A stretch of 35,874 bases of DNA. It comes from a virus. Position numbers and translations under genes: made by a program. Under the pieces are notes generated by a model. The model was not told where the DNA came from, ran no database searches, and saw only the letters and a program-made list of their open reading frames with translations. The stretch is from positions 1-35,874 of IMG/VR virus record IMGVR_UViG_3300046332_000143. One strand, written 5' to 3'. Below, in pieces: positions 1 through 35,874 of this stretch. Numbering within the stretch: the first letter of the stretch is position 1; each line of letters opens with the position of its first letter.

Positions 1-51
1 GCGTCTGAAACGTGGGAAGAAGCAGAGAAGCTGGAAGAAGAACTGATTTAA
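1..51 (+). CDS. C-terminal end of an unidentified protein (partial)
   Basis: The first 16 codons read in frame as ASETWEEAEKLEEELI followed by TAA, with a terminator hairpin three bases later. The peptide is very acidic and looks like an amphipathic helix. Only the tail of the gene lies in the window, so no function can be given. It is called coding because the frame runs open from the edge to a stop that sits directly before a U-tract terminator. Confidence 0.6.
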   Translation, partial: ASETWEEAEKLEEELI

Positions 52-53
52 TT

Positions 54-93
54 AAAAAATACCACGTTCTAGCAAGGCATGGTATTTTTTTTT
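54..93 (+). terminator. Rho-independent terminator before cassette 1
   Basis: AAAAAATACCA pairs with TGGTATTTTTT, followed by a run of T. The loop contains CTAGCAAGG, close to the CTAACAAGG loop of the three cassette terminators at 954, 18051 and 31833. It separates the partial left-edge gene from the promoter of cassette 1. Confidence 0.8.
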
Positions 94-100
94 GTTTTAA

Positions 101-129
101 CCTTGTAAAATATTTCAGTCACACATACT
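101..129 (+). promoter_or_regulatory. Promoter-like block of cassette 1
   Basis: CCTTGT (101-106), a 17-nt spacer, then CATACT (124-129), followed by TTTAGTTGAGATAT. The same block recurs at 17599-17627 and 30767-30795 with the same spacing. It could be a host sigma-type promoter with a poor -35 box, or an AT-rich motif read by a phage RNA polymerase. The conservation is seen; the promoter role is inferred. Confidence 0.6.
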
Positions 130-155
130 TTAGTTGAGATATCGCTACTGTTTAA

Positions 156-171
156 CCCATGTATTATTGGG
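156..171 (+). promoter_or_regulatory. Conserved leader hairpin, cassette 1
   Basis: CCCA (156-159) can pair with TGGG (168-171) around an 8-nt loop. The equivalent 16-nt element in cassettes 2 and 3 has TCCA/TGGA, so the outer pair changes from C-G to T-A while pairing is kept. It lies between the promoter-like block and the ribosome binding site GAGGAG (183-188). An ATG at 159 inside the element is in frame with the gene but is unlikely to be the start, because cassette 3 lacks it. Confidence 0.5.
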
Positions 172-194
172 ACATGTTAGCCGAGGAGATACTC

Positions 195-659
195 ATGGCA
201 CAAAATTTTAAACCCACCTCATTGACAATTGATGGCGTTGTAATTGAACGTCTGCCTGTGACTGAGGCTGGTTGCATATTCTACAACCGTTTCAATAGTG
301 TTGAAACAGAGATTCCGTTTAACACGGATTGGAAAAATGGCACGGGTTACTACGATGGGGCGTTGGACATCCCCATGGTACAAGGCAATGTGGTCAAAAG
401 TTATGATCCGACTTCAGATCGGCTTTTAGTTATCATTGGGTGTGCAGGTGGTAACATTGTAGTACACGAGCGCTATAGCGGCGGTAACACAGCAGGAGTC
501 TTTGTTAAGACATCAGAAAACCGGTTGCTTGATATGGTCGGAATTCCGTCAGGGGCAATTGGGCTACAGTCTATGATAAGACTATTGGGCGACTGGTCCA
601 TTGATAACAACATAGGTGTCAAGATGGGGGAATTGGCAAAAGAGTTTGAGCTAATGTGA
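195..659 (+). CDS. Unknown protein, first gene of cassette 1
   Basis: A 154-residue soluble-looking protein that I do not recognise. It is rich in glycine and beta-forming residues (for example LLVIIGCAGGNIVVHERYSGG in its middle) and has no signal peptide or membrane segment. The start at 195 is chosen because GAGGAG lies 6 nt upstream and because the two other cassettes start at the same place relative to their shared leader. An in-frame ATG at 159 falls inside the leader hairpin. Its stop overlaps the ATG of the next gene (TGATG), so the two are probably translationally coupled. Base composition is somewhat GC-richer than the neighbouring virion genes. It may act with the membrane protein that follows, for example in host takeover or superinfection exclusion, but this is inferred only from the arrangement. 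Confidence 0.8.
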   Translation: MAQNFKPTSLTIDGVVIERLPVTEAGCIFYNRFNSVETEIPFNTDWKNGTGYYDGALDIPMVQGNVVKSYDPTSDRLLVIIGCAGGNIVVHERYSGGNTAGVFVKTSENRLLDMVGIPSGAIGLQSMIRLLGDWSIDNNIGVKMGELAKEFELM

Positions 660-955
660 TGTCAGTTCTGATTTTATTATTGTCAATGGTAGTGTTGTTC
701 ATATATGCATGTGGTATATTGTTCTACACTTATATATCGATTGCTGCTTTTATAAGTATAGCAGTTGGATTGTTTAGTTATTTCTTACTAGGCAGTTTAA
801 GTTATCGACTCATAGATAACTTAAGTAACCATACCGCATTGGCGACTGCTGTATGGTTAGGAAGTGTAATCATTTCGCTAATTATGGTTTATTTATCAGG
901 TTATTTGTTTGTAACTTGGTTTGTGAAAATAGCAGAGCGAAAAAGACAGACATAA
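659..955 (+). CDS. Small membrane protein, second gene of cassette 1
   Basis: A 98-residue, very hydrophobic protein with three likely membrane segments, about residues 2-24, 26-47 and 62-88, and a basic C-terminal tail (AERKRQT) that should face the cytoplasm. The ATG at 659 overlaps the TGA of the upstream gene; a GTG at 656 directly before it is an alternative start. There is no separate ribosome binding site, which fits coupled translation. It ends two bases before a strong terminator. I recognise no family. Small three-TM phage proteins include holins and superinfection-exclusion factors; distance from the spanin genes at 7.4-8.2 kb argues weakly against a holin. Confidence 0.75.
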   Translation: MSVLILLLSMVVLFIYACGILFYTYISIAAFISIAVGLFSYFLLGSLSYRLIDNLSNHTALATAVWLGSVIISLIMVYLSGYLFVTWFVKIAERKRQT

Positions 956-999
956 AAAATACCCCCGGCCCTAACAAGGCCGGGGGTATTTTTTTTTTT
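954..999 (+). terminator. Bidirectional terminator ending cassette 1
   Basis: AAAAAATACCCCCGGCC pairs perfectly with GGCCGGGGGTATTTTTT around the loop CTAACAA, followed by further T. On the other strand the A-run becomes a U-tract, so it can also stop the minus-strand portal gene that ends at 1002. The same loop occurs at 18067 and 31851. Confidence 0.92.
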
Positions 1000-1001
1000 C
1001 A

Positions 1002-3659
1002 TTACTGAGCTGGTTCTTCGTCAGCTTTGTCATCCGCAGATTGACCAGAATCGTCTAAAGGGTCTTGAGGAACTTCGGCTCCATCTTGACCAGACATATC
1101 ATCATCTAACCCAAAATCATCACCGGTACTTTGCGTTTCTGTAGGTATACCACTACCGCTGTCTGAAGATTGAGCAGGTTCAGCACCTATAGTCTCAATA
1201 TCTTTATTAGCAGCAGCTTTAACTACTTTCATGGAATCTATAAAACGAATAGATGTTTTAACCAAACCTTCTATATGAGTTTTGTTGATCTCAAACAGAT
1301 CCATGTTTGGATTACCATCTTCGTTCTTAGTTACCAAGTCGCTTAGTTCTGACATGAAGTTGTTATCAGACATCCACTGACGTAGATAGTGAGCACGCAC
1401 TATTTTCTTGATGGTGTCTATGTATCCGCTAATATCACCAGACACATCAGAAGTAATAATGTCAGTACTGATCCAACTTTCAATAGCTTTATCGATAGCT
1501 TCTTCATATTTAGTATACGCTTCTAGTTGAGTATCCACAGATGTTTCATCAGGTTTAGGTAATTCAACATCCAAATACTCCAGATATTTTTCAATAGCGA
1601 AATAAAGATTTGCGTCTTCTTTACCGTTTTCAGCTACTTCTGTTTCTTGAACGCTTAATGCCTTATCAAGCAAACCTTTGTTTTCTTTAAGGAAACCAAC
1701 TGCTTCTTCTTTATAAACCTCATCGCAAGAAAGTAACTTTCTAACATACTCACCAAGCTGCCGGCAAAGTATATCCTGATATTGACTTACACGTTTGGAC
1801 AACAGAATGTTATTAGAGACAACCGTAGTGGCAAACTCTGAGTTAAATCCGTTATCGATAGTTTCTGGACTAATACCAAAAGCCATGTAAGTTTGCTTGC
1901 GTAAAGTTTCTTCGAGGCTGTCATCTGGCATTTGATGCTGGATATTCTTAGTTTCAAATTCAAATTTAGTCTGAGGAATACCTGGGTGTCCGTCAAATGT
2001 AAATTCAAATCCTGCTCTGTTAATCCAGTCTACTAGATCAGTAGGTGTGTTAATGCCTAAGGGAAGATAGTTCTGACGCATCTTTAATACTTCATGCATA
2101 CCCATCTCTATAGTTTTTTCTGGATCTGGATCGTTAGGATCTAGATTCATATTAACATGAGTTAGGTTAATAGCACTCTTAGTGAGAGCCATTACACGAG
2201 CAAAGAGTAGAATAGACCTAATACTAGTAATGATCTTTAAGTCATCCAACAAAGACTTACCTGTACCATTAGGATGGTGTTTAAAAGCAAAGTATGTCAT
2301 AAACTCTTCAGGTATATAAACCATCGTAGTAAACTTACCAGCTAAAGACCTAGCTAACATGATCCGATAAACTTCTTCGTTTTCAGAAATCTCATAATCA
2401 GCTTCATAGACACCATTTTTTAAACGTGTTAATAAATTGTTTTCTACAATACTACCGTAGACTTTAACAATCTGTTCTACGTTATTAGCATCGGCAGAGC
2501 TGTTAGACATCAAATTCTGTTTAGCTTTTTGAATCAAACCAGAAGCATTACCACTTTGACTAGATTGTTGCCAAAGAGATTGCAGTGATTGATTACCTTG
2601 CATAGGACTATTAGCAGAAACAGGGTGTCCAGATCCGTCGATTAAAATAAAATAACCAATATGCCTAGTCTCATCTCCGGGAACATAAACAGGAATAACA
2701 GCCTCACTAGGAACCCTCATAGTCAAAGGACGTCCTATAGATTTTCTTCTTGCAGAACCTTTATCTGGTAATATTACTAAATTTTGACTACGGCCTGTTG
2801 GTTCTCCAAACAACATACTTGTCATAGCTGTATTGCCGATACGAGAATTCTCAGTAGCTATTTTGCGGATAGCTTTCTTTCTAACAGCATCTTTTAGTCT
2901 AGAATACTTAAGTATGTCTAGATTATCTGTAAAATTAATCTTGTCATCAAAGACTTCAATTTTCCCATTGACATTTTGAAATAAACAATTGTCAGTGGGT
3001 TTACCAGCTGCTCCTGTGAAGATAGATTCTAAACTAACTTTCCTTTGATCAGAATATGAACCTAGGATACCAAGACCTGTAGAGAGATTTTTAAAACCAG
3101 CTTCGCTAGCTAAAGAAAGACTTTCTGTAGAAACAGCTCTTTGATGAATAATATCGTCAAGTATACTTTCAGGTATAACACCTTTAATATAACTACCTGT
3201 TCCAAACAAAGCTTCTCTTAAAAGAATAGGTAATTCTTTCAAAATATCGTAGTGATTCTCTAGATGCTTACGGGTTATTTCATGTAAACCCATAGTCAAC
3301 TCAGAAGGAAAAACACTATCTTTTAGCTTGTAAATAAGTTCTGTCTTGACCATATCCTTTGGCGACAGAATGGAACTAACTAAAATTTGGATACCTAATT
3401 CAATATCTGGAAAGAGTTGGATAATATTTTCATTATCCACTCTCTTAGATTTAATACGATCTGATATACCCATGAATTGACTTTGGTCAACGTTTGAGTT
3501 ACCTTCTCGGTTAATCAGATTGGTATCTGTTCTGTCTCTAGATTTTGTCAGTTTACTGACTAAAGCAGCAAGCTGCGGATTACGCTGAACTAAATCAACG
3601 GCTGGGTAATTTTTACCCGAGTTAAGTGATTTAATCACTTCTTTCAGCTGTTCGCTCAT
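1002..3659 (-). CDS. Probable portal protein
   Basis: An 885-residue protein, close to the length of giant-phage portals. The central part has a pattern I associate with jumbo-phage and gp20-type portals: YIPEEFMTYFAF, then GTGKSLLDDLK, a helical stretch, LDPNDPDPEKTIEMGMHEVLK, and a PTDLVDWINRAGFEFTFDGHPGIP segment. The C-terminus, roughly the last 60 residues, is a low-complexity acidic tail of D, G, S and Q. A portal would form the dodecameric ring at the capsid vertex through which DNA is packaged. The start is the ATG at 3659, with AGGAG nine bases upstream; an in-frame ATG at 3692 lies inside the divergent gene. The start lies 23 nt from that of the divergent plus-strand gene. Assignment is from remembered family pattern, not from a search. 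Confidence 0.68.
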   Translation of the reverse strand: MSEQLKEVIKSLNSGKNYPAVDLVQRNPQLAALVSKLTKSRDRTDTNLINREGNSNVDQSQFMGISDRIKSKRVDNENIIQLFPDIELGIQILVSSILSPKDMVKTELIYKLKDSVFPSELTMGLHEITRKHLENHYDILKELPILLREALFGTGSYIKGVIPESILDDIIHQRAVSTESLSLASEAGFKNLSTGLGILGSYSDQRKVSLESIFTGAAGKPTDNCLFQNVNGKIEVFDDKINFTDNLDILKYSRLKDAVRKKAIRKIATENSRIGNTAMTSMLFGEPTGRSQNLVILPDKGSARRKSIGRPLTMRVPSEAVIPVYVPGDETRHIGYFILIDGSGHPVSANSPMQGNQSLQSLWQQSSQSGNASGLIQKAKQNLMSNSSADANNVEQIVKVYGSIVENNLLTRLKNGVYEADYEISENEEVYRIMLARSLAGKFTTMVYIPEEFMTYFAFKHHPNGTGKSLLDDLKIITSIRSILLFARVMALTKSAINLTHVNMNLDPNDPDPEKTIEMGMHEVLKMRQNYLPLGINTPTDLVDWINRAGFEFTFDGHPGIPQTKFEFETKNIQHQMPDDSLEETLRKQTYMAFGISPETIDNGFNSEFATTVVSNNILLSKRVSQYQDILCRQLGEYVRKLLSCDEVYKEEAVGFLKENKGLLDKALSVQETEVAENGKEDANLYFAIEKYLEYLDVELPKPDETSVDTQLEAYTKYEEAIDKAIESWISTDIITSDVSGDISGYIDTIKKIVRAHYLRQWMSDNNFMSELSDLVTKNEDGNPNMDLFEINKTHIEGLVKTSIRFIDSMKVVKAAANKDIETIGAEPAQSSDSGSGIPTETQSTGDDFGLDDDMSGQDGAEVPQDPLDDSGQSADDKADEEPAQ

Positions 3660-3668
3660 TAAAGAAAC

Positions 3669-3677
3669 TCCTGGAGA
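3669..3677. promoter_or_regulatory. Back-to-back ribosome binding sites of two divergent genes
   Basis: The sequence CTCCTGGAG serves both directions: GGAG (3673-3676) lies six bases before the plus-strand TTG at 3683, and AGGAG on the minus strand lies nine bases before the ATG at 3659. The start codons are only 23 nt apart, leaving no room for promoters between them. Confidence 0.7.
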
Positions 3678-3682
3678 ACAAA

Positions 3683-5866
3683 TTGGATACAAACTTCTTT
3701 AAATTGTACCTAGAGGCCAATAAGAAGCTTGTGAAAACTCTATGCATCAAATCAGAGACTGCCGCTGAAATGGTGCAGGATTATCTTTTGAATACAAAAG
3801 GTATCAGCAAACCTGACGACAAATCTCAATGGAAATACTACATGAATATTTGTGGAACATATCATTCCACAGATGTTGTAATGAATGTCACATCATTAGA
3901 TACGCTCGAATCCATAGTTTTTTCTAAAGACAATCTTACTATACATTCAGCTACTAAAGCTGCATATGCATACGGCACTCGTTACTACTATAGTCTTTTA
4001 AAAGATTATCCCGAACAAGAGATGTTAATCAACGGTATATTGTTACCGGCTGATATGACTACGGTTATTAATAGTCCTGATTGGTCTATTGTTAGTTATG
4101 ATAAAACATTGGTTGAACAACAAGAGTCTACTTTAATACATAGGCTTCAAGATTATATTTGGAACTATCAAAAAAGATGGCATGTACAAGCATTTGGCTT
4201 AACTGATAATTTGTATAATGCAGCTCAGTTTGCTATACTTTGTCTAAACATGGTTTCTAAGCTATTGAATCTTAGAGCCGAGATGTGTAAAACATTTGAA
4301 GCACATAGCTTTCATATTAGAGAATACCTGACAAGTCATGGTAGGTTAGATAGGTTTATGCCTTACATGACTTTTAAACAAGTTATGTTCTTGTATAGAA
4401 ACATCTCTTACATAGAAAGAAACTCTGGTAAAGTAGAACAGTTTAAATTACTGCTGGAGAAGATGCTTTCCGATAGAGGCATACCTTTAGCTGAACTATC
4501 TATAAGACAACTAGCTACATTTGACAACAACGTATATCTAGAAGTACGTATCAGAAAAAAACCTCTGAATATAGAAATAAATGTCCCTGAGAAAGACTAT
4601 TATTCTTTAGATAAACTTTACGGTTATGAAACACCTACAGCACATTCTAATGCCAGTTACCTAGAAGATAAGTCATCTGTTATAGAACACAAGCTAAAGA
4701 CTGCTGCGTCTAGCGTCATACAAACTAAAGATCTTCAATCGAGTATGTTGGACTATACAGATTCTGTACCAGATACCATGGAAGAAGTGTTGATCAGGAC
4801 TTGGATACAGCTGTGTAAGATGGGTTACTACGATGTGTTCTGTAACTTTAAAGATCCTAAGACTTCACAGGTCTATACTTTAAAGATGTCAGATGCATTT
4901 ATTTACTATACTTATATTCTTCAAAAAAGATCTAAGATCAATAGTGAATATGTACCTGACTTTATAAGTATAAAAGAAGTAAGGTCACCAAGACCATCTG
5001 TGACTACTATACTTCAATCTGTAGAAAGTAAAATTTTTACAGATATGCCTCAAATAGCTCAAGTGTTGCTTAACGACATGCCACAACTGATACCTGTCTA
5101 CTCTACTACTTCGTTTCTAGATTTAGTAAATAGACTCTACGGTGCCGTTCAGCGTCAGTGGTTTGCTCTTAGTAATACAGGAGACATGTTTGATCGCGGT
5201 CAGATAGCCAGTATGATATTGTCTCTGTATCGTGATAAACGTCATGCTCTAGTACCTGCTACTATGTTGTATACAGATTGGTTGGATATCATTAATCTTC
5301 CTGAGTATGATTATACAGATGCTGAAGCTGATGTATTTCTCACCAGTATCTTTACAGCAGCCACAGGGTTTGTTATCGATGAGACTAAACAGATGGCTAA
5401 TATTCAAAAAGCCATGGTGGGTGTTATGCGTCAGCTTAGCAGCTATAGCATCCAATACATCTCAGAGATTAACGATAAAGATGTCATACCTATTAACTGG
5501 GCAGGTATACGCATAGGTGAACGTCTGTGTGACGTAGAGGTGGAAGAAGGTGTTAAAGCTATTACCAATGTCTTAAACACAAACACAGATATATTAACTG
5601 ACATAAACGTAGAAGTAGTGTTAGATAAGAATTATGATGTGTTTGATGTTGATATTCAGATAGCTAAGGAAATACCTTTAAAGGTAGATGCTCTGTTGAC
5701 TGGAGACTATTTGACTGAGGTATCTATTACTTTCCCTGGACATGTTATGGATGTTGACTATCCAGGTTATGTACCTGGTCTTTATAGTCAAAAAGGTTAT
5801 TTAGGACATGAGATCTTTATGTCTCTCACACCTGAAGAAAAAGCAGTTTTAAAATTTGTTGATTAA
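3683..5866 (+). CDS. Large protein next to portal, probable virion component
   Basis: A 727-residue protein with no motif that I can name. It has no signal peptide or clear membrane segments, is rich in tyrosine and leucine, and appears mostly helical in its first 350 residues and more beta-rich near the C-terminus (residues 620-700). It starts at TTG 3683, supported by GGAG six bases upstream; no ATG gives a better fit. Large uncharacterised proteins beside the portal in giant phages are usually found in virions, so a head or neck component is the most likely role, by context alone. The downstream gene follows after 15 bases and is probably co-transcribed. Confidence 0.75.
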   Translation: MDTNFFKLYLEANKKLVKTLCIKSETAAEMVQDYLLNTKGISKPDDKSQWKYYMNICGTYHSTDVVMNVTSLDTLESIVFSKDNLTIHSATKAAYAYGTRYYYSLLKDYPEQEMLINGILLPADMTTVINSPDWSIVSYDKTLVEQQESTLIHRLQDYIWNYQKRWHVQAFGLTDNLYNAAQFAILCLNMVSKLLNLRAEMCKTFEAHSFHIREYLTSHGRLDRFMPYMTFKQVMFLYRNISYIERNSGKVEQFKLLLEKMLSDRGIPLAELSIRQLATFDNNVYLEVRIRKKPLNIEINVPEKDYYSLDKLYGYETPTAHSNASYLEDKSSVIEHKLKTAASSVIQTKDLQSSMLDYTDSVPDTMEEVLIRTWIQLCKMGYYDVFCNFKDPKTSQVYTLKMSDAFIYYTYILQKRSKINSEYVPDFISIKEVRSPRPSVTTILQSVESKIFTDMPQIAQVLLNDMPQLIPVYSTTSFLDLVNRLYGAVQRQWFALSNTGDMFDRGQIASMILSLYRDKRHALVPATMLYTDWLDIINLPEYDYTDAEADVFLTSIFTAATGFVIDETKQMANIQKAMVGVMRQLSSYSIQYISEINDKDVIPINWAGIRIGERLCDVEVEEGVKAITNVLNTNTDILTDINVEVVLDKNYDVFDVDIQIAKEIPLKVDALLTGDYLTEVSITFPGHVMDVDYPGYVPGLYSQKGYLGHEIFMSLTPEEKAVLKFVD

Positions 5867-5881
5867 GTATCAAGGAACATC

Positions 5882-6721
5882 ATGGAAAATATTGTACGTA
5901 CAGTCTATAGTGCGCATTTGCAAACAGCGCAGTATATGAACCAACCTTTGACTATTAAGCCTAATAGTACTTTGAATGAAAAGTTTAATATCCATGCGGC
6001 TATTCCTTTAGTTGGTGGTGAAATGCCAACATTGAAATATATCTGTATTGGCAATGGCGGAGTTAGAGTTACTGTGGGTGCTGACGGAGTGCCTCGTACA
6101 GATGTCTTACAACATCGTCCTCGTGACGCTGCTTTGTATAAACATCTGCCTTTTGTACTGCGTCCTGTAGCTGGTGATTTGAGCGCTGGAGAACGTGCTA
6201 AATATCGTTTGCGTAGGCTGGAAACTCATAACGGTTCTGTCTATGCAGCGTATTATGCTCGTTTAATGGACTTCTCCACCACAGTACCTATTCTGGAACT
6301 TAGAACAGTAAATGCAGGTGTAGTTACCAGTACTGAGTTTTCCCCTAACGTAGGCGATCTTAACCCTATCCCACCAGCTCTTGGTACAGGTGGTGTTTTG
6401 ATTACTACAGGTGATTACATAGCAGCTAATGCTAAAGTACCTTTCACTATGACAACTACAGACATTGAAGAATTTATGAATGTTTGTAACGTTATCTATG
6501 GCGATCCTAACTATGCCATTATTTCTGAAATTGGTTTGTGCAGCGGTGTGGATCGCACAGTTACTGGTGATTTCAACGGAGCTGCTATCGGGTATACTGA
6601 AAGCATAGCTACACAGATCTGTAACTTTGTAGGAACATTCCTGCCTATGAACGCTATTAACCGTAGCATGACAGTCATGTTGAATGTTGGAAGCGTTGAA
6701 CCTTTACTGAGCTTAGCTTAA
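5882..6721 (+). CDS. Probable virion structural protein
   Basis: A 279-residue, beta-rich, glycine- and proline-containing protein. Codon choice is richer in CGT and GCT than the preceding gene, as expected for a strongly expressed virion protein. It begins at ATG 5882 after AAGGAA and follows the 727-residue gene closely, so both are likely on one transcript. There is no recognisable enzymatic motif. A perfect 14-bp hairpin lies just after its stop. A head or tail-neck role is plausible; the exact position in the particle cannot be told from sequence. Confidence 0.72.
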   Translation: MENIVRTVYSAHLQTAQYMNQPLTIKPNSTLNEKFNIHAAIPLVGGEMPTLKYICIGNGGVRVTVGADGVPRTDVLQHRPRDAALYKHLPFVLRPVAGDLSAGERAKYRLRRLETHNGSVYAAYYARLMDFSTTVPILELRTVNAGVVTSTEFSPNVGDLNPIPPALGTGGVLITTGDYIAANAKVPFTMTTTDIEEFMNVCNVIYGDPNYAIISEIGLCSGVDRTVTGDFNGAAIGYTESIATQICNFVGTFLPMNAINRSMTVMLNVGSVEPLLSLA

Positions 6722-6728
6722 ACATTAT

Positions 6729-6762
6729 TATCTTACTGAGCCTATATAGGCTCAGTAAGATA
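6729..6762. terminator. Perfect intergenic hairpin (no long U-tract)
   Basis: TATCTTACTGAGCC pairs with GGCTCAGTAAGATA over 14 bp around TATATA. The sequence after it is TTTAATC rather than a long T-run, so it may terminate weakly, process the transcript or protect its 3' end. It belongs to the second hairpin class in this window. Confidence 0.65.
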
Positions 6763-6815
6763 TTTAATCTGTTTTGTATTGTATAGATATATTTGATAAT
6801 AATAAAGGATAAAAT

Positions 6816-7400
6816 ATGCCACTTGAAATACCAGACGGATTTAAATACTACAAGGTGTTGGCTATCGATCCTGGATTAAACAGAACAGGTCTATCTATCT
6901 TTGAGATGGATATGGTTACTAGAACTATAGTAGGGATTACTTCTTTTACTTTAGTAAACGAACGCTTAGAAGAACAGATAGAGTTTGAAGAAGAATACCA
7001 CCCAGAAAGGGTATTTAAACTCTATAGATTAAAACATGCTTTTTTACAAGTGCTGTTAGAACACAGACCTATAGCTGTAGCTAGTGAGAGTCCGTTCTAT
7101 TCTAGTTTCAGACCTAGCGCATACGCCTCTTTAGTAGAGGTTATCAGCCACCTTCACGATTGCGTAATACAGTACAACCATAATACGTTATTTAGGACTG
7201 TAGAGCCTATGGTGGTTAAGAAGGCTGTGGGTGCTGCTATGTCTAGTAATAAAGGTTCTGTTAAAGATGCTGTAATAGCTAATGCTTTACTTATGTCTGT
7301 TTTAAAAACAGATATCCATAGTCTAGACGAACACGCTATAGACTCTATAGCTGTCGGATATGCTTTCTTGAAAAACTTTGGAGAGGTGAAATTATGTTGA
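6816..7400 (+). CDS. RuvC-like Holliday junction resolvase
   Basis: A 194-residue protein with the RNase H-fold resolvase pattern: an N-terminal strand AIDPGLNRTG with the first acidic residue at D18, a second acidic site at E91 in VASESPFY, and a C-terminal DEHAIDSIAVG (D171, E172, H173, D176) typical of RuvC family catalytic carboxylates. It should cut four-way or branched DNA in the cytoplasm during phage recombination and before packaging. Length is close to bacterial RuvC. The start is ATG 6816 with AAAGGA upstream. Its stop overlaps the next gene's start by seven bases, linking it to the spanin genes. Confidence 0.88.
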   Translation: MPLEIPDGFKYYKVLAIDPGLNRTGLSIFEMDMVTRTIVGITSFTLVNERLEEQIEFEEEYHPERVFKLYRLKHAFLQVLLEHRPIAVASESPFYSSFRPSAYASLVEVISHLHDCVIQYNHNTLFRTVEPMVVKKAVGAAMSSNKGSVKDAVIANALLMSVLKTDIHSLDEHAIDSIAVGYAFLKNFGEVKLC

Positions 7401-7909
7401 TGGCTTTGTTTGCTGGTAAAAAATATGGTCTCTATTTGTTTGGCATGTTAGCCTTATTGCTAAGTGTCTTTATGTTTTTTAACATGGATCAAATTAGAGA
7501 GAAACTTGGATTTGAAACTGTGGCTAGTTTAAAGGTAGAAATAGAGAAACAAAATAAAGTCATAGAAGATATGAAAGCTGTAGTAGCTTCCAAAGATAGA
7601 GAAGTTAATCTGCTACAAACTAAGATTGCTATTTCTGAAAAATTAACAGCTGAATTAGTTATTGATAAAGCAACGCTTGAAAAGCAAGTGTCTAGCGCAA
7701 AGACAAAAAAAGATACTGCTATAGAAGGACTGATGAAAGATAAAGGCATTAAAGACATAGAGGGTTTACAAACAGAACCTGGTGTCACTGCTGAAACTGT
7801 AACAGAGTTTAAGAATGAAGTAAGCGGCATTAGTATTGACGCTTTGTGGGAAGTCTATTGTGAAGGAAATGAAAAATGTTTAAATCCAGAACCATCTGTA
7901 ACAAAGTAA
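7394..7909 (+). CDS. Rz-like inner-membrane spanin
   Basis: A 171-residue protein with one N-terminal membrane segment (about residues 11-29) preceded by lysines, then a long charged, heptad-like region (about 45-105) predicted to be a periplasmic coiled coil. This is the architecture of the i-spanin that spans the periplasm and helps fuse inner and outer membranes in the last step of lysis. The call is strongly supported by the next gene, a short lipoprotein whose start lies inside this one, the classical Rz/Rz1 arrangement. GAGGTG lies upstream of ATG 7394. No cell-wall hydrolase motif is present. The family is very diverse, so identity rests on architecture. Confidence 0.8.
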   Translation: MLMALFAGKKYGLYLFGMLALLLSVFMFFNMDQIREKLGFETVASLKVEIEKQNKVIEDMKAVVASKDREVNLLQTKIAISEKLTAELVIDKATLEKQVSSAKTKKDTAIEGLMKDKGIKDIEGLQTEPGVTAETVTEFKNEVSGISIDALWEVYCEGNEKCLNPEPSVTK

Positions 7910-8205
7910 TTGTTATTTGTTTACTTGCTATGCTAACAGCTTGTGGCAGTTTTCAAAAACAACCTGAAGTAGTTGTGAAAACAGAATATAAAACTGTGAC
8001 TATACCTGCAGAATATCTTAATAACTGCGAGATAACTCAACCACCTAGTAAAACAAAATACTTAGCTTTAGGTGATAAAGGTAGAGAAGATCTTTTAGTG
8101 TCTTATGGAATAGAGCTTACTAAAGATTTAAAGAATTGTAATATCCAAATTGATAAAGCTAGAAAGTTCCAGATTGAAATGTTGAACAAATTGAAAGAAG
8201 AGTAA
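7876..8205 (+). CDS. Rz1-like outer-membrane spanin lipoprotein
   Basis: A 109-residue protein with a basic N-terminus, a hydrophobic stretch (residues 10-20) and a lipobox LTAC with the lipidated cysteine at position 23. The serine two positions after the cysteine region fits outer-membrane sorting. The mature part would be about 87 residues and contains a short proline-bearing segment. Its ATG at 7876 lies 34 bases before the end of the i-spanin gene in another frame, the usual nested or overlapping layout of phage spanins. It would pair with the upstream coiled-coil protein to disrupt the outer membrane of a Gram-negative host. Confidence 0.82.
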   Translation: MFKSRTICNKVIVICLLAMLTACGSFQKQPEVVVKTEYKTVTIPAEYLNNCEITQPPSKTKYLALGDKGREDLLVSYGIELTKDLKNCNIQIDKARKFQIEMLNKLKEE

Positions 8206-8206
8206 A

Positions 8207-8920
8207 ATGAGTAAGCAAGATTTAGTAGATTATATCAATAATCAAACTCCTCAAAAGCTCCAAAGTTTTGAAATTCTTTCAAAAGAAAAAACACTTCAGC
8301 CATTTCTTATTCGGATAGATAAGAACCCACCTAAATATTTCTTTCCTGTGATGCCTGCTAAAGCTATGACGGGAGAAGACAGAACCATACCAAGGATAAG
8401 TACTGCTTCTACTATAGACGACTGCTTAAGAGGTTACAAGGTATTCTTCTCTGATATAGTCTACGGCAAACAAGAAGAAAGTGATGCTTTTAAAAATGGT
8501 TACGTCATTTCTAAACTTGTATTTGATCACTGTGTAGCGCCTAAGAAGAAACTTGTTCCTGATGTCAAAGACACTAATGAATACTGGATAGTAGGTTACG
8601 ATAAAGACCATGTCAGTATCAAACAAGAAACTGTAGGTAAAATAGTTTTTGGTGAGATGATTACTAAAGGTTCTAGTGAACATAAAGACTACAACCCTAT
8701 AGAGATAGTCTGGTATATTGAGGTATTAAATAAGGAAGGTCTTTACTTCACAGATAAAATTATGTTAGCTAAAGGCTATCATAAACTTGTAGTAGACTAT
8801 ACTAATGATATTCCAATTGTGGAACACTCCATCATGACTGAAGATAGTTATACCACTGTCAAAAAACTCTCAGCTGCTTTGCTTTCATTAGAAAGTAAAC
8901 CTGCTTTTTCTAAATGGTAA
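8207..8920 (+). CDS. Unknown soluble protein
   Basis: A 237-residue protein that starts one base after the o-spanin stop, with AAGAG as ribosome binding site. There is no signal peptide or membrane segment. The first half contains an ordered block that looks like a compact fold (PPKYFFPVMP, ED.TIPRIS, DDCLRGYKVFF, LVPDVKDTNEYWIVGYD), with many aromatic residues. I recognise no enzymatic motif. Position between spanins and the CYTH-like gene does not define a role. Confidence 0.75.
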   Translation: MSKQDLVDYINNQTPQKLQSFEILSKEKTLQPFLIRIDKNPPKYFFPVMPAKAMTGEDRTIPRISTASTIDDCLRGYKVFFSDIVYGKQEESDAFKNGYVISKLVFDHCVAPKKKLVPDVKDTNEYWIVGYDKDHVSIKQETVGKIVFGEMITKGSSEHKDYNPIEIVWYIEVLNKEGLYFTDKIMLAKGYHKLVVDYTNDIPIVEHSIMTEDSYTTVKKLSAALLSLESKPAFSKW

Positions 8921-8929
8921 AGGATTTTT

Positions 8930-9667
8930 ATGAAATTATTTAAAGCTGTATTTGAAGAAGCTGATGTTAATCAATCTAAAAAGAATTCAGAGATTGAAGT
9001 AGCTGTTTTTGCTAAAATGACAGATCCCGAAGGTCTTAAACAAGCTAGCGAAATTATAGAGCAAGAACAAATTGAAAGTCAATTCTTTAACGGTACTCGT
9101 TGCCGTGTCAGAAAAGAAACTAAGAATAGTGAAACCACCTATACGTTTACTTACAAATTAAAACAAGAAGGTGATGAGTTATTACAATCTAATCAAGAAT
9201 TTTCTGTACTTGTAGATAAAGACTTTTTTGAAGGCTTTAGGCATATGGGTAAGAAACGTCTTAAGAAAACCAGATACGTTTTTCCATCTAAGTCAGTAGA
9301 ACTTACTATGGTTAAAGAAGATGGTGTTAAGACTGTAGTTACTTTACCTGAGTTAAAATACGAAGTGGATGTTTACACTAAGGAAGATGGCACTACTTCC
9401 GAATGGTGTAAAATTGACATAGAGCTAGATGCAGTACTTCCTATTATAGGTAAAGAAACAGAAGGTAAATCTACTCGTGTGATTATTAAAGTAGCACATC
9501 TTCCTTTTAAACCTGTTGGCGCTATGTTAAGCAGGACAACCAACGTAGAACATAAAGCTGTGATTGGTAAGATTTGGGATACAGAATGGAACTTAACGCC
9601 TTTTGACCAAAAAGTAAAAGAAGAAGTTACAACTGAACCTCCTACCGATGAACTAAGTGCTGTTTAA
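8930..9667 (+). CDS. CYTH-like (triphosphate tunnel metalloenzyme) protein
   Basis: A 245-residue protein whose ordered motifs resemble the CYTH beta-barrel family: EIEVAVFAKM (21-30) at the usual place of ExExK, RVRKE (59-63), TYKLK (74-78), KKTRYVFP (112-119), YEVDVY (144-149) and CKIDIEL (160-166). Family members bind triphosphorylated substrates with divalent metal inside a tunnel and include inorganic triphosphatases and class IV adenylate cyclases. The third position of ExExK is not lysine here, so activity may be altered or lost. The start has AAAGGAT upstream. A role in nucleotide or RNA 5'-triphosphate handling is inferred only. Confidence 0.6.
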   Translation: MKLFKAVFEEADVNQSKKNSEIEVAVFAKMTDPEGLKQASEIIEQEQIESQFFNGTRCRVRKETKNSETTYTFTYKLKQEGDELLQSNQEFSVLVDKDFFEGFRHMGKKRLKKTRYVFPSKSVELTMVKEDGVKTVVTLPELKYEVDVYTKEDGTTSEWCKIDIELDAVLPIIGKETEGKSTRVIIKVAHLPFKPVGAMLSRTTNVEHKAVIGKIWDTEWNLTPFDQKVKEEVTTEPPTDELSAV

Positions 9668-9682
9668 AATTGGTGAGCTAAA

Positions 9683-10093
9683 GTGGATAACGTTAATAAA
9701 TTTAAAACTGCATTGAGACGAATAAAGGATCATGCAGCTGATGACCACGATGGTAATATAAAAGAAAATATATTGACTATTTTTGACTCGTTAACAAAAC
9801 AAGAAAAAACTGCTATATTGCAAGATGTAGTAGATACCCATCTTTTTGGTGAATCAGAATTTGAAAATGATTCAACCAAAATAAAGACTCAACTTGAGTT
9901 AATGAAAGTTAAAGACGAGCTCAAAAAGAATAGACAAACCAGAACCTTCTTTCTAGCAGCTACTGGACTTGTCATATTAGGTTTTACTATCTACGTTGTA
10001 AAAGCTATATTTAGCATTAGCGATCCTGCTGATCCTACTACTTTTTTTGAAACAGCCGCACAGCTTATGGGTGTGATCTTTGGAAGTATTTGA
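9683..10093 (+). CDS. Unknown protein with one membrane segment
   Basis: A 136-residue protein starting at GTG 9683 with GGTGAG upstream. The N-terminal 60 residues are acidic and soluble, residues 64-84 look like a basic helix or short coiled coil, and residues 88-110 form one hydrophobic membrane segment, followed by a moderately hydrophobic tail. The N-terminus should face the cytoplasm. It closes the operon that contains the spanins, so a lysis-control role is possible, but no holin family is recognised. Confidence 0.7.
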   Translation: MDNVNKFKTALRRIKDHAADDHDGNIKENILTIFDSLTKQEKTAILQDVVDTHLFGESEFENDSTKIKTQLELMKVKDELKKNRQTRTFFLAATGLVILGFTIYVVKAIFSISDPADPTTFFETAAQLMGVIFGSI

Positions 10094-10107
10094 TAATTGA
10101 AACATAT

Positions 10108-10139
10108 CTCTATACCAGGCTATGATGCCTGGTATAGAG
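10108..10139. terminator. Perfect hairpin between convergent genes
   Basis: CTCTATACCAGGC pairs over 13 bp with GCCTGGTATAGAG around TATGAT. It sits between the plus-strand gene ending at 10093 and the minus-strand gene ending at 10155 and has no long U-tract on either side. It is probably a bidirectional terminator or 3'-end stabiliser. Confidence 0.7.
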
Positions 10140-10154
10140 TTTATGCTTATTTAT

Positions 10155-11411
10155 TTAAACTGTAAGATTGTAACCAGATATCTCTAGCATTAAACCTCTT
10201 GAATTATAAAAACTTCTTTCTGGTACTTGATTGTTATTAACCAGATTTAAATTATTTGTGTTCTGTTGAGAAATAATAAAATTCTGATAATAACTATCGG
10301 CTACAGTAACAGACCATCTTTGACTTTCACCTTCGTAAGTCTTCCAATACTCAGCTAACTTCCCATGTCCTACAAATAATGGATAGGTAGGATCTTGATA
10401 AGCTGTAAACATACCTGGCATGTTAGAATGTTTGATAGCTACTTTTTTAGTAAGAAGATACTCTTTATCTACTATCACTAGGAAGCTTTGGCTCATAGTC
10501 AAATATTTAATAAGAGTAACATCACTAGTCATTTCAGGCAAGCTGAATAGATTTGGATTAGCAGGATCTGCATTTAAACCAAGTGCAGATAGATCTAAAG
10601 TTTTTTCAGATTCATAGATGCGTTCTACATGGGGTATCTTAGTCCAATCTATGGCAAAAGTAGAAGTACCTGTTTGCCAAAAGACTCCTGCTTCAGGCAT
10701 CACAATGTAACCGCCTAGTACCAGAATACAAGTTTTCCTTGTCAGGTCTCTATTAACTGTAAAGAAAGTACGATTGTATAAATCTCCAGTTGGAGTTTGA
10801 CCAGATATATCAGCAGGTAATATTTTAACCTTAGTTAATCTACCTACATCCAGAAAACTCATGATACCTAGTTTATTCATCCTAGATCTTTGTAGAGTTT
10901 TACCACCATCTACTACGTAAGCTTTAGTACCATCTGTATCAGTCATGTGAACATAACCGTTTACAGTTACTAAACAATGACTGTGGATAAGAGTTAGATC
11001 TGTTTCATATGCAGGACGAGTCAGAACTAAATCTGGTTTACCGTCCACTGGATAGTTATCAGGAAGATTAAGTCCTATCTTGCAAATGTCTACCTTATAT
11101 CTAGCTCTTATAGCATCACTGTACTTCACAAACTTAATTTCAGTATTAGGAAGTTGAGGTACTGTTTCTAATGTTCTAGATCCTAGTGTTACTAAAAGAT
11201 CATTTAGTGTTCCAGCATAACTGGAAAACTCTGCACGCAGACTATCTAGATCGATGTATATATTCTGAGGAAGAGCTGGAAGACTCAGTTCTACGTATAC
11301 CTTAGAAAATGTATCGTAAATAGAAAATACAACATGGTTAGCTATATTTTGCTCGATCCATTGTGATCCGGCTGTACGTGCTAAGCATACTGATTTGATA
11401 TAGCTATACAT
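10155..11411 (-). CDS. Probable virion structural protein
   Basis: A 418-residue beta-rich protein without signal peptide, membrane segment or known catalytic motif. The start is ATG 11411, because TTGGAG then lies at normal distance; a TTG at 11426 in the same frame is itself part of that ribosome binding site. It lies back to back with the tail fibre gene, only 45 nt between the starts. That position, its composition (many T, S, N, Y, D) and its size suggest a tail or baseplate component, but I cannot name it. Confidence 0.7.
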   Translation of the reverse strand: MYSYIKSVCLARTAGSQWIEQNIANHVVFSIYDTFSKVYVELSLPALPQNIYIDLDSLRAEFSSYAGTLNDLLVTLGSRTLETVPQLPNTEIKFVKYSDAIRARYKVDICKIGLNLPDNYPVDGKPDLVLTRPAYETDLTLIHSHCLVTVNGYVHMTDTDGTKAYVVDGGKTLQRSRMNKLGIMSFLDVGRLTKVKILPADISGQTPTGDLYNRTFFTVNRDLTRKTCILVLGGYIVMPEAGVFWQTGTSTFAIDWTKIPHVERIYESEKTLDLSALGLNADPANPNLFSLPEMTSDVTLIKYLTMSQSFLVIVDKEYLLTKKVAIKHSNMPGMFTAYQDPTYPLFVGHGKLAEYWKTYEGESQRWSVTVADSYYQNFIISQQNTNNLNLVNNNQVPERSFYNSRGLMLEISGYNLTV

Positions 11412-11456
11412 AATTTGTTTCTCCAAATCGAATGATTAACCTCAGAAAGAATCTTT

Positions 11457-13871
11457 ATGCCGTCATCATATCCGTTGGATACAACTGGCTTGCAAGTCAG
11501 TAACAGAGTCACTAACGAACTGCACACTTTCACCGAAGTCAATAATTCTCGTTACAGGATTATTATCCCTAATTTTGCACCATTTTATCTGGACAATCTG
11601 AGCTTGACTCATGAAAGTTCAGCTGGTGTGCTTACTCCGTTAGTAGAAAACCAGCATTTTATGTTGACTCTACCGTATATTGGAGCTACTAGATCTATAG
11701 GTAAAATGTTATACGGCGGTATTAGTTTTAACACTAATTTCGTAAATGGAACTATCCATGTAACATACCAGACTATAGGTGGCGATTGGACAGCTAGTAG
11801 CGCTTATGTTCTAGAGCGTTTGGCTACTATGGTCTACAACCCTAGAACTACAGTATGGGATATCGTTACAGATAAACCATCTGCTTTTCCACCTATCAAC
11901 CATGATCAAAATTTAGACTACATTTACGGCCACCAAGAATTGATCACAGCTGTTAATGCTATTTCTGCTCAGATCACTAATCGCCCTGTAGCTACAAAAG
12001 CTACTATCGGTTTAGGCAATGTGGTCAATCTTCCTCTAGCCACAGATGCTGAAGTAATAGCAAACGCCACAGTAGAAAAATATGTGACAATGCGTCAGAT
12101 AGCTTTGATTAACCTGAATCAAGCTCTACAGGCTCAGGTTACAGATTTACAAAGTTCTAAAGCTAATGTCACTGATCTTAATGCTCTTGCAGCAATAGTG
12201 AGTGGTATAGATGCAGCTAAAGCTACTATAACAAGTTTAAACGCTGTTATATCTAGAGTGCTGGCTTTAGAAAATGCCGGTACCACAACAGCTTCATTAG
12301 CTGCTATAGATACTCAGATAGTTAGCATTATATCTTCTTTAAATAACAAAACTGATGTAGGTCATTTGCATACCGTATCTAATGTAACTGGTTTACAAAC
12401 TGCGTTAGATGGTAAAAGTAATAACGGTCACGGACATTCTCTTATAGATATTACTGGATTACAAACAGCTCTTGATACTAAAGCTAACTCAGGTCATCTA
12501 CATACAGAATATGCTGCTGTTGCACACACACATACCACAGCTAATATCAATGGACTAGACACCACATTAGCAAACTTAGCTGCCCAAATAGCAGCAGGTG
12601 GTGGGTCTGGTAGCGGTACTACTTCTGTCATAGGCACTATGGTAGTTTTAACCAGTTCGCAAACCTGGACTGTGCCTGCTGATGTATCAGCTATTAAAGT
12701 TACTGTAATAGGCGGCGGTCAAGGTGGTGGTAACACACCTGGTGGAACTGGCGGCACAAGCGGAAGCTCAGGTGTTTCATATTTTAATGGACTTATCGCC
12801 GGGCAGCAATTTACAGTAATTGTTGGAGCCGGAGGAGCCGCTGATAATGGCATAGGTGGAAACACAAGCATAACCAGTGGATCGAGTTATTCAGCTGTTG
12901 CTAATGGTGGTGGTGCCAACAGTACTCAGGCACAATTAAATTTAGGTTACGGACTTGGAACCACAAGTGTTTATTGGACATACACAGATCCTGACAATAG
13001 CAACTATACAAGTACAGGCTATACTCGTGGAGTAGGTGGCGAAAGCACAGCAGGTGGAAATTTATTTGGTGGTGGTGGAAATACCTACCATGGTACTAAC
13101 GGAGGTTTTACTACAGCAGCACAGCCTGGAAATGGAGGTGTTGTCATTATTGAGTACATGCTTGCCAATGGCTCTAGCTCTGGTGGTTCTGGTACTGTCA
13201 CATCTGTAAGTGTATCCGGTACAGCTGGAAGAATTACCTCTTCAGGTGGACCTGTTACATCAGCCGGTACTGTAACTTTAGATCTAGCTACTACAGGTGT
13301 TGCTGCTGGAAGCTATACTAATGTCAATATGACAGTGGATGCATATGGTCGCGTCACAGCTGTCTCCAATGGTTCAGCAGGCAGTGGTGGATCTGGAAGC
13401 ATGAGCAATTTAATTGTTATACCATCTTCACAGATATGGACTATACCACCAGGTATATCAACTATTAAGGTTACTTTGGTAGGCGGTTCAGGATTACAAG
13501 CTGGTGGAACTGGCGGTGCTATTATAAAATATTATAGGAATCTTACTCCTGGTAACACATTGTCTGTTACAGTAGGAGGTCCTGGTGGAAACTCAACAGT
13601 TAGTTCAGGTACTGAAAATGTTTTAACTGCTGGTGCTGGTGCTGGGGGTACAGGACAGTGGTCTGTACAATTTAATAACATTAGTAATATGTGGTATGCA
13701 ACAAATATATCTGCTAATAACGGAAGTGGCTTTGGATCTTTTGATATTGAAAATGCTTATAATTACGGTTATTCTTATAAAGGTGGTTATAGCGTAGATA
13801 ATAGCGAAGGTTCAGGAGGCGGAATGACTTTCATAAATGGTGGATCGGGTGTTGCAATTATCGAATATTAA
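11457..13871 (+). CDS. Tail fibre / receptor-binding protein with glycine-rich tip
   Basis: An 804-residue fibre-like protein. An N-terminal attachment-type region (about 1-160) is followed by a short GLGNV-type element, a heptad-like helical stretch (about 215-300) and repeated GLQTALDGK / GLQTALDTK segments with histidine-rich GHLH and HTHT motifs that may bind metal along a trimeric shaft. The C-terminal 400 residues hold two related glycine-rich domains, each opening with SSQ.WT.P....IKVT and closing with IIEY, joined by a Ser-Gly linker and a domain with SGTAGRI and VDAYGRVT motifs. Such glycine-rich tips act as adhesins in other phages. The ribosome binding site before ATG 11457 is weak. 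The next small gene is probably its partner. Confidence 0.85.
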   Translation: MPSSYPLDTTGLQVSNRVTNELHTFTEVNNSRYRIIIPNFAPFYLDNLSLTHESSAGVLTPLVENQHFMLTLPYIGATRSIGKMLYGGISFNTNFVNGTIHVTYQTIGGDWTASSAYVLERLATMVYNPRTTVWDIVTDKPSAFPPINHDQNLDYIYGHQELITAVNAISAQITNRPVATKATIGLGNVVNLPLATDAEVIANATVEKYVTMRQIALINLNQALQAQVTDLQSSKANVTDLNALAAIVSGIDAAKATITSLNAVISRVLALENAGTTTASLAAIDTQIVSIISSLNNKTDVGHLHTVSNVTGLQTALDGKSNNGHGHSLIDITGLQTALDTKANSGHLHTEYAAVAHTHTTANINGLDTTLANLAAQIAAGGGSGSGTTSVIGTMVVLTSSQTWTVPADVSAIKVTVIGGGQGGGNTPGGTGGTSGSSGVSYFNGLIAGQQFTVIVGAGGAADNGIGGNTSITSGSSYSAVANGGGANSTQAQLNLGYGLGTTSVYWTYTDPDNSNYTSTGYTRGVGGESTAGGNLFGGGGNTYHGTNGGFTTAAQPGNGGVVIIEYMLANGSSSGGSGTVTSVSVSGTAGRITSSGGPVTSAGTVTLDLATTGVAAGSYTNVNMTVDAYGRVTAVSNGSAGSGGSGSMSNLIVIPSSQIWTIPPGISTIKVTLVGGSGLQAGGTGGAIIKYYRNLTPGNTLSVTVGGPGGNSTVSSGTENVLTAGAGAGGTGQWSVQFNNISNMWYATNISANNGSGFGSFDIENAYNYGYSYKGGYSVDNSEGSGGGMTFINGGSGVAIIEY

Positions 13872-13897
13872 TAAAATTTTTACTTTAAGGAAAAAAC

Positions 13898-14113
13898 ATG
13901 GCTGTTAAAAAATTTGCTATCGTAAAAGATGGTGTTGTTTCTAATATTGCTATCGCTGAAGATGTTTGGCCTTTTGAAAACGATGAGGCTATCGAACTTA
14001 CAGATGAACAGCAAGTTAATATTGGTTGGTCAGTTGTAGATGGTGTTATTGTTGTGCCTGTGGTGGAAACACCAGCTGTACCAACAGAGCCACCAGCAGA
14101 ACCTACTGCTTAA
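13898..14113 (+). CDS. Small tail-fibre-associated protein
   Basis: A 71-residue acidic protein with an N-terminal beta segment (KKFAIVKDGVVSNIAIAED), an IGWSVVDG element, and a C-terminal tail of repeated proline, threonine and glutamate. Short proteins beginning with this kind of AIVKDGVV.NI pattern and carrying a GW...DG element commonly sit just downstream of phage tail fibre genes and are linked to fibre assembly or decoration. The start has AAGGAA upstream and the gene follows the fibre stop by 26 bases, so co-transcription is likely. The function is inferred from position and pattern. Confidence 0.65.
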   Translation: MAVKKFAIVKDGVVSNIAIAEDVWPFENDEAIELTDEQQVNIGWSVVDGVIVVPVVETPAVPTEPPAEPTA

Positions 14114-14123
14114 ACGCATAAGA

Positions 14124-14153
14124 CTCTATACTGACCCTAGGGTCAGTATAGAG
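14124..14153. terminator. 30-nt perfect palindrome between convergent genes
   Basis: CTCTATACTGACCCT is followed directly by its reverse complement, leaving only a minimal loop. It separates the plus-strand gene ending at 14113 from the minus-strand spike gene ending at 14170. Its outer eight bases CTCTATAC are the same as those of the hairpin at 10108. A T-run begins about ten bases downstream. Confidence 0.7.
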
Positions 14154-14169
14154 ATCTATGTTTCTTTTT

Positions 14170-15021
14170 TTAACAATCGCAATCTATAGCTTTAATATGC
14201 GGATTAGCTGTAGAAGTACCGTGTGTGATTTCATTTCCACTATTCTCCACTACAGCAGCATTATTCATTACCTTAGCAGCATTCAAAGTAATGTCACCAC
14301 TAGCTGTTTCATTAATAACATCACCTTGTTCTTCAATTGTAGGAGCTGTGGTTAACACTCTGCTACTAGCTTCAAGATGTATAAAAGGAGCTTTAAAATG
14401 TATCTTTTCCAAAGCGTTTACTGTGATAGTATTTTCAGCGCTATCTAAAATGTAATAGTTGCCTATATCATCCTTGACTTCTACATAGCCTTTACTAGTA
14501 TCTATTTTAACATCATATTCAAAAGGTTCTCCATCTGACTTAGTAGTCTTTAACCAAATGTGTTTATCTTTAGTACTGACTTCAACCCAATAACTAGATA
14601 GCTTATCAAAAGCTTTTTTAGCAATACCTGTAGCTAAGTTACTAAATCCATACAGAACTCTTTCTAATCTTCTTAGCTTAGGTTCTCTGTAGATAGTAGT
14701 CCAGTAATACTTATCAGTGTCTGCATAGGTAAATATCATCACAGTTTCATTAACGACTACATCCGGAGACGACAATCTGTTACTGTGACCAAAAGGTATC
14801 CAATTTGCATCTACTACAACAGAGCTTTCAGCAGTAGCTTTTTTCAAAGTACCGGCCATGTCTTTATAGTCAGCTTTAAACTCTTCTTTAAAGTCAATCA
14901 GCTTACCGTCTACGTAAGAGAATTCTTCAATAGGCACTACTTTAATAATATCTGTAGCATCTGGTTTAGTTTCTACTACGATACCTAACGAATAGAATTT
15001 TAATTTTGATTCTGTAATCAT
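14170..15021 (-). CDS. Probable baseplate central spike protein
   Basis: A 283-residue protein built like a phage puncturing device: a beta-rich N-terminal half that may contain an OB-type domain (around residues 90-115, with FGHSNRLSSPDVVV and FTYADTDKYYW), then repeated short beta strands typical of a triple-stranded beta-helix (YVEVKDDIGNYY, TITVNALEKIHFKAPFIHLEASS, ITLNAAKV). The C-terminus ends HGTSTANPHIKAIDCDC, where histidines and cysteines from three chains could bind metal at the tip. It should form a trimer at the baseplate centre. GAGGAC precedes the start. It is encoded beside the tail fibre gene, in line with a tail cluster. Confidence 0.72.
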   Translation of the reverse strand: MITESKLKFYSLGIVVETKPDATDIIKVVPIEEFSYVDGKLIDFKEEFKADYKDMAGTLKKATAESSVVVDANWIPFGHSNRLSSPDVVVNETVMIFTYADTDKYYWTTIYREPKLRRLERVLYGFSNLATGIAKKAFDKLSSYWVEVSTKDKHIWLKTTKSDGEPFEYDVKIDTSKGYVEVKDDIGNYYILDSAENTITVNALEKIHFKAPFIHLEASSRVLTTAPTIEEQGDVINETASGDITLNAAKVMNNAAVVENSGNEITHGTSTANPHIKAIDCDC

Positions 15022-15111
15022 GTTTAGTCCTCAAATTAATGTCACAGAATAGAGTTTGATCATTCTTTAAGGTTCGGATAAATCAAATGTCTAACCCTAA
15101 GAGGTGTCATT

Positions 15112-17595
15112 ATGCAGATAGAAGAAATCCTTATTAAAGGTTACAAACGTTTTTCTTTGAACTCAATAGAACTATTTAAATACAACCCAAAGAAAAAGAT
15201 ACAGTTAATTCTAGGCAGTAACGGATCCGGTAAGAGTTCTTTAATTAAAGAGCTAAGTCCACTACCAGCAGAGCCTAATGAGTATAGCAAAGACGGTTGT
15301 AAACATGTTACTTATAACCACAACAACAGTATCTATATTCTCAAAAGCGACTTTGCTGCTACAGGTAACAAGTTTTCATTTGTCAAAGATGGCGAAGAGT
15401 TAAATCCAGGACATACCGTAACTGTTTATAAAGAACTAGTTAAAAAAGAATTTAACATCACACCAGATGTTCACGGTCTTATGACAGGCCGTGTTAAGTT
15501 TAGTAGGATGTCTGTTTCTGAACGTAGAAAATGGTTTACACAGATAGCCGATAGCGATTATACATTTGCTATAAGTTTCTATATGAAGCTTAAAGAACAG
15601 TATAGGGATATCCAAGGAGCTATCAAATTACAACAGGCTAGATTAGTACAAGAATCTTCTAAACTACCTACTCCTGAAGAACAGCAAAACTATAAACAAG
15701 ACATTAATCATCTCAACACTTTTCTAGATCATCTGTTGTCTCAGTCAGATCAATCTGTAGTAACAGCAGCTACTCTAGAAGCTTTTGAGCAAATACAAAC
15801 AGCTTTAAAAAGAACAGCTTTAGAGTTAATAGAAGAGAAAGCAAAGTTTCCAAATGCAGATAACTTTACAGATGAAGAAGCTTTAAAAGAAGCTGTCATT
15901 TCTGTAAAGACACGTATACGCGCTAATGAATCTTTGTTACATGCTGTCTATCAGGATATGGATGAACAAAGTAAATCTATATCAGCTTTAGAAGAATATA
16001 ATCTATCATCATTTCAAGATGTGGATAAAAGCATAGATGATACTCAACTTGAAATAACGACCATAGAGCGACAACTTAAGTTTCCTATACTAAGTAACCC
16101 AGATGCTGGTTTGGCTGCTCTAACGTCTGTTAAACCTCAGTTAGATGACTATCTTACTGAAATGATTAAACATGCAGGTAAAGGTTACGACAAAACAACT
16201 TACACTACATGTTTAGATACTCAAAATTCATTAACTAACAAGTTACAGAACAGTAAGTTTGCTAATGATAAACTTTTACTTCAGTTAAAAGAGTATGACC
16301 ATGCTAAGAAACATAACAAAATAGATTGTCCTAACTGTAAGCATACTTGGTTCTTAGGGTTTAGTCAAAACCTGTATGATGAATGTTTAAAATCTAAAGA
16401 ACTTTTAGATCGAGATATACCTTCTACAGAAATGCAACTTAAGATTTTAGAAGCTGAACGAACTGATCAGTATGAATATCTTACTACGGTGAGCAACTTC
16501 TTGAAGCTTATGGGTCAAGTACAAATACTAGAACCTTTCTGGAAATATTTGATTAACACAGGTTTACTAAAAACAGAACCTGTAACTATTAGAAAAATGG
16601 TGCAAGAATATGTACAGGAGTTAAACGCTCAACAGACTATTGCACTACTACATCTAAAGCTTATAGAGTTTATCAAGATCAAGAAAATAACTGCTGAAAA
16701 TCAATCTAACGATTTAGCTGCTTTAAAGATTAAATTTAATAAACTTGAAGTAACAGCTCAAGATTATCAAATGAAAATTAGAAAAGATGTAGTTAGAGAA
16801 GAGTCTTTGTTATCTATGGAAAGAGCTATTAAAAATATCCATAACAAACATCAACAGTTAGAAAGACTTATAGCTGATCAAGCTGGGGTTAAATCTGATA
16901 TAGAAAAGACTATGAAACAAGAGTTTATAGGTTCTTGTATCAGGTTAACTAAATCTGAAATAGCTCAGAAGTCTCAAATTGTTTCTAGAATAGATATTCA
17001 CCAAGCTTTAGTAACTTCTATAGAAAAACAAATAGCTGAGTATCACGAACAAGCTGTTGTTTACAAGATCATGCTAAAAGAACTAAGTCCTTCTGAAGGT
17101 CTGATAGCTAAAGGTCTTATTAACTTCATCAACCACTTTGTGATACAGATGAACAGCTACATCAAGAAGATATGGCTTTATCCGTTAGAGATCCAACCGA
17201 TCTTTCAAATGGATGATGAACTTGAATTGGATTACAAATTCCAACTAAAGGTCAACGACAAAGCAGACATATCAGATGTTAGTTTGGGATCTTCGGCTAT
17301 GAAGGAAGTTATAGATCTTGCTTTTATGAAAGTATCTATGAAATATCTGAAGCTAGATAAAGCTCCTTTATTTCTAGATGAGTTTTCTGTAAACATGGAT
17401 TCAGCCCATAGAAAGTCTGCTTTCAATACGGTAACAGATTTGATGACTAACTCTAATCATAGTCAGGTGTTCTTAATATCTCACTATGAGGATAGCTATG
17501 GTAGTATAGCTAATGCTGATGTTACGGTGTTGTGTTCTAACAATGTGGTGATACCGAAGGGCTGTGGGTATAATAATTGCGTAGAGTTTAAGTGA
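15112..17595 (+). CDS. SbcC/Rad50-like DNA repair ATPase (gp46 type)
   Basis: An 827-residue SMC-family ATPase. Walker A is GSNGSGKSS (35-43). Two long helical, coiled-coil regions flank a zinc-hook-like CPNC (C406, C409). The C-terminal half supplies the ABC signature-like SLGSSAMKE (from S724), Walker B APLFLDEF (D756, E757), a D-loop SVNMD and an H-loop histidine at H791. Partners of this type hold a nuclease (SbcD/gp47) that processes DNA ends for recombination-dependent replication. No nuclease partner is encoded in this window. GAGGTG precedes the ATG. Its stop is followed within four bases by the promoter-like block of cassette 2. Confidence 0.9.
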   Translation: MQIEEILIKGYKRFSLNSIELFKYNPKKKIQLILGSNGSGKSSLIKELSPLPAEPNEYSKDGCKHVTYNHNNSIYILKSDFAATGNKFSFVKDGEELNPGHTVTVYKELVKKEFNITPDVHGLMTGRVKFSRMSVSERRKWFTQIADSDYTFAISFYMKLKEQYRDIQGAIKLQQARLVQESSKLPTPEEQQNYKQDINHLNTFLDHLLSQSDQSVVTAATLEAFEQIQTALKRTALELIEEKAKFPNADNFTDEEALKEAVISVKTRIRANESLLHAVYQDMDEQSKSISALEEYNLSSFQDVDKSIDDTQLEITTIERQLKFPILSNPDAGLAALTSVKPQLDDYLTEMIKHAGKGYDKTTYTTCLDTQNSLTNKLQNSKFANDKLLLQLKEYDHAKKHNKIDCPNCKHTWFLGFSQNLYDECLKSKELLDRDIPSTEMQLKILEAERTDQYEYLTTVSNFLKLMGQVQILEPFWKYLINTGLLKTEPVTIRKMVQEYVQELNAQQTIALLHLKLIEFIKIKKITAENQSNDLAALKIKFNKLEVTAQDYQMKIRKDVVREESLLSMERAIKNIHNKHQQLERLIADQAGVKSDIEKTMKQEFIGSCIRLTKSEIAQKSQIVSRIDIHQALVTSIEKQIAEYHEQAVVYKIMLKELSPSEGLIAKGLINFINHFVIQMNSYIKKIWLYPLEIQPIFQMDDELELDYKFQLKVNDKADISDVSLGSSAMKEVIDLAFMKVSMKYLKLDKAPLFLDEFSVNMDSAHRKSAFNTVTDLMTNSNHSQVFLISHYEDSYGSIANADVTVLCSNNVVIPKGCGYNNCVEFK

Positions 17596-17598
17596 AGA

Positions 17599-17627
17599 TC
17601 TTGTAAAAAGATTTGATCACATATACT
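17599..17627 (+). promoter_or_regulatory. Promoter-like block of cassette 2
   Basis: TCTTGT (17599-17604), a 17-nt spacer, then TATACT (17622-17627), followed by TCATTTGAGATATTGCTAG. It aligns closely with the blocks at 101 and 30767. It starts directly after the SbcC-like gene's stop. Confidence 0.65.
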
Positions 17628-17655
17628 TCATTTGAGATATTGCTAGTATGTTTAA

Positions 17656-17671
17656 TCCATGTATTATTGGA
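17656..17671 (+). promoter_or_regulatory. Conserved leader hairpin, cassette 2
   Basis: TCCA (17656-17659) can pair with TGGA (17668-17671) around TGTATTAT. The element has the same length and place as those at 156 and 30821, with a compensating change at the outer pair relative to cassette 1. A strong AAGGAG follows at 17683. Confidence 0.5.
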
Positions 17672-17696
17672 ACTTACTAGCTAAGGAGATATTTAA

Positions 17697-18038
17697 ATGA
17701 ACACATCTATTACAACCTTTTCTGAACCAATGGTCTCTACGGCCCAGTTCGGGAACGCAAGCGACAGCCACGGTCACAGCACCAACACACCGGTGCTAGT
17801 GTTGGCTTCAAAATTGCAGATCGGCGGCCACGCCTTTCTGGTCCTGGACCCAGCAACTGGTGTCGTCGGGCGCGCTCTTAAGGTAAAAAGTCCATTATTC
17901 CAGATAGAGGGTGTGCAGGGAGAATTTTACTGCACGGCTGCTCGTCGAGTAGCTGGGCTGTGGAGCAGCGAGCACTGTTTGGAATCGCTTGGGTTTGGTG
18001 AGGTAGACTCCTCAATTGTAGATAAATTGATCCACTAA
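17697..18038 (+). CDS. Unknown GC-rich protein, cargo of cassette 2
   Basis: A 113-residue soluble protein that I do not recognise. It has a histidine- and serine-containing N-terminus (SDSHGHS), a compact middle with GGHAFLVLDPATGVVGRALKV, and CTAARRVAGLW near the C-terminus. Base composition differs from the surroundings: 73 of 120 bases between 17761 and 17880 are G or C, whereas neighbouring genes are AT-rich. This points to recent acquisition from a GC-richer source. It stands alone between the shared promoter-leader block and a U-tract terminator, so it is an autonomous unit. AAGGAG gives a strong ribosome binding site before ATG 17697. Confidence 0.8.
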   Translation: MNTSITTFSEPMVSTAQFGNASDSHGHSTNTPVLVLASKLQIGGHAFLVLDPATGVVGRALKVKSPLFQIEGVQGEFYCTAARRVAGLWSSEHCLESLGFGEVDSSIVDKLIH

Positions 18039-18050
18039 GCAACATCCGGT

Positions 18051-18094
18051 AAAAATAACACCAGCCCTAACAAGGCCGGTGTTATTTTTTTTTT
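18051..18094 (+). terminator. Bidirectional terminator ending cassette 2
   Basis: AAAAATAACACCAGCC pairs with GGCCGGTGTTATTTTT, with one mismatch, around the loop CTAACAA, followed by T. It separates the plus-strand cassette from the minus-strand gene that ends at 18098. Confidence 0.9.
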
Positions 18095-18097
18095 CGT

Positions 18098-18718
18098 TTA
18101 GATACTTAAACTTCTTTTGATATATGCTTCTAGCTCAGCTATCTTAGCAAGAGCTTGAGTATGGCTATTTAATAAATCTGTGTATCTAGCTCTATCTGTA
18201 GATCTGCCTTGTGACACAGCTGCTCTAACCGCAGTAGTAGCATCATGTTTAACAGCAGATACTAAAACAGTACGACTACTCTCTACAAATTTAATAATAG
18301 GTGATACGCCTAGTGAGTCTACACACAAGTTGCGTAATTCAGTTTCTAAAAAACTCATATCCCTATCTACAGGAAATGAAGGTAAAGAAGCAGTCAATAC
18401 GTAAGATCTGTAAGCTACACCGTTTACTAAAGGGTAAGTAGATATGTATCTGGCAGGTACATACAGCCAATGACCTACATCTGACTGTAGTGACACTATG
18501 TGCATGTTAGCTACTACATCTGCTTCATACTCAGAATCCGCAATACCGTACTTAGTATAAATATCGGCATGCGGATCTTCGTTGCTAGACAGGTAGTCGT
18601 TAATAGACCTGATGCCTTGGCAAGTATAACGCTGACCTTCAGTAATCAAAGAATCAAAAGGTGCTAACAGTTTAAATGAACCAGCAGCACCTATAGTTGG
18701 AAGTACATTATCTGTCAT
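18098..18718 (-). CDS. Probable virion or tail protein
   Basis: A 206-residue protein whose start overlaps the stop of the upstream minus-strand gene by four bases (ATGA), so the two are co-translated. It has no membrane segment or signal peptide. The last 40 residues form a likely helix (LLNSHTQALAKIAELEAYIK). No motif is recognised. Pairing with the 437-residue gene and location among virion genes suggest a structural or assembly role. Confidence 0.68.
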   Translation of the reverse strand: MTDNVLPTIGAAGSFKLLAPFDSLITEGQRYTCQGIRSINDYLSSNEDPHADIYTKYGIADSEYEADVVANMHIVSLQSDVGHWLYVPARYISTYPLVNGVAYRSYVLTASLPSFPVDRDMSFLETELRNLCVDSLGVSPIIKFVESSRTVLVSAVKHDATTAVRAAVSQGRSTDRARYTDLLNSHTQALAKIAELEAYIKRSLSI

Positions 18719-20028
18719 ACTGTAAATTCACTGTTAGATGCAGTTAGCATCATGTAGTTGATATTATCATACACCGCAGAGATATAAGTCTTACCATCTC
18801 TGGTGACACGTCTAAAGTCATTAGGTAGAGATGTGTTTGACGAAGCAGATTCTGCTGATATCAACAACCTTCCTAATAGTAAAGAGAATCCAGATGTCTT
18901 AACAGCCATACGAGAGAAGTCTAAAGACGATGTGGGAACAGCTATATAGTCAGGAAACAATTCAGTTAGTTCTCTACGACCCATGGTGTTATTGACAGCT
19001 GGTAATACTGCTAAACTAATGCCTTTAAAATCATAAGGCATGATGCTCAGATTATCATTTACATAGTTAGTAGGGTAAACTGTATTAGGATACATACTTG
19101 TTACAAAAGTAGTGATATCTTTACATTTTACAATACTGCTATACAAAGCTGAAAGGTCTGTCAAATTAGGAATAGATTTCTTGTGCCAGAGAGGAACTAA
19201 TACAAACTCTGTGCGAAGAAACAATTCTGGTAAAACAGATTCCCATTCAGTAAGAGTCTTAGTAGAATGAGCTAACACGTAAGCCGTAATAGCTTCTTTG
19301 ATAGCATCTATATAGTCACCAGCTTTACCATAGATAACTACAGCCCAATTAGTCATCAGTCTTTGAGAAGGATTCAGATTGTTCCTGTACTCAAAAGGCA
19401 ATACTCTAATGAATGTTTCAGGTTGATTGTTTTTAATCAGATCTATTTTCTGATACATTTGAGTAACTGTGTTTGCATTGATAGCAGTAGAGACTCCAGT
19501 AAAGAACCCAAACAAACTATCTAAAACATCTACTGCCGGAATCACATCAATTTGATACTCGTCGTATTGCTCTCTAAAAGCAGCATCTGACAACCAGATC
19601 TTAACGTCATTCCCACCATTGGCCAAATCGACCCAGCTAATCCACTGTGGAATAGCTACAAAACCATTAGAAACAAATGGGCCAAAATTGAAACTAGAGA
19701 TAGCTGCGCTGTAAAGCGAGATTATATAGTTTCTGAAATCGTTTGAATCGTAAGGTTGAACGTGGTTATTTGAATACTGTAAACAAGAGCCGACAATATT
19801 AAATACTTGTAGCACTTCGGCCAAAATTAGAGTATGGTTAGCATTCGTAGTTGTGTTAACTGATTTGAATGTAGTCAGTTTTAAATTGCTAAAATTTAAA
19901 TCAGTATACTCACCTTTTTCACGACTGTATGTTTCAGACCATGTACTTAACTCACCCAGCGGCGCTATTTGGCCTGGGGTATTGTTAACATACGAATTAA
20001 TGCTGACGAAACCTTTGATTAAATTCAT
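18715..20028 (-). CDS. Probable virion structural protein
   Basis: A 437-residue protein rich in serine, asparagine, threonine and tyrosine, with mixed helix and strand and no catalytic motif. The start at 20028 has a modest AGGT upstream. It is coupled to the next minus-strand gene through an ATGA overlap. Style, size and neighbours are those of tail or baseplate proteins in this window, and it resembles in composition the 418-residue gene at 10155, but I cannot assign a position in the particle. Confidence 0.68.
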   Translation of the reverse strand: MNLIKGFVSINSYVNNTPGQIAPLGELSTWSETYSREKGEYTDLNFSNLKLTTFKSVNTTTNANHTLILAEVLQVFNIVGSCLQYSNNHVQPYDSNDFRNYIISLYSAAISSFNFGPFVSNGFVAIPQWISWVDLANGGNDVKIWLSDAAFREQYDEYQIDVIPAVDVLDSLFGFFTGVSTAINANTVTQMYQKIDLIKNNQPETFIRVLPFEYRNNLNPSQRLMTNWAVVIYGKAGDYIDAIKEAITAYVLAHSTKTLTEWESVLPELFLRTEFVLVPLWHKKSIPNLTDLSALYSSIVKCKDITTFVTSMYPNTVYPTNYVNDNLSIMPYDFKGISLAVLPAVNNTMGRRELTELFPDYIAVPTSSLDFSRMAVKTSGFSLLLGRLLISAESASSNTSLPNDFRRVTRDGKTYISAVYDNINYMMLTASNSEFTV

Positions 20029-20060
20029 GTTAAACCTGTACCATTAAAAAGGAAAAGAAA

Positions 20061-20375
20061 ATGCCACTTGCTATTTTTAAAGCATTCCTAGGATTTTTAA
20101 AATGGTCCTTCGGAGTGTCCTCAGATCACTTCAATCCAAATAGCAATAAGTTTAATTACAAACTTGTCATTGGATTAACCGTAACCGCTTTAGTTTTGAC
20201 TATGGGTGGTATGGCTGTTGTAAGAACAGCTTTTTTAGCTAAACGTATTATTAAAGCTGAGCACGAACTACAACAAGCTAAACAAAGTTTGGAAAGATGT
20301 GCTATTACAGAAGAAGCTTTTAAACTTGTCTGCACTGATAGATATAAACTCTTAGATGGAAGAATGAAAAAGTAA
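20061..20375 (+). CDS. Unknown single-pass membrane protein
   Basis: A 104-residue protein with a hydrophobic N-terminal stretch (3-14), a clear membrane segment at about 34-56, and a helical, coiled-coil-like region after it (57-80) with two cysteines at 80 and 91. AAGGAAAAG precedes the ATG. It lies 32 bases from the divergent virion gene and 42 bases before the RNase H gene. The arrangement of one TM plus a short coiled coil resembles small spanin-like or anchor proteins, but no family is recognised. Confidence 0.7.
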   Translation: MPLAIFKAFLGFLKWSFGVSSDHFNPNSNKFNYKLVIGLTVTALVLTMGGMAVVRTAFLAKRIIKAEHELQQAKQSLERCAITEEAFKLVCTDRYKLLDGRMKK

Positions 20376-20417
20376 GAAGTTGATTTATCAACTGACTTAT
20401 TACTAAAAGAGATCCAC

Positions 20418-21893
20418 ATGGAAACACAAATCAATGCCGTAGTTTATATTGACGGTTCTGCCAGACCTAATCCAGGTAAGATAGGCTTTGGCACTCATGG
20501 ATATCTTTATACAACCGAAGGTAAGAACGCACCTAAACTAGATGGTGGTTATTTCCTTACCAACAAAGGTTATAAAAAAGTATTGAAAGATGATGTGGTT
20601 GAAGTTAGCCCTACCATGTACTTGGACTTTATCGGCACATCACCTATTGAAGGCACTAATAATCGTGCTGAAGTAACTGCCTTCTTTTCTACACTAAAAG
20701 AGCTTCAGCAATACAAGCCTAAACAGATTCACTTTCTAACAGATAGCGAGTATGTCAAAAAAGGTTTGTTAGAATGGTGTAAAGGTTGGGAGCGCAACGG
20801 TTGGATCAAACAAGATGGTCTTCCTGTTGTAAACGCTGATCTTTGGATGGATGTCTATACTTACTATAAACAGCTGTTAGAAACTGGCCAGCTAATTACG
20901 ATTGAGTGGGTCAGAGGTCATAATAATGATATCGGCAATACTAAAGCTGATGCATTAGCTGTGATCGGTATGAATTATTCTACTGACAATATTTGTAAAG
21001 ATCAGTTTGCATATACTGATCCTAAAGGTTATTGGAAGTCTGGATCTGAACGTCACCCGTTTCTTAACTTTAAACGAGTGTATTTCAACACCACACAATC
21101 TTACAATATAGCCGGTAGCTATTTTCAAGCAGAACCAGGCGGCGGTAAAGCAGCTGATTTCATTATTGGTAAGCGTATTCCTGAAACAGGCTTTGCAGTA
21201 GTACGTCTCTATGAACCTGAAAAAATCATTGAAGATGTTAAAGCTAAGCAGATAAGCCATGCTAACGGACACAACAGCATCGTTATGTTAAAGTTAGATA
21301 GAATCTATAGTAAGGAAATGTATCCTTATCTAGAGAAACATGGTAAGTACTGTCTACTTGGTGATAAGAAGTCTAGAGGTTTAAACTTTTTAGATAATCA
21401 ATCTGTCACCATAGAGCTAAATCCCACCAATCTTTCGATGAGAGCTGTAGAAACGTTTAACTTCTTAGAAGACATGCTTGTAAGCTTTAAAACTTATCAA
21501 GAAAAAGGTTTTGATATTCCTGAAAATCACAATGGTTTTCAAGCACATAACGTAACCAGTACATTTTATGATATAGAATCTAAACTTGTTAAAAAGGAGA
21601 TAGTTGAAAAATACATTCTTAAATCTGATTTTACATCTGCACTGAAGAACATCAGCGTGACAGCTACTGTGAACTATAAAAACAAAGTAGACACAGTAGA
21701 ATTACCAGTTTTGTTTGGTCTAGATATTCCTCCAAGGAATAATTTAAAGAAATTGGAAGAGCATGAGCCTAAAATTTATTTAATAACTTGGAGAGATTCG
21801 GAAAGGACTCTTCGTTATGCATTCATTATAGAATGTAAAACAGGTATCGGTATTTGGTCTAACTATTTTGCCGATAGAATTTTCCTCAACTAA
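20418..21893 (+). CDS. RNase H type 1 with a long unknown C-terminal region
   Basis: A 491-residue protein. The first about 190 residues are a complete RNase HI-like domain with all catalytic acids visible: D12 in YIDGSARPNPG, E85 in TNNRAE, D109 in FLTDSEYV, and GHNNDIGNTKADALA with H168 and D178. It should cut RNA in RNA-DNA hybrids, for primer removal or R-loop clearing. An insertion around residues 35-75 lengthens the domain compared with bacterial RNase HI. The following 300 residues have no motif that I know and are mixed alpha/beta. GAGAT precedes the ATG. The downstream gene follows after 14 bases. Confidence 0.87.
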   Translation: METQINAVVYIDGSARPNPGKIGFGTHGYLYTTEGKNAPKLDGGYFLTNKGYKKVLKDDVVEVSPTMYLDFIGTSPIEGTNNRAEVTAFFSTLKELQQYKPKQIHFLTDSEYVKKGLLEWCKGWERNGWIKQDGLPVVNADLWMDVYTYYKQLLETGQLITIEWVRGHNNDIGNTKADALAVIGMNYSTDNICKDQFAYTDPKGYWKSGSERHPFLNFKRVYFNTTQSYNIAGSYFQAEPGGGKAADFIIGKRIPETGFAVVRLYEPEKIIEDVKAKQISHANGHNSIVMLKLDRIYSKEMYPYLEKHGKYCLLGDKKSRGLNFLDNQSVTIELNPTNLSMRAVETFNFLEDMLVSFKTYQEKGFDIPENHNGFQAHNVTSTFYDIESKLVKKEIVEKYILKSDFTSALKNISVTATVNYKNKVDTVELPVLFGLDIPPRNNLKKLEEHEPKIYLITWRDSERTLRYAFIIECKTGIGIWSNYFADRIFLN

Positions 21894-21907
21894 CTCGTTC
21901 ATTAACC

Positions 21908-22354
21908 ATGTCAACCTTTACCCTAAAGGAACGATTTACAGATAAACTTCAAACAGCCGCTGGATTACTTCTACCTGGTATGTTTAAAAGACTGATGTAT
22001 ATATCTAGTCTATTAGCTGTGATCGATATCCAACATGCAAGCGACCAAGTAATGGCTCGTAAATTAAATGATATCTTTGAACTGAATAAAAGTCCATCTA
22101 TCGTTACAGACACTATGTATGTTAAAGACGTTATATGGAAAGAATTTATTCATGAAAAGACTTTTGTTTATAATGGAAAGAAGTTTGATTTAAACTTGTT
22201 GAAAGATGGGAAATATAACGCCATCGATATTGATAACGTAGCATCACACCTCATCGAAACTACTCCTAAATGGATTAGGTATGCTAATGAAGATGTAATG
22301 CGCTATGATATCAAAAAGCTTTTTAGGAGTTTACCCGAGCTTAGTATGGCCTGA
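21908..22354 (+). CDS. Unknown soluble protein
   Basis: A 148-residue basic protein, mainly helical, with no signal peptide, membrane segment or known motif. It follows the RNase H gene closely and is probably on the same transcript. There is no convincing ribosome binding site before ATG 21908, so translation may depend on coupling or the true start may lie elsewhere. It ends before a strong hairpin shared with the convergent gene. Confidence 0.65.
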   Translation: MSTFTLKERFTDKLQTAAGLLLPGMFKRLMYISSLLAVIDIQHASDQVMARKLNDIFELNKSPSIVTDTMYVKDVIWKEFIHEKTFVYNGKKFDLNLLKDGKYNAIDIDNVASHLIETTPKWIRYANEDVMRYDIKKLFRSLPELSMA

Positions 22355-22373
22355 TAGGGATGTACAATACAAA

Positions 22374-22411
22374 TAAGATACCATACAGCCCGACGGCTGT
22401 ATGGTATCTTA
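22374..22411. terminator. 17-bp perfect hairpin between convergent genes
   Basis: TAAGATACCATACAGCC pairs with GGCTGTATGGTATCTTA around CGAC. It is the longest perfect stem in the window and lies between gene ends at 22354 (plus) and 22419 (minus). There is no long U-tract on either side. Confidence 0.75.
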
Positions 22412-22418
22412 AATGTTT

Positions 22419-23273
22419 CTATTTTGTTACTTTATCTAAAGTATCTACTATAGCTCTATTAGACTCTATAGCTTGTCGGACTTTGTAGGCGTAAACAGAA
22501 CAGGCTTCTACTAAACGAGCCACAGACATAGCGCTTTCAGCTAATTGCTTAGCTGAGCTACCAGACACTTGAGTAATTTCTTTGTTACTTGTGATCTTAT
22601 CTAGGTAGATAAGTGTTTCTGTAATTCCAGACTTTACTTTTTCAAGGTTTTTAATGTGGTTATCTTTGGTAAGAGTGACTGCCTCTTCAGCTACTAGTTC
22701 CAGATCGGCAAAGCGTGAAACCACTTTGCGCAGCGGTAAACGAGATAGATCACTTCCGTCTTTAAAGAAACCAGACAGATCTTTTAAAACCTGCTCTCTC
22801 TTTGCATCGGCTCTCTCATAAATTTGCGAATGCACGCGAAGTGAATTTTTATCCTCTTTATTAGTAATGAAAGACGATAGAACAACATTATAGTCTCCTA
22901 TGACTTCTAGGGCTTCTTTGAAGATATCGAGGTGGATACGGTTCAGAAGCTTAAGGTAATCTAAAATGTTACCTTCAAATCCTTCTGGTACTTGAACAAG
23001 CACATCTTGAAAGTCCAGAAAGTTATGTGAGTATACCCTCTTAGAGATAACCTTAAAATCTCTTTGAGTTTGAACAGCTGTAATTTTTGGACCGTCGTAA
23101 CTACCAAAGCTATCTGTAGCAAAACTGTCTACAGTATCTTTTAGTCTGTTACCTAGTTTAGGCAAAAATTCATTAATGCGAAACAGCGCATTATCAATAA
23201 AATTTGATTCCAATGAAATAACCTGAGCCATTTGTTCCAGGCCCATCACTGGAGTTTCTATGTTGAGATTCAT
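22419..23273 (-). CDS. Unknown helical protein
   Basis: A 284-residue protein, mostly alpha-helical and charged, with heptad-like stretches in the second half (about 150-280). There is no membrane segment or enzymatic motif. AAGGTGATC gives a good ribosome binding site before the start at 23273. It is a single-gene transcription unit facing away from the RecA-fold ATPase gene and converging on the RNase H operon. A virion-internal or scaffold-like role would fit the shape but is only a guess. Confidence 0.68.
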   Translation of the reverse strand: MNLNIETPVMGLEQMAQVISLESNFIDNALFRINEFLPKLGNRLKDTVDSFATDSFGSYDGPKITAVQTQRDFKVISKRVYSHNFLDFQDVLVQVPEGFEGNILDYLKLLNRIHLDIFKEALEVIGDYNVVLSSFITNKEDKNSLRVHSQIYERADAKREQVLKDLSGFFKDGSDLSRLPLRKVVSRFADLELVAEEAVTLTKDNHIKNLEKVKSGITETLIYLDKITSNKEITQVSGSSAKQLAESAMSVARLVEACSVYAYKVRQAIESNRAIVDTLDKVTK

Positions 23274-23378
23274 GTAAGATCACCTTGTAAATTGAGCGCT
23301 AGAAAGCAAATATAAAAAACTAGCACGAGTTTCCATAGTATGTGGAGCGTAGGATCGCTTACAGACTAAGGAATAATT

Positions 23379-24788
23379 ATGATTAAACAAGATTTTCAAC
23401 CGGCTCCTAGTGTAAAGATTATGCTGAACATCGGTGCATGTTTAGATATACCTACAGGTTTCTATGTAAAAGGTAAACATGGAGAAAGTATTCTTCTAGG
23501 TGGATTAGGTGCTCTGACTGGGATTACCGGCCGTGGTAACATGTTTAAATCCACAATCATGCATTACATGATGCTATCAGCTGCTGATAGGTTGTTGTCT
23601 ACAGCAGATACTTCTATGTCTACGTATGACACGGAAATTAATATCCATGAAGAACGTCTGCGTAGTCTGACATCTCAATTTGAATCTTTTAAAGATAAAG
23701 ATATCATAGGTGACGGAACCTGGCTAATCACAGACCGTACTGTATATCATGGTAATGCTTGGTATGAGAAACTTAAGTCTTATCTAAAAGAACAAAAGAA
23801 ACCTGGTGACAAAGACATCATGTATGAAACTCCATTTCTAGAACGGGATGGTAAGACTCTGATGCGCACTATCGTACCCACATTTTCTGAAGTAGATAGT
23901 TTTAGTCGTTTTGAAACTGAAGATGTGGCAAGAATGCAGGATGAAAATGAGTTAGGTGATTCTGGCGGCAATACTATCCATATGCGTCAAGGTTTGGCTA
24001 AGATGCGTTTCCTTATGGAGATACCTGGCTTGTCTGGAACACACAATCATTTTTTATTGTTGTCAGCTCACTTAGGTCAAGATACAGCTATAGCTTCTGG
24101 ACCATATGCAGCCCCACCACCTAAGAAACTTCAACATATGAAGATGGGTGAAAAGATTAAAGGTGTTACAGATCAATTCTTTTTCTTGACTAATAATTTC
24201 TGGATGGCCAATGGTGTGTCTCCTATGGTTAATCAAGGAACTAAAGGACCTGAATACCCTAAATCTAGTGACAATAACGCAGCTGGTGATGTAGACCTTA
24301 ATATGGTCAGTTTAAAGCAGCTAAGATCTAAATCAGGACCATCTGGAAACACCATAGAAGTTATTGTAAGTCAGACAGAAGGCGTGCTTCCCGGCATGAC
24401 TGAATTTCACTACATTAAAGAATCGGGTCGTTTTGGTTTAAATGGATCTTTACAGAATTATGCTTTAGACCTCTATCCAGACTGTAAATTATCTAGAACT
24501 ACCGTGCGTGGTAAACTAGATAAAGACGCTAAGCTTCGTAGAGCTATGAACATTACATCTGAGATGTGTCAGATCCAAGAATACTTTAAAGCACAATCAG
24601 AACTGTTTTGCACACCAGCAGAACTCTATAAAGATCTGAAAGAGCTAGGGTATGATTGGGATATTATTCTATCTCAAACACGCGGATGGTGGACTTTAAA
24701 CAATGAGACTCATCCTCTTAAGTTTCTTAGTACCATGGATCTGCTTCGTATGCGTAAGGGTGAATACAAACCTTATTGGCTAAAATAA
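23379..24788 (+). CDS. RecA-fold ATPase (UvsX/DnaB-like)
   Basis: A 469-residue ATPase with a P-loop GITGRGNMFKST (about 48-59), a YDTE element (83-86) like the YDSE of UvsX-type recombinases, a hydrophobic strand HFLLLSAHLGQD resembling the RecA/DnaB motif after Walker B, and a segment LRSKSGPSGNTIEV that may be the loop region. It is either a strand-exchange recombinase working with the RuvC- and SbcC-like proteins, or a replicative-helicase-type motor. The YDTE element favours the first; the size and N-terminal extension leave the second open. AAGGAA precedes the ATG. Confidence 0.7.
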   Translation: MIKQDFQPAPSVKIMLNIGACLDIPTGFYVKGKHGESILLGGLGALTGITGRGNMFKSTIMHYMMLSAADRLLSTADTSMSTYDTEINIHEERLRSLTSQFESFKDKDIIGDGTWLITDRTVYHGNAWYEKLKSYLKEQKKPGDKDIMYETPFLERDGKTLMRTIVPTFSEVDSFSRFETEDVARMQDENELGDSGGNTIHMRQGLAKMRFLMEIPGLSGTHNHFLLLSAHLGQDTAIASGPYAAPPPKKLQHMKMGEKIKGVTDQFFFLTNNFWMANGVSPMVNQGTKGPEYPKSSDNNAAGDVDLNMVSLKQLRSKSGPSGNTIEVIVSQTEGVLPGMTEFHYIKESGRFGLNGSLQNYALDLYPDCKLSRTTVRGKLDKDAKLRRAMNITSEMCQIQEYFKAQSELFCTPAELYKDLKELGYDWDIILSQTRGWWTLNNETHPLKFLSTMDLLRMRKGEYKPYWLK

Positions 24789-24793
24789 CACAG

Positions 24794-24819
24794 CATGAGT
24801 AGCCATTAGGCTACTCATG
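24794..24819 (+). terminator. Intergenic hairpin after the RecA-fold ATPase gene
   Basis: CATGAGTAGCC pairs over 11 bp with GGCTACTCATG around ATTA. There is no U-tract. The right arm contains an ATG (24817) that opens a longer reading of the next gene but is unlikely to be used because it would be locked in the stem. Confidence 0.6.
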
Positions 24820-24849
24820 TTTCCAATTGCTGAAATAAATAAAACTATC

Positions 24850-25179
24850 ATGAGTCAAAATTACTTTAAACCACGAGAACAAGGTGAAGTCAACCTTGTA
24901 GCAGAAGTCCGTCAAATTCTTTTGGATCATGGCTTTGGACAAAAGATTGAAATCTACGATACAAACCGTATGGTGGCTGATGCAGCAGACAAATGTTCTG
25001 CCGTGCAACGTTTTCAATTGAATCGTTATTTCTCTATGCAACTTATCATGGCAGCTAGAGATTCTACAGAAGAACGTTTCTGTCTTATTCCTAACGGAGA
25101 AGTAGCAGATTGGCTAGCTTTGTTTAAAAGCAAGATCGTACCTTTTATGATCGAAGCTGATTTACCACGTCCTTTTTAA
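24850..25179 (+). CDS. Unknown small protein
   Basis: A 109-residue soluble protein with mixed helix and strand and no known motif. ATG 24850 is preferred over ATG 24817, which lies inside the preceding hairpin; neither has a strong ribosome binding site. It is followed after 11 bases by the beta-subunit-like gene and probably forms an operon with the next two genes, so a link to transcription is possible but unsupported by any motif. Confidence 0.65.
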   Translation: MSQNYFKPREQGEVNLVAEVRQILLDHGFGQKIEIYDTNRMVADAADKCSAVQRFQLNRYFSMQLIMAARDSTEERFCLIPNGEVADWLALFKSKIVPFMIEADLPRPF

Positions 25180-25190
25180 AGAGGTTTAGG

Positions 25191-25856
25191 ATGACCAAAC
25201 GTAAAGAAGCAGAAGCAGTCATAGTAACTTACATGGAAAAGATAGCTTCTAAATCAGGTAATGCTGAGATCTATCAATCTGTGTTTAGTAAAATGAATGA
25301 TAAGCAGTTTGATGAGTTCATGAAGAACTTAGAATCAGGTAAAGCTTTCTTGGTTATCCAGCTGCCTAACTTTAAACACACGGGTGTTACTTTAGAAAAG
25401 AATCTAGCTATAGCTGATGAGTTAGACCATGAGTTCTTTCAAAGACTTTGGATAACTAATAAGAAAGACACTCCTGACCACATGATCCCTGTGGAATGTT
25501 TAGTTATGGACCTGCCTGTTCGTAGAGCTTCACAGCTTTTGATCAAGAAGATATCTGTACCTGATGATAGTAGAACTATAGATGCTCTCACTGGACAACC
25601 CACAGGTGAATCAAAAGGTGCTAAGCTTTCCTATCCGGAACTTCAAATCTGCGCTGCTATGGGTTTAGATAACTCCATGGTAGAACTTATGAAGTATCGC
25701 GGTGGTGATAATAAAGGTTTAATAGCCTTTAACTCTATGCTTAGCAGATATGGTCGAGTCAATCTTAAAAGTGTAGAACCTTATGCCTCTGGTGTAGAGT
25801 CTACTAAAAGTTTAAAAACATTCTTAACATCTATGATGTTGAAAAGTACTCTATAA
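25191..25856 (+). CDS. Protein resembling the C-terminus of an RNA polymerase beta subunit
   Basis: A 221-residue protein. From about residue 100 it follows the order of features at the C-terminal end of bacterial and giant-phage beta subunits: a hydrophobic MIPVECLVMDLPVRR strand, KKISVPDDSR, LTGQPTGESKGAKLS where beta has a QQPLGG element, YPELQICAAMGL in place of the GEMEVWAL helix, ELMKYRGGDN in place of the EMLTVKSDD turn, and a final helix STKSLKTFLTSMML. It could be one piece of a split phage multisubunit RNA polymerase, or a free remnant. GAGG precedes ATG 25191, and its stop overlaps the next start by one base. The alignment was made by eye from memory. Confidence 0.5.
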   Translation: MTKRKEAEAVIVTYMEKIASKSGNAEIYQSVFSKMNDKQFDEFMKNLESGKAFLVIQLPNFKHTGVTLEKNLAIADELDHEFFQRLWITNKKDTPDHMIPVECLVMDLPVRRASQLLIKKISVPDDSRTIDALTGQPTGESKGAKLSYPELQICAAMGLDNSMVELMKYRGGDNKGLIAFNSMLSRYGRVNLKSVEPYASGVESTKSLKTFLTSMMLKSTL

Positions 25857-26548
25857 TGGATGTAATCCCTAAACAAACTATTTTTGTAGAACTAGATGCC
25901 TTGTTAGATACCAGAGCAGCTTGTATAGCTACTTTTGGTAAAGAGGCTGTAGAACAACATATCACAGCTAGTTACTATACGCGTTTAACAGATGCTTTTA
26001 GTTTACCTGGTTATGTTGATAAGTTTAGATCTAGGGATAAAGAGTTACTAAAAGATTCTATGATCACTCCTGTTTTTAACATGATCGTAGAGTTTGTCTC
26101 AGTTACTTTAAAAAACAATATTAATTCTCCACAGGTGTATAAGCCTTGTGTGATTGTAAATACATATCCCTACATTCTATCAGATGCTGAATGTTCTAAG
26201 ATTGTAAACATACTTGTGCATAAGACTCAAGGAGAAGCTGATATCAATATAGTCACTATGGACTATGATGAATTGACTCCTTCTTATGTCAGACAAAATG
26301 TTTCTTTGATGGTTATGTACCATGCTATAGATTGGCTGGAAGCACAAGCTGATGCAGGTAGGTTTACCACACGAGCCTGTCCTGATGTCAGTATGTTGTG
26401 TCCAGCGTTAGGCAGAGGGTCTAAACCTCTGATAGATAAAGATCCATTTGAAGTAATGGAAACTGTATCTGCTCCTATTATAGGGTTAAAGTTTTTACCC
26501 ATAGAATCTTTTTGCATGATTTACAATCCGTTCAAACAGCCGAAATAG
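25856..26548 (+). CDS. Unknown protein coupled to the beta-like gene
   Basis: A 230-residue protein starting in a TAATG overlap with the preceding gene, so the two are co-translated. It opens with a strand IFVELDALLDTR that superficially resembles a HAD motif I but lacks DxD. A middle segment, PCVIVNTYPYILSDAECSKIVNIL, followed by EADINIVTMDYDELTPSYVRQNV, looks like a Rossmann-type alternation. I associate this kind of protein with giant phages but know no function. A perfect hairpin follows the stop. Confidence 0.7.
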   Translation: MDVIPKQTIFVELDALLDTRAACIATFGKEAVEQHITASYYTRLTDAFSLPGYVDKFRSRDKELLKDSMITPVFNMIVEFVSVTLKNNINSPQVYKPCVIVNTYPYILSDAECSKIVNILVHKTQGEADINIVTMDYDELTPSYVRQNVSLMVMYHAIDWLEAQADAGRFTTRACPDVSMLCPALGRGSKPLIDKDPFEVMETVSAPIIGLKFLPIESFCMIYNPFKQPK

Positions 26549-26549
26549 T

Positions 26550-26578
26550 CCATACTACTCCATCAAGGAGTAGTATGG
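26550..26578. terminator. Perfect hairpin between convergent genes
   Basis: CCATACTACTCC pairs over 12 bp with GGAGTAGTATGG around ATCAA. It lies between a plus-strand gene ending at 26548 and a minus-strand gene ending at 26587, and has no U-tract. Confidence 0.7.
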
Positions 26579-26586
26579 CTAGATCT

Positions 26587-26979
26587 TTATGTTGGCTTTA
26601 CAAAAGTTTCATATGACAATGACTGACTGCCTTGATCAGTTTCACCAGGCACAATGTCTGACACCACATGGTCGTTAGAGATAACTGGTGTTTCTCTTTG
26701 ACTGTCAGGCACTCTAGCTGTGGTCTTAGTAAGTATCTCAGAAAGACTCTTAGCTATACTCTCTTGTAGTCGTTGACCATTATCGTCTGATTTCAATTTG
26801 GCTTTACCGAGGATAGTCACATCCATAGTTTCCATAATTTTAATTAGAAAATAACGATCTTTAGGATTCTCAGGAAGAGCTCCATTTTTAGTAAGATCTT
26901 GGATCATCTTTTCTCTAAGAGAAAGACCTAGTTCCAATCGTCGTTTATCATCCAAATCAAGCAGGTCTTCTGAAGCCAT
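26587..26979 (-). CDS. Unknown small helical protein
   Basis: A 130-residue acidic protein: the first 90 residues are helical and charged (DDKRRLELGLSLREKMIQDL, ENPKDRYFLIKIMETMDVTILGKAKLK) and the last 40 look disordered. An excellent AAAGGAG precedes the ATG. The helical, charged N-terminal part would fit a small DNA-binding or oligomeric protein such as a terminase small subunit, but no helix-turn-helix is obvious. It is a single-gene unit divergent from the operon starting at 27056. Confidence 0.65.
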   Translation of the reverse strand: MASEDLLDLDDKRRLELGLSLREKMIQDLTKNGALPENPKDRYFLIKIMETMDVTILGKAKLKSDDNGQRLQESIAKSLSEILTKTTARVPDSQRETPVISNDHVVSDIVPGETDQGSQSLSYETFVKPT

Positions 26980-27011
26980 TACAGCTCCTTTCTTTATTTA
27001 GTTAGGTAATA

Positions 27012-27017
27012 TATACT
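27012..27017 (+). promoter_or_regulatory. Possible promoter motif before the 27056 operon
   Basis: AATATATACTTTAG matches the core of the three cassette blocks (YATACTTYA), in the gap between divergent genes and 39 bases before the first start codon. The upstream YCTTGT and the leader hairpin are absent, so the match is partial. Confidence 0.35.
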
Positions 27018-27055
27018 TTAGCTGTACACTGTAAGCTTTTCTTTATGGGGTTTAA

Positions 27056-27556
27056 ATGCTTATCATGAAAATTAAATCTTGGTTTCAAAAACCAAGAGAA
27101 CCAACACAGCAAGAAAAAACCATTGAACTCATCCAATACCTGAAGTCTCAGGATTACGGGTTTGTCTATTCATCAGATTTATCAATGTTTAACCTATCAG
27201 TAGTCAAAAATAATATTTCTGAATACATAGGTTACCTTAGAAAAATCAATCATCAACTTTTAAATGAGGAAGAAATATATCCTAGGAACGTTAACCTTAA
27301 ACGAAAGAATGTTAAACTACCTCTCTGGTATGTTTTAGATAACATCTTTATAGAACCTACTCAGTATACACTTTTGCTTCTCGATGAGGCAGAGTTATTT
27401 ATACAAACTTATTATAAGCTTGATCTTAAGCTTGATCGTAATTATACCGAAGATCACAATCTGAGAATGGTTGGAAGTCTTTGCGGTGATTTATTAACTC
27501 TTTTGAAAGAGATAGAAAATGTCAACACTAAATCCATTTACTCTGGATCTCAATAG
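27056..27556 (+). CDS. Unknown protein, first gene of a four-gene operon
   Basis: A 166-residue basic protein, mainly helical, without signal peptide or membrane segment. The start is ATG 27056 with GGGG five bases upstream; ATG 27065 is a possible alternative. Its end overlaps the next gene by 38 bases in another frame, which suggests tightly linked expression. No motif is recognised. Confidence 0.68.
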   Translation: MLIMKIKSWFQKPREPTQQEKTIELIQYLKSQDYGFVYSSDLSMFNLSVVKNNISEYIGYLRKINHQLLNEEEIYPRNVNLKRKNVKLPLWYVLDNIFIEPTQYTLLLLDEAELFIQTYYKLDLKLDRNYTEDHNLRMVGSLCGDLLTLLKEIENVNTKSIYSGSQ

Positions 27557-28262
27557 ACAAATCAAAACAGGAAGCGTCAACAGCATGCTCACTCGTCTCT
27601 TTATAGAGATGCTGAAGACTATGAACGTAGACACTATGATGTACGAAAATCGTATCGATCAGTATATCACAAATGCTGGATTACCTAAGAACATAAAAGA
27701 ACTGTCTTCGGTACGCGGTAACATCAAGAAGGAACTCTGTAAGCCTTCTATGTCGTGGAAAGTGTTTTTAAAATCTATGGTGTTCTTAGGTGTTAAAGAG
27801 TTTAAACTTTCTTTGCACTATAAGAATCCTTACAACGATATTCTGGAAAGCAATGAACAGGTATATGTTTTTGATTACAAAACTATCAACATGAAGTTGT
27901 TTGGCGGTACAGATCGTGACAAAGATGAAGTTGAAGAGACTAACGTTTTGCATTCTCTTTACCAAAAAATCCACCAATCCTTCATAGAGTGTGGAGTAAC
28001 AGAACAGACCATGATCGAGAACTATGTTCAAAAGACCATGATCAATACTGAAGACCGCGATTTATCTTCTATCAAAGGAAGTATGAAAAAAGAAATTTCT
28101 CGAGGTAATATGACCTGGAGAGTTTTTATCAAGGGTCTATGCTTTCTAGGCATAGAGCATTATGTAATAGCTTTAGAAGTACTGAGGTTCGATCGAAAAG
28201 TATTTCGAGTAGGATTCCCAGTCTCTATGGCTGCTTCTGATATAGGGAACTCAGATGAGTGA
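27519..28262 (+). CDS. Unknown protein with an internal duplication
   Basis: A 247-residue protein made of two copies of one domain, at about residues 24-100 and 144-220. The best-kept part is ELSSVRGNIKKEL followed by MSWKVFLKSMVFLGV in copy 1, against DLSSIKGSMKKEI followed by MTWRVFIKGLCFLGI in copy 2, exactly 120 residues apart. The basic, helical, tryptophan-bearing pattern would suit nucleic-acid binding, but no named family is recognised. GAAAGAGA precedes ATG 27519. It overlaps both neighbours. Confidence 0.75.
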   Translation: MSTLNPFTLDLNRQIKTGSVNSMLTRLFIEMLKTMNVDTMMYENRIDQYITNAGLPKNIKELSSVRGNIKKELCKPSMSWKVFLKSMVFLGVKEFKLSLHYKNPYNDILESNEQVYVFDYKTINMKLFGGTDRDKDEVEETNVLHSLYQKIHQSFIECGVTEQTMIENYVQKTMINTEDRDLSSIKGSMKKEISRGNMTWRVFIKGLCFLGIEHYVIALEVLRFDRKVFRVGFPVSMAASDIGNSDE

Positions 28263-28761
28263 AGATGTTAAATTAATTTTACAAGCAGTAGATGCTGCAT
28301 GTTTTAAACATCTTGTTATAAACAAAGATAAACAAAACGACAGAACTTTAAACGATTTCTTTGAACTATGTTTAGGGTTTGAATCTTTCTATTCGTTTAT
28401 GCCTACTAGACTAGATAACTTTTTTGATACAGTACATTCTAATATTGAGCTAAGAGATTTCATATTTGACATTGTTGAATCAATGACTTTTAAGTTACTT
28501 AGTTCAGATAACGATGTTAAACCATATCAAAAAGTTGTGAACACTATAGCTCAAACACTTTTGACAACCAAGAATAAAAACCAAATTGCTGGGGCTGCTT
28601 TTTTGTCAACCATTTCACTGGGTGACTCTGACGCCACCCAACTGGTTATTCTCCTTAAGAACAATCCTATTTTGGTTCTTTTTTATGTGGTGTCGCAAAA
28701 CATCACAGAACTCACCACGTTTAACACTTTGTATCTCAAGGACCTCACTGAGGGTAAATAA
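28255..28761 (+). CDS. Unknown helical protein
   Basis: A 168-residue, helical, leucine- and phenylalanine-rich soluble protein with no recognised motif. It overlaps the upstream gene by eight bases, and the next gene starts immediately after its stop, so it is an inner member of the operon. GGGAAC lies before ATG 28255. The hydrophobic segment near the C-terminus (LVILLKNNPILVLFYVV) is interrupted by charged and polar residues and is more likely a buried helix than a membrane span. Confidence 0.68.
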   Translation: MSEDVKLILQAVDAACFKHLVINKDKQNDRTLNDFFELCLGFESFYSFMPTRLDNFFDTVHSNIELRDFIFDIVESMTFKLLSSDNDVKPYQKVVNTIAQTLLTTKNKNQIAGAAFLSTISLGDSDATQLVILLKNNPILVLFYVVSQNITELTTFNTLYLKDLTEGK

Positions 28762-29637
28762 ATGGCACAAAAATCTTTGTACGACGAACTGCTTCGAGTT
28801 AAACAAGCTCGCATGAATAGCAACAATACTTCCGCACGTCAGGATGGCGGACATCGTAGAATGCACGATAATAACAATAAACGTAAATATCCTGCAAACC
28901 TGGATTTCATGAAACCCTATCGAGACGTAATGACTTTGTTAGAAGATGGTGTCGACCATATTAACATTTGGTCTAGCGCTACTACCGACATGGGTTCTGT
29001 ATTGGATCATGCAGGTCCTTTGCCACTTAACCATTCTGTGTTTGGTTACTTTGATACCATGACTGCTTTCTGGTATTACATTCAAAGTGAAGAACGTGAC
29101 GACCGAATTCGCGGCATGCAGCCTTTAGCTGCATATCGTTTTGGTAAGATGATGACTAGTCGCCGAGTAATTAACTTTCGCGCCATCATTGCCGATTCTA
29201 ATTGGCAACGTATTAAGTCTAAACCACTTCTGATCAAGATGTTGGAACAATCTGATTTGCCTTTTGATGCCTACCGTGTCAATAATGAAACTGGATTGCG
29301 TACGCGTCCGCCTTTCTTTGGTTGGCTGCTTTGGTCTTTTGAAGAGATCCGTAAAGCTATCAAAGAAAATCGTGAACCTAACTTTAGTTCTTTGCTAGAT
29401 CGTCGTAACAGCGACATCTATGAATTTGCTATCGTTCGTCCACAGAAGGTTTCTGTTAGCGAATCTGTTAAACCTGTAACACAACCTGTGGAAACACCTG
29501 TCGTTGCGTCTGCTGATATGAATGAAGAACAATCCATTCAGTTCCAACAAAGAGCCAGCGATGCTGATTACAACATCGATGATGGTGAAGTCGAAACTAA
29601 TACGGATGCAACACCAGCCGTAACAGACGTTAAATAA
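28762..29637 (+). CDS. NADAR-like protein, probably highly expressed
   Basis: A 291-residue protein. Residues about 65-130 show a pattern similar to NADAR/YbiA-type folds: INIWSS near the start of the domain, a DHAGPLPLNH segment, then FGYFDTMTAFWYYIQSEER with the aromatic helix, and RGMQPLAAYRFGKMM. NADAR proteins act on ADP-ribose-linked substrates, and some remove ADP-ribose from DNA or nucleotides. A flexible basic N-terminus (20-45) and a proline- and acid-rich tail (from about 235) flank the core. Codons are markedly C- and G-ending compared with upstream genes, a sign of strong expression. GAGGG precedes ATG 28762, and a U-tract terminator follows. Confidence 0.45.
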   Translation: MAQKSLYDELLRVKQARMNSNNTSARQDGGHRRMHDNNNKRKYPANLDFMKPYRDVMTLLEDGVDHINIWSSATTDMGSVLDHAGPLPLNHSVFGYFDTMTAFWYYIQSEERDDRIRGMQPLAAYRFGKMMTSRRVINFRAIIADSNWQRIKSKPLLIKMLEQSDLPFDAYRVNNETGLRTRPPFFGWLLWSFEEIRKAIKENREPNFSSLLDRRNSDIYEFAIVRPQKVSVSESVKPVTQPVETPVVASADMNEEQSIQFQQRASDADYNIDDGEVETNTDATPAVTDVK

Positions 29638-29640
29638 TTA

Positions 29641-29669
29641 AACAGGGCCTTAGGGCTCTGTTTTTTTTT
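29641..29669 (+). terminator. Rho-independent terminator
   Basis: AACAGGGCC pairs with GGCTCTGTT (one G-U pair) around a short loop and is followed by seven to nine T. It ends the four-gene operon. Confidence 0.85.
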
Positions 29670-29709
29670 GACGTTGTATCTTATAGTTAATAAACATAAG
29701 GATAGACCT

Positions 29710-30726
29710 ATGTCCATACCGTCAAAACGTTTCACTGTGTCAGGTGAAGAAACAAATATGAGCGTGACGGCTATTGCAGATTTAAAAGATACTTTTATTC
29801 GCAATAACCCAAATGCTGAGATTACAGAGTTAAGTGAAGATCTAGAAAGCTTCATAGAAGACAGCATGGCTGAAGTTCCTTCTGAGTTTGATGCGGCTAT
29901 AGATCAAGCTATACGTTCTACTAAAGATCTTATTGCTGATATTAAAGATGCTAATCTCTTAGATGTTAAAGAGATGGATAAAAGAATACAGAAGTTCTTT
30001 CCTAATGATCCTATAGCTAGATCAGTATTTACTCAACTTTCTGATAAATGTAAGAAAGAGCCTTTAAGCACAGATGGTTTAGGTAAGCCTTATAATCCTA
30101 GTGTAGCTTGTAACGGTAGAAAAACTAATACAAGAAACAATGATTGTAATGCTGGTAAGTATGGTGATATACTTAACAAACTAACAGGTGGTGCTTATGC
30201 ATCTACTTATGAAGATCTGAATGAAAAGTTAAAGAAGATTATAGCACTGGCTTCATTTGGTTACAAAATGAATATGTGCGGTGTCTTTAATGCTGTTACA
30301 TCCGATGCAGTAAGTAAGCCTATGCTCTCCAGGGCTTCTGCAGGCCTTTTAGGCATGTTAAGTAGAACGGGTAATACGTTGGGTGCCTTAGACGTGATAG
30401 GCGGTTCTGCAGGCCTTTCTCCTTTAAGAGAATTACCTGGCGCTATCCCTATGACCTTCTCTGCTTTTCAAATGCCCTTTGGTATGAAAGAGATAGACAT
30501 GCCGGATATGTCTGATCGTGTTACAGGAGCTGCTGAAATTCTAGATTCTGAATTTTGTAAAAAAGGAACTGTGCTTAGCATATCTGAGTACGGTGATTTT
30601 AATCAAGAGTTATCAACTGTCATGGATACACGCAGAATGGCTTTAAGTATAGATGAAGATAGTTTAGGAACTATACCTGATTCCGATCATTTGTTTTTGA
30701 GTGCTGCTTATAGCGCTTTAGCATAA
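29710..30726 (+). CDS. Probable virion protein
   Basis: A 338-residue protein starting at ATG 29710, preceded by AAGGAT; a longer reading from TTG 29668 would start inside the terminator T-run and is rejected. The first 120 residues are acidic and helical. A middle stretch contains four cysteines (CKKEP, ACNGRK, DCNAGK, MCGVF), and the C-terminal part is rich in glycine, alanine and methionine. No catalytic motif is recognised. A neighbouring giant virion gene cluster suggests a structural role. A 13-bp hairpin with a short T-run follows. Confidence 0.7.
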   Translation: MSIPSKRFTVSGEETNMSVTAIADLKDTFIRNNPNAEITELSEDLESFIEDSMAEVPSEFDAAIDQAIRSTKDLIADIKDANLLDVKEMDKRIQKFFPNDPIARSVFTQLSDKCKKEPLSTDGLGKPYNPSVACNGRKTNTRNNDCNAGKYGDILNKLTGGAYASTYEDLNEKLKKIIALASFGYKMNMCGVFNAVTSDAVSKPMLSRASAGLLGMLSRTGNTLGALDVIGGSAGLSPLRELPGAIPMTFSAFQMPFGMKEIDMPDMSDRVTGAAEILDSEFCKKGTVLSISEYGDFNQELSTVMDTRRMALSIDEDSLGTIPDSDHLFLSAAYSALA

Positions 30727-30729
30727 ACA

Positions 30730-30764
30730 CTAGATAGAGACCGTTAAGGTCTCTATCTAGTTTT
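30730..30764 (+). terminator. Terminator-like hairpin before cassette 3
   Basis: CTAGATAGAGACC pairs over 13 bp with GGTCTCTATCTAG around GTTAA, followed by TTTT. It isolates cassette 3 from the upstream gene. Confidence 0.75.
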
Positions 30765-30766
30765 AC

Positions 30767-30795
30767 CCTTGTTGAATATTTGAACCACATATACT
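30767..30795 (+). promoter_or_regulatory. Promoter-like block of cassette 3
   Basis: CCTTGT (30767-30772), a 17-nt spacer, then TATACT (30790-30795), followed by TTATCTGAGTTATC. It is the third copy of the block seen at 101 and 17599. Confidence 0.65.
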
Positions 30796-30820
30796 TTATC
30801 TGAGTTATCAACTAGTTTAA

Positions 30821-30836
30821 TCCACTTACCGGTGGA
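30821..30836 (+). promoter_or_regulatory. Conserved leader hairpin, cassette 3
   Basis: TCCAC (30821-30825) can pair with GTGGA (30832-30836). The loop sequence differs from the other two copies but the 16-nt span and the stem are kept. TAGGAG follows before ATG 30859. Confidence 0.5.
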
Positions 30837-30858
30837 ACTATGTATATAGGAGACACTC

Positions 30859-31764
30859 ATGAAAAACGGACTTATTATACGGTCAAATGGAATCAAAACT
30901 TGGTACGTTAATGATTTAAAGCACCGTGAGGACGGACCTGCTGAAGAATGGCCTAACGGTGATAAACATTGGTATCAGCATGGTAAAAAGTATCGCGCAG
31001 ATGGACCGGCTATGGAAAATGCAAACGGACATAAAGTCTGGTATGTTAACGGACTTATTCACAAAGAAGATGGACCGGCCCTTATACTTGCAGACGGTAG
31101 AATGTCTTGGTATAAAAATGGTGTGCGTCATAAAGAAGACGGCCCTGCTACTATCTTTCCCAATGGTGATAAACATTGGTATAAAGATGGAAAGAAACAC
31201 CGTGAGGACGGACCCGCTGTTGAACGTGCAGATGGTTACAAAGAATGGTTTATTAATGGTAAATTACATCGTGCGGATGGACCGGCTGTTGATTACTCTG
31301 ATCGTGCAAAGTTTTGGTTTATCAACGGACAGCGTCATCGTGAGGACGGACCTGCTGTGGAACAAACAGATGGTCGTATAGCTTGGTATTTTAATAACCA
31401 GCGGCATCGGTTAGGCGGACCAGCTTTACAACGCGCTAACGGAGATCAGCTCTGGTATGTACATGGTAAGCTGCATCGGGAAGACGGACCTGCTGTAATA
31501 TACGCCGACGGTAGCAGTGAATGGTATATTGACGGTGTTAAACAACCAACACCATCGATATACTATGCTTTTGGTCATAAAGCTTGGTTTCTTAACGATA
31601 AGTATCATCGAGAAGACGGTCCGGCTATAGAGCAACCTAATGGTTACAAAGCCTGATATAAAAATGGCGTATTGCATAGGTTGGGCGGACCAGCAGTCAT
31701 AGAAGCGGACGGAACTGAAAATTGGTTTCATGACGGTAAAAAAATAGTAACTCGTCCAGAGTAG
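30859..31764 (+). pseudogene. MORN-like 23-residue repeat protein interrupted by TGA
   Basis: The reading frame encodes about twelve tandem 23-residue units of the form WYxNGxxHREDGPAxxxxDGxxx, one (unit 10) shortened to 21 residues. The intact part is 265 residues and stops at TGA 31654-31656. That TGA stands exactly where every other unit has the tryptophan codon TGG, and the repeat pattern continues in frame for 36 more codons (YKNGVLHRLGGPA and on) to TAG 31762. A single G-to-A change therefore truncated the gene, or the stop is read through. Such repeats usually form beta-rich scaffolds for protein or membrane contact. The ATG follows TAGGAG. The product is probably still made in shortened form. 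Confidence 0.8.
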
Positions 31765-31765
31765 G

Positions 31766-31834
31766 ATGAAGGTTGAATCGCAAAAAGTTTTAGAAGCCAG
31801 GCGTGAACTTCATGCCAGAGCTTTATTTGAATAA
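31766..31834 (+). CDS. Possible 22-residue peptide
   Basis: ATG 31766 begins one base after the TAG that closes the repeat gene, and encodes a basic, helical 22-residue peptide (MKVESQKVLEARRELHARAL, then FE) ending in TAA directly at the terminator. A weak AGAG lies upstream. It may be a coupled small gene or chance; nothing supports a function. Confidence 0.25.
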   Translation: MKVESQKVLEARRELHARALFE

Positions 31835-31877
31835 AAAATACTCCCAAGCCCTAACAAGGCCTGGGAGTATTTTTTTT
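31833..31877 (+). terminator. Bidirectional terminator ending cassette 3
   Basis: AAAAAATACTCCCAAGCC pairs with GGCCTGGGAGTATTTTTT (one mismatch) around CTAACAA, followed by T. The minus strand also has a U-tract, serving the virion gene that ends at 31878. Confidence 0.9.
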
Positions 31878-34058
31878 CTATTGATTTCCTGAACTGTTAG
31901 TAGCTCCAGCTACCACGGAAGAATTAGCAACAACATTTTCAAGTACATTGCCTATCAATGTCCAAGATAAAGCTCCAGTTGTCATAGTGTCGTGAGTTAT
32001 AGACGCCCATTCAGCAGGTGATGTTATTCTATTACCGATCAAAGCTAATTTAGCCAATCTTATCTTAGCCTTAGGCATAGCAAAGAATTGACTATAAAGA
32101 TCCTGACCAGCTAATACAGCTAAATAATCAGTTAAGATATTATCATCATCTAAAGTCATTTCTACTTTATTACCAAACATCCCAGATGTAGTTAAAGGCA
32201 TGTGCATTATAGAAGACAAATCCACAATGTTAAAACTTACATCTAAAGCTAAGGCATTTCCTTTTGTATTAAAAGGAAGATTAGAAGTACCACGAGTTAT
32301 AGATAAAGATTCCATAATGCCTAGCTTGATTTGACATCTACCTCTGTCATACAGCTGACACAGCATAGGACTGCCGTAAGCAGATCTACCAGCAGCCATA
32401 GGCAAGGCACCAGCTAACAGCATACACAAAGGTATGTAGATATTCTGCATCTGCGACATTACGTTACCATACGGACTTATCAATTTGATTTTATAAGATC
32501 CACCTGGTAGCTTAGCATTTGAATTTTGCCAATGTTTAGGGATGTCTATATATCCAGCACTAGCTAAACCTTGTAAGAAATCAGACATGCCAAATGTAAC
32601 ACCACTAATAGCACCCATAGCTAAGTCTGTAGCAGCACCCATCACAGATCCAACAGCATTACTGAGGAAACCATCTGTTAACTTTCCATCAGCTAAAGAA
32701 AATCTGATATCTCTAATTTGAGAAGCAGTTCCATTTAGCTTTTGCGATAGTTCAGACTCAGTAGTTACGTTAGAGAAAGATTCAGACATAGAACCAGTAC
32801 TATCTACTTTAAAGATAGCAAATTGAGAACCTTGTCTAAACTCAGCATCGAAGTATTCTGCAAACTTAGCATTTTTCTCTTCTACTTGCTGACCTGTTGT
32901 TTCATCTATACGTGGATCTAGTTCAGTTTGTCTGCTAGTTAACACTGTTGTATTTTGCTGTGCGGAGTTCTTAGAACCGGATGACTCACTTGAATAATAG
33001 CTAGCAGCTTTTAATTTACTGTTTACCCAATTAAATAAATTAGTAACAGCTCCTGCATTAACCATATCAGTTTTGAACGTATCGTTTCTTTTCATTAGGT
33101 AACCATAAAAAGAATCATAATCATCCGTTTGAGCTTTTTCATATTCTGCTTCAAAAACTCTATTAGCAGTTCTCTGAGCTTTAGACGCTATAGCAAATAC
33201 GTCGATATAGTTAGCATCGTCTTCTGTAAGACCTGTAAAGAGATCAGGCATCAGACTGCGTATTTCTCTTAGATAATCTTGATCTAGAACAAAAGGTTGT
33301 CCGCCTAAGCGTTGATTAGAATCTTGTTTATCTCTGAGGATAGAAGGCATGATACCTCTATTGATAGCTACGCTATTTACAAGAATATTCACTGCTGACC
33401 AATACATGTGCATGGTAGGCTTAAGTGTGTAAAATTTAGTACTAGGTCTGCCAAATACAGCAGTAGTTACTTTACCTAAAAACACAGCTAGGGCGATCGG
33501 TGGGAATATGCTAGCACCAACAAACGTACCGGCGGCATCACCTAGGTTATAAAAGAAACCTAAACCCCTACCTGTCTTAGCTAACGTAGTCATGTTAGCA
33601 TCGTAAGCTCGAGTAAAAAAGTTTAACAATCCATTAAACTGAGGAACCCCAAATCTTAAAAAGATAGTTTGGCTAGGGTCATCTATGGCTTCTGAGTAGT
33701 ATCTACCCATGCCACAGTTTCTAATAGAACCCACAGTAGGTTGCCTGAACACGCTGATATCACGACCTTGTCTTATATCTGCATAAGGAGTAAAGCCAGG
33801 CCTGGCATTTATACCTATGTTATTACCTAGTTTAGTACTTGTATATTTAGCTGATGCTGAGGTATAATATCTATTAGCTCTATCAGCTTTAGCATAAAAA
33901 CCTTGAAAAGCAGAATCAGATACCATAAAGGATTGAGAGACCCACGATTCATCTGGTATAGCAGATAGCTCATCATTAACTGTTTGCTCTGTTCTGAAAA
34001 TACTTGTTCCGTCTTTATCTACTATTATGCTAGGATCTATGTTAACATTCTTTGCCAC
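31878..34058 (-). CDS. Large virion protein, probable baseplate or tail component
   Basis: A 726-residue protein starting at GTG 34058, preceded by AAGG. The N-terminal half is rich in S, T, N and aromatic residues; a hydrophobic stretch around 170-200 (GTFVGASIFPPIALAVFLG) and small-residue helices around 470-500 are present. The C-terminal 200 residues include YIPLCMLLAGALPMAAGRSA, then RGRCQIKLGIMESLSITRGT and ALALDVSFNIVDLSSIMHMPL, a beta-rich pattern that brings to mind tail-tube or baseplate-hub domains. It may interact with the lysin encoded just upstream. The exact role is unknown. Confidence 0.68.
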   Translation of the reverse strand: MAKNVNIDPSIIVDKDGTSIFRTEQTVNDELSAIPDESWVSQSFMVSDSAFQGFYAKADRANRYYTSASAKYTSTKLGNNIGINARPGFTPYADIRQGRDISVFRQPTVGSIRNCGMGRYYSEAIDDPSQTIFLRFGVPQFNGLLNFFTRAYDANMTTLAKTGRGLGFFYNLGDAAGTFVGASIFPPIALAVFLGKVTTAVFGRPSTKFYTLKPTMHMYWSAVNILVNSVAINRGIMPSILRDKQDSNQRLGGQPFVLDQDYLREIRSLMPDLFTGLTEDDANYIDVFAIASKAQRTANRVFEAEYEKAQTDDYDSFYGYLMKRNDTFKTDMVNAGAVTNLFNWVNSKLKAASYYSSESSGSKNSAQQNTTVLTSRQTELDPRIDETTGQQVEEKNAKFAEYFDAEFRQGSQFAIFKVDSTGSMSESFSNVTTESELSQKLNGTASQIRDIRFSLADGKLTDGFLSNAVGSVMGAATDLAMGAISGVTFGMSDFLQGLASAGYIDIPKHWQNSNAKLPGGSYKIKLISPYGNVMSQMQNIYIPLCMLLAGALPMAAGRSAYGSPMLCQLYDRGRCQIKLGIMESLSITRGTSNLPFNTKGNALALDVSFNIVDLSSIMHMPLTTSGMFGNKVEMTLDDDNILTDYLAVLAGQDLYSQFFAMPKAKIRLAKLALIGNRITSPAEWASITHDTMTTGALSWTLIGNVLENVVANSSVVAGATNSSGNQ

Positions 34059-34080
34059 GTTTATTACCTTTTCGGAAAAA

Positions 34081-34109
34081 GATGGACAGGCCTTTTAAGC
34101 CTGTCCATC
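34081..34109 (-). terminator. Hairpin between tandem minus-strand genes
   Basis: GATGGACAGGC pairs over 11 bp with GCCTGTCCATC around CTTTTAA. Read on the minus strand the stem is followed by CTTTTTCC, a short U-tract, so it likely ends the upstream lysin transcript. Confidence 0.7.
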
Positions 34110-34115
34110 TATGTT

Positions 34116-35874
34116 TTAACTAGTTCTTCTTCTAAGGTCTAGGGCTGGATTAGGTAAACTTTCTTTTTTAGAAGCGTTAGGCATGCCATATGCTGGCGCA
34201 TCTACTTCAGATTTAGATTTATCACCAGTCCCAGATTTATTAGATATAAGTCCATGTATTTTACTAAGAACATCCAACATTTGTTTTTGAACATTCAAAG
34301 ACTCACCTAGATTATTATTCACAGTATTAAGATCCATATTGGTATTTTTACCAATGTCTACAACAGGTTGTGAAGTTGCTTGTAGATCAGGAGCTCTTTG
34401 TAAATCTGCAAAAGATTTTTTCTTAGGTACGTCTTCTTTATAGGCAACAGGTTGTATGTTGTTATCAGAACCGCCAGGTAAACTGACAGGTACATTTCCA
34501 CTAGATGGAGTAGTTGTTACATTTTTACTATTGCTAGCAAGCATAGTTTTAACCTTACCACCAGCAGTTTGTACTTTCTTTTTAAATAGTTCGCGGATCT
34601 CCGCTATAGTTCTAGGTCTACGACCGTCATAGAAGATTTCTTTATTAGCAGAAGCTGCTTTAGGAAACATCTGTGACCCAGGTACGTTATCGTTAGCTGT
34701 CAGAAACTTAGTAGCTCCTTGAGCTCCTAGTACATGTGCTAGATATAGATCTAAATCATCAGGATTGTCTTTAACCTTACTCAGTATGTTCATACTGTTT
34801 TTGGTGTATTCAGCGGCTAATAAACTACTAGCTACTGGATCCATGGGACTAGCATCTGATGCAAGATTATGTTTTTTACCAAACTTCTGCAATTGTTCTT
34901 GCCAAGTATCTTTGGTAAATTGAAACAAACCTGATGCTGAGGATGTTCCGCTTCTAGCATTAGGATTCATGCTTGATTCTAATGTAGCAAAAGTTTTTAA
35001 CAAGTTAGGATCTATTCCTACCTTTGCAGCTGCCTTTGCTATAATACTACCTATATCACCAGTTGCATTAGTACCGACACCAGTAACTTTACCATCTTCA
35101 CTAGAGGTTATGTTACCCATGGCATCAGTATTTACATTCTTAGTGAGTATTTCTGATGTAGGTGCTTTTGCTGCTTTGATGGATCTTTCATTAACAGCAG
35201 TAGAACTACCGCCTGTAAAATTACCCATAGCGTCATAAGTACTACCAGCATCTGTACCTGTGCTATAATTGTCAGTATATTTAGTAGGTTTAGGAACAGC
35301 CATAGCTTTACTAGCTAAATCTACATCATTCTTACTGAGTTGATTATTAATAGTACCGCTAGCTGTTGCATCTAAAAGAGCTTTGGCCATGGTATAATCT
35401 CTGCCTTTGATACTCTTAGAATCCAAAGTGCCTAAACCACCACCACCTCTGCCTAATCCATACTCTATCAGTTTAGCTGCTGTGTTTGGATTATCTTTAG
35501 ATTCTTGCAAAGACAACTGAACACCGGCTGGTTCAAAATGCCAAGGTTCTGATCCAACAGGACGTGTAAAGCCATATTTTTTCATCAGACCCATTTTATC
35601 TAGTTCGCCTAAGACACCTCTATCAGAGTCAAGAGCTAAACCAAATTCATGCATTGAGCTTCCAGGGGGAGCAGACTTGTTAGGATATTTTTTATGTATA
35701 GCAGCTTGTTGTTCAAAAGAACGGTGGCCGTCGTTAAGAGGAATAGTCTTACCTGTTAACTCACCATATTCTTGAGCCATAGCTAAAAGATTCTTACGCA
35801 CTAACGGATGGATGTTTTGAATATCCACACCAGCTTTAAGACTTAGATATTGAGCACCTGAACTACCATCACGC
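34116..35874 (-). CDS. Bifunctional M15 peptidase / lytic transglycosylase, tail-associated (5' end outside window)
   Basis: At least 570 residues. The N-terminal domain has the M15 zinc peptidase ligands: SSMHEFGLALDSD (H60, D67 counted from GTG 35828) and EPWHFEP (H97). A lytic-transglycosylase (SLT-like) domain follows at about 255-390, with LESSMNPNA carrying the catalytic glutamate, SASGLFQFTKDTW, and YLAHVLGAQGATKF. Low-complexity linkers surround it. Together the domains cut peptide cross-links and glycan strands of the cell wall, as expected of a virion enzyme that opens the wall during DNA injection. The frame remains open upstream of GTG 35828 to the window edge (GSSGAQYLSLKAG before VDIQNIHP), so the real start is probably beyond position 35874. 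Confidence 0.85.
   Translation of the reverse strand, partial: RDGSSGAQYLSLKAGVDIQNIHPLVRKNLLAMAQEYGELTGKTIPLNDGHRSFEQQAAIHKKYPNKSAPPGSSMHEFGLALDSDRGVLGELDKMGLMKKYGFTRPVGSEPWHFEPAGVQLSLQESKDNPNTAAKLIEYGLGRGGGGLGTLDSKSIKGRDYTMAKALLDATASGTINNQLSKNDVDLASKAMAVPKPTKYTDNYSTGTDAGSTYDAMGNFTGGSSTAVNERSIKAAKAPTSEILTKNVNTDAMGNITSSEDGKVTGVGTNATGDIGSIIAKAAAKVGIDPNLLKTFATLESSMNPNARSGTSSASGLFQFTKDTWQEQLQKFGKKHNLASDASPMDPVASSLLAAEYTKNSMNILSKVKDNPDDLDLYLAHVLGAQGATKFLTANDNVPGSQMFPKAASANKEIFYDGRRPRTIAEIRELFKKKVQTAGGKVKTMLASNSKNVTTTPSSGNVPVSLPGGSDNNIQPVAYKEDVPKKKSFADLQRAPDLQATSQPVVDIGKNTNMDLNTVNNNLGESLNVQKQMLDVLSKIHGLISNKSGTGDKSKSEVDAPAYGMPNASKKESLPNPALDLRRRTS

Follow-up and report, generated by a model that had tools for sequence, protein, structure and literature searches.

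A standard vRNAP betaC subunit is almost certainly encoded at 25191-25856 of a phiKZ-type giant phage contig

The betaC gene and its neighbors

The window, meaning the whole stretch of DNA analyzed here (35,874 nucleotides, positions 1 to 35,874 of IMG/VR virus record IMGVR_UViG_3300046332_000143), carries at 25191-25856 of the + strand a gene with an ATG start and a TAA stop. Its 221-residue product, betaC, is the orthologue of phiKZ gp149 and of SPN3US gp218. Both the reading frame and the order of its motifs are exactly as described in the initial annotation: QPTGE (residues 136-140), PELQ (149-152), GL (158-159), RGGD (170-173), and STKSLKTFLTSMML (203-216). The spacer ahead of the ATG (25179..25190, + strand) reads TTTTTAAAGAGGTTTAGGATG, and its purine-rich AGAGG / TTAGG stretch is likely the ribosome-binding site of betaC. 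The two nearest relatives encode proteins with 88% and 80% amino acid identity to betaC. Because non-synonymous divergence from these relatives (pN 0.078 and 0.139) lies far below synonymous divergence (pS 0.62 and 0.70), betaC is a real gene under strong purifying selection rather than a chance frame; dN/dS is about 0.06-0.08, with dS near saturation.

The betaC gene begins 12 bases past the end of a co-directional gene of unknown function (24817..25179, + strand), which is syntenic with FLC9 gp54 (tblastn E 5.6e-11). The gene that follows (25856..26548, + strand; phrog_3328, function unknown, syntenic with FLC9 gp49) begins inside the betaC stop in a TAATG overlap, and perhaps the two are translationally coupled. 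The close upstream gene and the overlap with the next start thus place betaC within a co-directional gene run. Farther upstream, a UvsX-like recombinase gene (23379..24788, + strand; phrog_97, E 2e-30) is syntenic with phiKZ gp152 and FLC9 gp57; by tblastn its product is 54.6% identical to that of FLC9 and 40.8% identical to that of phiKZ. At the end of the window, a gene on the - strand (34116..35873), truncated by the window edge, encodes a homologue of the phiKZ gp181-type tail-associated lytic protein (phrog_3201, E 1e-45; phrog_4067, E 2.8e-40).

The neighborhood of betaC is conserved in FLC9 and phiKZ. The order of an RNase H-like gene, the uvsX-like gene, betaC, and further genes is common to the window and FLC9, and the phiKZ order agrees with the window as far as betaC. 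As in the window, phiKZ gp149 lies downstream of the uvsX-like gene (gp152), but phiKZ carries two genes between them, gp150 and gp151, at the place of the single window gene 24817..25179. Between two convergent genes, positions 22374-22411 of the window form a perfectly paired 17-bp stem closed by a 4-base loop, likely a bidirectional terminator. Scanning the window for Rfam families and tRNAs yielded nothing.

Intergenic blocks and terminators

An intergenic block of about 90 bp is present in three copies (102-191, 17600-17691, and 30768-30839), and there is a shorter piece at 26999-27024. The three copies are about 72-88% alike, each has a ribosome-binding-site-like AGGAGA near its end, and each precedes a small accessory gene. 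They may be promoters or promoter/leader blocks. The copies have in common a core, ATATACTTYA, with one mismatch in the first copy. Exact matches to this core number 3 in the window versus 0 for the reversed pattern. ATATACTTYA was nevertheless rejected as a consensus for early promoters in general, since each larger relative has only 1-4 exact matches and since, with one mismatch allowed, the core does not occur above chance.

Four related intrinsic terminators (53-96, 955-998, 18051-18094, and 31835-31878) bound accessory-gene cassettes, and three of the four have the same CCCTAACAAGGC loop region. One cassette contains a gene (30859-31656, + strand) for a protein of about eleven 23-residue repeats (HREDGPAVE..ADG.K.WY.NG); this repeat protein is MORN-like and matches DUF6745 with an E value of 4e-8.

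The initial annotation had proposed that a free beta tail would explain the promoter-like blocks, an idea that finds no support here. The blocks are kilobases away from betaC, and nothing links them to it. The octamer TATATTAC, which we take to be the phiKZ early-promoter sequence, is not enriched in the window, with 42 matches at no more than one mismatch versus 67 expected.

Relatives of betaC among giant phages

Residues 2-221 of betaC match PHROG 3233, 'RNA polymerase beta subunit', with an E value of 1.8e-71. A tblastn search finds homologues in 281 phage records, 274 of them with at least 80% query coverage. Burkholderia phage FLC9 gives the best match among named phages (47.7% identity). 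FLC9 shares synteny with the window across much of its extent, and its betaC counterpart, gp52, differs in annotation, being called a hypothetical protein only. Phage RAY gp154, another homologue, bears the annotation 'putative vRNAP beta subunit 2', and in many records the homologues are called just 'virion structural protein'.

betaC belongs to the phiKZ gp149 family by full-length homology. The phiKZ protein (224 residues) resembles it in length and in the split of beta, and by tblastn the two are 35.4% identical. In the same family is Salmonella phage SPN3US gp218, a 222-residue vRNAP betaC (PMC5105663); its identity to betaC is about 28%, as estimated from related SPFM-group Salmonella phages. 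The protein encoded at 25191-25856 is thus almost certainly a standard, ordinary vRNAP betaC subunit of a phiKZ-type giant phage.

A second type of betaC is fused to an HD domain in Bacillus giant phages (PMC7598289). The C-terminal part of this type (AR9, PBS1, and BpSp) matches betaC residues 2-120 (phrog_23439, E 4e-6). PBS1 orf 269 (423 residues) represents the HD-domain type, whereas the window protein has no HD domain: it is 221 residues long, is homologous along its length to the free-standing betaC, and has no Pfam domain. In orf 269 itself (PBS1 locus L027, 667-1938), residues 45-136 give a weak HD match with an E value of 0.002, below the Pfam cut-off. This weak N-terminal match agrees with the published fusion.

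Similarity to bacterial RpoB

The relation of betaC to bacterial RpoB emerges only in profile comparisons. Pfam searches with the single protein and with every member of alignment A1 (21 betaC family members) return chance matches only, and a single-sequence search of the PDB finds no related solved structure. When A1 is compared by hhalign with alignment A2 (20 bacterial RpoB C-terminal segments), the two match over 178 collinear columns with a probability of 95.8%, an E value of 8e-9, and a score of 63.6, and the RpoB range aligned is residues ~1140-1324. A broader IMG/VR betaC alignment, A3, matches A2 more weakly than A1 does, with a score of 34.2 and a probability down to 39%; its controls score 17.5-18.0 for reversed alignments and 25.8 for the best of 40 column shuffles. 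In an hmmsearch of PDB sequences, E. coli RpoB (1158-1313) is the sole family under an E value of 0.01 (E 0.004); this profile search found no solved structure of a vRNAP betaC. The comparison with RpoB profiles, which had been proposed as a check, is thus significant. Applied to nine RNAP proteins, the betaC profile matches gp149 and RpoB, and gives no match to RpoC, to the phiKZ vRNAP proteins gp178, gp180, and gp80, or to the nvRNAP proteins gp71, gp73, and gp74.

The alignment divides betaC into two parts. The first (25191..25577, + strand) consists of N-terminal helices and a strand region and corresponds to RpoB ~1140-1255 by hhalign and the secondary structure of the model; here K120, invariant in A1, pairs with the lysine of RpoB 'DDKMHAR' (hhalign). 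The second (25578..25853, + strand) contains the series TGQPTG...PELQ...EL...RGGD and the clamp-base helices, and matches RpoB ~1256-1324 by hhalign and hmmsearch. Its predicted helices span residues 148-156, 160-169, 174-187, and 203-214. The AlphaFold2 model, made from the window and IMG/VR sequences, is of moderate quality (pLDDT 75.8, pTM 0.41). The best 12 Foldseek matches to it in the PDB are all bacterial-type RNAP beta chains, with E values of ~0.1 to 1.6. E. coli RpoB ~1140-1324 is thus collinear with betaC and has a similar order of secondary-structure elements, but identity is only about 16%, and betaC is a free-standing polypeptide.

Orthology aside, no single line of evidence for the relation to RpoB is overwhelming, yet all agree. 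PHROG 3233, the RpoB profile match, synteny, and the fold matches uphold the initial identification of a detached RNA polymerase beta C-terminus.

Position of the beta split

Published work indicates that vRNAP has an N-beta and a C-beta and that its beta is divided elsewhere than in nvRNAP (PMC7598289). In betaN (phiKZ gp178 and its relatives), the last 390 residues correspond to RpoB ~658-930 (95.5%), with a weak match of the tail to RpoB ~1040-1110 (E 0.012). Given where betaC aligns, betaN and betaC therefore abut between ~1110 and 1140. The RpoB double-psi barrel lysines, K1065 and K1073, precede the range aligned with betaC, which covers the region after the barrel. On these alignments, the split sits directly downstream of the double-psi barrel, and it is constant across the betaC family. 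Over 80 IMG/VR loci, the betaC reading frame is mostly ~218-250 residues, and longer readings reflect alternative upstream starts.

The initial annotation had suggested that a free beta tail would represent either a distinct split or a fragment put to a new use. However, betaC is of the usual length and has the usual split of its family (PMC5105663, PMC7598289), and given the published vRNAP arrangement and the steady betaC length across the family, the split is not new.

Partner subunits and introns in betaN

The expectation that other RNA polymerase genes would accompany betaC holds for close relatives, which encode vRNAP and nvRNAP subunits, but not for the window, itself a 35.9-kb fragment that yielded no further RNAP gene. 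In phiKZ and FLC9, the genes for beta'N and betaN adjoin the far side of the gp181-type gene. Three relatives (G001, G002, and G003) encode beta'N and betaN, and in G001 and G003 these were located just past the gp181-type gene. G001, whose betaC is 88% identical to that of the window, also encodes beta'M and an nvRNAP beta' subunit.

All three relatives have an interruption in betaN, at the codon that corresponds to residue D1072 of phiKZ gp178. At this site G001 and G003 have a group I intron (Rfam RF00028, E ~1e-20; loci L204, G001:C1:10500-22500, and L205, G003:C1:71000-82000), within which an open reading frame carries NUMOD4 and HNH motifs. Residue 1072 is also where the intron carrying phiPA3 gp210 is inserted; the endonuclease of this intron targets phiKZ gp178 (PMC11620839). 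A second gap in the G001 betaN gene, near residue 1377, contains a further group I intron (Rfam), and in both G001 and G003 a tandem pair of group I introns lies between beta'N and betaN. One could imagine that the window phage represents an undescribed phiKZ-like lineage with several betaN group I introns like those of its relatives, in which betaC is standard and vRNAP assembly depends on splicing; we regard this as rather unlikely.

Alternative assignments

Since phiKZ-like phages have genes for two sets of split beta (PMC7598289), betaC might be the C-terminal beta fragment of the nvRNAP instead of the virion enzyme. This is very improbable. The phiKZ orthologue is gp149, a virion/vRNAP subunit, and the betaC family profile finds no match to nvRNAP gp71 or gp73 (E ~1 or worse). 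In addition, the double-psi barrel, together with its lysines, belongs to the nvRNAP betaC, phiKZ gp71-73 (PMC7618050), but lies outside the range aligned with the window protein, which lacks both. A detached beta fragment could also have been repurposed, for instance into a structural head protein or a mimic acting on host RNAP, as might be suggested by the many records naming the homologues merely 'virion structural protein' and by the Bacillus phage fragment joined to an HD-type hydrolase domain (PMC7598289). However, betaC retains an RpoB-like extent and order and is under purifying selection, the rest of vRNAP is kept in close relatives, and SPN3US gp218 mutant particles lack every vRNAP subunit (PMC5694885), so that repurposing is extremely improbable. 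We give equally little credence to the idea that the RpoB resemblance is an effect of chance or composition in an unrelated phage protein. Although no cellular protein family is matched by single-sequence search, the profile-profile match is collinear, the reversed and shuffled controls fail, and sequence-profile and fold searches both point to RNAP beta.

Proposed role of betaC

The assignment of betaC as a standard vRNAP subunit suggests what it would do. Judging from its position in RpoB (residues ~1140-1324), betaC would supply the part of beta after the double-psi barrel, namely the clamp base and the segment anchoring the clamp to beta'. Its docking partners would be betaN, which is of the phiKZ gp178 type and carries the barrel, together with beta'N, beta'M, and beta'C (phiKZ gp176); the resulting assembly would be a full beta/beta' core that has neither alpha nor omega. 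The five-subunit vRNAP would then be packed into the prohead, be ejected with the DNA, and transcribe the early genes.

By analogy, the betaC of the window phage presumably acts as its orthologues do. These are present in virions (PMC5105663, PMC5694885, PMC10612078). SPN3US gp218 has been shown to be packaged in the virion and to be essential, and particles formed without it contain none of the five vRNAP subunits (PMC5694885). A betaC orthologue also copurifies with gp180, gp178, and gp80, and phiKZ gp149 co-immunoprecipitates with tagged gp180 (PMC10612078). Early genes are transcribed by vRNAP (PMC7598289).

Significance

By itself, betaC is one more sequence for a very diverged family and answers no open question. 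With it, the 36-kb contig can be assigned to the giant phages of the phiKZ type that have virion RNA polymerases. Of practical use is the family alignment, which falls right after the RpoB double-psi barrel and so locates the split between betaN and betaC.
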